Below are positions 1 through 64,000 of a stretch of 64,000 nucleotides of DNA, in pieces (within the stretch, counting starts at the first letter, position 1; each line of letters opens with the position of its first letter). The position numbers were made by a program, and so were the translations under genes. This stretch comes from Candidatus Poseidoniaceae archaeon (GTDB lineage Archaea; Thermoplasmatota; Poseidoniia; Poseidoniales; Poseidoniaceae): contig JASLKC010000024.1 of NCBI GenBank assembly GCA_030747785.1, positions 1-64,000 on the forward strand, read 5' to 3'. Below the pieces are notes generated by a model. The model was not told where the DNA came from and did not search any database. It worked only from the letters and a program-made list of their open reading frames with translations.

Positions 1-954
1 CACAACGACCGCGTATGGTTTGACGCTGATGACGGCACAGGACGGCAACTATGGTCGAGCGATGGCAATTCAGTGCAGAAGGAAACTACTCTTACATCTG
101 AAATTGGGGCTGGGTCGGTACTGATTTCTACAGAATCTGAACTAATTCTCTCATCTCAAGATGGATTGACTATCTTTGGAGAAGGTACTTCTTTCATTTC
201 TGGCACATATGCTGATCTCACTATTTCCAATGGCTCACTAATTTACAATGGTGTTAGTGGAATGCTAATCGATGGCAATTGGTTTGATGCTACTCTTCAC
301 TCAAAGGCATACTGGGCCGAAGGATACCACTGGTTCTTCGCTAATTCGAATAGCTCAGTCCAATTACATCGAAGCGATGGAATTACCCTTGAGGAGATGA
401 CTTACGACCTTGTTTCTCCGGTAGATGAATTAGGATTCCATTTGGTTAATGGATTCTTGATTTTCGATACTCAACGAGCAGATGTGACCCACCATTTCGC
501 AGCATCGTTTAATCCGGCTAGTGGTTCTAGAATTGATTGGATAGACTATCCCGACCCTGGGCGGTTTGCAGTTTACCACACCGATGCACGGTTGTGGTTT
601 GATTGCAATTCTTTTAGCGGTAATGAACCATGTTCGAGCGATGGAATGGAAATTCAAATTGTAGAGGTAACTGAAACCGTCACTTCATCCAATCCACAAT
701 CATTTGTCGAATTGGATGGGAGGGTTTTCGCTTTGCTAGATGATGGCACGGGACATGTGCTCGTAATGATTCAAGATGGAACTCATTCGGTACTATGGGA
801 CCCTACACCCGGCTCATACGAAGCAGGGCATATAGGTGAAATGTGGATAGGAGTTGACCAGATTTGGTTTATTTCTGATTCACAGAATTATGGACAGGAA
901 CTCTACGGCTGGGCACATGGAGAAATCAGTGAAGAATGGATAATCATTCAATGA
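1..954 (+). CDS. Secreted/surface beta-propeller-like protein (5'-truncated; ORF open to the window edge)
   Basis: Frame 1 is open from base 1 (HNDRVWFDADDGTGRQLWSSDGNSVQK...); repeated 'G.ELW..' / 'LWSSDG'-like motifs typical of ELWxxDGT repeat proteins; stop at 952-954. Confidence 0.6.
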   Translation, partial: HNDRVWFDADDGTGRQLWSSDGNSVQKETTLTSEIGAGSVLISTESELILSSQDGLTIFGEGTSFISGTYADLTISNGSLIYNGVSGMLIDGNWFDATLHSKAYWAEGYHWFFANSNSSVQLHRSDGITLEEMTYDLVSPVDELGFHLVNGFLIFDTQRADVTHHFAASFNPASGSRIDWIDYPDPGRFAVYHTDARLWFDCNSFSGNEPCSSDGMEIQIVEVTETVTSSNPQSFVELDGRVFALLDDGTGHVLVMIQDGTHSVLWDPTPGSYEAGHIGEMWIGVDQIWFISDSQNYGQELYGWAHGEISEEWIIIQ

Positions 955-2633
955 CGCCAATCATGACGCGCTGCTAATGGTTGTCGCCAACCCTGGCCGA
1001 ATGCACGGCAGGAAACTCGAGGCGCAGGAGGCATTTGCCAGCGCTTATGCTCGTTACGAGCAAGTCTAGTTAGCACTTCGTTGACAATGGTAGAATCATG
1101 GCCGTGAGAGCAGATTTCCGTAGCATCAAGCCCCTCTTCGATATGAAGGCGTAATATCTCATCTAGCAGGGGATATGGAGGGAGACTATCCTCGTCCTTC
1201 TGGTCTGGAGCCAATTCAGCACTCGGCGGTTTTGTCATAGTGGATTCTGTAACCGCTTCAATACCAAGTCGTTTGTTGAATGCACGAGCCATCGCGTAAA
1301 CTTCCATCTTGTACAAGTCGCCAAGAGGGGCATATCCTCCAGCCATATCTCCGTATAACGTACAATAGCCTTGACCGAGTTCACTCTTATTTCCTGTAGC
1401 GATTGCCATAGCACCGGTTGCATTTGCTTGTGCCATCACAATTAGACCCCGTAAGCGGGCTTGGAGATTTTCTGCAGCGACTGGATTTCCAGACTCAAGA
1501 ATATCGCTAAGGGATACCTCTGCCGAATCGTGAAGTTCAGAAATCGGTTTCATCATGAATTCAATTCCAAGTGCTTCAGCAGTGGCGATTGCATCATCGA
1601 TGCTGTGCTGAGAGGAGTGGCGTGATGGCATCGAAATACCTGTGACATTTGACGGGCCTACCGCTGCTGCTGCTACACAAGCAGCCAATGCTGAATCTAT
1701 TCCTCCTGAAAGTCCTAGTACAATCTTTTCAATTCCACTCTTACGGCAATAATCACTGAGGCCCATCACCACTGCTTCAAGTACATCATCGTCGCCAATA
1801 TTAGGTGATTCTCCCGAAGCGAGTTTGATGGTTTTTCCATCGCCAATCCATTCACATGAATCAATATCATCCAAATCGGTGATTAATACTCCTTCTCGCC
1901 ATCCAGGGGCGAGAATTGCACTTCCATCAGGCCATGCTATTATCGACCTTCCATCGAAGAGCAAATCATCATTTCCTCCAACTTGATTCGCAAGGAGGAA
2001 GGGGTGTCCTAAGGACGCTGCCGCTGCTCTTGCAACCGCTAATCTAACCTCTGCCTTATCTGCGTGGTAAGGCGATGCAGAGAGATTTACTGTCGCATCG
2101 AGATGGACTCCTTGGCGGCCCCATTCGACAATCTGAGAAATTGGATCACTATCGTAATCGGTTGGAGTTTCACGAGCATGTTGCCATGCATCTTCACAGA
2201 TTGTAACGCCGATATCTAGACCGCCTGTGGTACGACTAATTCCCGGCCTTTCATCGGCTTCAAAATAACGAGCTTCATCGAATACATCGTATGTTGGAAG
2301 CAATTGTTTGCGCACTAATTCACGCCCACCTTCGCCGGCTCGAACAACGCCATTTCCAGGCTTCGTACGTTCCTCTAATGGTGGCACTGGCGTCCCAACT
2401 AAGATGGGAATTGCACATTCCATCACCGCTGCTTCTTCCGCACAAGCGGTGATGAAGTCGGGTTGTAAAAGCAAATCTCTTGGAGGGTATCCGCTGATTG
2501 CACATTCGGTACTTATTGCCACTACAGCTCCTGCAGACATTGCCAATTCAGCCATGGCGGAAATCATTCCAGAATTGCCTTTGATGTCACCAACAGTAGG
2601 GTTGACCTGTAGCAGTGCAATTCGGCGCGCCAT
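948..2633 (-). CDS. nadE: NAD+ synthase (glutamine-hydrolysing; nitrilase + synthetase domains)
   Basis: N-terminal nitrilase (ALLQVNPTVGDIKGN, TICEDAW), C-terminal ATP-pyrophosphatase P-loop LGLSGGIDSAL and GNKSELGQGYCTLYGDMAGGYAPLGDLYK. Confidence 0.96.
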   Translation of the reverse strand: MARRIALLQVNPTVGDIKGNSGMISAMAELAMSAGAVVAISTECAISGYPPRDLLLQPDFITACAEEAAVMECAIPILVGTPVPPLEERTKPGNGVVRAGEGGRELVRKQLLPTYDVFDEARYFEADERPGISRTTGGLDIGVTICEDAWQHARETPTDYDSDPISQIVEWGRQGVHLDATVNLSASPYHADKAEVRLAVARAAAASLGHPFLLANQVGGNDDLLFDGRSIIAWPDGSAILAPGWREGVLITDLDDIDSCEWIGDGKTIKLASGESPNIGDDDVLEAVVMGLSDYCRKSGIEKIVLGLSGGIDSALAACVAAAAVGPSNVTGISMPSRHSSQHSIDDAIATAEALGIEFMMKPISELHDSAEVSLSDILESGNPVAAENLQARLRGLIVMAQANATGAMAIATGNKSELGQGYCTLYGDMAGGYAPLGDLYKMEVYAMARAFNKRLGIEAVTESTMTKPPSAELAPDQKDEDSLPPYPLLDEILRLHIEEGLDATEICSHGHDSTIVNEVLTRLARNEHKRWQMPPAPRVSCRAFGQGWRQPLAARHDWRH

Positions 2634-2642
2634 AGACTCCCT

Positions 2643-2664
2643 CGTCTCCCCTTAGGGGGAGACG
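2643..2664 (-). repeat. Start-proximal inverted repeat upstream of nadE
   Basis: C-GTCTCCCC-TTAG-GGGGAGAC-G (9 bp stem) 9 nt before the nadE ATG (2633). Confidence 0.8.
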
Positions 2665-2690
2665 GGCTCTGTACCTTGTGGTCGTTTGTA

Positions 2691-5600
2691 TCAGTCTTCG
2701 TAATCGTCTTCCTCGTACTCATACTCCCATCCATCCGCCTCTCCTTGGCGAGCAGTGGCCAATCTAAGCCATGTGAGAATCGCTAACATTGCGACACAAA
2801 GTAGAGTGAGAGTAATCCCAATTAACCATGGGTCTGCATCTCCTAATATTCCTGAAAGGAAACCTTCCTCACTTGCAGGTTTCACATCGATCATTTTACT
2901 GGTAAGAGTCTGTTCATCTTCAAGAGTAACTTCCAGCCATTGAATTCCGGGGTACTCAGGCTTCCAGTCTACTACTAATGTGCCAACTGAACCGCCTTCT
3001 ACCTCGAAATCATTCCTGCTCAATAATTCGCGATTTCCAGAGAGGTCAACGACCTCGACTTTGACATTTGCAGAACCGGCTACTTCACCGCGATTCCTGA
3101 TATGGATTTGGACGGCTACAGCCTCGTCTACCTCTAGAGTATGTTTGGAAAGTTCTACTGCTCCAGCATCCATATGGAATTCGGGTGTGAAGTGAATTAA
3201 ATCCCAGCGGGCTGCAGGCGTACTGTGACTATTTGTTGTCGAATCAGAAACGAATTCATTACCCGCTAAATCTCGACCTTCTAGTCTGACCTTGAGGACT
3301 ATTTGTGTCTCCAAAATACTTGGTGAAATTCCTGAGAGATCAATTTGACCAAGATAAGCCAGACGTAATCCTGTATCTTCTTCTCCTTCAAGGGTTAGTG
3401 ATATTCTTCCTGTTTCTACAGGTGTATTATCCTCAGTAGTAGTAAGCCACCAAATCAACTCAACAGAATCGGTGTCAATACCGAAATTTTCACTCACTAT
3501 GACTCTGACTTCATGTAGTTCTGCCTCAATAATTGAACCGGGGCGGGGGGATGAAAATTCAACCACGATTGGGCCCACGTCATCGACTAAAATCCAACGC
3601 ACTGCATCGATTTGGCTAGTAGTATCGCTCCCTTGAATTGGTAAGCATCCAACAGACCAAGTTAGTGCATGTCGGCCATTTTGAACCGGGGCATTTAGCG
3701 ATGCGGTAAACATACCATCGACAGCAGTTGTCAACTCATTATATCCATTAATCATGACATTGACTTCACAGTCGAAATTCGGTCTTTCACCACTTTGTGA
3801 AAATATCACAACGCCAGATAATTCCATCGGAGAACTGGGGGGAACCCTTGCGCCCTCGTCGGTTAATTGTCCCTTTTCAACCCATAAATCGATTTCTTCA
3901 GTCACCATCATCTCAGCTGAGAATCGCCAGCGGTTTTGAGGGAAATTTACGGAATCTGTATTTCCTGCACGGTCATAAATTGTGACCATAGGTTCTCTGC
4001 GAGTATCACCTAAATCAGGCATTGTCCATTTAGGAATCACTTCTATTTGCAGAATGAGGTCGATGGAATAAGGGTCTGGGACGGAACCATCTGTTGTGAG
4101 AATTCTACATGTTTTCACTTCTAGATGTTCTGATTCGCTATGACATTGTCGGGATTCTGAATTCCATATGAGTTCAAGCCTATCACTTACAATATTGTCC
4201 GCTAATGCAACCTCCACAGTAGAGATATCAGAGACACCATTAGGCTCACTGAAGGACACATTCAGGTCATATGTTTGCCCTGGATGTAGCCATGCTTTAC
4301 GCCCGCTTTCCCAAACTAATCCATCGGTATCAATCACGGGTGTGCCGTCAGCTTTCAATTGATACATGAAGAGATGATCATCTGGAGAAGCGCTACCACC
4401 TCCCATTAACTCGTGACCCGATTTATCTTTGCCGGTAACATATCCTGCGACCTTGTCGCCAGGAAAGCCTTGTGAATCGTCAAAAATACCTACATAATTT
4501 CCAAAGGAATTATCCAAAAACATTGGAGAATTCATGTTCCACATAATGTACTCGCCCTCATTTGGCCAATCGTCATTATTGAGGTCATCTGCCCATTCTC
4601 TCCAAATCATCAACTGTAGGCTATCGGGCAATACAGGTTGGTCGGTGACATTTACGACTATTACCTGATATGCTGATGAAACTAGATGGTCGAAATGACG
4701 AACATTTACACTGGCAACTACTGGAGCAAGTGGGTCTACGACAAATGTGCGATTCGTTATCGAAGGATAGGCTAGTCCGCCGCCTGCGGTAGCATTCAAT
4801 TCAACCCGCCATTCTACCTCTCCACTCGTGAATGGAGTTGTGGTGTTAATACTCCAATACTGTCCAGATAATTTTGTAGTATTAGCGATTAATACATCAT
4901 CGCGATAAAGTCTCAATTCGAATTCATCATCAAATGGAGCCTCATCTGGCTCACCATTCTCAAAGCCAACATCGACCAGTAGCGATAGGTTCTCTTCAGC
5001 TTTTAGATATTGATTTGTAACTGGAATTTGACCATCATCATCAATCCACTGAACGGACTGAATTAACATGTCATTATCTATCGCAGGATTGCTCCAAGTC
5101 TCAGATGTAGGCATGGAAACTACTCCATCATTCAAGTAAACTCTTATCTCTAATCTAAGATCTAATTGGTCCTCCCAAAACTGAGCACTACGGAATGAAA
5201 TATTCAGGTCGTGTAGGTCGCCATTAACAGTATGATTGAGACTGTTTTCCTTGAAAATTAGAACATCGCTAGCACCATTAGTAATCATTTGACCATTATT
5301 CACAGGAATCATCCATGTGGCCTTATCAAGGGTTGAGTGAGCAGTCAAAATCAGCATATTTGGTGCAGAAGAATGCACTTGTGTACGTACTGATAGGTCG
5401 TGCCATTTCTTGGAAGGGGATAGAGTTGAAGAAAGGTTGCTAATGGTTAGCATACCCATGTCGACTTCATCCGAAGAAGTAACATCATCAATTACTACTT
5501 CGAGCATGCAATTACTTGCAGCGCTGAATCTCACTGGGAGGTTCGCAGCTTTCTGTGTATCGAGTCGTGCATAATTAGCACTCATTACCAAATCCGAAAG

Positions 5601-7553
5601 TGGCCCTGCTTCGATGACCTCTACTGCATCATATCCGATGCCTAGACCACTAATTTCGTGCCATCCAGGGTCGGCAATCAACTCTACCTTGCCCTGTATG
5701 AATTCTGAACCTCCGCCTCTCCACGCCATTGTTGCAGAAGTAGTTTGAAGGTTGAGATCTGCCAATTCCGACTGGTTCAGTTCTAAGATCATAGAATCGG
5801 TGAAATCTCCTCCACCTCTTTGAGCGATTAGCGAATTACCTACCCATAAAGCAAGGGTTTTCTGCCCTTGACCAGTGCCCGCAGTCAATCGTGATTGTAC
5901 GGAAAAACTCTCAGCATCTCTCGGAATCCATACGTCGACAAACTCAGTTCCAAAGAACGGTATCTGTACTGAATGTGCGGCTGAGCCATTGGCGAATACA
6001 TCTTGCCATCCCCATGAACCAATCGACTCATGCACAACTCCCCATTCTGCCTTTCCATCAGCATCAATATCGATAAATGGATGAGTGGGGGTGCTGGATG
6101 GGATTAGAGTTACATCTACATCTGATAATGTCCAACTTTGCCCATTCCCAGTTAATCTAATTTGTACATTCGAGGCCAATTTATCGAACTCGACAGTCAT
6201 GCCCGTGGTTGTCATATTTTGCCACGGACCTCCATCGACACTAATCTCTTCAGTAGGAGTTCCTGTTACACTAGCCATTACTGCATAGCCTATGATTGGA
6301 GAACCGATATTCATTACAGGGCTGGTGAAACTACTATTGTCGGTTCCTGAAATTGAGTTAGATGTTGCAGTCCAAGTGCTGCCATTGGAGACCCAACCAG
6401 TAAAGGAGGGGTCGGTATGGAATCCATCGAAGAGTTTTCCTCCGCCACTAATCTCAAAGAGGCGCGGCGAATCTCCATTTTGATTTGGAACGAAGGCGAG
6501 ATGGAGTCTCAGAGAATCGTGTTTCTCCCAATCGATTCCTCCAAGATCGATTTTATGTGAATTACCTTCTACATATCCTGGAATTGCTACCCCGGTTAAA
6601 CCATCGAGAATCGTCCAGTTTAGATGAGCACCCCCCGGAATACTTGCATCGAGGAAAATAGGTGGGTAACGACCCTCTTCCATAGTTCCAATAGCGCCAT
6701 TACCCCATCCAAATGCCGGAGTTGTGAGATTGCCTATCGAAGCCCCGGCAATTTCGATATCATCGAAGAACCAGTAATCACAGCATGTCCCAGAACCCGC
6801 GGTTTGTCTTGCCCTAACTTGGAAATTAGAATGATATGCATTACTTGGTAAATTATAGGAAATCTGTGTTGAAGTACCACCTGCGGTTGAACCTTGGAAT
6901 AACCGAACCGAAGTCCATGAATTTCCACTATTCCTGTATTCCAAATAGAAATTCTCGTTGACATCAGGTTCTTCACCGCAACCGGCATTACCTTGTTTTA
7001 CCCATGCGCCGAGAGCCATTCCTTGATGGCCAGAAAGGTCGACAACTGGACTTGTTATAGTGACAGAGCCCCCTCTTGTCCAAAAGGATGCACCGCTGGT
7101 CCCATTACGGCCACATGACAGCGTTGAACGCTGACCAAACGACGAAGAGCTAGAGGACCAGCCATCAGTTCCTTTATCGAAATTCCAATCAACGCCCATG
7201 AAACCAAGTCCGAGGGAACCATCTGAGGATTCACTCACGCCGTTCGAGATCATCCCTGGTCGAGTCCAATCGGTCCAATTGAATCCTGACCCTCTAGAAT
7301 CAGCACCTGCACTGATAGTCAAATCGATTTCTTGGATCGCCTCATCGGCCGGAGATTCGAGGACAATTCCATTGGTCGTGGAGTCTGCGATGATATTTAC
7401 TTGCGTCATTGCACCTGGAATGGTGTTGCGGACTATGTCCGCATTCGCGAGGCTGTCTTCATTTGCATGGGTTAGAACCTGCGAAACAGGGCCACTGAGA
7501 AGCAGGACGAGCACAAGTACGATGGCCTGTGTCCCCTTTGTAGTTGCTGCCAT
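2691..7553 (-). CDS. Large membrane-anchored surface protein (signal peptide, MAM/reelin-like Cys-containing N-terminal domain, Ig-like/CARDB-type repeats, C-terminal TM helix)
   Basis: 1620 aa; N-terminal hydrophobic signal AIVLVLVLLLSGPVSQVLT; C-terminal TM WLIGITLTLLCVAMLAILTWL followed by acidic tail; 'CARDB'-like VQIHIRNRGEVAGSANVKVEV. Confidence 0.8.
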   Translation of the reverse strand: MAATTKGTQAIVLVLVLLLSGPVSQVLTHANEDSLANADIVRNTIPGAMTQVNIIADSTTNGIVLESPADEAIQEIDLTISAGADSRGSGFNWTDWTRPGMISNGVSESSDGSLGLGFMGVDWNFDKGTDGWSSSSSSFGQRSTLSCGRNGTSGASFWTRGGSVTITSPVVDLSGHQGMALGAWVKQGNAGCGEEPDVNENFYLEYRNSGNSWTSVRLFQGSTAGGTSTQISYNLPSNAYHSNFQVRARQTAGSGTCCDYWFFDDIEIAGASIGNLTTPAFGWGNGAIGTMEEGRYPPIFLDASIPGGAHLNWTILDGLTGVAIPGYVEGNSHKIDLGGIDWEKHDSLRLHLAFVPNQNGDSPRLFEISGGGKLFDGFHTDPSFTGWVSNGSTWTATSNSISGTDNSSFTSPVMNIGSPIIGYAVMASVTGTPTEEISVDGGPWQNMTTTGMTVEFDKLASNVQIRLTGNGQSWTLSDVDVTLIPSSTPTHPFIDIDADGKAEWGVVHESIGSWGWQDVFANGSAAHSVQIPFFGTEFVDVWIPRDAESFSVQSRLTAGTGQGQKTLALWVGNSLIAQRGGGDFTDSMILELNQSELADLNLQTTSATMAWRGGGSEFIQGKVELIADPGWHEISGLGIGYDAVEVIEAGPLSDLVMSANYARLDTQKAANLPVRFSAASNCMLEVVIDDVTSSDEVDMGMLTISNLSSTLSPSKKWHDLSVRTQVHSSAPNMLILTAHSTLDKATWMIPVNNGQMITNGASDVLIFKENSLNHTVNGDLHDLNISFRSAQFWEDQLDLRLEIRVYLNDGVVSMPTSETWSNPAIDNDMLIQSVQWIDDDGQIPVTNQYLKAEENLSLLVDVGFENGEPDEAPFDDEFELRLYRDDVLIANTTKLSGQYWSINTTTPFTSGEVEWRVELNATAGGGLAYPSITNRTFVVDPLAPVVASVNVRHFDHLVSSAYQVIVVNVTDQPVLPDSLQLMIWREWADDLNNDDWPNEGEYIMWNMNSPMFLDNSFGNYVGIFDDSQGFPGDKVAGYVTGKDKSGHELMGGGSASPDDHLFMYQLKADGTPVIDTDGLVWESGRKAWLHPGQTYDLNVSFSEPNGVSDISTVEVALADNIVSDRLELIWNSESRQCHSESEHLEVKTCRILTTDGSVPDPYSIDLILQIEVIPKWTMPDLGDTRREPMVTIYDRAGNTDSVNFPQNRWRFSAEMMVTEEIDLWVEKGQLTDEGARVPPSSPMELSGVVIFSQSGERPNFDCEVNVMINGYNELTTAVDGMFTASLNAPVQNGRHALTWSVGCLPIQGSDTTSQIDAVRWILVDDVGPIVVEFSSPRPGSIIEAELHEVRVIVSENFGIDTDSVELIWWLTTTEDNTPVETGRISLTLEGEEDTGLRLAYLGQIDLSGISPSILETQIVLKVRLEGRDLAGNEFVSDSTTNSHSTPAARWDLIHFTPEFHMDAGAVELSKHTLEVDEAVAVQIHIRNRGEVAGSANVKVEVVDLSGNRELLSRNDFEVEGGSVGTLVVDWKPEYPGIQWLEVTLEDEQTLTSKMIDVKPASEEGFLSGILGDADPWLIGITLTLLCVAMLAILTWLRLATARQGEADGWEYEYEEDDYED

Positions 7554-7639
7554 GCACTCGCTGGATATACTCGATGTAATTCAAAGGAACCCCTTCCGGC
7601 CGGATTTTTTGATTTAGTTTGCATCATATGGGCAGAGTA

Positions 7640-7654
7640 AGCCCCAAAGGGGCT
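7640..7654 (+). repeat. Start-proximal inverted repeat upstream of ileS
   Basis: AGCCCC-AAA-GGGGCT, 33 nt before ATG 7688. Confidence 0.75.
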
Positions 7655-7687
7655 GGTTTCAAGTCATGTTCTCATCTGGCGGGGTTC

Positions 7688-10600
7688 ATGGTGGCACCCA
7701 AGCCAACCGATGAACTCGATTCAGTCGCTCTTGAGACTGGTCTCCTAAAGACCTGGTCCGAGGAGGAAGTTTTCGAGAATTCGGTGCAGAATAGAGCCGA
7801 TGGCGAGCCATTCATTTTCCTTGAGGGACCACCTACAGCAAATGGCAAACCGGGTATCCACCACGTTGTAGCTCGTACCTTCAAAGATCTAGTCTGTAGA
7901 TGGAAAACAATGGAAGGCTATTTTGTTGAAAGAAAGGGTGGTTGGGATACCCACGGATTACCTGTTGAAATCGAAGTCCAAAAGCGATTGGATTTGATGA
8001 GTAATGAGGCGATTGAAGCCTTCGGGATGGAAGAATTCAACAAGGAATGTCGAGATTCGGTTTGGACCTATGAGGCAGCATGGCGTGAAATGACCGAACG
8101 CATGGCCTATTGGTGTGACCTCGACGAACCATATGTAACTCTACATGACAATTACATCGAATCCGGTTGGTGGGCTCTCAAACAGATGTTTGAGAAGGAC
8201 TTACTCTATCGAGGATACAAGGTTCTGCCATATTGTCCACAAACTGGGACTTCATATTCCAGTCACGAAGTGGCTCTTGGATACAAAGAAGTCGAGGAGC
8301 CATCTGTTTACATCAAATTCAAACTCGAAGATAGTGATGCTTCAATCCTAGCTTGGACAACCACACCGTGGACTCTTCCGGGAAATGTCGGACTTGCGGT
8401 TGGCCCCGATGTCGAATACATCCGTGTTCGTGTTACTTCCGAACCTGAAAATTGGGACGGGCATGGTGGAGCCGAAATCGGTGAAGAATTGATTCTCGCC
8501 AAGGACCTATTCAAGGAAGTAATTCGTCATCATTGTGAGGAAGTAGAAACACTACTTGGTAGCGATCTAGTTGGACGCTCGTATGAGCCACTCTTCCCGG
8601 GTGCAATCGAGCGTGGAGATTCCAAGACGGCATGGACTGTTATCGAAGCAGATTGGGTCACTACTACCGATGGAACAGGAGTTGTTCACACCGCGGTAAT
8701 GTATGGTGAAGATGACTACAATCTAGGGATGGAGGTAGGGCTTCCTGCACAACATACAGTCGATATCAACGGTGCTTTCCTCAAAGGAACACACCCCGCC
8801 CTTGACGGGCGTTATGTGAAGGACTGCGATGCAACAATAATCGAACTTCTACATGATACAGGATTACTTTATCGCGAAAAAATGTATACTCACGACTACC
8901 CACACTGTTGGAGAACCGGCCATCCTCTTCTCTACTATGCAATGGACTCGTGGTTCGTTCGAATGACCGCTGTCAAAGACAGGCTTCTAGAATTCAATTC
9001 TCAAGTCGAATGGGCTCCTGATTGGGTAGGCGAAGGTAGATTTGGTGAATGGTTGCGTAATGTCAAGGATTGGGCAATTAGTCGAGAGAGATATTGGGGC
9101 ACTCCTCTTCCTGTTTGGATTTGTACCAAATGCGAACACCAACACTGTGTCGGTTCAAGAGAGGAACTTGCAGCTATGGCAGCAGAAGGAAGCCCGGTTG
9201 CTGACGACCTCCATCGCCCATTTGTCGATGACACAATTCTTTCATGCCCCGAATGTAATTCCGATATGAAACGCGAACCTTTCGTAATGGATTGTTGGTT
9301 TGATTCGGGGTGTGCCTCCTTTGCTCAATGGCACCATCCATTTGGAGAGGAAGGAAAATTCGAAAATAATTTCCCGGTTGATTACATCTGTGAAGGTGTT
9401 GACCAGACCCGTGGATGGTTCTACACATTACTTGCAGTAAGCACTACTGTCTTCGATAGCATCTGTTACAAGCGCTGCCTTTCACTTGGCTTGATTCTTG
9501 ATGCTGAAGGAAAGAAGATGAGCAAATCAAAGGGTAATATCGTTGACCCGTGGGACCACTTCAACCGGGAAGGTGCAGATGCAACACGCTGGTACATGGT
9601 AACTGCAGGAGCGCCTTGGAATCCACTGAAATTCGACCCCAATGGTGTAAGGGAAACTTATGGCAAGATGTTCCTAACCCTCTGGAATATCCACCGTTTC
9701 CATGCTGATTATGCAGCATTAGACGGATTTGATCCTGATACTTCACCAAAGGGTAAGGAAACTCCACTCGATAAGTGGATTCTTTCTCGTCTAAATCAGG
9801 TAATTGCTGCAACTCATGCACAATTCGAGTCCTGGGATTTCCATAAGGCATGCAGAGGAATTGAGGACTTCATTGTGAACGATGTATCAAATTGGTATGT
9901 TCGTAGGAGCCGTCGACGTCTTTGGGATGAAGCTGCGAGCGAAGATAAGTTATCTTGCCAACACACACTGCACAAGATTCTCGTAACCGTTAGTCGCCTA
10001 ATAGCGCCGGTTTCACCGTTCATGGCCGATGTGATTCACCGAAATCTCGAGGGCGAATCTGTTCACCTTGCTAACTGGCCAGAAGACGGGACTGTCGACG
10101 AGGGAATTATCGAAGCTATGGGCCTTGTTCGAGAACTTGCCGAAACTGGACGTCGTATTCGTGTCGACAATGACCGTAGACAGCGACTGCCATGCTCAGA
10201 AGGATGGATAGTTAGTGGGCCCGACCTCTCTTCATTCCACGATATTCTTGCCGAGGAACTCAATGTTGAAACCATATCTCTAGAGAAAGATCTTGACCGA
10301 TTCCAATCCGAGGTAGTACATCCAAATCGTAGAAGTCTCGGCGCTAAATGCCGTCAAGACCTACCTGCAGTACTAGCCGGAATCGCCGATGGAGATTCGG
10401 AATCGATGCTTGCGAGTATCGAGGCGGGAAATCTGGTTATCGCTGGCTATGAAATCACGGCTGAGGACATAGAAATTCGCAGAGTTGAGAGAGTTGGATT
10501 CGCTGCTGAAACAATCCAGAGTTCGGATGGTTCTTCAGTATCCTTAGTTCTCGACATGAGCGATACTCCTGAATTGCTTTCCAAGGGACTAGCCCGAGAT

Positions 10601-10828
10601 ATTACACGACGTGTCCAAGCCGCACGCAAGGACCTCAACCTCGCAATTGAGGAGCAAATCAAACTCGAAGTTTGGACCAAAGATGCGCCCGAACTTTTCG
10701 AGTCTGACCTACAATGGATTATCGATGAAACAAGGGCTTCCAATGCTGAATTCCTAGTTGGTGAAGGTTCTGGTGAAAGTTTCGAAGTGGACGGTGCTAC
10801 AGTGTGGTATTCGGTCTCTGCTTTGTGA
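7688..10828 (+). CDS. ileS: Isoleucyl-tRNA synthetase
   Basis: Class I signatures GPPTANGKPGIHHV (HIGH-like) and KKMSKSKGN; full length; ATG at 7688 (MVAPKPTDELDS) preferred over the in-frame extension from 7619. Confidence 0.95.
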   Translation: MVAPKPTDELDSVALETGLLKTWSEEEVFENSVQNRADGEPFIFLEGPPTANGKPGIHHVVARTFKDLVCRWKTMEGYFVERKGGWDTHGLPVEIEVQKRLDLMSNEAIEAFGMEEFNKECRDSVWTYEAAWREMTERMAYWCDLDEPYVTLHDNYIESGWWALKQMFEKDLLYRGYKVLPYCPQTGTSYSSHEVALGYKEVEEPSVYIKFKLEDSDASILAWTTTPWTLPGNVGLAVGPDVEYIRVRVTSEPENWDGHGGAEIGEELILAKDLFKEVIRHHCEEVETLLGSDLVGRSYEPLFPGAIERGDSKTAWTVIEADWVTTTDGTGVVHTAVMYGEDDYNLGMEVGLPAQHTVDINGAFLKGTHPALDGRYVKDCDATIIELLHDTGLLYREKMYTHDYPHCWRTGHPLLYYAMDSWFVRMTAVKDRLLEFNSQVEWAPDWVGEGRFGEWLRNVKDWAISRERYWGTPLPVWICTKCEHQHCVGSREELAAMAAEGSPVADDLHRPFVDDTILSCPECNSDMKREPFVMDCWFDSGCASFAQWHHPFGEEGKFENNFPVDYICEGVDQTRGWFYTLLAVSTTVFDSICYKRCLSLGLILDAEGKKMSKSKGNIVDPWDHFNREGADATRWYMVTAGAPWNPLKFDPNGVRETYGKMFLTLWNIHRFHADYAALDGFDPDTSPKGKETPLDKWILSRLNQVIAATHAQFESWDFHKACRGIEDFIVNDVSNWYVRRSRRRLWDEAASEDKLSCQHTLHKILVTVSRLIAPVSPFMADVIHRNLEGESVHLANWPEDGTVDEGIIEAMGLVRELAETGRRIRVDNDRRQRLPCSEGWIVSGPDLSSFHDILAEELNVETISLEKDLDRFQSEVVHPNRRSLGAKCRQDLPAVLAGIADGDSESMLASIEAGNLVIAGYEITAEDIEIRRVERVGFAAETIQSSDGSSVSLVLDMSDTPELLSKGLARDITRRVQAARKDLNLAIEEQIKLEVWTKDAPELFESDLQWIIDETRASNAEFLVGEGSGESFEVDGATVWYSVSAL

Positions 10829-10853
10829 AAACCGAAACAGTCGGGTTGAAATC

Positions 10854-10870
10854 TGGCCACATAGTGGCCA
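10854..10870 (+). repeat. Inverted repeat overlapping lipoprotein start codon
   Basis: TGGCCAC-ATA-GTGGCCA whose last base is the A of ATG 10870. Confidence 0.75.
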
Positions 10871-12285
10871 TGCACATGCGAAGAGGACTCCTCGTCACTC
10901 TAATCGTTACCAGCACATTGCTTGCTGGATGCTTTGGAAACGGAGAGGAAATCATCTCAGAAGAAGAAGTTCGCCCGATATGGGAAGATTACTCCCTAAT
11001 CGATCAGGCTGGCCACGAAGACTTGCGAGAATTCGTCACCATCGACCTTCGTACCAATCAATCAACCAACACAAGTTGGGCTGTATTCGACAAAACAAAG
11101 GGCGGAAATTGCTGTGAGCATTACCTCGCTACCAGTATCGAAGGCACCATTATGAATATCGGTGGTGAGTATCCGGTTTGGTCGAATGACCGTGGCCATG
11201 AATGGGACACATTTGTCCCAGGAATAATCCCCGCAAGCACCTGCCGAACTCCAGTTCCAACCAACCCGGGACAAGAAGGACTGGGAGAGGGGAGCATCGT
11301 TCAAGCAACCAATGGCGACATTATCTCGATGTCCTGGTTCCCTTACATCGGTGCCGATGGTAAAATCGACAAGTTCTACGCAATCATCTACGATGATGAA
11401 GCCATGGCGTGGAAGTGGTGTTACAATCGTATGACTGAACCATTCTATGACCGGTCATGGCAAGTAGAAGTTGTTGGACCGATTTCAAGCAGTATCGGTA
11501 GTGGCGATTATGCTAGTCTCGTTGTGTCTAATTTCTGGCATCAAACACAAAACGCTGGTGGACAAATCAGTGTTGATGGACTAAATTACTACAATTTCCA
11601 ATTTGCAGGACGAAGTGCAAATCCGCCAGTTGCAGAGGTTAACCTCAACTATACGGATGCAAATTTGGAGCCCTATTGGGATGTGAACAAGCCACACAAG
11701 GAAATGCGTTCGTTCGCTATACCAGAAGGCGGACTATACTTCCCTCAGTACTTCAGTGATGGCAGTTCAGCATTCCTTGACACCAGCCTAAATTGGAATA
11801 AGCACGATGTGATGTTCCCTTCGGAATACTGCCAAATCGATTCGGCGGGGGCGATTCATTGTGTATCCCTTGCAGGAACCACTTTCACACACTACCTTTC
11901 ATGGGATGGTGGACTCAACTGGAGCACTCAAAATTACAGTGATGAGAACTGGGCGAGTATCGAAGAATGGGAATTCCAAGCAAATGGAGAACAGGACCTA
12001 TTCATTCTCAATGTACGTTTCCAAGATGCTAGCGGCCCAGATGTCGATACTGTCTTCCATGTTCGAGGATATTCCGAGGACATGAGTCCAGATACTCTAA
12101 CCTACATTGGTCAAGGAGACCTTGATTCGACTTCAGGTGCTGGTAATGATATCCGATTTGATTTCGCTTCTATTGCCATTCTACGGGATGGTGGAGCGAT
12201 AATCGCCTTCCATGATTCTACTCACGAAGACCCACTCTTTGCTGTTGAAGTTGAGATGCCGGTATACGGCCCAGAAGAAGAGTGA
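10870..12285 (+). CDS. Putative lipoprotein, sialidase/beta-propeller-like
   Basis: Lipobox TLLAGCFGNGEE near the N-terminus; Asp/Trp-rich extracellular sequence with 'SWDGGLNWS' BNR-like motif. Start 10870 or 10876. Confidence 0.65.
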   Translation: MHMRRGLLVTLIVTSTLLAGCFGNGEEIISEEEVRPIWEDYSLIDQAGHEDLREFVTIDLRTNQSTNTSWAVFDKTKGGNCCEHYLATSIEGTIMNIGGEYPVWSNDRGHEWDTFVPGIIPASTCRTPVPTNPGQEGLGEGSIVQATNGDIISMSWFPYIGADGKIDKFYAIIYDDEAMAWKWCYNRMTEPFYDRSWQVEVVGPISSSIGSGDYASLVVSNFWHQTQNAGGQISVDGLNYYNFQFAGRSANPPVAEVNLNYTDANLEPYWDVNKPHKEMRSFAIPEGGLYFPQYFSDGSSAFLDTSLNWNKHDVMFPSEYCQIDSAGAIHCVSLAGTTFTHYLSWDGGLNWSTQNYSDENWASIEEWEFQANGEQDLFILNVRFQDASGPDVDTVFHVRGYSEDMSPDTLTYIGQGDLDSTSGAGNDIRFDFASIAILRDGGAIIAFHDSTHEDPLFAVEVEMPVYGPEEE

Positions 12286-12287
12286 AA

Positions 12288-14087
12288 TCAGCACTGCCTT
12301 GCAGCTTCTTCACCATAGTCTTGCATTGGCACTTGGAATAGATCATCACATGTTCTATTCGCTAGAGGTAGGGTTAGTGTCCCCGTCTCCCAATTAATTG
12401 AGTAATCTCCTGCTGCTGCTGGACTTGGAACATAATCCTCACCAGTCTGACTAAGGGTAAAGTGAATGCTTTCACCTGCAGCAAGGAATACATCTAGCGG
12501 TAAAAATTCAATCATTGCAGTAACCGGTGAAAATGGTACTAAACTAGGGCTCCCATCTCTACCGCCTGCATGGAATCTCAGGTCCATTACAGCATGACCA
12601 AGATGCATTCCACTATCATCTGTCATCTCTATGAAAATGTGTCCTGAATTTGTGGTATGGGGAGCAACATCAACATGGAGAGTAGGCATTCCTGCAAGGT
12701 ATGTATCCTCTGTGAATGGACCATAGGAGAATGTGATTGGGCCTCTTGCTGATCCCATTATTGCGCCTGTTGGGCTCAAGTCTACAACACTGATTGCAAC
12801 ATATTCTGTATCTACGGATGGCCATGTGGTCTCGAATCTCCAACCTCCACGGTTGTCTTGTATCTCGACGCCAAGAACTGGAGCTTCGCCCTCGCCCTTC
12901 AGATACCAATCGAACCAGTATAGCATCTCATCTGCCCAGTCCCAGCGTAATCCGTACGGGAATGCCTCTGCTCCACGGCCGGGGCTCTGTCCGGCATGAC
13001 CCGATTCTCTATCGGGGTAATCATGAGCCCATTGACCTGCTAATGTCTTGATCTCAATTCCTGCAGTCTCAGCGATTTGATGAGTTGGAAAAGCCATGTG
13101 TGGGTCTACATTCCAATCCTGCATGCCCTGAATAATGTAAATTGAACCATTGTAATTCTCCACAACACGGTCAAGGAATGAGCGCTCTGTCCAGTAGTCA
13201 TTACCTGCATAGTCAACCATTCCACCTGTAAGATAAGCCGCAGGACCATTGTAGTATCCTTCCATATACCCTTCACACAAATTCTGTGAATCATCACTAT
13301 CGCCATCAATACCAAAGGATCCATAGACACCATTGTGCATTATCATTCCACGTGCTTCCATGCTACCATTACGCCACATTAATTCATGAACACCAATCAG
13401 TCCACTCATTGGAACAATAGTTGCGAGATACGGATTTCCAAAAGTTGCTGCCTGCCATGGAGTACTTCCATCGTATGATTTACCGATTATTCCGACTTTA
13501 CCATTGGACCAGCCTTGTGAACCCATCCAGGTGACCGCGGCATCGATTCCTCTCTGTTCATCCGTACCCATCAAATCCATGCAATGATTTGATTCACCTG
13601 TGCCAAAAACGCTAACCTGAGCAACGCCATAGCCGTGAGGAACATAATTCTCGATTAAGAAGCGGCCGAGTCTATCAGCTGGAGTGAGGGCGTCTACATC
13701 GCCATCGGAGTAGTATGGCCCGATTTCTGCAATTACTGGAACCTGACATTCGGGAGTGAGTTCTTCTGCTTCCCAATCACATCCTTCGATTATTGGTAAC
13801 CACAATCCCAGATGTACTTGGGCATCACCTGTCAGACCAGCCCCGCCATCGGCAGCAGTTATCGAATCGACATCAACAAAAACACTGCGCACAGCATCAA
13901 TTCCAAATGAACCATTTACAGAAACGCGACTGAAAATATCAGTGTCTGCATAAATCAAATCTGCTCTTTCCCAAGGCTGGGGATAACCCGATTCTTCTTC
14001 GGGTAATGAGACTATTTCATCCTCTCCGAAACAACCGGAAAACATGGCTGGCAACAGAATTACCAGCATAAATAGCGACTTACGCAT
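12288..14087 (-). CDS. CocE/NonD-type (X-Pro dipeptidyl-peptidase, S15-like) hydrolase, predicted lipoprotein
   Basis: Lipobox [28 protein letters not shown] nucleophile elbow (GxSYxG); [12 protein letters not shown] and C-terminal jelly-roll-like region. Confidence 0.85.
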
Positions 14088-14100
14088 GCCCTACGGGCAT
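14086..14100 (-). repeat. Inverted repeat overlapping S15-like gene start codon
   Basis: Minus strand ATGCCC-GTA-GGGCAT, overlapping ATG at 14087. Confidence 0.8.
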
Positions 14101-14193
14101 CAGCCAATAGTATTGAGACTATCCATTAGAGGCTGTAAATTCCAAATTCGTCTAGTGGGTGGGTTCTTGTGCTGTAACCATTTGAGGGAAAAT

Positions 14194-17100
14194 ATGCGCC
14201 GAATTATTGTTGCTTTTGTTCTGATTTTTGCAACGATTCCTGCTGGATTTGTAACTGCTGATGGAACACACGACGTTGGTTGGACCATCAATACTGAGGA
14301 TTACAAAGGAGTGACAATTTCAGAAATTCTTGTTTCCCCTTCCGATGAAGCCCACGATGGAGTTGACTGGAATAGCGATGGAGTGATTGGGATACAAAGT
14401 GACCAATACATCGAATTAACCAATGATGGTAGTTCAATTGTAGACCTTTCAAATTGGACATTAGATGATGATACCAATGGTGGTAGTGCACCATGTCAAA
14501 TTCTAAACATGAGTATTGCTGTAGGTGAATCTATTACATTTTACCGAGCTACTACCAAAATCGCATTGGAATATTTCGATGCTGATTTTGCAGTATTGAA
14601 GGAGCCTGATGGTACCATTCAGAGCCAGTTCCACTATCCCGGAGAAGATTCGGATTGGGATAAAGTGTATGCTAAGGGCAATAATGGATTGTTGATTAAA
14701 GAAGATCCCACTCCCTCTAGCGTTCAAGGCACTTGTATTGCAGGAAATGCCACCGGCGAACCCGGTGATTATTCAGATAGTGGAGAATGGACAATAAATG
14801 AGAATAATTACCTCGGAGTAATGATTTCAGAAATACTTGCATCAACATCTGATGCCGAGAACGGTGGCACTGACTTGGATGGTGATGGCGAACTTTATCG
14901 AAATAGTGAGCAATATATTCAATTGACTAATAATGGTTCAAATGATGTCGATATTTCAGAATGGATTCTTGACGATAATCCAGCAGGTGGAAGTGCACCG
15001 TGCCAAATTGGTTGGGACACAACTATCGCAGTAGGTGAATCAATAGTGTTCTATCGTGCCAAAACTCACATCGAGTTTGACTATTTCGAGGAGGACTTTG
15101 CTGTATTGAAGGAGCCTAGCGGTACCGTGCAGAGTCAAATTCACTACCCCGCTGAAGATTCATTTTTTGACAAAGCATACACGGTTAATGCAAACGGCTC
15201 ATTGACAAAAGAAGATCCAAGCCCTGCAAGTCGACATGGTACTTGCTTCCCACTACCTGATAATTCAGAGGATACCTACATTTTGCAGGGCCGGGTTGTT
15301 ACAATGTCTGGCGAAAATAACGTTATCGAAGATGGTAATGTAATGATAGAAGATGGGAAAATAGTTGCTGTTTGGGCTGATGATGAGATTCCTCCAATCA
15401 ATACCGATGGAATCACAACCTATGATACTGAAGCCTCGATTTACCCTGGTTTAATCGATTTACACAATCATATGCATTACAATCACATTCCTCTTTGGGA
15501 CTTTAATGTGCACTTGTCTGATTCTCAGAAATCTGATGAAGGCGGTTACGAAAATCGTTACCAATGGGGAAATAACTGGGACTATGGTCCAAGCATTACT
15601 TGGATGAAGAACAATGTTCAGGATTACAATCGCTGGGACATGTCTTCTGAGCAAATGAAGTACGCGGAAGTACAAGCTGTTGCTGGAGGAGTTACGGCTG
15701 TTCAAGGGTCACCCTCTAGCGGTACCGATCCATGGGATTCTATGCTATCTCGAAATGTAGAGTTATACAATTTCGGCCAAGATGGAATGTACACCTGCGC
15801 AGTATGTGGTCCAACTGAAGGTGATTACAATGCTGACTACATTATTGATAAGAATATATCCGGATCTCTAAATGCTTGGTTTGTACATCTTTCAGAAGGT
15901 GTAGATTCCAGTAGTAAATCTGAGTTTGATACCCTATACAATAAGGGATTAATCATGGATGAAACTGTAGTGATTCATGGTACTGCTCTGGACCAAAGCC
16001 AATTTGAAAAGATGGGAGATAAAGGGGCCGGGCTAGTATGGTCTCCAATCTCCAATCTACTTTTGTATGGAGATACAACTGATGTTGTCGCTGCAGATAA
16101 CGCAGGTGTGACAATCTCTCTAGCACCAGATTGGGGCCCAAGTGGTTCAAAGAATAATCTTCATGAATTGAAAGTAGCTGACCTTTGGAACAAGGATGTT
16201 CTAGGCAATCATTTCAGCGACTATGAGTTAGCTGAAATGGTAACAAGTAATCCTGCTGAGATTAGTAATTGGCAAGGTTTCGTTGGTCAAATCAAACCGG
16301 GCATGTATGCTGATTTAATGGTAGTAGACTCATTCCATGAAAATCCATATCGCAATCTAATTGATGCAATTGACCCTGATATTCGTCTAACAATCGTACA
16401 TGGAAAGGCTGTATTTGGGGACATAGACATCATGACTGCAATGAACGGTGATGATTGGGAATACATCAATGGAAGTGGATTTGCCAAAGCAGTAGATGTT
16501 ACCTCGCCTTCGGAAACCGAGGGAATGCAAACTTGGGTTGAGATTGAATCGGGTTTGTCCATGGCAATGCGCAATGAATTTGTGGACATTAAGGCAAACT
16601 GGAACGATGTATCGGGCATGACCGATTCAGAGATTAATGATTGGCTCGATACAACCTTTGATGGAGATTACAAAGACAATGTTAATCATTTGAAAAATAT
16701 GACATTAGACCCGATTTTTACAATACATGATGAGAGGTATTTCGACGTAATTAATCGTTCAGCCCACGCAAATTTCCACATTGACATGTCAAAACTCTAC
16801 GACTACTATGACATTGCATATGATGCAAATTCGAATCGCCCATACATCACAGATTCAGACTACTCCAACGATACAAATGTTGACCCCGGACCAGATCCAG
16901 ACCCTGATCCAATGAAGGAGGGATGCATGGACTCGGATGCGACAAACTTCGACAGTCTAGCAGAGGTCGATGATGGTACATGTGTGTACCCACAGGCAGA
17001 TTCTGATGGGCCGTGTGTAGGAATTTGTGGAACTGGTGATGATTCCACAGCAGGAGAAAATGGAGTTGGAACGAATACAATCTTGATTACTGTTGCATCG

Positions 17101-17265
17101 TTCATTCTTGCTATAATCTTCATTGGGGCATTGATTATGAATGTCGCAAAGAAAGGCGATGAAGAATATGTTTCTGAATTGGAAGTTTCAAACGCAATAG
17201 CGGAAAATTCTGATGCAAGGGTTCCAGAATTACCCCCAGTAGGTCCACCTCCAGGTGGACTGTGA
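14194..17265 (+). CDS. Secreted, membrane-anchored amidohydrolase with two N-terminal lamin-tail-like domains
   Basis: Signal peptide at 14194 (MRRIIVAFVLIFATIPAGFVTA); two ~150 aa repeats; amidohydrolase metal motif YPGLIDLHNHMHYNH and late VIHGTALDQ / SLAPDWGPSGSKNN; C-terminal TM ILITVASFILAIIFIGALIM. Confidence 0.82.
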   Translation: MRRIIVAFVLIFATIPAGFVTADGTHDVGWTINTEDYKGVTISEILVSPSDEAHDGVDWNSDGVIGIQSDQYIELTNDGSSIVDLSNWTLDDDTNGGSAPCQILNMSIAVGESITFYRATTKIALEYFDADFAVLKEPDGTIQSQFHYPGEDSDWDKVYAKGNNGLLIKEDPTPSSVQGTCIAGNATGEPGDYSDSGEWTINENNYLGVMISEILASTSDAENGGTDLDGDGELYRNSEQYIQLTNNGSNDVDISEWILDDNPAGGSAPCQIGWDTTIAVGESIVFYRAKTHIEFDYFEEDFAVLKEPSGTVQSQIHYPAEDSFFDKAYTVNANGSLTKEDPSPASRHGTCFPLPDNSEDTYILQGRVVTMSGENNVIEDGNVMIEDGKIVAVWADDEIPPINTDGITTYDTEASIYPGLIDLHNHMHYNHIPLWDFNVHLSDSQKSDEGGYENRYQWGNNWDYGPSITWMKNNVQDYNRWDMSSEQMKYAEVQAVAGGVTAVQGSPSSGTDPWDSMLSRNVELYNFGQDGMYTCAVCGPTEGDYNADYIIDKNISGSLNAWFVHLSEGVDSSSKSEFDTLYNKGLIMDETVVIHGTALDQSQFEKMGDKGAGLVWSPISNLLLYGDTTDVVAADNAGVTISLAPDWGPSGSKNNLHELKVADLWNKDVLGNHFSDYELAEMVTSNPAEISNWQGFVGQIKPGMYADLMVVDSFHENPYRNLIDAIDPDIRLTIVHGKAVFGDIDIMTAMNGDDWEYINGSGFAKAVDVTSPSETEGMQTWVEIESGLSMAMRNEFVDIKANWNDVSGMTDSEINDWLDTTFDGDYKDNVNHLKNMTLDPIFTIHDERYFDVINRSAHANFHIDMSKLYDYYDIAYDANSNRPYITDSDYSNDTNVDPGPDPDPDPMKEGCMDSDATNFDSLAEVDDGTCVYPQADSDGPCVGICGTGDDSTAGENGVGTNTILITVASFILAIIFIGALIMNVAKKGDEEYVSELEVSNAIAENSDARVPELPPVGPPPGGL
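14278..14736 (+). repeat. Intragenic protein repeat copy 1 (lamin-tail-like)
   Basis: GWTINTEDYKGVTISEILVSPSDEA...GGSAPCQI...AVGESITFYRA...DFAVLKEPDGTIQSQFHYPGEDS...KEDPTPSSVQGTC aligns with copy 2. Confidence 0.85.
14782..15246 (+). repeat. Intragenic protein repeat copy 2 (lamin-tail-like)
   Basis: GEWTINENNYLGVMISEILASTSDAE...GGSAPCQI...AVGESIVFYRA...DFAVLKEPSGTVQSQIHYPAEDS...KEDPSPASRHGTC aligns with copy 1. Confidence 0.85.
17243..17260. terminator. Perfect inverted repeat GTCCACC-TCCA-GGTGGAC at convergent gene ends (possible terminator or processing hairpin)
   Basis: 7 bp stem, 4 nt loop, in the last codons of the amidohydrolase, just before the convergent cysS stop. Confidence 0.3.
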
Positions 17266-18747
17266 TTAGTTAAGGTCCCAAGTTGGTCCTTCGGGAGTAT
17301 CGGTAACAACAACACCCAACGCATTGAGTTCATCGCGTATTGCATCGGCAGAAGGCCAATCCTTCGCCTCTCTTGCTACAACTCTTCGTGCGAGAAGTGA
17401 CTCTACTTGTTCGGCGATTTCTGCCTTTCTCGGGTCCTCTTCAGGCTCTAACATCACTTGCTCTCGTGAGGGGAGAACTCCCAAGACATCACCGGCGGTA
17501 TCCTCGAGCCATTCGACAACATGTAAGGCGTATGCAGCTACATCATCTCCATCGAGTTCGGTTAACATGCGGCTCATTTCACGCAATGCACCAAGCACTT
17601 TTGCACATGCCTCTCGGGAATTGAAATCATCATCCATAGCCTTGGCGAATCCTTGGGCCATCTTCTCTAGGAGTCCAAGACTCTTGACAATTGGAACAGC
17701 ACTGGCAATATCTCCCTCGGGTAAAGGAACCGGATCTTCTCCCATTAATTCCAGAGCAGCTTTGTACACACTGATTAATCGCTCGTGATTCTTTGCTGCA
17801 TCTTTGATGAGTTGTTCATTCATATCGATTGGTGAGCGATAATGAGCATTGATGAGTGAAAATCGTAATACAAGTGGGTCAACCTTGCCGAGTATGTCTT
17901 CAATCGTCCAGAAGTTACCCAATGACTTACTCATCTTTTCTCCATCGATATTTACGAATCCATTGTGAAGCCAATGATGAACAACTGGTGAACACCCAGT
18001 ATGGCACTCACCTTGGAAAATCTCTGCCTCATGATGAGGGAATAACAAATCATGACCTCCACCGTGGATGTCGAATTGCTCTCCAAATGCATCCATGCTC
18101 ATTGCAGTACATTCGATGTGCCAGCCCGGTCTACCTGGCCCCCACGGTGAATCCCATGTCGGTTCACCGGGCTTCGCCGCTTTCCACAATGCGAAATCCT
18201 TGTGATCACGCTTGGTCGCACCAGTATCATCGACTCTGCCCCCAGCACCTGAACGTACTGCATCGATATTCTGTCCTGTAAGGAGTCCATATTTTTCAGG
18301 AGCACTATCAACGCTGAAGTAGACTCCATCGTCTGCCGCATAGGCATTACCTTTCTCAATCAGGTCGGCAGTAATTGCAATCATCTCTTCCACATACTCT
18401 GTACATCGAGGGTACTGGTCTGCTCTCAGAATGTTAAGGGTATCCATATCGCGGAAATATGTGGCGATATTATCTTCGACAAGTTCTCTCCAATCGCTGC
18501 CGGTTTCATTGGCTCGATTGATGATTTTATCATCGATATCTGTGAAATTTTGTACATATTCTACATCATACCCTGACTTTTCAAGCCAACGATGAATCAA
18601 GTCGAATGCAAGATAGCATCTTGCATGACCAAGATGGCAAAGGTCGTAGACAGTGACGCCGCAAATATACATCTTCACACGCCCAGGTTCCATAGTCGAG
18701 AAGTCGACCTTCTCACGGCGCCTAGTGTCGTGTACACGTAGTGGCAT
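17266..18747 (-). CDS. cysS: Cysteinyl-tRNA synthetase
   Basis: [33 protein letters not shown] (HIGH), KMSKSLGN; start at 18747 rather than the ORF 5' extension to 18867. Confidence 0.96.
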
Positions 18748-18763
18748 CACCCCTTCGGGGTGA
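18747..18763 (-). repeat. Inverted repeat abutting cysS start codon
   Basis: Minus strand TCACCCC-GAA-GGGGTGA; last A is the A of ATG 18747. Confidence 0.8.
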
Positions 18764-18820
18764 ATCGTCCTATTCAACGATGTGGGCATGGCTTGAAGAC
18801 AAGAGGCCCAATGGGCACTC

Positions 18821-19783
18821 ATGGCAGGTCCAGTCGTTGTCACCGGCGTGAATGGCCACATTGGCAATAATCTTGCTAGAGACTTGCTTGCAAATGGTTA
18901 CTCGGTGAGAGGGACTGTTCGCGATTTAAGCAAAACCCCAGATCTCGATATCGAAGTTATGGTTGCAGATGTATTGTCCACCGATGGTTGGGCCCCAGTA
19001 CTCGAAGGCGCTAGTGGTCTTTTTCATCTTGCTACAATCTATGCTACTAGCGGTAATGGGCAATTGATTATCGATACTGCTAATCGCGGCACTGAGAACG
19101 TATTAAGGGCCGCTGCAGCTGCTGGAATCAAACGTGTTGTATACACTTCATCTGTTGCAGCAATTGGCTCGTTACCTCTTGGGGTAAAAGATGAATCCAA
19201 CTGGAATGAGAATTTTTCATTACCCTATACAAGAGCAAAAACCGAATCTGAAAAACGGGCATGGGAATTGGCTGAAGAATTGGATTTGGACCTTCGTGTT
19301 ATCAATCCAAGCGGCGTTCTTGGTGGCAGTTTCTCCAGACCTACTCCTTCAACAGATGTTATCGGTGATGCACTGAAAGGAAAATATCCCATAGTACCCA
19401 AAATACCTCTCGCATTCGTTCATGTAAACGATGTGGCAAAGGCACACCGGCTTGCATTTGAGAATGATGATGCTCACGGGAGATATATTCTCGCACCGCA
19501 CCAAGACACAGATATTCACAAGTTATTGAAGAGGGGAAAGGAATTGTATCCAAAATCAAAACTTCCAAAAATCGGGCTTTCGCTTTGGCTACTGCCGGTT
19601 GTAGTATTCCAGGATTGGTTCCAAGGAATTTTCACAGGGAAACGCATGCTTACGAGAAAAGCTGCGAAAGCTTTTGCCAGAGGAGATTCAAAATACAGTA
19701 GTGCAAAAGCCGAGAAAGAACTAGGAATGGAGTGGATGTCTATCGATGATTGCATCCGTGATACTGTGGAGGCTTACCTATGA
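18821..19783 (+). CDS. NAD(P)-dependent epimerase/reductase (dihydroflavonol-4-reductase-like, extended SDR)
   Basis: VVTGVNGHIGNNLARDLL Rossmann motif; YTSSVAAIG and YTRAKTESEK (YxxxK). Confidence 0.88.
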   Translation: MAGPVVVTGVNGHIGNNLARDLLANGYSVRGTVRDLSKTPDLDIEVMVADVLSTDGWAPVLEGASGLFHLATIYATSGNGQLIIDTANRGTENVLRAAAAAGIKRVVYTSSVAAIGSLPLGVKDESNWNENFSLPYTRAKTESEKRAWELAEELDLDLRVINPSGVLGGSFSRPTPSTDVIGDALKGKYPIVPKIPLAFVHVNDVAKAHRLAFENDDAHGRYILAPHQDTDIHKLLKRGKELYPKSKLPKIGLSLWLLPVVVFQDWFQGIFTGKRMLTRKAAKAFARGDSKYSSAKAEKELGMEWMSIDDCIRDTVEAYL

Positions 19784-20439
19784 TTGAAGACAAACTAGCA
19801 GCACGTCTGGGGTGGTCAATCCCTGCTGCCACAATTACTCTCTCCACACTTGTTCATGCAATTTCAGGTAATGCTCGTGCCATTCCTTTCTTCATTAGCG
19901 AAGGTGACCATCCTGGACTTGAGCGATGGATTTTCACCGCTGGTCTTGCTTTTTCCGGCCTAGTATTGATGTGGGTCTCATGGAGATTATTCCAAGTAAA
20001 ACGCGAAGGTTCACGCTGGTATTGGATTCACCTTTCCCTCCTCGCTGGACTTTGGGTTGGTGGAAATCTCACAATAATGTCATTCATGGATATGTATGAC
20101 CATCCAGAAATGCATGTCATAACCGCACTGAATGTATTCCATTTCGGCCTTGTATGGGGCGTACTTGCACATCTTGCGATAAAAGACGGAAATCTCGCAG
20201 GCAAAAAACTCAGAATGGCTTCGATTATACTCGCTTTCACATCGTTTTGGATAATGACTTGGACTATGGGTGAGGCTTTCGCGGAAAACCCTGAAGCGCT
20301 CACGCCCCCACTTGCGCTTAGCGAAGTACAAGGCTGGATAGACTATGCTGCACCAGCCGAATATCTCTTGGCTGTAGGATTAATTTTGACTCTAGCATCA
20401 TTTGAGAAAGATTTCGATTCCAATGAGGAAGAGGAGTGA
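19780..20439 (+). CDS. Polytopic membrane protein of unknown function
   Basis: 219 aa with ~6 hydrophobic segments; 4 bp overlap (ATGA) with upstream SDR. Confidence 0.65.
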   Translation: MIEDKLAARLGWSIPAATITLSTLVHAISGNARAIPFFISEGDHPGLERWIFTAGLAFSGLVLMWVSWRLFQVKREGSRWYWIHLSLLAGLWVGGNLTIMSFMDMYDHPEMHVITALNVFHFGLVWGVLAHLAIKDGNLAGKKLRMASIILAFTSFWIMTWTMGEAFAENPEALTPPLALSEVQGWIDYAAPAEYLLAVGLILTLASFEKDFDSNEEEE

Positions 20440-20440
20440 A

Positions 20441-21082
20441 ATGCCAACATTACTCATCGTAGATCTTCTTGCCGAACGCGAGGCTTTCGGAGAGCATGGT
20501 ACTGGTGAAATTGTGCGGCATTTTCCCGGCTATGAAGTTCTACTTTGGGCACCTCATACTGAAAATCCCAGAGAGTATCCTTTCGGGGAAAGAATCGAAT
20601 CTCCTGTTGAACACGATGTATTATTCATCACAGGTAGTAGACGCAATGTTTCGATGTGGGAGCCTTGGATGGACGAAGTCGCAGAACTGATTCGCTCGAG
20701 TGAGGCCCCCATCTATGGAATCTGTTTTGGCCATCAGATAATTTGCAGTGCTTTGGGTGGCAAAGTAATACGAGAAGAAGTTGGGAGCCATTTTGTCGCA
20801 CCAGTTCACTATCTCGATGGCCGAGTAGTAGACCAATTATTCACACATCAAGATCATGTGGTTGATGCTGGCGAAATGGAAGTAATCGCATCTTCTGAAC
20901 ACTGCGAAATCGTTGCATGCAAGCACCCTACCAGGGAAATAAGCACAGTGCAATTCCATCCTGAATCAGTCCAGTCCGTGCTAGAACATTCACTGATATG
21001 TGGCGATATGACTATCGAAGAAAGGATGGCTTTTGGCGAGGGTATTCAAACCCTCGATGTGGCACAATCACTCTTCCTCTGA
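20441..21082 (+). CDS. Class I glutamine amidotransferase-like protein
   Basis: Nucleophile elbow IYGICFGHQIICSALGG; downstream VQFHPES (His/Glu). Start ATG 20441. Confidence 0.88.
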   Translation: MPTLLIVDLLAEREAFGEHGTGEIVRHFPGYEVLLWAPHTENPREYPFGERIESPVEHDVLFITGSRRNVSMWEPWMDEVAELIRSSEAPIYGICFGHQIICSALGGKVIREEVGSHFVAPVHYLDGRVVDQLFTHQDHVVDAGEMEVIASSEHCEIVACKHPTREISTVQFHPESVQSVLEHSLICGDMTIEERMAFGEGIQTLDVAQSLFL

Positions 21083-23098
21083 TTTCAAAGCAGTGATTTT
21101 TTCATCATTTGCTTTGATCTGTTGCCATACGATTTCGGCAATATCCTTGACTTCGATATCCGAGCCTATTGAAGAGAGTCCATCTGTAACCATTGTCGAA
21201 CAGAATGGGCAACCTACTGCTACTGTATTAGCACCAGTTGAGGCCAACTCCTTAGCACGAATTATATTCACGCGGTCGTGGTCATCGTCCACATGTTCTT
21301 CCATCCACATTTGCGCACCTCCTGCTCCACAGCAGAAAGAGTTCCTACCATGGTTTTCAGTCTCGATATCAACTCCGCCAATCGCATCTCGAGGAGCGTC
21401 GATTTCTCCACCGATTCTACCGAGATAACACGGGTCGTGGTAAGTGATGTTTCCATCGTGGCCAGGTTCCGGTAATTTTCCTTCACCCTGAAGATGATTG
21501 ATTAACTGAGAGTGGTGCATGACCTCGATATCTTCACCGCCGAAGTCCTTGTATTCTGTTCCAAGAGTATGGAAACAATGAGGGCAGGACGCTACGATTT
21601 TCTTTACTCCAATCTCCTCAAAGGTAGCAAGATTTGTCTCAGCGAGCATTTGGAATAGATACTCATTTCCTGCACGTCGTGCTGCATCACCGCTACAACC
21701 TTCTTGCATTCCGAGGATTCCAACATCTAGACCTGCCTCTTTCATAATGGAAATAGTGTCACGTGCAACCTTCTTGTTGCGCTCATCGAATGAAGCTGCA
21801 CAACCTGCGAAGTAAATGTACTCTGCAGCCTCTCCAACTTTAACATCGAGATCATTTGCCCAGTCACCACGCTCATGCATTGGAATTCCATAGGGGTTGG
21901 AATCGCTTTCGAGATTCTCGATAGTGGACATTAGTGGCATAACGGTCTCTTCGACCTTCTCATCAAACTCCATGCGTTCCATCATCAAGTGACGACGAGC
22001 ATCGGTCAATTTTGGTACATGCTCGATATTTACCGGGCAAACATCGACACATGCATTGCAAGTTGTACAAGCCCAAATCGCTTCTTCACCAAAACGAGTG
22101 ATAATGTCCTCCTCGGGTTGTTCTCCCTTGAGAAGTAATTGAGCATGGTCGTTTGCATATCCTCTGACATCGTGAATAATCTGCATAGGGTTGAGGGCTT
22201 TTCCACTAGCATATGCGGGACAAACATCTTGACATCGCGCACAGGAAGTACAAGCCCAACCATCAATCAAACTGCGCCAGGTTAGTTGTGTATACTGAGA
22301 GGCCCCAAATGTCTCTATGTCGAGATCATCGAGAGGAACCGCTGTTCCATTTTCATCCATTTGGAGAGGACGCATCTTACCAACAGGCTGGGTATCGAAA
22401 AAGAAAACATTTGGTAATGCCATTACTAAGTGCATATGTTTGGATAATGGTATTAGGAAAAGGAAGGTACAAATCGCCACCATATGTGCCCAGTATGCGA
22501 TATTTACAGTGCTTTGACTAGGCGAATATGTATCGGCAACCCATGCACCAATCATTTCCCAAGTCTTGTGAGGACCCTCTCCTGCTTCAACCACGAAAGC
22601 AGTAGTACAGATTGTCATTATCAATAATAGAATGACATTACCTTCGAGTTGGCTCTTGCCCTTCAATTTCTCAGGAGTGAAAAGCACCCTGCGATTTAGT
22701 GCGAGGAAACAACCGATTAAGGCGCTGGTATATCCAAGTTCAACCATCGCATTCCAAGCAGGGTTAAGCAAATCTGGCAATAGATATTCAGAGAACCTAT
22801 TTCCCGATGCAAGGTCGAACATGTCCGTGGAAAGCATGAGGAATCCCCAGAACATGAGAACGTGCATTCCTCCCGCTACAGGGTCTTCCAATACCTTGCG
22901 TTGGCCAAGCCAAACAGATGCTGTTTCTTTGAGGCGCTTACCCCATGAATCGAAGCGATTATCTTTTGCGCCGAGCCTAACAAGCCGTGTTGCTTTGATG
23001 ACTTGGTAAGAAAAGAAACCAATTGAAACTACACCGAGAACCAGAAGGATGTACCAACCGGATATACCCGAATAGCTGACATCGAGTGGGTGCTGCAT
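21068..23098 (-). CDS. Membrane-bound Fe-S oxidoreductase (HdrD/GlpC-like; NarI-like TM domain + 2x4Fe4S + CCG domains)
   Basis: N-terminal TM helices; CTSCARCQDVCP and CTTCNACVDVCP clusters; CCG motif FCCGAGGAQMWM...GCPFC; start ATG 23098 (MQHPLDVSYSG). Confidence 0.85.
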   Translation of the reverse strand: MQHPLDVSYSGISGWYILLVLGVVSIGFFSYQVIKATRLVRLGAKDNRFDSWGKRLKETASVWLGQRKVLEDPVAGGMHVLMFWGFLMLSTDMFDLASGNRFSEYLLPDLLNPAWNAMVELGYTSALIGCFLALNRRVLFTPEKLKGKSQLEGNVILLLIMTICTTAFVVEAGEGPHKTWEMIGAWVADTYSPSQSTVNIAYWAHMVAICTFLFLIPLSKHMHLVMALPNVFFFDTQPVGKMRPLQMDENGTAVPLDDLDIETFGASQYTQLTWRSLIDGWACTSCARCQDVCPAYASGKALNPMQIIHDVRGYANDHAQLLLKGEQPEEDIITRFGEEAIWACTTCNACVDVCPVNIEHVPKLTDARRHLMMERMEFDEKVEETVMPLMSTIENLESDSNPYGIPMHERGDWANDLDVKVGEAAEYIYFAGCAASFDERNKKVARDTISIMKEAGLDVGILGMQEGCSGDAARRAGNEYLFQMLAETNLATFEEIGVKKIVASCPHCFHTLGTEYKDFGGEDIEVMHHSQLINHLQGEGKLPEPGHDGNITYHDPCYLGRIGGEIDAPRDAIGGVDIETENHGRNSFCCGAGGAQMWMEEHVDDDHDRVNIIRAKELASTGANTVAVGCPFCSTMVTDGLSSIGSDIEVKDIAEIVWQQIKANDEKITALKSEEE

Positions 23099-23100
23099 TA

Positions 23101-23117
23101 AGCCCACGAAGTGGGCT
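23101..23117. repeat. Inverted repeat between divergent hdr-like and mvk genes
   Basis: AGCCCAC-GAA-GTGGGCT, 2 nt from the hdr-like ATG (23098). Confidence 0.8.
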
Positions 23118-23158
23118 CACGACTTCAACCCAACGGAGAAGTACCGGGGACGCAACGC

Positions 23159-24262
23159 ATGAACATGGTGCAGGCGAGCGCGCCCGGCAAGTGCATCCTC
23201 TTCGGAGAGCATGCGGTAGTTTACGGGCAACCTGCGGTTGCTGTAGCCATCGATCAACGAATGGCAGTAAACATCGAAGTCAGTGAGGACTGGAAGATTG
23301 ACGGCTTGCGTTTCTCTCCACATAAGCATCCACATGTCGAGGCACTAAAACAGCGACTATGGGCTAATGGACCTTCACTTTCAATAAAGGTCATAGGAAC
23401 GATTCCTGCTGCTTCAGGACTTGGTTCATCTGCGGCCTTATCTGTTGCTGCTTCCGCTGCACTAAGGTGTGCTCGAGGCCGTCAAATCAAGGATGACGAC
23501 TGGTCGGAAGGCTGGACTGCATCAAGGCCAAATGGAGTTTACGAAGGTCCATGGTCTGCTGACAAAGGAGATGAAATCTACAACGGGGCCAAAGCGGTCG
23601 ATGAGGATGAATGTGCAATTCTCGCCCATGCTGTTGAGGCTGCGGCCCAAGGTGGCAAGGCATCACCAATCGATTCTAGCACATGTGCTCACGGTGGTTG
23701 TATCGTACTTTCTAACAAAATAGAAAAGGATCTGAATTGGCTATATTCAAGAAATTTAAATGATGTTTCTTGGGAAGTTCATTCGGTAGAACTACCAGAG
23801 AGCATGGAGGATGTTTGGCTTGTAATTGGCAATACTGGTATTCGTGCCCCTACCGCTGAACAAGTAGCAATTGTTGCAAGAACATTGGAATCTGAACCCG
23901 AGAGAATGTTGGAGATTGAGACGATTGGAATTATCGCTCGAAGAGGAATATCTGCACTGATGAATGGGGATATGGAAGGTGTTGGTAGAGCAATGAGTGA
24001 AAATCATCTCCTCTTGAGAAATCTTGGAGTCTCTTGTCCTGAATTAGAGAATCTAATCGCGGCAGCTGCACCTTCTTCCCTTGGAGTGAAATTAACTGGT
24101 GCTGGAGGTGGTGGTTGTATGATTGCTCTAACCCGAGATGCAAGAGCAACAAGTGAGGCAATTGAGCTTGCTGGAGGGCGCACCTTGATTTCTAGGCTCG
24201 GAGCGCACGGTTTAGAGGTAGACAGCGAGGCTGATTCACCACTTTGGAACCCCTTTGAATGA
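23159..24262 (+). CDS. mvk: Mevalonate kinase (GHMP family)
   Basis: ASAPGKCILFGEHAVVYGQPAVAVAI; IPAASGLGSSAALSVA; KLTGAGGGGCMIAL. Confidence 0.93.
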   Translation: MNMVQASAPGKCILFGEHAVVYGQPAVAVAIDQRMAVNIEVSEDWKIDGLRFSPHKHPHVEALKQRLWANGPSLSIKVIGTIPAASGLGSSAALSVAASAALRCARGRQIKDDDWSEGWTASRPNGVYEGPWSADKGDEIYNGAKAVDEDECAILAHAVEAAAQGGKASPIDSSTCAHGGCIVLSNKIEKDLNWLYSRNLNDVSWEVHSVELPESMEDVWLVIGNTGIRAPTAEQVAIVARTLESEPERMLEIETIGIIARRGISALMNGDMEGVGRAMSENHLLLRNLGVSCPELENLIAAAAPSSLGVKLTGAGGGGCMIALTRDARATSEAIELAGGRTLISRLGAHGLEVDSEADSPLWNPFE

Positions 24263-24272
24263 CGGATTTGCC

Positions 24273-24290
24273 TTATATAGGGGTATATAA
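24273..24290 (+). promoter_or_regulatory. Tandem TATA-like elements upstream of tbp (TTATATAG and TATATAA)
   Basis: ccTTATATAGgggTATATAAtccgccgtcacATG; upstream element centred about 26 bp from the ATG at 24302. Confidence 0.55.
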
Positions 24291-24301
24291 TCCGCCGTCA
24301 C

Positions 24302-24931
24302 ATGAACGATGAGGACCGTCTTACTGTTGTCAATGTTGTCGCCAGCACCCGCGTTGCGGAAGAATTAGACCTGCCGGATATCGCAATTCAGTTGAATTGT
24401 GAATATGAACCCGAGCAGTTTCCTGGTGTTGTCTACCGTGTAACTGAACCAAAACTCGCAATCCTAATGTTCCGCTCCGGCCGTGCAGTATGCACTGGTG
24501 GAAAGAATGAGGATAACATCCACACAGGTATTGAGCGAATGATCGATGATTTGCGCTCAGCAGGAATTACCACATGGGATTTGAAGGACGTCGAAATCGA
24601 AGTCCAGAATATGGTTGCAACATATGCACTTCACTACCCTGAAGACTACGATGGACTTCAGAGAATGGATACTCAAGAGATGAAGAAAGGAGACCCACTT
24701 GCTGGACTACCTCGAAAGTTGAACTTGAACAACCTAACCTTCCACCTTCCATTCGACAAGGTCGAATATGAGCCAGAGCAGTTCCCGGGACTGATTTACC
24801 GCCTTGACTACCCTAAGGTTGTCTGTCTTATTTTCGGATCCGGAAAGATGGTAATCACTGGTGCACGCCACAAGGACGAGATTCTTGAAGCGGTACAGAT
24901 TATCCAGGACGAGCTGGCAGACCTGCTCTGA
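24302..24931 (+). CDS. tbp: TATA-box-binding protein
   Basis: Two-fold TBP repeat: YEPEQFPGVVYRVTEPKLAILMFRSGRAVCTGGKNE and YEPEQFPGLIYRLDYPKVVCLIFGSGKMVITGARH. Confidence 0.98.
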   Translation: MNDEDRLTVVNVVASTRVAEELDLPDIAIQLNCEYEPEQFPGVVYRVTEPKLAILMFRSGRAVCTGGKNEDNIHTGIERMIDDLRSAGITTWDLKDVEIEVQNMVATYALHYPEDYDGLQRMDTQEMKKGDPLAGLPRKLNLNNLTFHLPFDKVEYEPEQFPGLIYRLDYPKVVCLIFGSGKMVITGARHKDEILEAVQIIQDELADLL

Positions 24932-24937
24932 TTGACC

Positions 24938-25975
24938 ATGATTGGTTGGATTACAACCTGGGATATCAGGTGCGGTATCGCCACATACTCCGCATTCCTA
25001 TCGCGTGAGTTTGACGAGGAAGTAACGATTCTTTGTCAAAAAGGCGAAGGTGAAAAGGGAAGCAAAGACGTCATCCCGTGTTGGGAAAGAGACACCAATG
25101 ATTTTTCTGGAATCCTATCGCAGATTTCGATTCTTGGAATTGAAAAAATCATTATCCAACACCAACCAGGATTGTTGAGATTTTCATATCTAAACGAATT
25201 ATTGTTGACCCTTTCTAGAATGGAGATTAAGGTCATTATTACAATGCATAATACGAGAGACCGTTCTCTTGTTTTCCCTTCAAAGCGCATCGAAAAAGCA
25301 ATTGAAGGACTCCGAACTGTTTCTACTGTAATGGTACATTCAAATGCTGATGTCGAGAACCTCTCAGCACTTGGGATTAAAGCAAATGTCACAATGATAC
25401 CTCATGGGATTTATCCTCCTCCTTCAGAAGATACTGAAGGATTGGAACTCAGTGGAAAGACAATTGCAACTTTTGGATTCCTCTTACCCCACAAAGGTCA
25501 AGTCGAATTGATCGAGGCCTTTGCAAGATTGGAGGGTTGGGATTCTCTTCTGCTATTATGTGCGGTTCGAGAAGGAACTGGAAAAACTTTGGACAAGTGC
25601 AAACGCCTTATTACAAAACATGGTCTGGAAAATAGAGTGCAAATCATTACCGAATTTTTGGATGATGAAGTTGCAGTCAAGACTCTTGCAGGTTGTGACC
25701 TTCTAGTATTCCCATATCAAAACACAAAGGAAAGCGCATCCGGAGCGGTTCGAATGGGGGTTGCATCTGGAGCCCCCCTTGCCGTCACTCCCATCCCAAT
25801 TTTCGATGATATCGAAGGTGCAATTAGACTTCCTGGAACTTCAGTCGACGATATTGTCAAGGGAATTCAAGCCATTGATGAATCACAGATGGATGCTTCC
25901 AAAAAAGCCATTGTCAAACTAAGAGATTCCTTACAATGGAGTGAAGTCGCAAATAGACTTCAAGCATTATTTTGA
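24938..25975 (+). CDS. Glycosyltransferase family 4-like
   Basis: GT-B features: TTWDIRCGIATYSAFL, MIPHGIYPP, TIATFGFLLPHKGQVELIEAF, DLLVFPYQNTKESASGAVRMGVASGAP. ATG 24938. Confidence 0.85.
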   Translation: MIGWITTWDIRCGIATYSAFLSREFDEEVTILCQKGEGEKGSKDVIPCWERDTNDFSGILSQISILGIEKIIIQHQPGLLRFSYLNELLLTLSRMEIKVIITMHNTRDRSLVFPSKRIEKAIEGLRTVSTVMVHSNADVENLSALGIKANVTMIPHGIYPPPSEDTEGLELSGKTIATFGFLLPHKGQVELIEAFARLEGWDSLLLLCAVREGTGKTLDKCKRLITKHGLENRVQIITEFLDDEVAVKTLAGCDLLVFPYQNTKESASGAVRMGVASGAPLAVTPIPIFDDIEGAIRLPGTSVDDIVKGIQAIDESQMDASKKAIVKLRDSLQWSEVANRLQALF

Positions 25976-27855
25976 ATGTGTTCGATGATAGCATCGGCTG
26001 CTTCTTCGGCACTCATTTCAGTAGTGTCGATTCGGATTTCGGGATTCACGGGCTCCTCATAAGGGCTCGAAATTCCAGTGAAATTAGGCAACTCTCCGGC
26101 GCGGGCTTTTGCGTATAACCCCTTGACATCACGCTGTTCACACACCTCGAGAGGAGTATCGATGAATACCTCGATGAACTCTCCTTCTTGGACCAGTGAC
26201 CTCGCCATATCTCGCTCGCTTGCAAATGGCGAAATAAATGATGTAATGCAGATTAGTCCTGCATCGAGCATCAATTTACCCACTTCGCCGATGCGACGAA
26301 TATTTTCAACTCTATCCGCAGGAGTGAATCCTAAATCTTGATTGAGACCGTGCCTTACATTATCACCGTCAAGCGTTATTGTATGACGGCCAAGTGCATG
26401 GAGTTTCTTTTCCAGAATATTTGCAATGCTTGATTTCCCAGAACCGGAAAGCCCGGTTAACCAGAGCATCATCGCTTTCTGCCCTTTTGACTCTGACCGA
26501 CTTTCCTTGCTGACATCCATTGCTTGCCAATGGATATTATCGGCCCTTCGAAGAGCGAAGTCAATGAGGCCCATCCCCACAGTTTCATTGGTTAAGCGAT
26601 CCATGATGATGAAGCCACCCATGGTTGCATCCTCATCATATGGATCGAATGCAATCCTCTCATGTAGAGAAATATTACAGATTCCAATCTCGTTGAGGTC
26701 AAGCACTTTAGCAGGAAGTTCAACAAGTGTATTAACATCAATTCTATGCTTCAGTCTAGTGAGGTTCATTCCTGTTATTTGCGTACTGGATTTGAACAAA
26801 TACTGACGCCCGGGCATCATTGCAGATTCGTGCATCCATAGAACTCGGGCTTGAAATTGGTCAGCCAACGAACAGGGGTGTTCAGCAGTAGTGATGATAT
26901 CACCCCGGGAAACATCGACCTCTTCTGTGAGTGTAATAGTGATTGACCGACCAGCTCCTGCAAGCGGTAAGTCTCCTTCCCAAGTGACGATTTTGTCGAT
27001 AGTAGATTCAGTGCCACTTGGTAGAATCCTAACCTTGTCTCCAGGTGAAACTGTGCCACTTGCAACTAAACCAGAGAACCCACGGAAATCGAGATTCGGG
27101 CGATTGACCCACTGTACTGGCATGCGGAATGGGCGCATTTGTGCCGCAGATTCAACCTCAACACTCTCGAGATATCCCATCACAGTTTGTCCGTCATACC
27201 AAGGGGTATTCTCGCTATTGTCAACGATATTATCTCCCTTCAGTGCTGAAATTGGAATCGAAGTTATTTCTTCAAGTTCGAGTGCTTCAGATGCAAATTT
27301 CTTGTATTCTGAAACTATGGAGTCATAGACTTCTTGTGAATAATCTACGAGGTCGAGTTTGTTTACTGCTAACAGGACCTTCTTCACGCCAACCATGCTG
27401 ACGATGAAACTGTGCCTCCTAGTTTGAGTAAGTACGCCTTGTCTTGCATCGATTAAGATAATTGCAACATCTGCTGTTGAGGCTCCAGTTGCCATGTTAC
27501 GAGTATATTCTTCATGGCCGGGGGTATCGGCTACGATGTATTTGCGCTTCTCGGTCGAAAAGAATCGATATGCTACATCGATTGTGATGCCTTGTTCCCT
27601 TTCAGCAGCTAAACCATCTACAAGTAAAGCGAAATCGATTTCTCCATCCTGCGTCCCAACCCTCTTGGAATCAGCCTCGAGAGCAGTGAGATGATCGTCG
27701 AATAACATGTGTGATTCGTACAACATCCGTCCTATCAAAGTGGATTTACCGTCATCGACTGAGCCACATGTAATGAATCTAAGGAGGCCTTTTTGCTCAT
27801 GGGTAGCAAGGTAGGACTCGATGTCCGTTGCGATAAGGTCACTGACGTGCGCCAT
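25960..27855 (-). CDS. cysNC: Bifunctional sulfate adenylyltransferase subunit 1 / adenylylsulfate kinase
   Basis: GTPase motifs GSVDDGKSTLIGRML, DTPGHEEYTRNM, NKLDLV; C-terminal APS kinase LTGLSGSGKSSIANILEKKL, GLNQDLGF, SPYEEPVNPEIRID. Confidence 0.95.
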   Translation of the reverse strand: MAHVSDLIATDIESYLATHEQKGLLRFITCGSVDDGKSTLIGRMLYESHMLFDDHLTALEADSKRVGTQDGEIDFALLVDGLAAEREQGITIDVAYRFFSTEKRKYIVADTPGHEEYTRNMATGASTADVAIILIDARQGVLTQTRRHSFIVSMVGVKKVLLAVNKLDLVDYSQEVYDSIVSEYKKFASEALELEEITSIPISALKGDNIVDNSENTPWYDGQTVMGYLESVEVESAAQMRPFRMPVQWVNRPNLDFRGFSGLVASGTVSPGDKVRILPSGTESTIDKIVTWEGDLPLAGAGRSITITLTEEVDVSRGDIITTAEHPCSLADQFQARVLWMHESAMMPGRQYLFKSSTQITGMNLTRLKHRIDVNTLVELPAKVLDLNEIGICNISLHERIAFDPYDEDATMGGFIIMDRLTNETVGMGLIDFALRRADNIHWQAMDVSKESRSESKGQKAMMLWLTGLSGSGKSSIANILEKKLHALGRHTITLDGDNVRHGLNQDLGFTPADRVENIRRIGEVGKLMLDAGLICITSFISPFASERDMARSLVQEGEFIEVFIDTPLEVCEQRDVKGLYAKARAGELPNFTGISSPYEEPVNPEIRIDTTEMSAEEAADAIIEHIQNNA

Positions 27856-28760
27856 CAGAAATACCCCTCTTTCTTCTTCTTCTCCATCGAGGCTGAACTA
27901 TCGAAGTCAATCACTCGACCTTGCCTCTCTGAAGTGGTGGTAAGTAGCATCTCTTGGATGACTTGCGGGAGAGTGGTGGCTTCAGATTCGACTGCGCCGG
28001 TTAATGGATAACAACCAAGGGTCCGAAATCGGACCATTTTCATCATTGGTTCTTCGCCTTCTTCAAGGGGAATTCTCTCGTCGTCGACAAGAACAAGCAC
28101 GCCGTCTCTCTCGACAACTGGCCTTTCTTTTGAGAGATAGAGTGGTACGATTGGAATATTCTCCAAATGGATATATTGCCAAATATCAAGTTCAGTCCAA
28201 TTTGATAAAGGGAAAACACGAATCGATTCGCCCTGTGCTTTTCGTGAATTGAATACGTTCCATAATTCAGGTCGTTGCCGCTTTGGGTCCCAGCGATGGT
28301 CGCTAGTTCTGAAAGAGAATATGCGTTCTTTTGCACGGCTCTTCTCTTCATCTCGTCGTGCACCGCCAAAGGCCACATCAAATCCATGGGCGTCTAGTGC
28401 CTGTTTCAGACCTTGAGTTTTCATCACATCAGTATGTACGGCTGAGCCGTGAACAAATGGATTCATTCCCATTTCTTGGCCTTCAGGATTGATGTGTACA
28501 ATGAGATCTAGGCCAAGGTCAGATGCCATTTTATCTCTAAATTCAATCATCTCTGAAAATTTCCACATCGTATCGATATGCATTATCGGAAATGGTGGCT
28601 TAGAAGGGTGAAACGCCTTCATTGCCAAATGTAACATCACCGAAGAATCCTTGCCAACCGAATAGAGCATTACTGGATTTTCTGCTTCGGCAACAACCTC
28701 TCGCATGATGTGAATGGCCTCGGCTTCAAGTCGCTGAAGGTGAGTCATCCTATCCTGCAT
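27855..28760 (-). CDS. cysD: Sulfate adenylyltransferase subunit 2
   Basis: [15 protein letters not shown] (PP-loop), [31 protein letters not shown]. Confidence 0.96.
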
Positions 28761-28775
28761 AAGCACACCTCAGTA

Positions 28776-29642
28776 TTACCTTCGGGTACTTATCTCATTC
28801 ATCAAGGCTGGTATCTCTCCCTTCGGGAGAGTATCGATGCCGCCTGCCGTTTCTCTACCGCCTCCACCAAACTTGGCACAGAGTTCACCAATACCATTCT
28901 CGCCCCTGACTGAAATTTGCAATGTTTCCCCTCTATCGATTGCGATTACATGGGGTCCACCTCCTCCTCGATTCAAGCGATGAGCATAGACTCCAACCAC
29001 TCTGCGAGCCCATGGCTCATCGGGTAACATGTGAATTCCATCCACGATTTCAATACTATCACAATGGGCAATATCTTCTGCAAATCCGGACCTTAAGCGA
29101 AAGAATGTCTCGCTTTGCATGAATACCTCTGGACTTCCCGCTTCAAGGCACGCTACCATCAATTCATCAGGATGAAAATGAAGGTCGGCTAGACTGAAAC
29201 CATATCCATTGTAATTGAGAAGTTCGCCCAATTCTGCAAGGTCATCTCTGCTGGAGTGTGCTCCTAGTCCATCTCCATGCAAGGCAACCATCGCCCAATC
29301 CTCGCCACTGCCTAATACTCGACTCACGAGTAGTGCGGTACACACATTTGCTGAGGTGTCTATGTGTGAGGTTATTTCGGGAATTGGCTCACCTTGTAAA
29401 TGGTGATCAAACCATGTTATTGAAGCGCCTGAATCCGCAAGATGTTTTGCTCTATCATGGTTTCGTGCCAATGAAATATCCATCACAATTACCTCGTCGC
29501 CTGGCTTTGCATCAACTCTCTCTAGAAGTTCGATATCACGCTTGACTCCGGTAACTCGCTCTCCTTCGATGCCATGGACTAATCCGCGGATAACCATGGA
29601 ACATATTCCATCAGCATCACCATTGTAGGCGAACCAGCGCAT
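28776..29642 (-). CDS. DHH-family phosphoesterase
   Basis: NGDADGICS, VIVMDISLARN, TWFDHHL (DHH) and C-terminal GGGGRETAGGID (DHHA1 GGGH-like). Confidence 0.85.
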   Translation of the reverse strand: MRWFAYNGDADGICSMVIRGLVHGIEGERVTGVKRDIELLERVDAKPGDEVIVMDISLARNHDRAKHLADSGASITWFDHHLQGEPIPEITSHIDTSANVCTALLVSRVLGSGEDWAMVALHGDGLGAHSSRDDLAELGELLNYNGYGFSLADLHFHPDELMVACLEAGSPEVFMQSETFFRLRSGFAEDIAHCDSIEIVDGIHMLPDEPWARRVVGVYAHRLNRGGGGPHVIAIDRGETLQISVRGENGIGELCAKFGGGGRETAGGIDTLPKGEIPALMNEISTRR

Positions 29643-29701
29643 GATGTTGCGAGACCGCTGGTGGACAAGAGTCTATTGCTGGCCTTCTTCCACACAAATT
29701 C

Positions 29702-30037
29702 ATGGGTCGCATCGCGGGGGGAGTCGTTTGGTTCATTCACCTTATCGTATTCCTTTTCGGCACTATTGGCTGGGCGGTTCCGGAACCATGGTATTTCGGG
29801 CACATCCCTTTGATCGTTTTAGTCAAACTAAATTGGGTAATATGGGACTGTTGCGTTCTAACCGAGCTGGAAATGAAAGTGCGAAATGATGGTGTTGAGC
29901 GCTTATTCACAATGGACCTGTTCAGGTCACTAGGCTGGAAAAGCCTCACTCCTGAACTCACCCATTTCATTCTAAATCGTGTATTTTGGGTAATTCTACT
30001 CCTCTCATTGACTAGAGCCGCCCTCATCTTCTTGTAA
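29702..30037 (+). CDS. Small membrane protein (DUF2784-like?)
   Basis: 111 aa, ~3 hydrophobic segments, conserved-looking WDCCVLTELE; family assignment tentative. Confidence 0.5.
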   Translation: MGRIAGGVVWFIHLIVFLFGTIGWAVPEPWYFGHIPLIVLVKLNWVIWDCCVLTELEMKVRNDGVERLFTMDLFRSLGWKSLTPELTHFILNRVFWVILLLSLTRAALIFL

Positions 30038-30046
30038 TGAAAGGAG

Positions 30047-30063
30047 GCATGGCACAGCCATGC
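30047..30063 (+). repeat. Inverted repeat enclosing start codon of surface paralog A
   Basis: GCATGGC-ACA-GCCATGC, with ATG 30060-30062 in the 3' arm. Confidence 0.75.
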
Positions 30064-33000
30064 GCCGCGAAGTTGCGATGGTTTTCATCATCCTGTTCTC
30101 CGCGCTGATTATCCCTCCCGAAGTAGAAGCAGGGGCTTTTGGAAGCGTGGATCCTGGGGTCAGTGATGTGCCTGATTGGAGAGTTGGTGACAAGTGGATT
30201 TACGCTGGCGCATTCGATCCTACTACCCTAGTTCAAGATGCAGGGGTTGATGCTACAGTAGGCAAAATCAACGGTGATGCTACTACTACCGTTAATTCCA
30301 TAGAAGAGCGTATTATTGACAATCTTTCGACGATGGTTTATCTCACTTCATCAACAGCTGATTTCGACAAAGGCGGGGTTCAATTAGATGGATATACTGG
30401 AAATCTCTACATCAAATACCAAGTTGATGAAGTAGTCAGAGTTAGTGACCTTGCTACAATTAATACAGCTCTCTCCTTAGATGTAGAATATGTACCATAT
30501 GGCATCTCATCGTTAACACAACAGATTGCCGATATTACAATTTCAACCTCTCGCGAACCGGCTAAAGATGACTATGATTTTCCTTTACGGGATGGAGAGA
30601 ATTGGAATACAACATACACCTCATCGACATCGTGGAGTGGCTCTTCGGATTACATCACACCATTCCCTGCTCCAACAAGTGGAGTAAACCACACTAATTG
30701 GGAAGTAACCGATATTGGAAAGCCGATTAATGGACTTGGTGAACAGATTGGATATGGCGGTTGTAATGCTTCCTATGAACTAAAATCATACGATGATAAT
30801 GGTACAGAAACTTCCTTCAAATGGTATTGCCCAGAAGTTCGTAATTATGCTTGGTCACATACCGAGGAAGATATTGGTTTGGTAATTGATTTTAGACTCA
30901 AGCAATACATTCCAGTTGATTCTGATTCTGTCGAATCAAATCAAAACCCTGGAACACGTCGAAATATAATTTCAGTGGAAAGTGCGAGTACAATCACTGC
31001 CCTTAACTCCCCGATGGAAGTTTGGGCGAATCTCACTGATGCTTCTGGCTCTCCCGTTTCAGGGGCTGATGTGGAAATTCGATTTGAAAGTACATCCTTT
31101 GCTACCACAGTAACTACTGGCGCAAATGGTACTGCTTGGGCGAGTTTCAATGTCGGACAAGAACTGGATTCTTCGTGGACTAGTTTCGATTGGGCAAGTC
31201 ATGGCCTCGTCGCAATTTCTGGTTCGATGATTGGTACCTCTACAATAACTCTCGATGAGAATATCGTTGGCCTTGATTTGGTCGCCGCTCTTGAAAGAGC
31301 GAGTATTCTACGCAATCGAAGTGGTGAACTCACTACACTCAACTATATTTCTGGATTCAATGTTCTACCGGGTGATCAACTCTTAATCGAGTTACCAGTC
31401 TACAACCGAGGAATTACAACCTCAACTCCAACCGCTGTTCATATCACATACCCTGATGGAATGGAAATAAGTTCAAATCTACCTGCTCTACAATTGTACG
31501 AGGAATTTACATTTACCATTCAATGGAATATCGATGAGAATGCGTCAATAAATAATCTGACAATAGATTGGGAAGTAGACCGCGCTGGCCTAAATTTGAA
31601 CGATGCTAATTTCAACAATGATTTAGCAACTCTACCACTATTCATTGGTAGTGCTCCCACCTCGGTGATTTCTAATCTCAGTGGATTGACAAATGAAATT
31701 TTACAAATTAATGCCACGAATTCATTTGATGCTGATGGTGGAGAGATTTGGTGTGAATTCATCATCCCATACGATGATGGAAGCCGCTCAATTGCATGGG
31801 AAAGCATTACTCGAAATAATTGCTGGATAAATTGGTCTTGGATAGATGATGGAATCTATCAGGTGATTGTAATCATTTACGATGAAGAAGGAGATTCTAC
31901 TACAGATTATCTCGATGTAGCCGTCGATAATCGTTTACCTAATGTGGAGATTTTCTCGCAGCGTTCTGAAGTAAAGGTAGAGCATCCAGTCACTTTGTAC
32001 GTATTTGCAAATGACTCTGATTCGGAGGACTCATGGCCTGGACTTGTTGATGTTCACTGGCCAAGCGCAACCTGTGAAGAGGGGTATTACACCAGAACTT
32101 GCACTACTACATCTTGGAGTGAAGGCCTCACGACATTCACTGCTGTTGGAACCGATGATGATGGAGAATCAACCTATGCGACAATAGATATCGTGTTCAC
32201 AAATATCGCCCCTCACGATGTTGCTGTTTCTATGCAAGACGATATGGGTGAGATAATCAAATCTGAAGACCAGATGACTTGGCGTGTCGAAGAAGACCAA
32301 GAAGTAATTCTAATTGCGCGTGCTGAAGATTCTGAAGATGATTTGGAGAGTCTATCTTACGAATGGGATTTCGGAATGAAAACCGATGGAAGAGAATCAT
32401 CAGTTCCTGCAGTTTGGCATAATGAAGGTCTCAAAACTATACGGGTAAAAGCAATCGATTCTGAAGATGTTGAAAGTGGTTGGATTGAAAGATGGATCGA
32501 TGTAGTAAATGTCCCGCCTCTCGTTGAAGACCTGCCAGAAATGATGGCGATTGCAGAAGGTCAAACCATCGCTATGACTGGAGTTGCATATGATACTCCC
32601 TCGGATAGAGAGAGTCTTGTTATCTGCTGGGATATGGACCCTGGAGAAGATAGTGATCTAACAGGTTCTGCAGACGATGACTGTGACGTCATTGGTGAGA
32701 ATATGAGTTGGTCTTGGCAAAATGCTGGAGACCATACAGTAGTATTCCATGTTACAGATAATGACGGAGCTAGGAGTTTTTCAACACAGACAATCACTGT
32801 CATAAACATGCCACCGATTGTTAGAATCAAGGAATTGAATGGAGTTATTGCTGGAGAACAAGTAGTCCTCGATGCATCTACTACTATCGATTCACAAATC
32901 GACCGTGAAGGCTTAATGATCATCTGGGATGTCGACTGCACGAGGGATTCAGATGGTGATGGTATCAAAGATAATGATGCTGATGCGGTGGGTATTATTT

Positions 33001-33452
33001 CCACTCATACTTTCACACACGCAGGTACATGGACAATCAAGGCAATAGCATGGGATGAAGATGTAATGAATCCGGCATCAAAGACAATGATTGTCGTGGT
33101 TGAAGACCCTGACAGAACTGCATTTGAGGAAGTAATGGAATCTTTGATGGGGGATGAGGCAAGCCCATTCGCCCAATTATTAGCGGTTACACTGATTATG
33201 ACATGTATTCTTTTGGCATTAAGGCGCATGAAAAAGAAGCCGGAATCAGTGTGGGAAAACGATGCTCCAAGCGTTGAAAAACCATTGGAGGCGCCTTCGT
33301 TTGATGATTTCCAAAGTGATGAGGAGATTGTTGGACCTCCTCTGCCTGAAGGGGGTCTACCCGAAGGTTGGACCATGGAGCAGTGGCAACATTATGGCGA
33401 ACAATTCCTAGTTACTAGTGATAACTCACTAAATGAACAACATCAAGACTAA
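30060..33452 (+). CDS. PKD/Ig-like-repeat surface protein, C-terminal TM and cytoplasmic 'LPEGWTMEQWxxYGEQFL' tail (paralog A)
   Basis: Signal peptide; PKD-like motifs (ATNSFDADGGEI, ASTTIDSQIDREG, HAGTWTIKAIAWD); TM AQLLAVTLIMTCILLAL; tail GPPLPEGGLPEGWTMEQWQHYGEQFL. Confidence 0.82.
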   Translation: MRREVAMVFIILFSALIIPPEVEAGAFGSVDPGVSDVPDWRVGDKWIYAGAFDPTTLVQDAGVDATVGKINGDATTTVNSIEERIIDNLSTMVYLTSSTADFDKGGVQLDGYTGNLYIKYQVDEVVRVSDLATINTALSLDVEYVPYGISSLTQQIADITISTSREPAKDDYDFPLRDGENWNTTYTSSTSWSGSSDYITPFPAPTSGVNHTNWEVTDIGKPINGLGEQIGYGGCNASYELKSYDDNGTETSFKWYCPEVRNYAWSHTEEDIGLVIDFRLKQYIPVDSDSVESNQNPGTRRNIISVESASTITALNSPMEVWANLTDASGSPVSGADVEIRFESTSFATTVTTGANGTAWASFNVGQELDSSWTSFDWASHGLVAISGSMIGTSTITLDENIVGLDLVAALERASILRNRSGELTTLNYISGFNVLPGDQLLIELPVYNRGITTSTPTAVHITYPDGMEISSNLPALQLYEEFTFTIQWNIDENASINNLTIDWEVDRAGLNLNDANFNNDLATLPLFIGSAPTSVISNLSGLTNEILQINATNSFDADGGEIWCEFIIPYDDGSRSIAWESITRNNCWINWSWIDDGIYQVIVIIYDEEGDSTTDYLDVAVDNRLPNVEIFSQRSEVKVEHPVTLYVFANDSDSEDSWPGLVDVHWPSATCEEGYYTRTCTTTSWSEGLTTFTAVGTDDDGESTYATIDIVFTNIAPHDVAVSMQDDMGEIIKSEDQMTWRVEEDQEVILIARAEDSEDDLESLSYEWDFGMKTDGRESSVPAVWHNEGLKTIRVKAIDSEDVESGWIERWIDVVNVPPLVEDLPEMMAIAEGQTIAMTGVAYDTPSDRESLVICWDMDPGEDSDLTGSADDDCDVIGENMSWSWQNAGDHTVVFHVTDNDGARSFSTQTITVINMPPIVRIKELNGVIAGEQVVLDASTTIDSQIDREGLMIIWDVDCTRDSDGDGIKDNDADAVGIISTHTFTHAGTWTIKAIAWDEDVMNPASKTMIVVVEDPDRTAFEEVMESLMGDEASPFAQLLAVTLIMTCILLALRRMKKKPESVWENDAPSVEKPLEAPSFDDFQSDEEIVGPPLPEGGLPEGWTMEQWQHYGEQFLVTSDNSLNEQHQD

Positions 33453-33470
33453 GAGTGTGTACGAGATAAT

Positions 33471-36400
33471 ATGCGCAGAGGTATTCTCAGCCTTGTTGTT
33501 CTCGTCCTGATGCTATCAGCACCATTGGCAAATATCAATTTCGAATTGGAAGATGAAAATATTATTTTCAACACTTCAGAAACTAAAGATGAAGTTGATG
33601 TTCACGATGTTCCCACTTGGAGAATCGGTGACGAATGGACATATGAAACTCAGTTCGACGTAGCAGGTCTAATCCAATCAGCAAATGTTACCGCTTCGAT
33701 TAATACCCTTACTGGGGATACGACTATGGAAGTAAAGGACATTAGGTTTGAGATGATTCAAGGCACTCAAACCTTGGTATATGAAATGGAAATCAGTGGT
33801 GATTTTACCTCTGGTAATAGTGGTGCATCGCTGGAAGGAACCAGTGGAAGACTTGACATCGAATATGATGGCATAGATATTTTGAGAGTAAGAGATTTGG
33901 CTGTATGGACTAGTGAGTTTTCTTTGAAGGTTGAGTTCGCTCCCTACAATCTAGGATTCTTATCGTTAGAACTAGCTGACTTGACTTTTGCAACGGTGTA
34001 TGAGCCGCCGCGGGAGAAATACGACTTCCCACTAAGGACTGGTGACCAGTGGGTCACTACTTATGATTCAGCAACAAATGTAACTGGTACTTCAGATTAT
34101 TTTGACCCAAGTACCTTCAGCACACCATATGTCGAAGACAATACCACTTACCAAGTTACTACAGATGGCACACCAACTGAAGATGGAAATTCGCCTCAGT
34201 ATTCCGGATGCTCAGATTCGCACAAGGTGAATTCTTGGAACGATACTGGAACTCCAAACGGTTTTGAATGGTATTGTGATGAAATTAGATATTTTGCGTG
34301 GCAAAGAATTGTAAATTCTGCAGGATTTACAATAGATTGGATTCTCAAGCAATACCAACCTACTGATTCATCAGGAGGTCAAGCTGGCTCGTCTCCGGGA
34401 ATACGCAATAGTATAATCGAAGTTACACCAGAATTCCTAGCAATTCTTCCAAATGCAACTGAAGAGGTATTGGGGCACTACTATGTAGGACAATCAGACC
34501 AAACTTCAACAAATTTGCAACTGAGATACGAAATTGATGGCACTATAATGAGTCTTACAACTGATCATAATGGCAATGTGATGCCTGACCTTGATGTGGG
34601 ATACTCACAAGATGAGTCTCCATCTTCTGATGATTGGACTAGTAATGGTGTAATTATTTGGGACCCTGTTCAGAAAGTAGTTGGCGCTGCTACTATTGTA
34701 ATGGATCTATCCGTAGTAGGAGTTGATTTGGTCGCAAAGGCCGACTCGATGATAGTTACGAGACTTCGTGGCAATGACTCTGTCACGCTTTCACAAGCTA
34801 CAGGGTACAATGCACTACCTGGAGATACGCTCCACTTCTCAGTACCAGCACAAAACCGCGGTGTACTAACATCTCCTGCAACAGAAATGGAAATCGTAAC
34901 CCCTGATGGCACAACTATTCGTGGTAATTTACCTGCTCTCGGCCCATATGCCGAAGCAAGAGTAGATGTGAATTGGACTGTTTCAACCGATGCCCCTATT
35001 GGTACTCAGACCCTGACTTTTGAAGTAGATCCTGACCAAACTGTTACCGCAGATGCAAACCGTAGCAATAACGATGCTAACCTCGATATCTTCATTGGTA
35101 GAATGCCAGAAGCATCGATGATAATCAACGATGGACTCTATACATTTGAAAATATTTCTTTCGATGCAAGTGCATCTACTGACCTCGATGGAGGAAATGT
35201 CGAATGTTTCTTTGAAATCGAAGATGGAATCCGAATTCAAAACATAGACGCTCCTGACTGTTTAGCTAACTGGAGTTGGGCCGATGACGGTATGTGGAAC
35301 GTCACCGTTAGAGTGGTCGATGATGAATTGGATGAAGTTACCCTCACAATGCAAGCTGAAGTTCTAAATCGAGATCCATATGTCAACCTCAGTGCTGTAT
35401 CCATAGTGGTAGATGCTGGTGGAGCAATCACATTTGATGCAAGCGATAGTGGCGATACCGACACAATTTCTCCTGAAGGTCAGCACGTAGTAATCACTTG
35501 GCCCGATAGTGTATGCGATGAGGGATTGTACGGGCCATTTTGTACAATACGACCTGAAGTTGAAGGTATGCAGACAATCACAGTAGTAGTTACCGATGAT
35601 GATAATGCAATTGTTACCGACAGTATCGACTTTGAGGTACTCAATGTGGACCCAACAATTGGAGAGATTTCATTCAGTATTGATGGAATCCCCTATCTGC
35701 CTGCAGATGATGGAACATGGAGTATTGATGAAGGTATATTCGCTACAATGTATGTCGAAGGTGATGATACCCTTTCGGACCGTGAAGAATTGACTGTCAC
35801 TTGGACACCATCTGACATGGACAGCAATCACACCGAAACTACATTTGGCCCTGCATCATCAATCGAATACGCATGGGATGAACCTGGAATTCACATGATT
35901 CTTGCATATGTTACAGATAATGATGGTGCAACGAGTTCGACTGTTCAAGGATTCGTACGAGTAAACAATATCGCACCTGTAATGAATGGCCTGCCTACAC
36001 AACAAGCTCTGTTTGAAGATGAGATTTTAATTCTAAATGCATCAGCAATCGATTTTGCTGACCAAGACAAACTCAAATTCTGTTGGGACCTATTGTCGTC
36101 TGTTGATTCAGATGAAGATGGAAACATGACAAATGACTGTGATGTGGAAGATGCAAACTTAGTGCATACATGGTCCACGCCAGGCTTGAGGATGATCACA
36201 GCCAATGTATGGGACGATAATGATGCTCACGATAGTAAGACCGTTCAGGTCACAATCGTAAATCGTCCACCAATCGCAAAAATCTCTGAGCCTGAAGAAG
36301 GATTTACCATCACTCAAGGTGAATCGCTAACTTTCAGCGCGAGCGAAAGTATCGATACAGAAACTGATCGGACCACTCTCGTATTCCGTTGGGATGACCC

Positions 36401-37025
36401 CAATACTAAGGGCAGTTTCGAAGATGGTTCTGGAGAAAATATCACCATCGAATTCCCTACATCTGGTAGTTTCATTGTCAACTTAACAGTCTTCGATAAT
36501 GATGGCATGGAGTCAACTGCAAGTGTGATTGTTACTGTTAATGAAAAGCCGACTGAAGGCCTATTTGGTATTTCAACGGCCACTTCAGTAACAGCGGCTC
36601 TTGCAATAGTAATCGTCGCTCTTATCTCAGTACTACTTTTGCGTGGACGAAATCAAGATTCGATTGTATACGAAACTAAAAAACAACCTGCAATGATGGA
36701 TTCTTGGCCAGAAGCAGCACCAGTAACTGCTCCAGTAACTGCTCCACAACCAGCACCAGATAATCTCTCAGGGCCACCACTACCGGTTGGCGGCCTTCCT
36801 GAGGGATGGACAATGGAACAATGGGCATATTATGGAGAGCAATTCCTAGAATCTCAAAATGCAACCGCAATTGCGGAACCTGCGTATGTTGAACCAACTC
36901 CGGTTTCTCAGCCCGTGTATCAAGAACCGGTTCAAACTCCGGACATCACCCCGATGGTTCAAGAACCAGCACCAACTCCTGCCTCACAGGCATTGGCCGA
37001 CCTTCTAGGCGACCTTGACCTGTGA
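33471..37025 (+). CDS. PKD/Ig-like-repeat surface protein, C-terminal TM and same tail (paralog B)
   Basis: Same architecture as preceding gene (DVPTWRIGDEWTYETQFDVAGLIQSANVTASINTLTGDTT; SATSVTAALAIVIVALISVLLL; GPPLPVGGLPEGWTMEQWAYYGEQFL). Confidence 0.82.
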   Translation: MRRGILSLVVLVLMLSAPLANINFELEDENIIFNTSETKDEVDVHDVPTWRIGDEWTYETQFDVAGLIQSANVTASINTLTGDTTMEVKDIRFEMIQGTQTLVYEMEISGDFTSGNSGASLEGTSGRLDIEYDGIDILRVRDLAVWTSEFSLKVEFAPYNLGFLSLELADLTFATVYEPPREKYDFPLRTGDQWVTTYDSATNVTGTSDYFDPSTFSTPYVEDNTTYQVTTDGTPTEDGNSPQYSGCSDSHKVNSWNDTGTPNGFEWYCDEIRYFAWQRIVNSAGFTIDWILKQYQPTDSSGGQAGSSPGIRNSIIEVTPEFLAILPNATEEVLGHYYVGQSDQTSTNLQLRYEIDGTIMSLTTDHNGNVMPDLDVGYSQDESPSSDDWTSNGVIIWDPVQKVVGAATIVMDLSVVGVDLVAKADSMIVTRLRGNDSVTLSQATGYNALPGDTLHFSVPAQNRGVLTSPATEMEIVTPDGTTIRGNLPALGPYAEARVDVNWTVSTDAPIGTQTLTFEVDPDQTVTADANRSNNDANLDIFIGRMPEASMIINDGLYTFENISFDASASTDLDGGNVECFFEIEDGIRIQNIDAPDCLANWSWADDGMWNVTVRVVDDELDEVTLTMQAEVLNRDPYVNLSAVSIVVDAGGAITFDASDSGDTDTISPEGQHVVITWPDSVCDEGLYGPFCTIRPEVEGMQTITVVVTDDDNAIVTDSIDFEVLNVDPTIGEISFSIDGIPYLPADDGTWSIDEGIFATMYVEGDDTLSDREELTVTWTPSDMDSNHTETTFGPASSIEYAWDEPGIHMILAYVTDNDGATSSTVQGFVRVNNIAPVMNGLPTQQALFEDEILILNASAIDFADQDKLKFCWDLLSSVDSDEDGNMTNDCDVEDANLVHTWSTPGLRMITANVWDDNDAHDSKTVQVTIVNRPPIAKISEPEEGFTITQGESLTFSASESIDTETDRTTLVFRWDDPNTKGSFEDGSGENITIEFPTSGSFIVNLTVFDNDGMESTASVIVTVNEKPTEGLFGISTATSVTAALAIVIVALISVLLLRGRNQDSIVYETKKQPAMMDSWPEAAPVTAPVTAPQPAPDNLSGPPLPVGGLPEGWTMEQWAYYGEQFLESQNATAIAEPAYVEPTPVSQPVYQEPVQTPDITPMVQEPAPTPASQALADLLGDLDL

Positions 37026-37038
37026 AGTGGGTGATTCG

Positions 37039-37629
37039 ATGGGAAATTTGTGGCAGTTCTTTGGACTACCTGATCCTGAAGCACCAGCTGTTCAGCGTAC
37101 TCGCCGAAGGTCATCAAAACCAAAAAGTTCCGAAGATGATACTACCGTTCAATCAAATATCATCGATGTACCAGACGCAATAATTGTAACTGAAGAAAGC
37201 ACTCCTGAAGCGCCAATTTCGATTCCAAAACCCATCACTAAGAAGGCGAATATTCCTAAAGGATGGAATGGGCCATTAACGCCAGATGGTGACCCATTTC
37301 ATGACCTAGCACACCATACAGGTGGTTTTTCCGGACATCCGGATAGAGCGTTAAGATATGTATCTCCAGACAAAATGCATCGCTTACCACTCAATGAGAT
37401 TACATCGCGAATTCATAGTGGAGATACTATCATTGTAGACCTCAGGTCTTTGATACACATGGATACTCAAAGCAATGCTTGCCGCAGACAGTTAAGGGCG
37501 GTAGGAGATGAAATGAATGTCGCAGTTTTCTCGCTTGATTCTAGCGATAAACTCCTCTTATTACCCGGTGGAGATGTAACTGTTGATGTCGCACGTCATG
37601 AGTTAGGACTTGCCCCCATATTGATGTGA
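37039..37629 (+). CDS. sepF: SepF-like cell division protein
   Basis: N-terminal amphipathic MGNLWQFFG, variable linker, C-terminal SepF-like core GDTIIVDLRSLIHMDTQSNACRRQLRAVGDEMNVAVFSLDSSDKLLLLPGGDVTVD. Confidence 0.65.
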   Translation: MGNLWQFFGLPDPEAPAVQRTRRRSSKPKSSEDDTTVQSNIIDVPDAIIVTEESTPEAPISIPKPITKKANIPKGWNGPLTPDGDPFHDLAHHTGGFSGHPDRALRYVSPDKMHRLPLNEITSRIHSGDTIIVDLRSLIHMDTQSNACRRQLRAVGDEMNVAVFSLDSSDKLLLLPGGDVTVDVARHELGLAPILM

Positions 37630-37689
37630 TTTCACTTCAATTATAAGTTCGAAATATCCTAACATCCTGAACTTGGTTTAGAGAGTCGC

Positions 37690-37710
37690 TTGAATGAAAT
37701 TTTCATTCAA
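37690..37710. terminator. Near-perfect AT-rich palindrome TTGAATGAAA-T-TTTCATTCAA between convergent genes (candidate bidirectional terminator)
   Basis: 10+10 bp inverted repeat with 1 nt centre, overlapping the stop of the Maf-like gene and downstream of sepF. Confidence 0.4.
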
Positions 37711-38254
37711 TTAATCGTATAGCTGAAGGTGCAAAGCCCAATACAGTCAACTCATTTCCTTCAACCAATTTTGCATTTTTCCCCATAGCGCCAGCCAAAT
37801 CATATGCGCCTGCTTTTCCGACCCATGATTCTGATTCAAGCAATTCTCCAAGTGTATCATCGGATAATGAGTCCATCTCTACAATTGCCGATTCAACGAA
37901 AAAAGTCCAATCGCCACAAATCTGGATACCTGTGGCAGACCAGACTTGATGTCGACGTCCAGATAAGTGCTTTAGCATCGATAATGCATGTGCTGAATCT
38001 GCCGGTTTACCCATTGCGGCATGAGCATCATCTGGGTCACCGACCATAGTGTCCGCCACCACTACAACGGAAAATCCATGACCGTCTGGAACGGCTGCGG
38101 CCTTCCTTCGGCAAATTGTCAACACTTGGTCCTTAACTAAGCCACTCGGCGGGGTCTCATCAACACCAGGAAGTGCCTCTTGGTGTAGCGGTTGGCACCT
38201 TTTTCCTAGAAGTTCCGCTCGACGCTCAGATGCACTGGCTAACCAAACTCCCAT
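37703..38254 (-). CDS. maf: Maf-like nucleoside triphosphate pyrophosphatase
   Basis: LASASERRAELLG, VVVADTMVGDPD, ADSAHALSMLKHLSGRRHQVWSATGI. Confidence 0.9.
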   Translation of the reverse strand: MGVWLASASERRAELLGKRCQPLHQEALPGVDETPPSGLVKDQVLTICRRKAAAVPDGHGFSVVVVADTMVGDPDDAHAAMGKPADSAHALSMLKHLSGRRHQVWSATGIQICGDWTFFVESAIVEMDSLSDDTLGELLESESWVGKAGAYDLAGAMGKNAKLVEGNELTVLGFAPSAIRLIE

Positions 38255-38318
38255 ACAAGGCCATGCGTAGTCATATTGAAGAGAACATCGCCTTTACCCG
38301 TACCGGTGGCACCCCCCT

Positions 38319-39038
38319 ATGAGTGAAATTGAGCGAATTCCAACCTACATTTCTGGGCTTGATGAAAACATGCAAGGCGGTATTCCACAAGGACATATTT
38401 GCATCGTCGCTGGACAATCTGGAGCAATGAAATCCTCCGTAACTTTCTCTCTCCTTTACAATGCAGTTCTATATGGTGAAACTAGTGGAATCTATGTCAC
38501 ATTGGAACAAGGAAAGGATTCCTTACGCTCACATATGTCAAACATGGGCATGAATGTCGACGACCCCCGGGTTCGCAACCGCATCGCTATTATCGACCTA
38601 GCAGATCTTCGAGTCCAACTCGATGAGCAAGGAATGAGTAACCGGATTGATTGGATGGGTCAACTGATTAAGCAACTCACATCTTACCGTCAGTCAATTG
38701 GTTTTGAACTTCTAGTGTTTGATTCTCTTGGTGCATTCTTTACTCTCACCAAGATGGAAAACCCTCGTGACGAAATTTTCCGTCTCTTTGAAGCATGCCG
38801 ACGCCTCGAATTGACCTCATTCTTCATCTGTGAAATGACTGGAGAGGATCACAAGCAATTCGGAGAGTATGGTGTAGAAGACTATCTTTCTGATGGAGTT
38901 ATGCACCTCACTATGGAAAGAATTGGTGATGATATTACTCGTAAACTTGGAGTAATAAAAATGCGTCATACTCACCACATGCTGGGATACAAGCCAATAT
39001 TGTGGAATGCAGAAGACCAAAAATTCACCATTCAGTGA
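38319..39038 (+). CDS. KaiC/RAD55-like RecA-superfamily ATPase
   Basis: RIPTYISGLDENMQGGIPQGHICIVAGQSGAMKSS (Walker A region), LLVFDSLGAFF (Walker B). Confidence 0.85.
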   Translation: MSEIERIPTYISGLDENMQGGIPQGHICIVAGQSGAMKSSVTFSLLYNAVLYGETSGIYVTLEQGKDSLRSHMSNMGMNVDDPRVRNRIAIIDLADLRVQLDEQGMSNRIDWMGQLIKQLTSYRQSIGFELLVFDSLGAFFTLTKMENPRDEIFRLFEACRRLELTSFFICEMTGEDHKQFGEYGVEDYLSDGVMHLTMERIGDDITRKLGVIKMRHTHHMLGYKPILWNAEDQKFTIQ

Positions 39039-39086
39039 CCCGATGTTTGAAGGATTACCTTCGCAGGGTGACTAGGTCAAAGGCGA

Positions 39087-40907
39087 TTATTCAACTGTAA
39101 CAGACTTGGCTAAATTACGTGGCCTGTCAACATCACAGCCAAGAGCAAGTCCAGCATGGTAAGCGATTAACTGTGTGGGGATTACTGTTAACAAAGGTGT
39201 GAGCAATGGGTCACAACGAGGAACTGCGATTGAAATATCGCCTTCCGAAGCAATCTCATCACCTTCTGCATGAATTAGAATGATGCGCGCACCTCGTGCT
39301 CGGCATTCATGAATTGAAGCTACGGTTTTCTCTTTCATTTCGTCATCGGGAGCGATGACGACCACAGGTGACCCTTCTTCGAGAAGAGCGATAGGGCCAT
39401 GTTTCATTTCTCCTGCTGGATATGATAAGCATGGAATGTATGCAACTTCCATTAGTTTTAGAGCGCCCTCGCTTGCAACTGGTGAAGAGAGTCCTCGGCC
39501 AAGGAATAGAACTGATTTGGCATTCTTTACTGCATCAACTGCTTCCATAATTGGACCTGGGTCTTCAAGATATTTTTCGAGACGGTCTGGCATCTTTTTG
39601 AATTCGTCAATGATTTTCCTCCCCTTGGCCCGAGAGAATGACCTTGTTCGACCTAGTCTTAATGCAAAAATGAGTAATGAAGCAACCATATTTGTGAATG
39701 CCTTAGTTGAAGCAACTGCTTGCTCGGGGCCACTGTGAATGTATACGCCACGTCCACATAATCTCGCAATTGTTGAACCTACGACATTTATTATTCCAAA
39801 TACTAACCCGCCCTTGAGTTTGATTTCCTTTATCGCGGATAGAGTATCGGCAGTCTCTCCCGACTGGGAAACTGCAAAATGAAGTCCAAGTTGATCTACA
39901 ACTGGATCATTGTATCGAAATTCACTAGCAACATGGGCCATCGCTGGAACTCTAGCCAATTTTTCAATCGCTAATCTTCCAACTTTGCATGCATTTAATG
40001 CAGTTCCGCATCCAATCAAGCGAACATGTGGAGTGGCACGAAGGGTAGCAGAATCTAATCTCAACCCTCCCAACTTTCCATTACCATTAGCATAGTCGAG
40101 TCGCCCCGATATGCAACGGCGTAATGCCTCGGGTTGTTCGTGTATCTCCTTGATCATATAATGAGGGTAATCGCCCAAATCCGCTTCGCCCCATTCCTCT
40201 TCAAGAATTGTTATTCCTGTTGAGGATGAGCCTCCTTCTAACCTACTAATCTTGAATCCTCCTCGTCTTATTATAGCAATATCACCATCTTCGAGGAAGG
40301 ATACACTCTGTGTATGTGGTGTAAGTGCGTGGGGGTCAGATGCAACAAATGATTCTCCATCTCCTTGTCCGAGAATTAGTGGCGAGCCATTTGCAGCACA
40401 GATAATCATATCATGTTCTTTGAACATAACACAAAGACCCCATGTGCCAACAACTTTCCTTAGGGTCTGACGTACAGCCTCAATTGGTTCCTGTCCGGAA
40501 TCAAGACCTATTGAAATCATGTGGGCAAGAACTTCGGAATCGGTTTCCGAAACGAGTTCTATTCCTTTTGACTCCAATTTTTTACGCAATAATCGGACGT
40601 TGTCAATAATTCCATTGTGGACTATTGCAAGAGAAGATGTTTCATTCAGATGAGGATGGGCATTTTCATCGGTAACGCCACCATGAGTTGCCCAACGAGT
40701 ATGAGAAATTCCACAATTACCCTTGATTACTTTGGGTAATATTTTCTTGAGATCATTTACTTTACCCACTTTCTTGTGAACTTGAATTTCTCCATTTAGA
40801 ACAGCAATACCAGTGGAATCATATCCGCGATATTCCATTCTTCGAAGTCCTTCAACCAGTAATGGAGCGGCACTTTTTACCCCGATATAGCCAAAGATGC
40901 CGCACAT
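39087..40907 (-). CDS. glmS: Glutamine--fructose-6-phosphate aminotransferase (isomerizing)
   Basis: MCGIFGYIG N-terminal Cys; SIS domains (SQSGETADTLSAIKEIK, FLGRGLSSPVASEGALKLME); C-terminal NLAKSVTVE. Confidence 0.96.
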   Translation of the reverse strand: MCGIFGYIGVKSAAPLLVEGLRRMEYRGYDSTGIAVLNGEIQVHKKVGKVNDLKKILPKVIKGNCGISHTRWATHGGVTDENAHPHLNETSSLAIVHNGIIDNVRLLRKKLESKGIELVSETDSEVLAHMISIGLDSGQEPIEAVRQTLRKVVGTWGLCVMFKEHDMIICAANGSPLILGQGDGESFVASDPHALTPHTQSVSFLEDGDIAIIRRGGFKISRLEGGSSSTGITILEEEWGEADLGDYPHYMIKEIHEQPEALRRCISGRLDYANGNGKLGGLRLDSATLRATPHVRLIGCGTALNACKVGRLAIEKLARVPAMAHVASEFRYNDPVVDQLGLHFAVSQSGETADTLSAIKEIKLKGGLVFGIINVVGSTIARLCGRGVYIHSGPEQAVASTKAFTNMVASLLIFALRLGRTRSFSRAKGRKIIDEFKKMPDRLEKYLEDPGPIMEAVDAVKNAKSVLFLGRGLSSPVASEGALKLMEVAYIPCLSYPAGEMKHGPIALLEEGSPVVVIAPDDEMKEKTVASIHECRARGARIILIHAEGDEIASEGDISIAVPRCDPLLTPLLTVIPTQLIAYHAGLALGCDVDRPRNLAKSVTVE

Positions 40908-40917
40908 AATTACCACT

Positions 40918-43900
40918 TCACATGTTAATAGTCGCAGAACAAATAGGACAATCCATACTTCTGAGAGTCATATCCTTGACCGTGGTTGTTGCACTACATT
41001 CACCACAACTAACTTCCCGTGTAGGGGCGGGCATTGGTGGCAATGGCATCATCCCAGGAGCAGGCGGCATTGGCAGTGGAAGTTCACCCGGGGCAGGTGG
41101 TGGAGGCAAATTCGGTAGACTTGGTAATTCTCCAAGACTTGGTAATTCCCCGGGTAAAGGAATAGGCGGTAGCTCAGAAATCATCTTGTCAAATGCTTCC
41201 TTAGATTCTCTCTGTTCCTTGCGCTTCATTCGGCGCTCAAGACGCTTTGATGCTGTACCTGCCTCAACCTTAGCTTCCAATTCAGTCGCGAGATCTCTCT
41301 CAACCACTTCTTCTTCGACGATTTCCACCAATACTCTCGTACCTGTAGATATGACTAGTTCGTTATTTCCATCTGCATCAATAGCTACCAGTGGCGTGTC
41401 TTCTTCGGGTTCAACGAGTAATTCGATATCCCCTGTTCCTGTTGAAACCTCGAGTTCGAGTTCCTCCTCGTGTGTTTTCCTTAACACTATGACAACACAA
41501 GCAAGTAGTGTGAATAAGCCAATGGTAATTCCAACGAGAATCATCATTTTTTGTTCCTCGGTCTCTCCGGGAAGAGGTTCCAGCAACATGTCGAGAATGA
41601 AGTTTCCATCGTCAACATCAACGACAGGATTAATCAGTGCCATTTTTCTGACATTTACTTCACCAGAAGGTGATATTGAAGCAATTATTCCATCCTTACC
41701 AATATCACCTGCACCGACAATATAGCCTTCTCCAACAAGATTTGAATGCCCGACCACTGGTTCATTCGCAAGTCGTAAACCATAGCGAACAACTGGGCCG
41801 TAGATTCCAATTTCGTCATGTAGCACTCTAATGCCATCGCCTATTTTCAAAATTACTACCTTTGTCGCACCTGGTGCTGAGGTGATGGTTGGATTATCAA
41901 GAGACCAAATCGAATCGGTTACTGCGGTGTTAATCGTTGCAGAGCGCCCAGTTTGTTCTACCCATCCTGCAATCAATACATCCTTGTCATTTTCTTCGAT
42001 AACCATTAGTTCAGGCATTGCCGCGTTATCGCCTACTGCAGATTGGAATGACCACGGCGTAATATGCGCCTCACCATGAGCATAGAATAGACCTACTCGA
42101 TCTTGTCCAGTTACATCATCCCTCATTGCTTGGTAGAGAATATGAACATACTTTTTCCCGATTCCTACAGCAATAGAATTACCGAATTGTGGATTGATAT
42201 CAACATCGGTAATCACATTGTTACGTGTGAACCAGCCTTGACTAGAATCGCCATCCTCTCCAACAATTAAGAAAATATTTGTCACATCTAACCATGACCC
42301 ACCGGTGGAAATATCACGATGATATCCCGCTAACACAATTCTGCCGTCCTTTTCAGCGAGGTCAAGACCCCAGTATTCGCCTTCGGATTGCTTAATTGGA
42401 GTCATGTGTGACATCACATTCATCAAATCTCCAGATGCACCAATGCTAGCCGTTCTTACTTCATAGAGAGTGTAGCCTGTACCATCTTGGAACCTTCGAG
42501 TCCAAGCGATTTGTGCCCTTCCATCTTCTCTAACAATGAATGCAAATTCACCAGTCCAATCGGATTCAATCAACGTATCTCCAGGCATTCCAAAGGTAGG
42601 GGTAAGAGTTCGAGCATGTAATTCTCCACCTGTGGTAGTGAACAATAATCCACCACCATCAATTCCGACAAAACCGATTGCAGCTTCGCCTTCAGAGAGT
42701 GTTAATCTCGTTGGGCTACTAACTTCAAATCCATCCACAATCACATTGAATCGCAATTCAGAATGCTCTACAGAAACACCGTCGCCTTCCAGAATAACCC
42801 TATGTTGAATGGTGCCGCTTTCCTGAGCACTATGGGTGAAACTTGCTTTTGAATGGCCTGTACCACTGGTTGAACCTCCAATTACTGCAATTATTTGACG
42901 GTCTCCAGAATAAGTTTGCCAACCCGTTTCTTCCCAAGTATAGAGGGTCATGATAATCGAAGTTGCATCAGTTTGACCTAAATTATCCACTCTGACATTG
43001 ATTTTGTAGGATACAGGATTATCCGGATTGGCTGGCGGTGAAGGGACAGAAGGAGTTGTTGTCACTGCAGAAGTTAAGAATCTCAGAGTAGGTTCAATTG
43101 GTCGCTCTTCGACAAGGAATTGGAATGAATAAGAATTGTCTGAAATATCGATTTCGTTCTGAAGACCGTTTGGATCAATATTGAGAGTCACTGTATGGTC
43201 TCCCGCCTCTGTTGCCCACCACCAAAGAATCACTGAACGCGTTTCTCCCTGTGCAAGAGTGATTTTGCCCTCACTAGGATAGGTGTTGGAATCAGAACCT
43301 GGAGCATCTAGAGAAAGATGTAGATCCGATGCAGTAGCATCGCCAGTATTCACTACACTGAAGTGGATTTCCAAAACAGTACCAGCGACAGCAGAAGTTG
43401 CTGGAAGAAGATCTTGGTCGAGAATTTCAACTGAACTTTGGAATTTTAGTGCCGGCGCTGCTGGCTGATTATCTACAGTGAATGTTCTACGTACTACATC
43501 GGTTTCGAGGCCACTAAGGTTTACCATTTTGATAGAAATTCTATGCGAGCCATCGTCAACTTCAGTTGAATCCCAAGTGAAGGACCAATCCTGAAGTTCA
43601 TTATCTGTAGAATCAAAGGAATGTGCTACTGACCACTCTTCTGAGCCAACACGGTAGTGCAATTCATCTGCTTCAATTCCTTGAGCAGAGCCTGAGAAGG
43701 TAACTGTATCACTAATGCTTGCTCCTGAGGAAGGAGAACCAAATGAGACCATCATTCGGCTAATTCGTCCCCATCTCGCATCAGATGCAGATGCATCGGT
43801 AGAATTCACCGCTCTTGCCTCGATGACAACATATGTTTCAGTCTCACTAACCCAATCCTCTTTGATTAGTACATCGAGATACCACGATGATGTTTGTCCG

Positions 43901-45750
43901 CCAGCAGCGGTCCAATCCATCAAAACGACTTCACTAAAGTCCTCGTGATGTTGTGTGAGTTTTACCTCCATAGAGTCCCATGGCTCGTCACCTGTTTCCT
44001 CGCCACCAGAGATTCTCATCATATCCCCTACAAGCATCCAAGTGCCGTTATTGGGTGAAGTGATTAGCGCACCAAGTTCAGAATCATTATTCGGAGGTGG
44101 ATCGATGATGACGCTCCCGCCACCTCCATCAAGAGGTGTACAAGCACGCTGTAATGCGGTGTCAACCGCACATGATGCATCGACTAAGCCAAATCCCCAA
44201 TCCGCATTCCAACGATCTGATACTCCCGGCTCATCAGGGTCTCCACGTTGCTCACTGGAATTACGTAGGATATCCTTGACCTCTTCGGGTGAGAGAGATG
44301 ATTCGGCTTGGAGCATCAAGGCAACGATACCTGATACTAGTGGAGTTGCCATTGAGGTTCCATCCTTTTCCTCATACCCATTATCTGCCATTGGCCGCGG
44401 TGAGCCTGGGAATGAAGTACCTGTAGCTGCAGATGCGGACATCATGTCGCTACCATAGGCGCTAATGTCAGGCTTCAACTCATCCCAATCATCACCATCA
44501 TTATCAGAATTACGAGGTCCTGAATTGGAATAGGATGCCATGTTATCATCGGTGCGGTTTATCGTACCGCGGTCCTCAGCAGAGCCGATTGTAATGGCAC
44601 CATCTGCACTCGCCGGTGAAGGAATTCTACGCTTACCGTCATTTCCAGCAGCGACAACACACGAAATTCCATTGACAGTTGCATTGTTTACCAATCTGGC
44701 TTCAGCACCCGTTCCATTATCTCCGTCATCATTTGGATCGAGTTGATTTCCTATCGAGCCGAATGACATTTGAGCGATATGTATGCCAATTGCACCATTA
44801 CCCCAATTAGTATCCTTATTGTTGATTACCCATTGAATGCCATTGATTGAATTCTGTGAATTAGTACCACCGCTATCTGTTAGAACCTTGACATCGACAA
44901 GGTATGCACCTGGTGCAGTTCCCATATCGATTCCTCTTGAATCCCCGGTCCCAAGGGCAATACCTGCGACGTGCGTACCATGGCCTTGGCCATCATCTGG
45001 ATCCTGGCTACCATCAGGATTGGATGCTTGAGATGTTGCATCATATCCCGCAACCCACTTCTGGTCGTCATAGGAATTTGCATCTAAATCAGGATCGTCG
45101 TCTTGGTCATCAAAATCATTGAGAGAGCGATGCTCATTATCGACTCCACTGTCGAGTACTGCGATTACAATTCCTTCGCCGGTATATCCACGGTCGTACA
45201 GAGTTCCGCCATATACATCTGAAGGTCTAACCCTCGAAGCAGGACTTGCTGTTGAAAGGAATGAAGTCATCACATTTTGCATTTCAACGACGACTACCGA
45301 TTCCAATGCGTGTATCTCGAGGATTGCACTCACGGGAACATGGTCGACTACAATGGAATCGATTGAATCCATAACTTGGAACCACGAGCTTTCTGATTCC
45401 CAACCATGATTCTCCAAGATTTCTACCAACTGCTCAATCTCAATTTCGGTAGGATGCCATGCAAAGTCGACGATTATCGCAACGGTACTGTATCCGTCTT
45501 CTGCAATAATCGAAGTTGGGGAAGGTGATTCTTTGCCAGCGATGACATCTTCTAATCGGTCATCGAGTCCATCGAAATCTGAATCTGGCCCATATGCAAA
45601 CCACCAACCATATTCCTCACTCGCAGCCTTGTCGCCACGATGGGGCATCCGGTCCTCCGCGACTTCCTCAACATCGAATGCTGAAGCGAATGCTGAGAGG
45701 TCGGCCATGACAAAGACCAGTACCAAAAGGAGTGCTCTGATGTTCAACAT
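40918..45750 (-). CDS. Subtilisin-like (S8) surface protease with CARDB-like repeats, TM helix, Pro-rich cytoplasmic region and C-terminal zinc ribbon
   Basis: Catalytic triad blocks AVLDSGVDNEH, GHGTHVAGIALG, DGTSMATPLVSGIVALML; TM MMILVGITIGLFTLLACVVIVL; CGEC...CPIC at the C-terminus. Confidence 0.93.
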   Translation of the reverse strand: MLNIRALLLVLVFVMADLSAFASAFDVEEVAEDRMPHRGDKAASEEYGWWFAYGPDSDFDGLDDRLEDVIAGKESPSPTSIIAEDGYSTVAIIVDFAWHPTEIEIEQLVEILENHGWESESSWFQVMDSIDSIVVDHVPVSAILEIHALESVVVVEMQNVMTSFLSTASPASRVRPSDVYGGTLYDRGYTGEGIVIAVLDSGVDNEHRSLNDFDDQDDDPDLDANSYDDQKWVAGYDATSQASNPDGSQDPDDGQGHGTHVAGIALGTGDSRGIDMGTAPGAYLVDVKVLTDSGGTNSQNSINGIQWVINNKDTNWGNGAIGIHIAQMSFGSIGNQLDPNDDGDNGTGAEARLVNNATVNGISCVVAAGNDGKRRIPSPASADGAITIGSAEDRGTINRTDDNMASYSNSGPRNSDNDGDDWDELKPDISAYGSDMMSASAATGTSFPGSPRPMADNGYEEKDGTSMATPLVSGIVALMLQAESSLSPEEVKDILRNSSEQRGDPDEPGVSDRWNADWGFGLVDASCAVDTALQRACTPLDGGGGSVIIDPPPNNDSELGALITSPNNGTWMLVGDMMRISGGEETGDEPWDSMEVKLTQHHEDFSEVVLMDWTAAGGQTSSWYLDVLIKEDWVSETETYVVIEARAVNSTDASASDARWGRISRMMVSFGSPSSGASISDTVTFSGSAQGIEADELHYRVGSEEWSVAHSFDSTDNELQDWSFTWDSTEVDDGSHRISIKMVNLSGLETDVVRRTFTVDNQPAAPALKFQSSVEILDQDLLPATSAVAGTVLEIHFSVVNTGDATASDLHLSLDAPGSDSNTYPSEGKITLAQGETRSVILWWWATEAGDHTVTLNIDPNGLQNEIDISDNSYSFQFLVEERPIEPTLRFLTSAVTTTPSVPSPPANPDNPVSYKINVRVDNLGQTDATSIIMTLYTWEETGWQTYSGDRQIIAVIGGSTSGTGHSKASFTHSAQESGTIQHRVILEGDGVSVEHSELRFNVIVDGFEVSSPTRLTLSEGEAAIGFVGIDGGGLLFTTTGGELHARTLTPTFGMPGDTLIESDWTGEFAFIVREDGRAQIAWTRRFQDGTGYTLYEVRTASIGASGDLMNVMSHMTPIKQSEGEYWGLDLAEKDGRIVLAGYHRDISTGGSWLDVTNIFLIVGEDGDSSQGWFTRNNVITDVDINPQFGNSIAVGIGKKYVHILYQAMRDDVTGQDRVGLFYAHGEAHITPWSFQSAVGDNAAMPELMVIEENDKDVLIAGWVEQTGRSATINTAVTDSIWSLDNPTITSAPGATKVVILKIGDGIRVLHDEIGIYGPVVRYGLRLANEPVVGHSNLVGEGYIVGAGDIGKDGIIASISPSGEVNVRKMALINPVVDVDDGNFILDMLLEPLPGETEEQKMMILVGITIGLFTLLACVVIVLRKTHEEELELEVSTGTGDIELLVEPEEDTPLVAIDADGNNELVISTGTRVLVEIVEEEVVERDLATELEAKVEAGTASKRLERRMKRKEQRESKEAFDKMISELPPIPLPGELPSLGELPSLPNLPPPPAPGELPLPMPPAPGMMPLPPMPAPTREVSCGECSATTTVKDMTLRSMDCPICSATINM

Positions 45751-45758
45751 ACGGCCAT

Positions 45759-45776
45759 CCCGCCCTTACGGGCGGG
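45759..45776 (-). repeat. Inverted repeat upstream of S8 protease
   Basis: Minus strand CCCGCCC-GTAA-GGGCGGG, 8 nt before ATG 45750. Confidence 0.8.
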
Positions 45777-45806
45777 CTCTGGCCCCAATGAACCTTCCCG
45801 CCATCC

Positions 45807-45823
45807 GAGCCCCGTAGGGGCTC
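45807..45823. repeat. Inverted repeat overlapping rhomboid stop codon
   Basis: GAGCCCC-GTA-GGGGCTC. Confidence 0.8.
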
Positions 45824-46718
45824 ATGGCCATGTGAGATGCGACTTGTCCGCAATACACCGAATTCTCATCCTATGCACCTCCATTTTGCCCTCACAAACC
45901 GGACATTTGGCTTTCTCGGAAATTTCTTCCATCCAAGCCTGTCTAGTTTCTTTCTCATCACCCTCTTCTCGAAGGCGTTTTACAAGGTCATCTAAACCAA
46001 CAAATGGATGCTCTAACGGAAGTTCTTCTATCTCGGCTTCCCCTTCCCAAACAATACCTTTTCTGATGAGTGGTAGCATGGCATATGCAAGTACAAAACC
46101 GCCAAGATGGGCCATGTGGGCAACATCAGACATTTCGTTCATCTCATATGTTTGCCAAGTTCTGAAAACTTCGAGGGCAAAATAAACCAGAGCGATGAAG
46201 TGTACAGGCCATTTTCTAATTAGAATAAATGGAAAGAATACCTCATCTCGTGGCCATCCCATCAGATAAGCACCTAGGATTCCAAAGGCAGCACCAGATG
46301 CTCCTAGTACTGGTGTAGTTGAGCCAGGATTTGCTAAGACCCATGCGATTGATCCGCCCAATAATCCAACTAGGTATGAGATGCACCATCTACCTCTGCC
46401 TAATCTCTCTTCGAGAGGAATCCCCACAAGGGCGATGATAATTATGTTTGAAAGTACATGTAAAGGGTTTCCGGGACTGTGAACAAAACCAGAGGTAATC
46501 ACTGTCCATAAACTTCCACCTGATTCAACAAAAGAGGGCCTCATCCAAAGATAGTCAACAAGGTCCCAGTGCCCCGCCCAAAACCAAATCAATTGAACGA
46601 TGTAACCGAATAATAGCGAGAGGGTTAGAGCCATAGCAATCGAGGCTTTTTCCTTCCAAGCCCAAAGTAGAGGAGCAACTATCGCCGCCACCCAAATACT
46701 GAGCAAAAACCCCTCCAT
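45822..46718 (-). CDS. Rhomboid-family intramembrane serine protease with C-terminal Cys-rich ribbon
   Basis: GASGAAFGILGAYL (GxSG), AHLGGFVLAY (catalytic His), HVLSNIIIIALVG; C-terminal CPVCEGKMEVHRMRIRC. Start 46718 (MEGFLLSIW) preferred over extension to 46904. Confidence 0.88.
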   Translation of the reverse strand: MEGFLLSIWVAAIVAPLLWAWKEKASIAMALTLSLLFGYIVQLIWFWAGHWDLVDYLWMRPSFVESGGSLWTVITSGFVHSPGNPLHVLSNIIIIALVGIPLEERLGRGRWCISYLVGLLGGSIAWVLANPGSTTPVLGASGAAFGILGAYLMGWPRDEVFFPFILIRKWPVHFIALVYFALEVFRTWQTYEMNEMSDVAHMAHLGGFVLAYAMLPLIRKGIVWEGEAEIEELPLEHPFVGLDDLVKRLREEGDEKETRQAWMEEISEKAKCPVCEGKMEVHRMRIRCIADKSHLTWP

Positions 46719-46773
46719 GTTGTTAGCGGAGGAGGCGGCGCCTTGAAGCCACTGCGGTTGTTCGAGGTAAATG

Positions 46774-47949
46774 ATGGGAATCATCGAACTGTCCGGACTT
46801 CGTCTGCGCAGAGGGCGCGGATTGGTGCTTGATGATTGGAATCTCACTGTAGAATCGGGAGAAGTCGTAGTTCTCTCGGGTGAGAATGGTTGTGGGAAAT
46901 CCACGGTAATTGAAGCTGCTGCGGGCCTCTTGGCACTCGATGCGGGCTCCTCAACGATTTCTGGGCAATTAATTCGCGACCATCAGGGCCGAAGAGGAAG
47001 AACACATTTCGGACTGTGTCTACAAGATGACTGTATCATGGGTGACGAATTGGTTGAGGAAAGGCTGCTTGACGTAGCGGGACATTCCTTCGATGTGAAA
47101 TCGCTATTGCGCGAATGGGGTATTGACCATCGTGCTAACGACCGAGTTGCCATGCTATCAGGTGGACAAAGAAGGAGAATCGCTGTCCTCTCAGGGTTAT
47201 TACCGGCGATGTTGTCATCCGAACCAGTCGCAATTCTACTCGATGAACCGGATTCAGGTTTGGACGATGCCTCGGTCGAGAGACTCGCAATATTGCTTCG
47301 TGACTTAGCTGCAGGTGGACATTCAATCCTTGTCGCTTCACACAATGAGAGAATAAAAGGAGCGGCTGACCGACTGATCTCATTCCCATACGAAGAAGAG
47401 AAATTCTCTCGCCCTGTTGGAGAATTTTCTCAAATCAAATTCTCCTCACAACGAAATTCATTCATCGGCTTGAGGATGACTACTCGAACGATGGCAGGTT
47501 TTGCCAATAATGGAATTGCAGGAATTCTCGTATTGGGAGCGATGTTAGCATTAATCGATTCTTCAATACTTGAAGGGAATCTCAAGACGGCATACATACT
47601 CGCACCATCGCTTGCTGCTGGACTTTGTGGCGACCCCATGTTCAGGCTGCTCCAAGAAAATAGGTCACATGCATGGTGGAGAGCGATGAAAGCGATTCCA
47701 CCAAGTGGTCTTTCAGCAGTATTTGTAGGTACAATTATTCTCACAATATTTGCATCGGCGAGTATCAATCACTTCGATATGACAATAATTGTTGCAGGGG
47801 GAATACTCGGGGTATTCACCGCTGGTTGCGTCGGGCTCCTTTCTCATGCAACACTGAGTTTATCGCGTCCAAATGCAGTGATGATTCGCCTGTTGACTCC
47901 ACTACTAATCCTACCTTGGTCACTTGTTGTAGACCGTTTATCACAGTGA
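46774..47949 (+). CDS. ABC transporter: CcmA-like ATPase fused to a CcmB-like membrane domain
   Basis: Walker A LSGENGCGKST, signature LSGGQRRRIAVLSG, Walker B AILLDEPDSGLD; ~170 aa hydrophobic C-terminal half; followed by ccmC. Confidence 0.8.
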   Translation: MGIIELSGLRLRRGRGLVLDDWNLTVESGEVVVLSGENGCGKSTVIEAAAGLLALDAGSSTISGQLIRDHQGRRGRTHFGLCLQDDCIMGDELVEERLLDVAGHSFDVKSLLREWGIDHRANDRVAMLSGGQRRRIAVLSGLLPAMLSSEPVAILLDEPDSGLDDASVERLAILLRDLAAGGHSILVASHNERIKGAADRLISFPYEEEKFSRPVGEFSQIKFSSQRNSFIGLRMTTRTMAGFANNGIAGILVLGAMLALIDSSILEGNLKTAYILAPSLAAGLCGDPMFRLLQENRSHAWWRAMKAIPPSGLSAVFVGTIILTIFASASINHFDMTIIVAGGILGVFTAGCVGLLSHATLSLSRPNAVMIRLLTPLLILPWSLVVDRLSQ

Positions 47950-47961
47950 GGTTCAAGGATG

Positions 47962-47976
47962 AGGCCCTACGGGCCT
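47962..47976 (+). repeat. Inverted repeat upstream of ccmC
   Basis: AGGCCC-TAC-GGGCCT, 7 nt before ATG 47984. Confidence 0.8.
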
Positions 47977-47983
47977 AAGACTG

Positions 47984-48682
47984 ATGTCCCGACTCTCCGA
48001 GGTGCTCACCATGACCGGCCTTTCCGGTTGTGCGCTCACTTTGTGGCTTGGATTCACTTGGGTTCCTTCTGTTTCAATCGCCGCCTTTGAAGCTCCTGCA
48101 GCACAGAGAATCTTCTACTGGCATGTCCCAAGTGCATGGGCTGCAATGCTATCCTTCGCTATGCTCTTTGTCGGTTCTGCCGCTTGGTTCTTCAAGCGTC
48201 GAGAATGGGGTTGGAGGCTTCAGGTCGCCGCTTCAGAAGCAGGTCTTGCCACGGGTTTGATGGCTGTTCTTTCAGGATGTATTTGGGGGGCTGCAGAATG
48301 GGGAGTTCCTTGGGATTGGACAGATGTCCGGCTCAACACATTCGGAATTCTTACCCTCCTCGCACTTTTCTTAGTACTCGGAAGGCGTTCTCAGCCCGAC
48401 GGAATTGAAACCAGAGATACCTTCTCCTCATTCGGTCTTTTCGGATTTGTACTTGTTCCCCTAACCTATGTTGCAACGAGGCTGTGGCAGGTGCGCCATC
48501 CTGGTCCAGTAATAGGAACCGACGAAGGAACACTTGCAACCGACATGGGGTATGTTCTCCTTTTAGGGGCTATCTCGATGACGATTCTAGTATTGGGTCA
48601 TGTAATCGCAGGTATGAGACTTGCACGCCTCGAACTATTGCTCGAGGAACTTCAAAACAAGCACGAGGAGGCTTCTAGATGA
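47984..48682 (+). CDS. ccmC: Cytochrome c biogenesis heme-handling protein CcmC
   Basis: FYWHVPSAWAAMLSF, WGAAEWGVPWDWTDVRLNTFGI Trp-rich motif, VTYVATRLWQVRHPGPV; six TM segments. Confidence 0.88.
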   Translation: MSRLSEVLTMTGLSGCALTLWLGFTWVPSVSIAAFEAPAAQRIFYWHVPSAWAAMLSFAMLFVGSAAWFFKRREWGWRLQVAASEAGLATGLMAVLSGCIWGAAEWGVPWDWTDVRLNTFGILTLLALFLVLGRRSQPDGIETRDTFSSFGLFGFVLVPLTYVATRLWQVRHPGPVIGTDEGTLATDMGYVLLLGAISMTILVLGHVIAGMRLARLELLLEELQNKHEEASR

Positions 48683-48825
48683 ATGGAATGACACACTTAG
48701 CAATTGCATATATTGGCATGATTACCGCCCTTGGAATTTGGACTTGGACAGTACTTACTCGAAGTCGAGACCTCGAAGCGAGAATAAATGCTCTAGAACT
48801 AGCCCTTTCCGCAGGTGAAGAATAG
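48679..48825 (+). CDS. CcmD-like 48-aa single-TM protein
   Basis: ATGA overlap with ccmC; translation MNGMTHLAIAYIGMITALGIWTWTVLTRSRDLEARINALELALSAGEE: one TM plus charged helix, CcmD-like architecture and position. Absent from the supplied ORF track (too short). Confidence 0.7.
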   Translation: MNGMTHLAIAYIGMITALGIWTWTVLTRSRDLEARINALELALSAGEE

Positions 48826-48868
48826 AATCATTCAACAGCGGCATTGATTGAAACAAGGATGAGATAGC

Positions 48869-49924
48869 ATGGATCTTGGTGGTGAGTTTTGTCTTGTGTG
48901 CGGGGCTGCACCACCTCTCTACAGTGGCCGCATGTGTGAAAAATGTACTCGCGAACGGGTGAAACTTGCAGAGGTTCCCAAGAATGTTCCATGGACACGG
49001 TGTGCACGGTGTGGAAGAATTGATTTTCAAGGAAAATGGTGCGAAGTCGAAGAGGATGAATTATGGAATGAATTAGTTCAACGAAATGTTGAATTCCACG
49101 TCGAGGTCGAAGATCTTGAATTGGGAATACTTGCACAAGAAGTTGATGGAAGACATACCTTGGTCCACCTCCAAATTGAGGGCATAATCGATGATCTACT
49201 CTACACTGACGAAAAGACGATGCGGGCTAGAATGTCAAATGGAGTCTGCTTAACATGTACTCGCCAAGCAGGTAATTACTTCGAAGCAACAGTACAGATT
49301 CGTTCAAGTGCACGACGTCTTTCTGAAGAAGAATTTCTTGTCTTAAGAGCCACTCTTAACACACTACTCGAGGAGATGCCTGATGACCCGATGTTTTTCA
49401 TCACATCAGAAGGACCGGTCACCGGAGGATACGATGTTGTTCTTGGCTCTAAGGCACTAGCTAGAGCATGGGGCCGCCACCTCGTTAGCAATCATGGTGG
49501 ACAAATTGCAGCTACTACTTCGATCGTTGGAAGAAAGGATGGAGCGGACCTTACGAGGCTAACACTTCTCTATCGTAAACCAGGATATGACTTAGGTGAT
49601 ATCATCCGCTGGCGAGGAGAATTATGGCGACCATCAAATTGGTCGGGAGAAGGTGCGGTTCTCGAAAAAATCGAGCGCCGTGAAAGGACTGGCGCATCTT
49701 GGCGTGATTTGGAAGCCGCAACAGTAATCCTTCGTCAAAATGAACTACATTACATCGAGATTGTCAGCGAGGATTCATCAGTGGCGGAATTCCTCGACCC
49801 AAATACGTGGAAGATGGAAGCGGTTCGACTGCCCTACGAACATGTGACTGGAAGAAAACTTCTTCTTGCTCGCATCGATGGGGAATGGTTGAGTCTACCA
49901 TACATGGGAATGGACGGTGAGTAA
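48869..49924 (+). CDS. nmd3: NMD3 family protein (ribosomal large-subunit biogenesis)
   Basis: CLVCGAAPPLYSGRMCEKCTRERV and CARCGRIDFQGKW Cys pairs; GVCLTCTRQAGNYFEATVQIR; VVLGSKALARAWGRHL. Confidence 0.9.
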   Translation: MDLGGEFCLVCGAAPPLYSGRMCEKCTRERVKLAEVPKNVPWTRCARCGRIDFQGKWCEVEEDELWNELVQRNVEFHVEVEDLELGILAQEVDGRHTLVHLQIEGIIDDLLYTDEKTMRARMSNGVCLTCTRQAGNYFEATVQIRSSARRLSEEEFLVLRATLNTLLEEMPDDPMFFITSEGPVTGGYDVVLGSKALARAWGRHLVSNHGGQIAATTSIVGRKDGADLTRLTLLYRKPGYDLGDIIRWRGELWRPSNWSGEGAVLEKIERRERTGASWRDLEAATVILRQNELHYIEIVSEDSSVAEFLDPNTWKMEAVRLPYEHVTGRKLLLARIDGEWLSLPYMGMDGE

Positions 49925-50995
49925 ATGGAAGAAGGAATCATTCGCTTAGCAACTGCACTCGATTCTGAAAACATGATTGGTTATACCCGTAAATTTGCGG
50001 ATGACATTGAAGATGGTCAAGAATGCGTACGGGAGGAATTACTTCCGTGGCTTAGTACGATTCGTCAGAACTGGTCAGGAGTCCTATTCCTTGGAATGGG
50101 TGGTTCTGCTGCCGGGGGGGACTTCATCTCTACAATAGCAGACCGCCTTGGGAAGAAACCCGTTCGGACACATAGAGGATATGAATTACCAGAATGGTGG
50201 GATTCTTCATGGCTAGTTGTCGCCACATCATATTCTGGAAATACCGAAGAAACCCTTTCCGCAACCGAAGCCGCTGCTGCAAGTGGAACTGTTGTCGTGA
50301 TTTCTAGTGGAGGAGTTCTTGCAGGAATGTGTGAACTCCATGAGAATATGCATCTAATTTCATGTCCTTCTGGACAACCACCGCGTTCTGCCTTCGGGCA
50401 CTTATTCAGCCGCCAACTTGCATTGATGGTACATGCAGGAATTCTACCACACACTCTTGGTTCCGAGGCTTTGATGAGATTGAAATTAGCCGTGGGTGAT
50501 TGTGATATCTTAGCTGACCCCGAGGGTGATATTTGCTTACTTGCTGCTGAATTAATCGAGGCACCGATTTCAATTCTTGGACCTTCTGAACTCTTGCCCG
50601 CCCTGAATAGATTCAAGAATCAACTCAATGAAAACTCAGCACGATTTGCTCGAATTGATTCATTTCCCGAAATGAATCACAATGAGATAGTCGCATGGGG
50701 AGGAGTTGGTCCCGACCAAGACCCTCAATCTGAAAATCAGGCTGTACTTCTAGTGAATTGGGATGGAATGCATCGAAGAGTGCATCAGCGGATGGACTGG
50801 TTTGTTTCACATTGTCCAAGTGAAAAAGCATGGAGGATTCAAGGTGAAGGTGCTAGTTTGGTTGAAGCATTGCTCCATCTTTGTATAACGATGGACTGGC
50901 TATCAATTGCATTAGCGCTTTTGCATGGAAAAGACCCTTCTGCAATTGATCCTATCTCTTCCTTGAAGCAACACCTTTCCGAAATAAATCAGTAA
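49925..50995 (+). CDS. Bifunctional phosphoglucose/phosphomannose isomerase
   Basis: SIS domain: LGMGGSAAGGDFIS, VVATSYSGNTEETLSATEAA, FPEMNHNEIVAWGG. Confidence 0.92.
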   Translation: MEEGIIRLATALDSENMIGYTRKFADDIEDGQECVREELLPWLSTIRQNWSGVLFLGMGGSAAGGDFISTIADRLGKKPVRTHRGYELPEWWDSSWLVVATSYSGNTEETLSATEAAAASGTVVVISSGGVLAGMCELHENMHLISCPSGQPPRSAFGHLFSRQLALMVHAGILPHTLGSEALMRLKLAVGDCDILADPEGDICLLAAELIEAPISILGPSELLPALNRFKNQLNENSARFARIDSFPEMNHNEIVAWGGVGPDQDPQSENQAVLLVNWDGMHRRVHQRMDWFVSHCPSEKAWRIQGEGASLVEALLHLCITMDWLSIALALLHGKDPSAIDPISSLKQHLSEINQ

Positions 50996-51615
50996 ATTGG
51001 GCCGAGTACAAGTCTTGGATCTGGAAATCGTTCGAGTGCCCATTCACGTTCTGAAACTGCAACTACTCCAGGCATGTCATTGTCGTCAGGTTCTTCCCAG
51101 GACAACTGGAAATGGAGATGCGGAGGCCATCCTCCATTTACTCCTTCATCTCCTATTGTGGCGAGTAGATGACCTTCACTCACGCTTTGACCAACTTTTA
51201 CCATCTCTAAACTTTCAACAGAAAGATGGCCATGTAATGCCCAAATATCTCTGCCATCGAGTGAATGCTTTGTGATTATTGTCGGCCCGTAAGAGCCATC
51301 TTCGCTATTGGTCCCCATCGAATGAACAACACCATCTGAGAATGCGAAGACCGGTTCACCGACTGGAGCTCCGATATCTATTCCCACATGAAGTTCTCTT
51401 TTCCCCTCGAAAAGCTCCTGTGTATACATACCCGGCCTAACCTCATCATATCTACCGATTTGATAGGCAAAAGGACATTGAAAATCAGGATCAATTCCCC
51501 TTGTATAATCGAAAACCCAGTATTCATCAGGTAGTTGGATGACTGGGTGCATGATAGGCGGAAAACGCCTTGCCTCTTCAAACGACCTGCGATGAGATGA
51601 AGTGCTCACAATCAC
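50989..51615 (-). CDS. M23-family peptidase-like protein
   Basis: HVGIDIGAPVGEPVFAFSDGVV, HGHLSVESLEMVKVGQSVSEGHLLATIGDEGVNGGWPPHLHFQL. Confidence 0.88.
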   Translation of the reverse strand: MIVSTSSHRRSFEEARRFPPIMHPVIQLPDEYWVFDYTRGIDPDFQCPFAYQIGRYDEVRPGMYTQELFEGKRELHVGIDIGAPVGEPVFAFSDGVVHSMGTNSEDGSYGPTIITKHSLDGRDIWALHGHLSVESLEMVKVGQSVSEGHLLATIGDEGVNGGWPPHLHFQLSWEEPDDNDMPGVVAVSEREWALERFPDPRLVLGPIY

Positions 51616-51626
51616 CGAAGGTGATT
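51610..51626 (+). repeat. Inverted repeat upstream of membrane protein gene
   Basis: AATCACC-GAA-GGTGATT, 1 nt before ATG 51628; also near the divergent M23 gene start (51615). Confidence 0.8.
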
Positions 51627-51627
51627 G

Positions 51628-53766
51628 ATGTCATGGCTTGTCTTGGCTGTATCGCTCCTTCCAGGGCTAGCAATTGCTAGGGAGATCGATGCTACTTCCG
51701 ATTGGTTACGTAGGTTCTTTCTCGCCCCATCGCTTGGCCTATTATTGCTCTTTACACTTGCTGGTATCAATTACCTTGCTGGAGCGAGTATGCTAACATT
51801 GCATCTCCTAATTTTCATTGCAAATGCTCTCGCAATCTATGTTCTGTCTCGCAATAGAGAAGAGACATGGAGTCAACGACAATTTTTCTTTATCGAAAAT
51901 CGTTCTAGGGCAATGTTTCCTGCAATTATTGTAGTTACATTAGTCTGTATGCTCCCCTTAATTTTCCTAGACCGCCCCATGGGAGTAGATTGGATTGGTT
52001 TCTCAGCGATTAGTGATTCTATTCTGAGAACTGGCACAATGGAACTACCTTCTCCTTCCCAGGGATGGTGGACTTATCCCCCGGCATTACCAACCCTTGC
52101 GGCTTGGAATTCATCAGTTACCGGAGTTACAACTGCAGATTCGGTATTCTCCATTGGACAACTTAGCCTACTCGCATTATTATTTGGCATCATGGGAGCG
52201 ATGGATCGGCACGGTGCTGGAATACAATCGATGCTTGCTATGGGCTTAGCTGCAGGACTATTTGCCAAGGGATTTGATTCTGGATATCCTACTGTTGCTA
52301 GCCATTTAGGTTTGGTAGTGGGCCTACTAATTGTTCTAGAAGTGGATAGGAGAAAATCAGATGAATTCTTTTTGATTTTTGCTTTACTAGCCTCAGCACT
52401 TCTCCATCCATCAGGGGCAATAATGCTCGGGCTTCTGATTATCTCTGAACAATTGCTGACCAAAGGAGGTGAATCTCTCAATCGAATACTGGTCATCTGT
52501 TCTTTTGCATTAGGTGCAGTAGCAGTAATTGGACTTGTAGTAATCTCTCCGAGTTTACTAGAGCACGCTATTTTCGCTGAACATGGCTGGCAGGGAGGGC
52601 GCCCGTTACTGATGTACAATGGGATTTTGCTAATTGTTGGTGGTTTCGCCGCCCAGAGAATTCACAATACAATTGAGGGTCGAATTCTGATTGCTTGGGT
52701 CACTTTGATTTGGATATTAACAGGAATTCACCTCTTTCCATCGCTTGAAGAAGTTTGGGTTTTCAAGGTGGTTTCCGCTTCTCTCTATTCGATGGGGATG
52801 TATGCCTTCCACATTCCTCTCGCGGTAATTGTGGGACTTTGGTGGTCTGCTAGTACCGACCTTGGTTCAACAGGTGAAGCGGAAAACCTACTGATGTATG
52901 GCCGTGATGAGCATCCTACATCCAAAGTAGTTAAAGCGCTGACAATTTCTTCAATTCTAATCCTTAGTACTGCTTGCGGAATAATTGTTGAACTCTCAAA
53001 CCACGAAGAACTCCAAGCATATACCGATGGTGATGAAGCGATTCATGACATGCTGTCAGATTTACCCGATGGGTCAATTGTCTACAATGAAAATATGCAT
53101 TGGGGTCATTCATGGAATCTGCCCGAAAGTGTCGGAGTTACGGCAGTGCCAACACTTGGATTACTCCATCAAACTTATTCTATCCAGAATGCCGCTACTA
53201 CTGCAATCGGAAATGATGATGTTTCACGAATCCAGACCCTCGGTATCACACATGCAGTCACATCTCCAATGGGTTCGATGGTTTGGACTATTGCCTCTTC
53301 AGAATATTGGCAAATAATGGCCGACCAAGACGGGGCTCGACTCTGGCGCTTTGTTCCAGAAGGTGGACAACCAGTTTCAAATTTCTATGCTATCGAGGGC
53401 GATGAAATGAGGCCTGACCCTTGGAAGGATCATAGATTCCGTGACCCTTTCGATTTAGGTGATGAACGCGCGTTTATTTCTGATGATAGTCAAACGATTT
53501 CCCTTCCTATTTTATCTGAAGTCCAAGTGTGTTTAGTGGCTGAAAAGGTAGGCGATATTGATGCGAGTTTCAATGGAATTGAAATTAAGGGAGAAGGATG
53601 GACTCAAACCTGTATGGTTAGTTCAAACCAGACGCAGATCATCGAAGCAGGTGGTGGAAGTTCATGGATTAATCCAATCGGACTTTCTGGGCGTGGAGAC
53701 CGTATTTTCGATGAAACTGGGCTTAGATTACATTGGATTGAGCTTCGTTCTGTGAATTTAGAATAA
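51628..53766 (+). CDS. Polytopic membrane protein, possible GT-C-type glycosyltransferase
   Basis: 713 aa, ~12 hydrophobic segments then soluble C-terminal domain; followed by a DPM1-like GT2. Enzyme class is inferred. Confidence 0.55.
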   Translation: MSWLVLAVSLLPGLAIAREIDATSDWLRRFFLAPSLGLLLLFTLAGINYLAGASMLTLHLLIFIANALAIYVLSRNREETWSQRQFFFIENRSRAMFPAIIVVTLVCMLPLIFLDRPMGVDWIGFSAISDSILRTGTMELPSPSQGWWTYPPALPTLAAWNSSVTGVTTADSVFSIGQLSLLALLFGIMGAMDRHGAGIQSMLAMGLAAGLFAKGFDSGYPTVASHLGLVVGLLIVLEVDRRKSDEFFLIFALLASALLHPSGAIMLGLLIISEQLLTKGGESLNRILVICSFALGAVAVIGLVVISPSLLEHAIFAEHGWQGGRPLLMYNGILLIVGGFAAQRIHNTIEGRILIAWVTLIWILTGIHLFPSLEEVWVFKVVSASLYSMGMYAFHIPLAVIVGLWWSASTDLGSTGEAENLLMYGRDEHPTSKVVKALTISSILILSTACGIIVELSNHEELQAYTDGDEAIHDMLSDLPDGSIVYNENMHWGHSWNLPESVGVTAVPTLGLLHQTYSIQNAATTAIGNDDVSRIQTLGITHAVTSPMGSMVWTIASSEYWQIMADQDGARLWRFVPEGGQPVSNFYAIEGDEMRPDPWKDHRFRDPFDLGDERAFISDDSQTISLPILSEVQVCLVAEKVGDIDASFNGIEIKGEGWTQTCMVSSNQTQIIEAGGGSSWINPIGLSGRGDRIFDETGLRLHWIELRSVNLE

Positions 53767-53803
53767 GGGAAAGACTTGACATTGACGCCATACAGGCCAA
53801 ATC

Positions 53804-54514
53804 GTGCCAGGCCTTTTCATCATGTTGCCAGCCCTCGACGAGGCGGATGCATTGCCCAAAGTTGTCGGAGCTATTCCTGTAGATGAATTGAAAGCGGCGG
53901 GATGGCAACCTCGAATCGTTGTAGTCGATGGCGGAAGCACTGATAAAACCGTAAAGGTAGCACATGAACTTGGATGTATTGTCTACCATCAAAAAGGGCG
54001 TGGAAAAGGGTCAGGAATGCGCCAAGCTTTCAATGCATTTCTCAATAGTGAAAATGATGCCTTGGTAATGTTAGATGCAGATGGCACATACGACCCAAAA
54101 GAGATTCCACTTTTACTCAGTAAACTCGAAGAAAATTGCGTTGTAATCGGAGATAGGCTGCGCGGACATTTGAACCGCAATGCAATGACTACTGTCAATT
54201 GGTTGGGAAACCACATGCTAACATGGCTCGCAGTTGCCTTATTTGGCAAGGCAATAAATGACCTATGCTCGGGGTATTGGGCTTTTTCTAAGTCCGCATT
54301 ATCGAAGATGGAACTCAATAGTTTGAGATTTGAAATCGAAGCGGAGATGTACACCTCTTGTGCGTATAGAGATATCCGAATACGTCATGTGCCAATCAGT
54401 TATTCTGAACGAATTGGCGATGCGAAACTCGGTTCGCTGAGAGATGGCGGTTCCATTGCCCGTAAACTCATCATCAGACGGATATTCCCCCGACCATATG
54501 AGGCCTCGAAATGA
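53804..54514 (+). CDS. Glycosyltransferase family 2 (dolichyl-phosphate mannose/glucose synthase-like)
   Basis: LPALDEADALPKVVGAIP, VVVDGGSTDKTVKVAHELG, VMLDADGTYDPKEIPLLL. GTG start at 53804 or ATG 53822. Confidence 0.9.
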   Translation: MPGLFIMLPALDEADALPKVVGAIPVDELKAAGWQPRIVVVDGGSTDKTVKVAHELGCIVYHQKGRGKGSGMRQAFNAFLNSENDALVMLDADGTYDPKEIPLLLSKLEENCVVIGDRLRGHLNRNAMTTVNWLGNHMLTWLAVALFGKAINDLCSGYWAFSKSALSKMELNSLRFEIEAEMYTSCAYRDIRIRHVPISYSERIGDAKLGSLRDGGSIARKLIIRRIFPRPYEASK

Positions 54515-55485
54515 ATAGGCTAAATGCTGTAATTCTAGGGGCATCTGGATTGGTTGGACAAAGACTCCAACAGAGGCTTGTAGACCATCCTTGGTTTGAG
54601 GTTGTGGCGATTGCAGGTTCTCCTAAGACCGCGGGATTACACCACAGCCAAGTGGAATGGAGGCTTGATGGAAAAAGGCCGACATTTGATTTATCCATTT
54701 GTTCTATGGATTCAATACCTAATGCTGATATTGCCTTTTCAGCACTGCCTTCTGATATTGCGCTACAAGTAGAACCAGCCTTAGTGAAACGAGGTATTTC
54801 GGTATTCTCCAATGCCTCAGCATTTAGACGGATTAGTGGTATTCCATTAGTCATCCCCGAAGTAAATCCTTCCGAACTTGAGAAATTCAATGGGCATGTT
54901 TGTGCAACAAATTGTACTGTTGTGCCTGTAATATTACCACTGGTTGGTCTGAGAAATCACTTGGAATCAGTGGAAATTAGTACAAGTCAGGCATTATCTG
55001 GAGCGGGTTGGGAATTATTATTCGATGAAGTTGCTTTGGCTGGAGAAGTAGATCCATTCATTCCTGATGAAGAAGAAAAGTTGATTGCAGAATTTAAACA
55101 TCTTTTCGATATAGAAATTCCAGTTATAGCAAACTGCAATAGAGTTGCTCACAAAGATGGGCATCTTGTGCATGTAAAAGCAATACTCGATGCAAATTTT
55201 TCAGTTGAAGAAATCAAAGAAAAAATGATCGTAGAACGCCTTAATCTTCCCTCTGCACCTGAAAATGTCATTATCATCACAGATGAGTGCCCTACTCGCA
55301 AAAAACACCTCTGGGCAGGAGGAGAGGGGCTTGGCGCTGGAATGTCTACAGTAGTAGGGGATATTCATGTTGAAGGTAAAATGTTGTCATTTTCTGCTCT
55401 ATCACACAATACTGTACGCGGAGCCGCTGGTGGAGTGATTCTCCTAGCAGAATTCGCGCACGCCCAAGGGTACATTTCCAAATAG
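54511..55485 (+). CDS. asd: Aspartate-semialdehyde dehydrogenase
   Basis: VILGASGLVGQRLQQRL; active-site NCTVV in HVCATNCTVVPVILPL; AGEGLGAGMSTVVGDI. Confidence 0.92.
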   Translation: MNRLNAVILGASGLVGQRLQQRLVDHPWFEVVAIAGSPKTAGLHHSQVEWRLDGKRPTFDLSICSMDSIPNADIAFSALPSDIALQVEPALVKRGISVFSNASAFRRISGIPLVIPEVNPSELEKFNGHVCATNCTVVPVILPLVGLRNHLESVEISTSQALSGAGWELLFDEVALAGEVDPFIPDEEEKLIAEFKHLFDIEIPVIANCNRVAHKDGHLVHVKAILDANFSVEEIKEKMIVERLNLPSAPENVIIITDECPTRKKHLWAGGEGLGAGMSTVVGDIHVEGKMLSFSALSHNTVRGAAGGVILLAEFAHAQGYISK

Positions 55486-55516
55486 GGAATCGGTTCTGGC
55501 TCTATTCGGTGGTTGC

Positions 55517-56461
55517 ATGGGTATCACAGCAATGATTCCGAATATGACCTTCAAACAATTGCAAGATGAAGCGAATAGTCGCTGGGGTGAAATTTGGGAT
55601 TCTGGTGCTGACCGCATCCGAGTTCTACTCCTAATTCCACGCACTCAAAGGAAATTGCTCGAACTTCATGGTGATATGATTGAACATGGACAACCTGTGA
55701 TGGCGATTTTCCATAGACCTCGCGTAGAGGCACATCTCCTTGAGGAAGTGGGATTCGACCCACGCTTAGCTTCATTCCAATTTCTCGACATAGCAAGTGC
55801 CGATTTGGGCCCGTGGATGCAGCAATTAGTAACTCAAGAAGGATGGTTGCGAAGTATTGTTGAAATTGCCCCTGTACCATTTGTTGTCGACATACCTAAT
55901 CAAAGGACCTTTGAGCGACACAATATCCTCTGTTTCAGACACGCTGATCTTCCCTCACTTTCGAATTATCACCTTCCATATCCAATTGATGCTCTGGTCG
56001 GTAAGGCCTTCGTTTCGCTTCCACGCCGACAAGCCGCAGAACTTGCAAAGCAACAGGCGGAAATACTCGGTGTTGGACTTGCAAAACCTGAACCAGTAAA
56101 GGCCGAAGTCCCAGTTGTAACTGATACACCTGAGCCTGTAGTTCCAAACCCTGTGCCTGAAATGGAGGTTGCATTTGTTACTGAAATGGTGCCTGAGCCA
56201 ATGGGTGAAGCATCCGTTCCACTCCCTGGTGCACCTCAGCCAGAGGTGGAAGAAAGTGTTCCACTCCCCAGTAAGGCAGTTGAAGTGGTAAATGATATGC
56301 CTGAAATCGAAATCGAATTCCGTGGCATAGTGCAAACATTGCTAGATGAAGGAGTGGACCCCTCAGAAATGATGAGTGACCCTCGACTTGAAGATGTTCA
56401 GGAAAGAGCAATGGCAATCGACTTTGAGACTTGGCCGGTTTTCATGCAAATGGTAACTTGA
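55517..56461 (+). CDS. Hypothetical protein with Pro/Val/Glu-rich middle
   Basis: 314 aa continuous ORF between asd and zinc-ribbon gene, typical composition; no family recognised. Confidence 0.6.
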   Translation: MGITAMIPNMTFKQLQDEANSRWGEIWDSGADRIRVLLLIPRTQRKLLELHGDMIEHGQPVMAIFHRPRVEAHLLEEVGFDPRLASFQFLDIASADLGPWMQQLVTQEGWLRSIVEIAPVPFVVDIPNQRTFERHNILCFRHADLPSLSNYHLPYPIDALVGKAFVSLPRRQAAELAKQQAEILGVGLAKPEPVKAEVPVVTDTPEPVVPNPVPEMEVAFVTEMVPEPMGEASVPLPGAPQPEVEESVPLPSKAVEVVNDMPEIEIEFRGIVQTLLDEGVDPSEMMSDPRLEDVQERAMAIDFETWPVFMQMVT

Positions 56462-56501
56462 ACATCGGTGGGTTGAAGGACATCACCGCTCTGGGAGTGA
56501 C

Positions 56502-56696
56502 ATGGCATTCTGTATCTCATGTGGACAGATGCAAACCGATGGCACCCGTTTCTGTCGTTTTTGTGGCGGGCAGCAGCCTAGTGACCAATTAGTAGCTCGC
56601 CTTCGAATGGAGGCTGAAGCGATTCGTTACCAAATTCAACAATTGCAGCAACAACAGATGCAGCAGATGGGACATGGCCAGCAGCGCCGTTGGTGA
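56502..56696 (+). CDS. Small zinc-ribbon protein
   Basis: CISCGQMQTDGTRFCRFCGGQQPS (zinc-ribbon_2-like) then Gln-rich coiled tail; overlaps next gene start. Confidence 0.7.
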   Translation: MAFCISCGQMQTDGTRFCRFCGGQQPSDQLVARLRMEAEAIRYQIQQLQQQQMQQMGHGQQRRW

Positions 56697-57250
56697 TGCC
56701 TTTGCGACTTCGCCACTTGGCGATGGCTCTGTCTAAATTGCCAAGGCATCCTTGTAATGCAGTTGAACTTGAACAATATCAGACCGAAGGAGACCTCGCA
56801 GCAAATTGGTTGATGAGAATTGATGCTATCGATTCCTTAGCCGGGAAAAAGGTCCTTGACCTCGGGGCTGGAAATGGAATTCTTGGCCACGGTGCATCAT
56901 TGCTTGGTGCAGATGTTATCTTTGTCGAATGTGATAGCAATGCAGCAACTCTGTGTCGTGATTTGGGTGAAACGATAGAGGGCCGGGTTGGTGAGGTCGA
57001 ACTTCCGGATGTTGATATCGTAATCACCAATCCTCCATGGGGAGTTCAGACCCATGGTGCTGACAGAATATTCATTGATTCTGCACTAGGAGTTGCACCG
57101 ATATTACACATAATGCACAGTGCTCAAGCTAGTCATCTACCAGAAGGGGACCTCATCATGGAAGCCGAATTCCGAATGCCGGCCACTTATGCTCATCACA
57201 CAAGTAAAACCGGCTCGACAAACGTAGCATGTTGGCGTATCACTCGATGA
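56696..57250 (+). CDS. METTL5-like (COG2263-type) SAM-dependent methyltransferase
   Basis: VLDLGAGNGILGHGASLLGA, ITNPPWGVQTHGADRIFIDSAL; starts ATG 56696 or GTG 56693. Confidence 0.82.
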   Translation: MPLRLRHLAMALSKLPRHPCNAVELEQYQTEGDLAANWLMRIDAIDSLAGKKVLDLGAGNGILGHGASLLGADVIFVECDSNAATLCRDLGETIEGRVGEVELPDVDIVITNPPWGVQTHGADRIFIDSALGVAPILHIMHSAQASHLPEGDLIMEAEFRMPATYAHHTSKTGSTNVACWRITR

Positions 57251-57294
57251 TGGGGGTTGAAAAGGGGAGAGCCCCCGCCTCGGAGTGTATTCCC

Positions 57295-57311
57295 GTAGCC
57301 CGTAGGGCTAC
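57295..57311 (+). repeat. Inverted repeat upstream of csl4-RRM
   Basis: GTAGCCC-GTA-GGGCTAC, 27 nt before ATG 57339. Confidence 0.75.
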
Positions 57312-57338
57312 TCCCCCCAACAAAATGAGCGTGATAAT

Positions 57339-58754
57339 ATGGCGAGCATCGTCACCCCCGGTACCGTAATTGGTACAACAGATAGCAACACTCCTGGTGA
57401 AGGAGTAATTGAAAGAGATGGCAACTTAGTTGCCTTATTGACAGGAACTCCAGTTGAAAATGACAATGTCATTTCAATCGAAGCTGGAACAGAACTACTC
57501 CGTATCGAAGCCGGAGACTACATCATCGGTGAGGTCGTCAAACTCAACGAAAAAGCAGGTGAAGTAATGGTTAAATCTGTAATTGGAAAACCAGATCGTT
57601 CAATCATGGCTGACCAATTGTACGCACAATTCCATGTTACAAGAATTTGTGATCGTTTTCTACACAATACCGCTGACGGATTACGTCGTCGGGATTTGAT
57701 TAGAGCAAAGGTTACCGAAGCAAAAAATGTCATTCGTATCGACATGCGTGAAGATCCAACATGTGGAGTTCTTTGGGCGCTTTGCCCCCCATGTGGTGAT
57801 ACATTCGTAGCCGAGCAAAATGGAGATTGGAATGTGGTTTGCCCAACTTGTGACAACCGTGCTTTCCGTGCTCTTGCTGATGATTACGGTGGCGAGGCAG
57901 GTAAGGCTGCCCTCAATGGCTCGGGTAAGCGCTGGGGCAAAGAAGCAGAGTCACTATTCGCCAAAGGTAGCGCAGGACGTGCTACTTTCATCGCTGAAGA
58001 TGTGCGTGAAGATGGACGTGCTCGTGAATACTTCCGATTCGAAGGCGATGGTGGCCGTGGTGGCGGTGGACAACGCCGTCCAAGAAATGACCCCGGTTGC
58101 AGACTATTCATCGGTGGCTTGTCACGTGATGTATCCGAAGATGAACTCAAGTCCAAATTCAAGGACCATGGAAAGGTCACAGACTTCGCATTGATGACTG
58201 ATGATACCGGCACTAGCCGTGGATTCGCATTCTGTACTTTCGAAAAGAAGGAAATGGCAGATGCAGCGATTAAGGCACTCGATGGGCTTCGCCTAAAGGG
58301 TCGTAAAATCGGTGTGCGCGATGCTGATGCACCCAAGGAAGAGAAGCCGAGACGAAAGCGCCCTGAAGGTGCTCGAATCTATGTTGGAAATCTGCCGTTC
58401 AAGGCTAGTGAAGATGAACTAGCGGCATTGTTCAAAGATCACTGCGATAGTGTCCACGCCGAGTGGGCAACAGACCGAAATGGCCGGCGCAAGGCATTCG
58501 CATTCGTGACCATCAAACCTGAGTCAAAGGGAGATGAAGTGGCGAAGAAACTCAACGGAGTCGAATTATCTGGCCGTACTCTAAAGGTGGAATTATCCAA
58601 ACCACGAGAGGGTGGAAACCGCAGAAATGATAACCGCTCAAATCGCGGTGGTAAGCCTAGTGAAAATGGCGGTAAATCATCTCGAGAACTTCGTGCTCTA
58701 CAAGAAGAAGAGCAAGATGCAAAGAAGAAGCCCCGTAGGCCGAAAAAGGACTGA
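57339..58754 (+). CDS. csl4: Csl4-like exosome subunit (S1 + zinc ribbon) fused to RGG linker and two RRM domains
   Basis: N-terminal PGTVIGTTDSNTPGEGVIERDGNLVA; S1-like AGDYIIGEVVKLNEKAGEVMV; CPPC...CPTC ribbon with RALADDYG; RRM1 RLFIGGLS...SRGFAFCTF; RRM2 RIYVGNLPF...RKAFAFVTI. Confidence 0.85.
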   Translation: MASIVTPGTVIGTTDSNTPGEGVIERDGNLVALLTGTPVENDNVISIEAGTELLRIEAGDYIIGEVVKLNEKAGEVMVKSVIGKPDRSIMADQLYAQFHVTRICDRFLHNTADGLRRRDLIRAKVTEAKNVIRIDMREDPTCGVLWALCPPCGDTFVAEQNGDWNVVCPTCDNRAFRALADDYGGEAGKAALNGSGKRWGKEAESLFAKGSAGRATFIAEDVREDGRAREYFRFEGDGGRGGGGQRRPRNDPGCRLFIGGLSRDVSEDELKSKFKDHGKVTDFALMTDDTGTSRGFAFCTFEKKEMADAAIKALDGLRLKGRKIGVRDADAPKEEKPRRKRPEGARIYVGNLPFKASEDELAALFKDHCDSVHAEWATDRNGRRKAFAFVTIKPESKGDEVAKKLNGVELSGRTLKVELSKPREGGNRRNDNRSNRGGKPSENGGKSSRELRALQEEEQDAKKKPRRPKKD

Positions 58755-58762
58755 GTGTTAGT

Positions 58763-60493
58763 ATGGTTGAGTCGGGAGAGCCCTCCTGGCTAGTCATCGA
58801 TGGCTATGAAGACGAGCCTGCTGCATTCGGAGTTCCTCCTTATGTTGGATTTCATGTCAGATACATTTGTGGAGTATTAGAAGAGGCTGGGATCTCATAT
58901 GAATACCAAACTATTGACCAATACCGTATCGAAGGTGCATCGCTCGAAAATAGGCTTGGAATTGTGGTATTAGCAGGAGCAATTGTCCCAGGGAAATATC
59001 TCAGGGGAACTCCTATTTCTCTGAAGGAAACTAGAACAATCATCTCTGGAGTCTCTGGAGGAATACCAATTCTTTGCGGTGGATGGGCGATTAGAGGATG
59101 GCGCCAACAAGGTTGGAACCCTCTACGAATGAATCTCTTCCTTGCAGTTCAAGACACAGATGCAACCCTCTCTCATTACTTGAGAAATGAAGAATGGAAG
59201 CACCAGCGGAGAAATTCGGATGAATGGACTCGGTGGGCACATGCTGGAGCTCGCTCAAAGGCCGTTAAAGATAATCCTGATCTAAATGGCCCACTGACCT
59301 ATGAAGTCGAAGTATACCAAGGATGTGTGCGCTACAAGCGTGGATGCAAATTTTGCATTGAGCCAAAGAAGGGAGTTCCTATTTGGCGCAGTCCAGAGGA
59401 CATCATCACAGAGGTAGGAATCGCTCATGATATGGGTGTTGAACATGTTAGACTTGGAGGAATGACTGACACCTATACCTACATGGCAGAAGGGGTTGTT
59501 GAGATGGAATACCCTCGGCCAAATCCTGAACCAATCGCTAACCTTCTCCATGGACTTCGAGAGGATGAGCGCCTTGGAATTCTCCACACCGACAATGCTA
59601 ATCCATCCATAATTGCAGAACATCTTGAGGAGTCCGAGGAAATTACTCGCACTCTCATCGATACACTATCCGACGGTGCTGTACTCTCATTTGGACTTGA
59701 GAGTGCGGACCCAACTGTCCATGAAGCAAACTGGCTCAATTGTAATAGCGACCAATTGAAATCAGCAATTTCACTCATCAACAAATACGGTAGAGGGCGC
59801 GGTGAAAGGGGGCTTCCAAAGCTATTACCGGGCCTCAATTTCATTGCTGGCCTCACTGGGGAAACCGCCCAAACCTACAACCTAAACCGGGAACTTCTTC
59901 ATGAACTAAAAAATGAAGGCCACATGATTAGAAGAGTAAATATCCGCCAGGTCGAGGGAGATGGTTTTCAAGAAATAGACGAAAAAGAATTTCATTCTTT
60001 CAAAAAAACAGTGAGGGAGGAATTCGATGGCCCTCTGCTTGAGGAGATGCTGCCTACTGGTACAATATTACGAGACGTATGGTGGGAATCCCACGAGGGA
60101 AGAACAAGATTACCTCGCCACCTAGAGGCGGCGGCTAGAGATACTAAGATACACGGAAAGGCGGGAATTACCTTTGGTCGGCAAATCGGAGCATATCCAA
60201 TTCTCATTGGAATGAATTATCTCGCACCACTAGAATCAACTTCCAACATTCTTGTCACCGGACATGGTGCAAGATCTATCACCGGAGTCGAATGTGGACT
60301 CAAGATGAATCAAATCACAGAGAAACAACTCGCAGCAATCCCAGGTATTGGTACGAAAAGTGCTTGGAACTTGGTCAGTGAAAGAGCAAAAGCGATCTCA
60401 AAGGGGCGAGATTTTGAAAATCTAGATGATTGGTTCAACTCGATTGATACACAATTGCCAGAACTGGCAAAGCAAATCATCGACAATCCTTGA
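58763..60493 (+). CDS. Radical SAM Fe-S protein (COG1031-like) with C-terminal helix-hairpin-helix
   Basis: YQGCVRYKRGCKFCIEPKKGVPIWRSPEDI cluster motif; LGGMTDTYTY; HhH LAAIPGIGTKSAWNLVSERAK. Confidence 0.85.
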   Translation: MVESGEPSWLVIDGYEDEPAAFGVPPYVGFHVRYICGVLEEAGISYEYQTIDQYRIEGASLENRLGIVVLAGAIVPGKYLRGTPISLKETRTIISGVSGGIPILCGGWAIRGWRQQGWNPLRMNLFLAVQDTDATLSHYLRNEEWKHQRRNSDEWTRWAHAGARSKAVKDNPDLNGPLTYEVEVYQGCVRYKRGCKFCIEPKKGVPIWRSPEDIITEVGIAHDMGVEHVRLGGMTDTYTYMAEGVVEMEYPRPNPEPIANLLHGLREDERLGILHTDNANPSIIAEHLEESEEITRTLIDTLSDGAVLSFGLESADPTVHEANWLNCNSDQLKSAISLINKYGRGRGERGLPKLLPGLNFIAGLTGETAQTYNLNRELLHELKNEGHMIRRVNIRQVEGDGFQEIDEKEFHSFKKTVREEFDGPLLEEMLPTGTILRDVWWESHEGRTRLPRHLEAAARDTKIHGKAGITFGRQIGAYPILIGMNYLAPLESTSNILVTGHGARSITGVECGLKMNQITEKQLAAIPGIGTKSAWNLVSERAKAISKGRDFENLDDWFNSIDTQLPELAKQIIDNP

Positions 60494-60498
60494 TGGAA

Positions 60499-62061
60499 TC
60501 ACTCACTGACCCAGGAATAGGTACGCATACCTTCCTCTGTTCCTTCTGAACCTACATCGACAAGTGCGAATTCACCTTTTGGAGTGATTACCGACTTAGT
60601 TGCCAATCCCTTGTGCAAAGCCTCGTAAGTTTCTCGATCTATTGCCATTCGCCCTTCTAATCTCTCAAAGAGATTCCAACGTGATGCAATTTCGCGCCAT
60701 GTCGGTTGGATTTCTGCCTCGAAAACCTTGGCCTTTGCGCCTGAGCCATAACCACACAGGCCCATCATCTGATAGTCAAGATTTGCATTCTCTTCATAAT
60801 CCGCTTCAAAGGTCGACATCAATGCGAGGAAAATCGAACCGGTGTATTGGTTGCCAATTAACGAAGATGCCCTCTGCCCTTTCTCAATTCGGTCTTCGAT
60901 GAATTGCTTGAAGGACTCGGTCTTGGAGATGGCACGGCGGTGTGAATCCATTTCAATCTCCCATTCTTGAATAGTTCCAAAATCGGATTCAAGTGGTTCT
61001 TCTCCAATTAGTTTCTCGATTTCTTTCCATTCCGGAAGATGCTCACGGTCGTATCGGAAAACATCAGGGAACATTCGCTTGGCTTGGAATGCATATGGTA
61101 AATGCATAATGATGCGTGCCCACTGTTCTGTCAGAACCTCATCCAACTCTGGGTCATAACGTCCTTGTGAGATTGCCTTATCTCTGAAATGTGTAAATGC
61201 CTGTTTGACAGCATCTCGATAACAACGATTAGAAAATTGGCCATCAAATAATGGTTCATCCCTGTGAACTTTGATACTATCTTCACCGTGTGCGAATATC
61301 CCTAGGCGACGAACTGTGGATTCTGGAAGATGCTTTACCATCGATTCCGCCAAGCCCTCTTTGAGAGTAGCGCCAGTTTCTCTAGCTAATTGGAGAACAT
61401 GCGTAATTACGCTGGAGATAGAAACTTCACGTCTTGGCTTGAAGAAATCATGGACGGGAGTGGTAGATACCCCCCAGCGATCTGGAATTACGACTAATCG
61501 TGGATTATGGCGAACTAGCAAAGCGCCTCCGCCGGCTCCCTGAGTATATTCACCAGTTGACTCTAAGTCGTATTTTGCATTATCAGAGAATACTACTATT
61601 CCGAGTCTGTCATCATCTTCTCCTCCGCGAGCAACCCAATCCAGAGTATTGTGTAGAGCATCTACTGCACCGATGCATGCGAAGGTCATGTCTACTACAT
61701 CGCAACCGCGGAAACAGTCGTTGCCAAATCGTTCGCTATATCTCGAATGAAGCATGTCAAGAATGTAGGTCGCAGTTGGTTTTGCACCATCTAACGCAGA
61801 TTCGGTTCCAAGATAAATTCGTCCGATTGAACTAGGAATGATGCCGTTGCGGTCGATTAATCTGCAAACTGCATTAGCGCCCATGGTAGCAGTGTCCTCA
61901 TGGACATCGGGAATTGCCATCGCTGCAAGACCAAGTCCCTTGTTCAATTTACCGAAATCGGCACCACGCATTTCTGCAAAATCTTCCATATCCATATACA
62001 GACGAGGAAAATGCAATGCCATGTCGTCAATACCGACATTCGATGCCATGCTCGGTGCCAT
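60499..62061 (-). CDS. Hydroxymethylglutaryl-CoA synthase
   Basis: IYLGTESALDGAKPTATYIL, DMTFACIGAVDALHNTLDW (active-site Cys), SLIGNQYTGSIFLALMS. Confidence 0.88.
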   Translation of the reverse strand: MAPSMASNVGIDDMALHFPRLYMDMEDFAEMRGADFGKLNKGLGLAAMAIPDVHEDTATMGANAVCRLIDRNGIIPSSIGRIYLGTESALDGAKPTATYILDMLHSRYSERFGNDCFRGCDVVDMTFACIGAVDALHNTLDWVARGGEDDDRLGIVVFSDNAKYDLESTGEYTQGAGGGALLVRHNPRLVVIPDRWGVSTTPVHDFFKPRREVSISSVITHVLQLARETGATLKEGLAESMVKHLPESTVRRLGIFAHGEDSIKVHRDEPLFDGQFSNRCYRDAVKQAFTHFRDKAISQGRYDPELDEVLTEQWARIIMHLPYAFQAKRMFPDVFRYDREHLPEWKEIEKLIGEEPLESDFGTIQEWEIEMDSHRRAISKTESFKQFIEDRIEKGQRASSLIGNQYTGSIFLALMSTFEADYEENANLDYQMMGLCGYGSGAKAKVFEAEIQPTWREIASRWNLFERLEGRMAIDRETYEALHKGLATKSVITPKGEFALVDVGSEGTEEGMRTYSWVSE

Positions 62062-62168
62062 GTAGATTTACCTTTAACGGCTCCGCCGGTCAATACTCGA
62101 CAAGTCGTTGTTGTCTACAACATCGTTTACGCCAAGCGTTTTTTGACTGAATACATACACGGAGTGAT

Positions 62169-62894
62169 ATGGGCATAATTGAGGCTGCAAAGTCACTCTC
62201 CCAAAGATGCAATTCTATCCGGGAGGATTTGATTGCACAAACAATTGTTGCTCACGTCACAAATCCTCTTGATTATGCATGGGAATACCATGAGTCATAC
62301 CTCAGACAATACTCAAAACTCGGAGCAAAAACCCTGCTACTTGGGATGAATCCAGGGCCGTATGGAATGGCACAATGCAGCGTGCCTTTTGGGGCAACTG
62401 AAATAGCGCGAGATTTTTTATTGGTTACTGGAGATATTAGCGACCCTATTGGTCGCCATCCTAAACGACCAATAGAGGGATTGAATTTTGCTCGTCAAGA
62501 GGTTAGTGGAACCAGATTGTGGGGGTTATTACGCGATATCTGGAATGACCCTATTACTATTCATCAAAATGTATTCTTGGTCAATCATTGCCCTTTGCTC
62601 CTACTCGGGGAGTCCGGAAAGAACATCACTCCCGACAATATTTCTGGTAAAGCAGTGAATTCTCTGTTAGAAGAGTGTGATAATCATCTGCGAGAAGTCG
62701 TGAAAATTATGGGAATCGAACGAGTAATTGGCGTTGGGAAATATGCCCAAAAGCGGGCGCTGAAAGCATTAGCAGGTTTGGATGTCGATATAACGACATG
62801 TTGGCACCCTTCACCGGCTTCACCTCTTGCTAATCGTAATGATGGAGCAGATTGGCGGGATAATGTGAGGGCGGTTCTGCTGGGAGAGGATTGA
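62169..62894 (+). CDS. SMUG1-like uracil-DNA glycosylase
   Basis: LLLGMNPGPYGMAQCSVPFGA (motif I), FLVNHCPLL, TTCWHPSPASP (motif II). Confidence 0.88.
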   Translation: MGIIEAAKSLSQRCNSIREDLIAQTIVAHVTNPLDYAWEYHESYLRQYSKLGAKTLLLGMNPGPYGMAQCSVPFGATEIARDFLLVTGDISDPIGRHPKRPIEGLNFARQEVSGTRLWGLLRDIWNDPITIHQNVFLVNHCPLLLLGESGKNITPDNISGKAVNSLLEECDNHLREVVKIMGIERVIGVGKYAQKRALKALAGLDVDITTCWHPSPASPLANRNDGADWRDNVRAVLLGED

Positions 62895-62901
62895 TAGGTA
62901 G

Positions 62902-64000
62902 ATGTGCTCTATCATGTTCATGCCTCCCCGAGAAATGGCTTGGCCCAAACAATCAGATGACCGCCAATGGGTAAAACCCGAAGGTGATGATCCTCGAACT
63001 CTATACCAAATGCTGATGGTAAGTACTAGCAGATTTGGCGATGAACCATGCTTTGGATTCATCCCTGCCCCGGGTATGGGACGAATTCACTTGACCTACA
63101 ATGAATTTGGTGAACTTACAACCTCTGTTGCAAAGAGACTACGCGACCTTGGGGTAGAAAAAGCCGACCGAATTGCACTGATTCTTGACAACTCAGTTGA
63201 GTGGGCAGCATGTGCATATGGTGGAAGTGCTATTGGCGCAGCGTATACTGCTATGTACACTCACCAACATGGCAAAGATTGGGCATTTATTCTCGAAGAT
63301 TCTACACCAAAAATAGTCGTGGTTCAAAATACCGAAGTTCTCGACAAACTCTGTACTAGTCTTCCTGACGATGGATGGCCTCCATGTGGAGTCATTCTTC
63401 TTGGAGATGATGAAGCGAATGAACTACCGCCTGAGGGCGTTACCGTCCACCGATGGGCGGAATTCGTTGCGGCCGGCAGATCTGCTGAAGACCTCACAGA
63501 AATTGCAGATGACCCATTTGCATTGTCCACACTCATCTACACCTCTGGAACAACAGGCAGTCCAAAGGGTGTCATGCTCACCAACTGGAACACACTTTCC
63601 AACGTACTTTGTGTACAAGGTGTATTCGAATTATATCCTGGTGATAAGAATGCAGCATTCTTGCCTTGGGCTCACTCCTTTGGTTCGACATTCGATTTAC
63701 ATTGGATGATCCGAATGGGAGTTCACATCAATCTGATTTCAGACCTAACAAAGATTGCTGATGAGTGTATCGAAATTAAGCCGGCTGCTCTTCTTGCTGT
63801 ACCACGTGTATGGAACAAATTCTACGATAAGGTAAACAGTCAATTCGAAAGTGCGACTGGTTTGAAAAAGATGTTTATTGGCAAGGCTCAGAAATCCGCC
63901 GAAAAGAGAATCGCAGAGGCTGGTGTCGAATGTGACGCTGTTCCACCAAGCGGCTTCTTTGACAAACTCTGGGATAAATTGGTTTGGAGCAAGGTACGTG
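62902..64000 (+). CDS. AMP-forming acyl-CoA synthetase (3'-truncated at window edge)
   Basis: ORF open to end; STLIYTSGTTGSPKGVMLTNWN (A3 motif), FLPWAHSFGSTFDLHW, LLAVPRVWNKFYDKV. ATG at 62902, 62914 or 62920. Not in ORF track. Confidence 0.88.
   Translation, partial: MCSIMFMPPREMAWPKQSDDRQWVKPEGDDPRTLYQMLMVSTSRFGDEPCFGFIPAPGMGRIHLTYNEFGELTTSVAKRLRDLGVEKADRIALILDNSVEWAACAYGGSAIGAAYTAMYTHQHGKDWAFILEDSTPKIVVVQNTEVLDKLCTSLPDDGWPPCGVILLGDDEANELPPEGVTVHRWAEFVAAGRSAEDLTEIADDPFALSTLIYTSGTTGSPKGVMLTNWNTLSNVLCVQGVFELYPGDKNAAFLPWAHSFGSTFDLHWMIRMGVHINLISDLTKIADECIEIKPAALLAVPRVWNKFYDKVNSQFESATGLKKMFIGKAQKSAEKRIAEAGVECDAVPPSGFFDKLWDKLVWSKVR

What the first reader, a model, noticed from the sequence alone, without database searches (positions are those of the whole stretch)
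57339..58754. Exosome cap subunit Csl4 fused to an RGG linker and two RRM domains
Seen: one 471-aa ORF carries a Csl4-like N-terminus, S1-like segment and C4 ribbon (CPPC...CPTC...DYG), then GGRGGGGQRRPR, then two units with clear RNP2/RNP1 pairs (RLFIGGLS/SRGFAFCTF; RIYVGNLPF/RKAFAFVTI) and a basic low-complexity tail. Established: archaeal Csl4 normally ends at the ribbon (about 180-200 aa), and RRMs are scarce in archaea. Inference: the fusion would give the RNA exosome (or an exosome-independent particle) a built-in sequence-selective RNA recruiter, resembling eukaryotic RRM/RGG cofactors of decay machines.
Basis: partly seen in the sequence, partly recalled or inferred. Interest (0 to 1): 0.78.

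Follow-up and report, generated by a model that had tools for sequence, protein, structure and literature searches.

The report
Exosome cap Csl4 fused to RRMs
In ocean archaea of the order Poseidoniales, the RNA-exosome cap protein Csl4 carries one or two extra RNA-recognition (RRM) domains, the only RRMs found in this genome, so the RNA-shredding machine probably has its own built-in RNA grabber.

Summary
Window 57339-58754 (+) is one 471-aa gene. Residues 4-184 pass NCBI's Csl4 equivalog cut-off (101 vs 90 bits), and the model of residues 1-252 matches solved archaeal Csl4 (2ba1) best. Two RRMs follow (Pfam). It is not an artefact: about 105 of 113 matching family genomes carry both halves in one frame, and so do two single-cell genomes. 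It is the genuine csl4 locus: single copy, with Rrp4, Rrp41, Rrp42 and DnaG encoded elsewhere in the genome. RRM-bearing Csl4 is characteristic of the order: the window's family (Poseidoniaceae) has two RRMs; its sister family has a CxxC-x17-CxxC zinc finger plus one RRM. A neighbouring order keeps a short Csl4 and a separate RRM protein. RNA-contacting aromatics are invariant in all 47 fused RRMs, and every segment is under strong purifying selection. The 'RGG linker' is over-stated: one RGG here; the linker's conserved part is another motif (LNxxGxRW...DxR). Most likely the RRMs are tethered RNA-capture arms on the exosome cap; a published laboratory chimera (an RNA-binding domain on Csl4's C-terminus) sped up RNA decay that way. 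RNA specificity is untested. I found no earlier description in the open-access library.

The parts
57339..58754 (+). csl4-RRM fusion gene, 471 aa
   Evidence: ORF; conserved full length in about 105 of 113 matching family genomes
57339..57890 (+). Csl4 part, residues 1-184: N-terminal anchor domain, S1-like domain and zinc ribbon
   Evidence: NF034126 101.3 bits vs cut-off 90; 2ba1 E 1.4e-15; fold match 2ba1_A E 5.4e-9
57783..57851 (+). C4 zinc ribbon, C149/C152/C168/C171
   Evidence: all four cysteines in 33 of 34 aligned Csl4 proteins; one f1 genus (L052) has two of them as serine
57891..58094 (+). linker, residues 185-252, basic (pI 9.8), with GGRGGGGQRRPR near its end
   Evidence: dN/dS 0.057; unique in the genome; low model confidence
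57912..58016 (+). conserved order-specific linker motif LNxxGxRW...AE...DxR, residues 192-226
   Evidence: R198, W199, D221, R223 in 30 of 30 f1+f2 proteins; absent from shorter Csl4 of f3 and outgroups
58095..58331 (+). RRM1, residues 253-331 (RNP2 LFIGGL, RNP1 RGFAFCTF)
   Evidence: RRM_1 79 bits; pLDDT about 80; matches HuR, Sxl, PABP tandem RRMs
58368..58601 (+). RRM2, residues 344-421 (RNP2 IYVGNL, RNP1 KAFAFVTI)
   Evidence: RRM_1 44 bits; pLDDT about 78; dN/dS 0.025
58602..58751 (+). basic low-complexity tail, residues 422-471, with a conserved short helix SRELRALxEEE
   Evidence: pI 10.6; predicted helix 448-461; SRE..A..EE recurs across f1

Best explanation
This is the one Csl4 of a Poseidoniales archaeon. 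It keeps the domains with which archaeal Csl4 caps the Rrp41/Rrp42 ring and carries a flexible C-terminal arm with two RRMs and a basic tail. Each Csl4 in the trimeric cap would add RNA-binding arms around the entry pore: the RRMs catch single-stranded RNA and help deliver it to the ring for 3'-5' decay or A-rich tailing, adding to or partly replacing recruitment through Rrp4 and DnaG. Shown: domains, conservation, selection, locus identity and presence of the partner genes. Inferred: assembly into the exosome, RNA binding, and the effect on which RNAs are degraded.
For: Csl4 and RRM families pass curated cut-offs; the fold of the N half is closest to Csl4 chains of exosomes. Single csl4 in the genome, at the ancestral locus: the upstream methyltransferase also precedes csl4 in f3 and in 2 of 3 outgroup loci checked. 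Rrp4-Rrp41-Rrp42 cluster and DnaG with NTD, TOPRIM and CTD are present. RRMs in 43/43 f1 and 38/39 f2 genomes; in these families almost every listed hit sits in a Csl4-length frame, apart from two weaker hits in G007 and contig-edge pieces. The three stacking aromatics (RNP2 position 2; RNP1 positions 3 and 5) are F/Y in 47/47 fused RRMs. dN/dS 0.025-0.083 in every segment. Fusing the RNA-binding NTD of DnaG to the C-terminus of Sulfolobus Csl4 gave strong poly(A) binding and faster decay than the Csl4 exosome; [quoted passage not shown]
Against: No experiment on this protein; no complex model could be run. RNA binding and specificity are unmeasured. The shallow alignment gave a low-confidence Csl4 model (mean pLDDT 51). 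RRMs can bind proteins instead of RNA.
Confidence: 0.7

Rival explanations
1. A variant of the best explanation: the RRM arms are a general, non-selective clamp that raises affinity and processivity for any single-stranded RNA and does not choose targets.
For: Basic tail and linker; DnaG NTD, the comparable domain, is called a general RNA-binding domain despite its poly(A) preference (PMC4227792). The sister family has a zinc finger and one RRM instead of two RRMs, which may mean loose specificity.
Against: Two canonical RRMs in tandem resemble selective readers such as HuR and Sxl; RRM2 is the most constrained segment (dN/dS 0.025).
Confidence: 0.35
2. The fusion works partly or wholly away from the decay ring, for example as an RNA chaperone or ribosome-maturation factor linked to the neighbouring methyltransferase and radical SAM genes.
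For: Conserved neighbours: methyltransferase upstream, radical SAM enzyme downstream in most f1 and f2 loci; short prokaryotic RRM proteins are mostly free-standing single domains (PMC9313427).
Against: Csl4 domains are conserved about as strongly as the RRMs; it is the only csl4 gene, and the other exosome genes are present.
Confidence: 0.15
3. The RRMs serve as protein-docking modules (for DnaG, a helicase or the ribosome) rather than RNA binders.
For: RRMs can bind proteins (stated in PMC9887622); the C-terminal helix and linker motif are conserved as interaction peptides often are.
Against: Invariant RNP aromatics in 47/47 domains point to RNA contact.
Confidence: 0.1
4. Assembly or frame-fusion artefact, or a decaying passenger extension.
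For: A few relatives show split or edge-cut frames, and a neighbouring order has two separate genes.
Against: About 105 of 113 family genomes, single-cell genomes AG-461-G23 and AG-404-K16, and dN/dS well below 0.1.
Confidence: 0.01

Closest known systems
Archaeal exosome Csl4 (NF034126; Archaeoglobus AF_0206, PDB 2ba1)
   Same: N-terminal domain, S1-like domain, C4 ribbon, single copy, same upstream gene as in relatives
   Different: adds about 285 residues: linker motif, two RRMs and a basic tail
Engineered Sulfolobus Csl4-NT chimera (DnaG NTD on the Csl4 C-terminus, PMC4227792)
   Same: RNA-binding domain attached to the Csl4 C-terminus; in vitro it raises RNA binding and decay by the exosome
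   Different: made in the laboratory with an unrelated domain; the natural fusion uses RRMs
RBM7 of the human nuclear exosome targeting (NEXT) complex (PMC5146272)
   Same: an RRM protein that directs RNAs to the exosome
   Different: separate polypeptide working with ZCCHC8 and MTR4; not a cap subunit and not homologous as a whole
Short prokaryotic RRM proteins (NCBIfam NF058537 Rbp_regulator type)
   Same: best prokaryotic RRM family match (109 bits vs cut-off 100)
   Different: single RRM of about 90 aa, not fused to an exosome subunit

Membership tests
Archaeal Csl4 | score over the curated equivalog cut-off | tested here: met
   NF034126 101.3 bits, cut-off 90
Archaeal Csl4 | NTD, S1-like domain and C4 zinc ribbon in order | tested here: met
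   ECR1_N over cut-off; full-length alignment to 2ba1; four cysteines. S1 is seen through the alignment and fold, not as a Pfam S1 hit
Archaeal Csl4 | fold of Csl4 | tested here: met
   top Foldseek match 2ba1_A, E 5.4e-9, then eukaryotic exosome cap chains; the model is of low confidence
Archaeal Csl4 | partner subunits encoded | tested here: met
   RNase PH pair, Rrp4-like gene beside it, DnaG; the Rrp4 match is strong (153 bits) but below that model's cut-off of 200
Archaeal Csl4 | assembles on the Rrp41/Rrp42 ring | not testable with these tools
   needs reconstitution or complex modelling
RRM (RRM_1) | over the gathering score, twice | tested here: met
   79 and 44 bits, cut-off 20.7
RRM (RRM_1) | RNP1/RNP2 aromatics and RRM fold | tested here: met
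   model and PDB matches
RRM (RRM_1) | binds RNA | not testable with these tools
   no assay
RGG-box protein | several closely spaced RGG repeats | tested here: not met
   one RGG in the linker and one in the tail
NEXT-type exosome adaptor (RBM7) | RRM protein separate from the exosome core | tested here: not met
   the RRMs are part of the cap subunit itself

The most novel reading that the evidence does not exclude
Poseidoniales exosomes are target-selective: up to six RRMs on a Csl4 cap read a sequence motif in particular mRNAs and set their lifetimes, an archaeal decay machine with a built-in mRNA reader evolved independently of eukaryotic exosome cofactors.
Probability: 0.35. Interest if true: 0.8.

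Novelty: new variant of a known kind. Interest (0 to 1): 0.62.

Why it matters
Archaeal exosomes have been studied in species where RNA choice rests on Rrp4 and DnaG, both favouring A-rich RNA. Here a whole order of ocean archaea has RRMs on the third cap protein, and in the genome at hand they are its only RRMs. That gives a natural test of whether a cap subunit can set which RNAs are destroyed, and a case where RRMs were joined to an exosome outside eukaryotes. Two sister families with different add-ons (RRM+RRM; zinc finger+RRM) on the same base allow the parts to be compared.

Tried and rejected
Artefact or frame fusion: rejected. Paralogue of a separate true csl4: rejected, one csl4 only. 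RGG box: not met in this protein. Linker motif elsewhere in the genome: none. Order of RRM duplication: unresolved; AU tests on 80 columns reject none of four groupings (p 0.08-0.34). Eukaryotic or bacterial donor of the RRMs: not tested, no outside RRM sequences were put in the tree. One family search was wasted on a wrong coordinate and a meaningless peptide. Ten paper searches gave no earlier report of a Csl4-RRM fusion; the library is open-access only. Fusions in other archaeal phyla could not be surveyed.

Full report
Observation. The ORF at window 57339-58754 (+) encodes 471 aa. Residues 4-184 match the Csl4 equivalog above its cut-off and align end to end with Archaeoglobus Csl4, PDB 2ba1, at E 1.4e-15, with all four ribbon cysteines. 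Two RRM_1 domains follow, 79 and 44 bits against a cut-off of 20.7. A model of the whole protein gives fairly confident RRMs (pLDDT about 80) whose best PDB matches are the tandem RRMs of HuR, Sxl and HuD, with PABP close behind. The model of residues 1-252 is weak (mean pLDDT 51) but still finds 2ba1 Csl4 first and eukaryotic exosome cap chains next.

Not an artefact. In the window's family 113 of 116 genomes match. By my count about 105 carry both halves in one frame; the others are mainly cut at contig ends or frame-shifted. Two single-cell genomes carry it. The three genomes without a match are 65-82% complete. Named relatives are Euryarchaeota or Candidatus Poseidoniales; one of 69% identity is labelled Poseidoniaceae, MGIIa-K1, so I take the window's family (f1) as Poseidoniaceae and the sister family (f2) as Thalassarchaeaceae, the only other named family of the order.

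Distribution. Of 296 genomes across the phylum, RRMs occur in 43/43 of f1, 38/39 of f2, 6/6 of the neighbouring order f3, and 19/208 of the rest. In f1 and f2 nearly all hits sit in a Csl4-length frame. In f3 and the rest, the hits listed are short free-standing proteins (frames of 81-158 aa), and Csl4 there is mostly an ordinary frame of about 185-215 aa. The window's genome has no other RRM. f2 has a different build: Csl4, linker, a CxxC-x17-CxxC zinc finger (TIGR04272, 49 bits, cut-off 36; Pfam zf_Tbcl_2), a spacer and one RRM.

Origin. On an 80-column tree the free-standing RRMs and the fused RRMs fall on opposite sides of a branch (100/94); f1 RRM1 (99/92) and f2 RRM (97/95) are each one group, while f1 RRM2 evolves fast and is scattered. 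AU tests reject none of the groupings tried, so whether RRM2 arose by duplication inside f1 is open. Simplest reading: an RRM joined csl4 in the ancestor of the order, from the separate-gene state still seen in f3. This is inference.

The locus. The methyltransferase gene upstream precedes csl4 in nearly all f1 and f2 loci, in f3 and in two of three outgroup loci; the radical SAM gene follows it in most f1 and f2 loci but was not seen beside csl4 in f3 or the outgroups. So the extension was added to the ancestral csl4. The genome also has the RNase PH pair with an Rrp4-like gene beside it, and DnaG; DnaG keeps its N-terminal, TOPRIM and C-terminal parts in alignment.

Signs of function. Across same-genus pairs with dS below 1, dN/dS is 0.041 (Csl4), 0.057 (linker), 0.065 (RRM1), 0.025 (RRM2) and 0.083 (tail) (16 overlapping pairs, so indicative). 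The three RNA-stacking aromatics are F or Y in all 47 fused RRMs. The linker has an order-specific motif, with R198, W199, D221 and R223 in 30/30 proteins, absent from the shorter Csl4 proteins and found nowhere else in the genome.

How it probably works. In Sulfolobus, Csl4 anchors to the ring through its NTD, is needed for tight DnaG binding, and has no poly(A) preference of its own (PMC4227792, PMC7667871). [quoted passage not shown] The natural protein has the same plan with RRMs instead. I therefore give 0.7 to RRM-assisted RNA capture by the exosome. Whether capture is selective is not decidable here.

Novelty. Paper searches found no description of such a fusion, within an open-access library. 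It is a new variant of a known kind: a true Csl4 with a known domain type in a new, conserved combination.

Noticed in passing
window 56690-57250: Small methyltransferase (Pfam MTS just over cut-off) with an NPPWG motif, METTL5-like from memory only; it lies upstream of csl4 in most of the phylum loci checked.
   Followed up: partly
window 58763-60493: Radical SAM protein with a weak helix-hairpin-helix match, directly downstream of csl4 in most f1 and f2 loci and 59-80% identical, more conserved than csl4; function unknown.
   Followed up: no
window 55517-56461: 314-aa protein with no Pfam match at 0.001, conserved beside csl4 in most f1 loci and some f2 loci.
   Followed up: no
L052 (genome G007): Two of the four zinc-ribbon cysteines of Csl4 are serine, so this genus may lack the bound zinc.
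   Followed up: no
L095 (G007 contig 15): Short RRM protein unlike the others; resembles a eukaryotic protein from memory, so possibly contamination of that assembly.
   Followed up: no
L077 and L078 (genome G031): One genome holds both an f1-type and an f2-type Csl4-RRM on different contigs, probably mixed binning.
   Followed up: no
L141-L147: Poseidoniales DnaG scores lower (314-352 bits for the main match) than DnaG of the neighbouring order (490 bits), with a weak match in the C-terminal part, the part reported to matter for exosome binding.
   Followed up: partly
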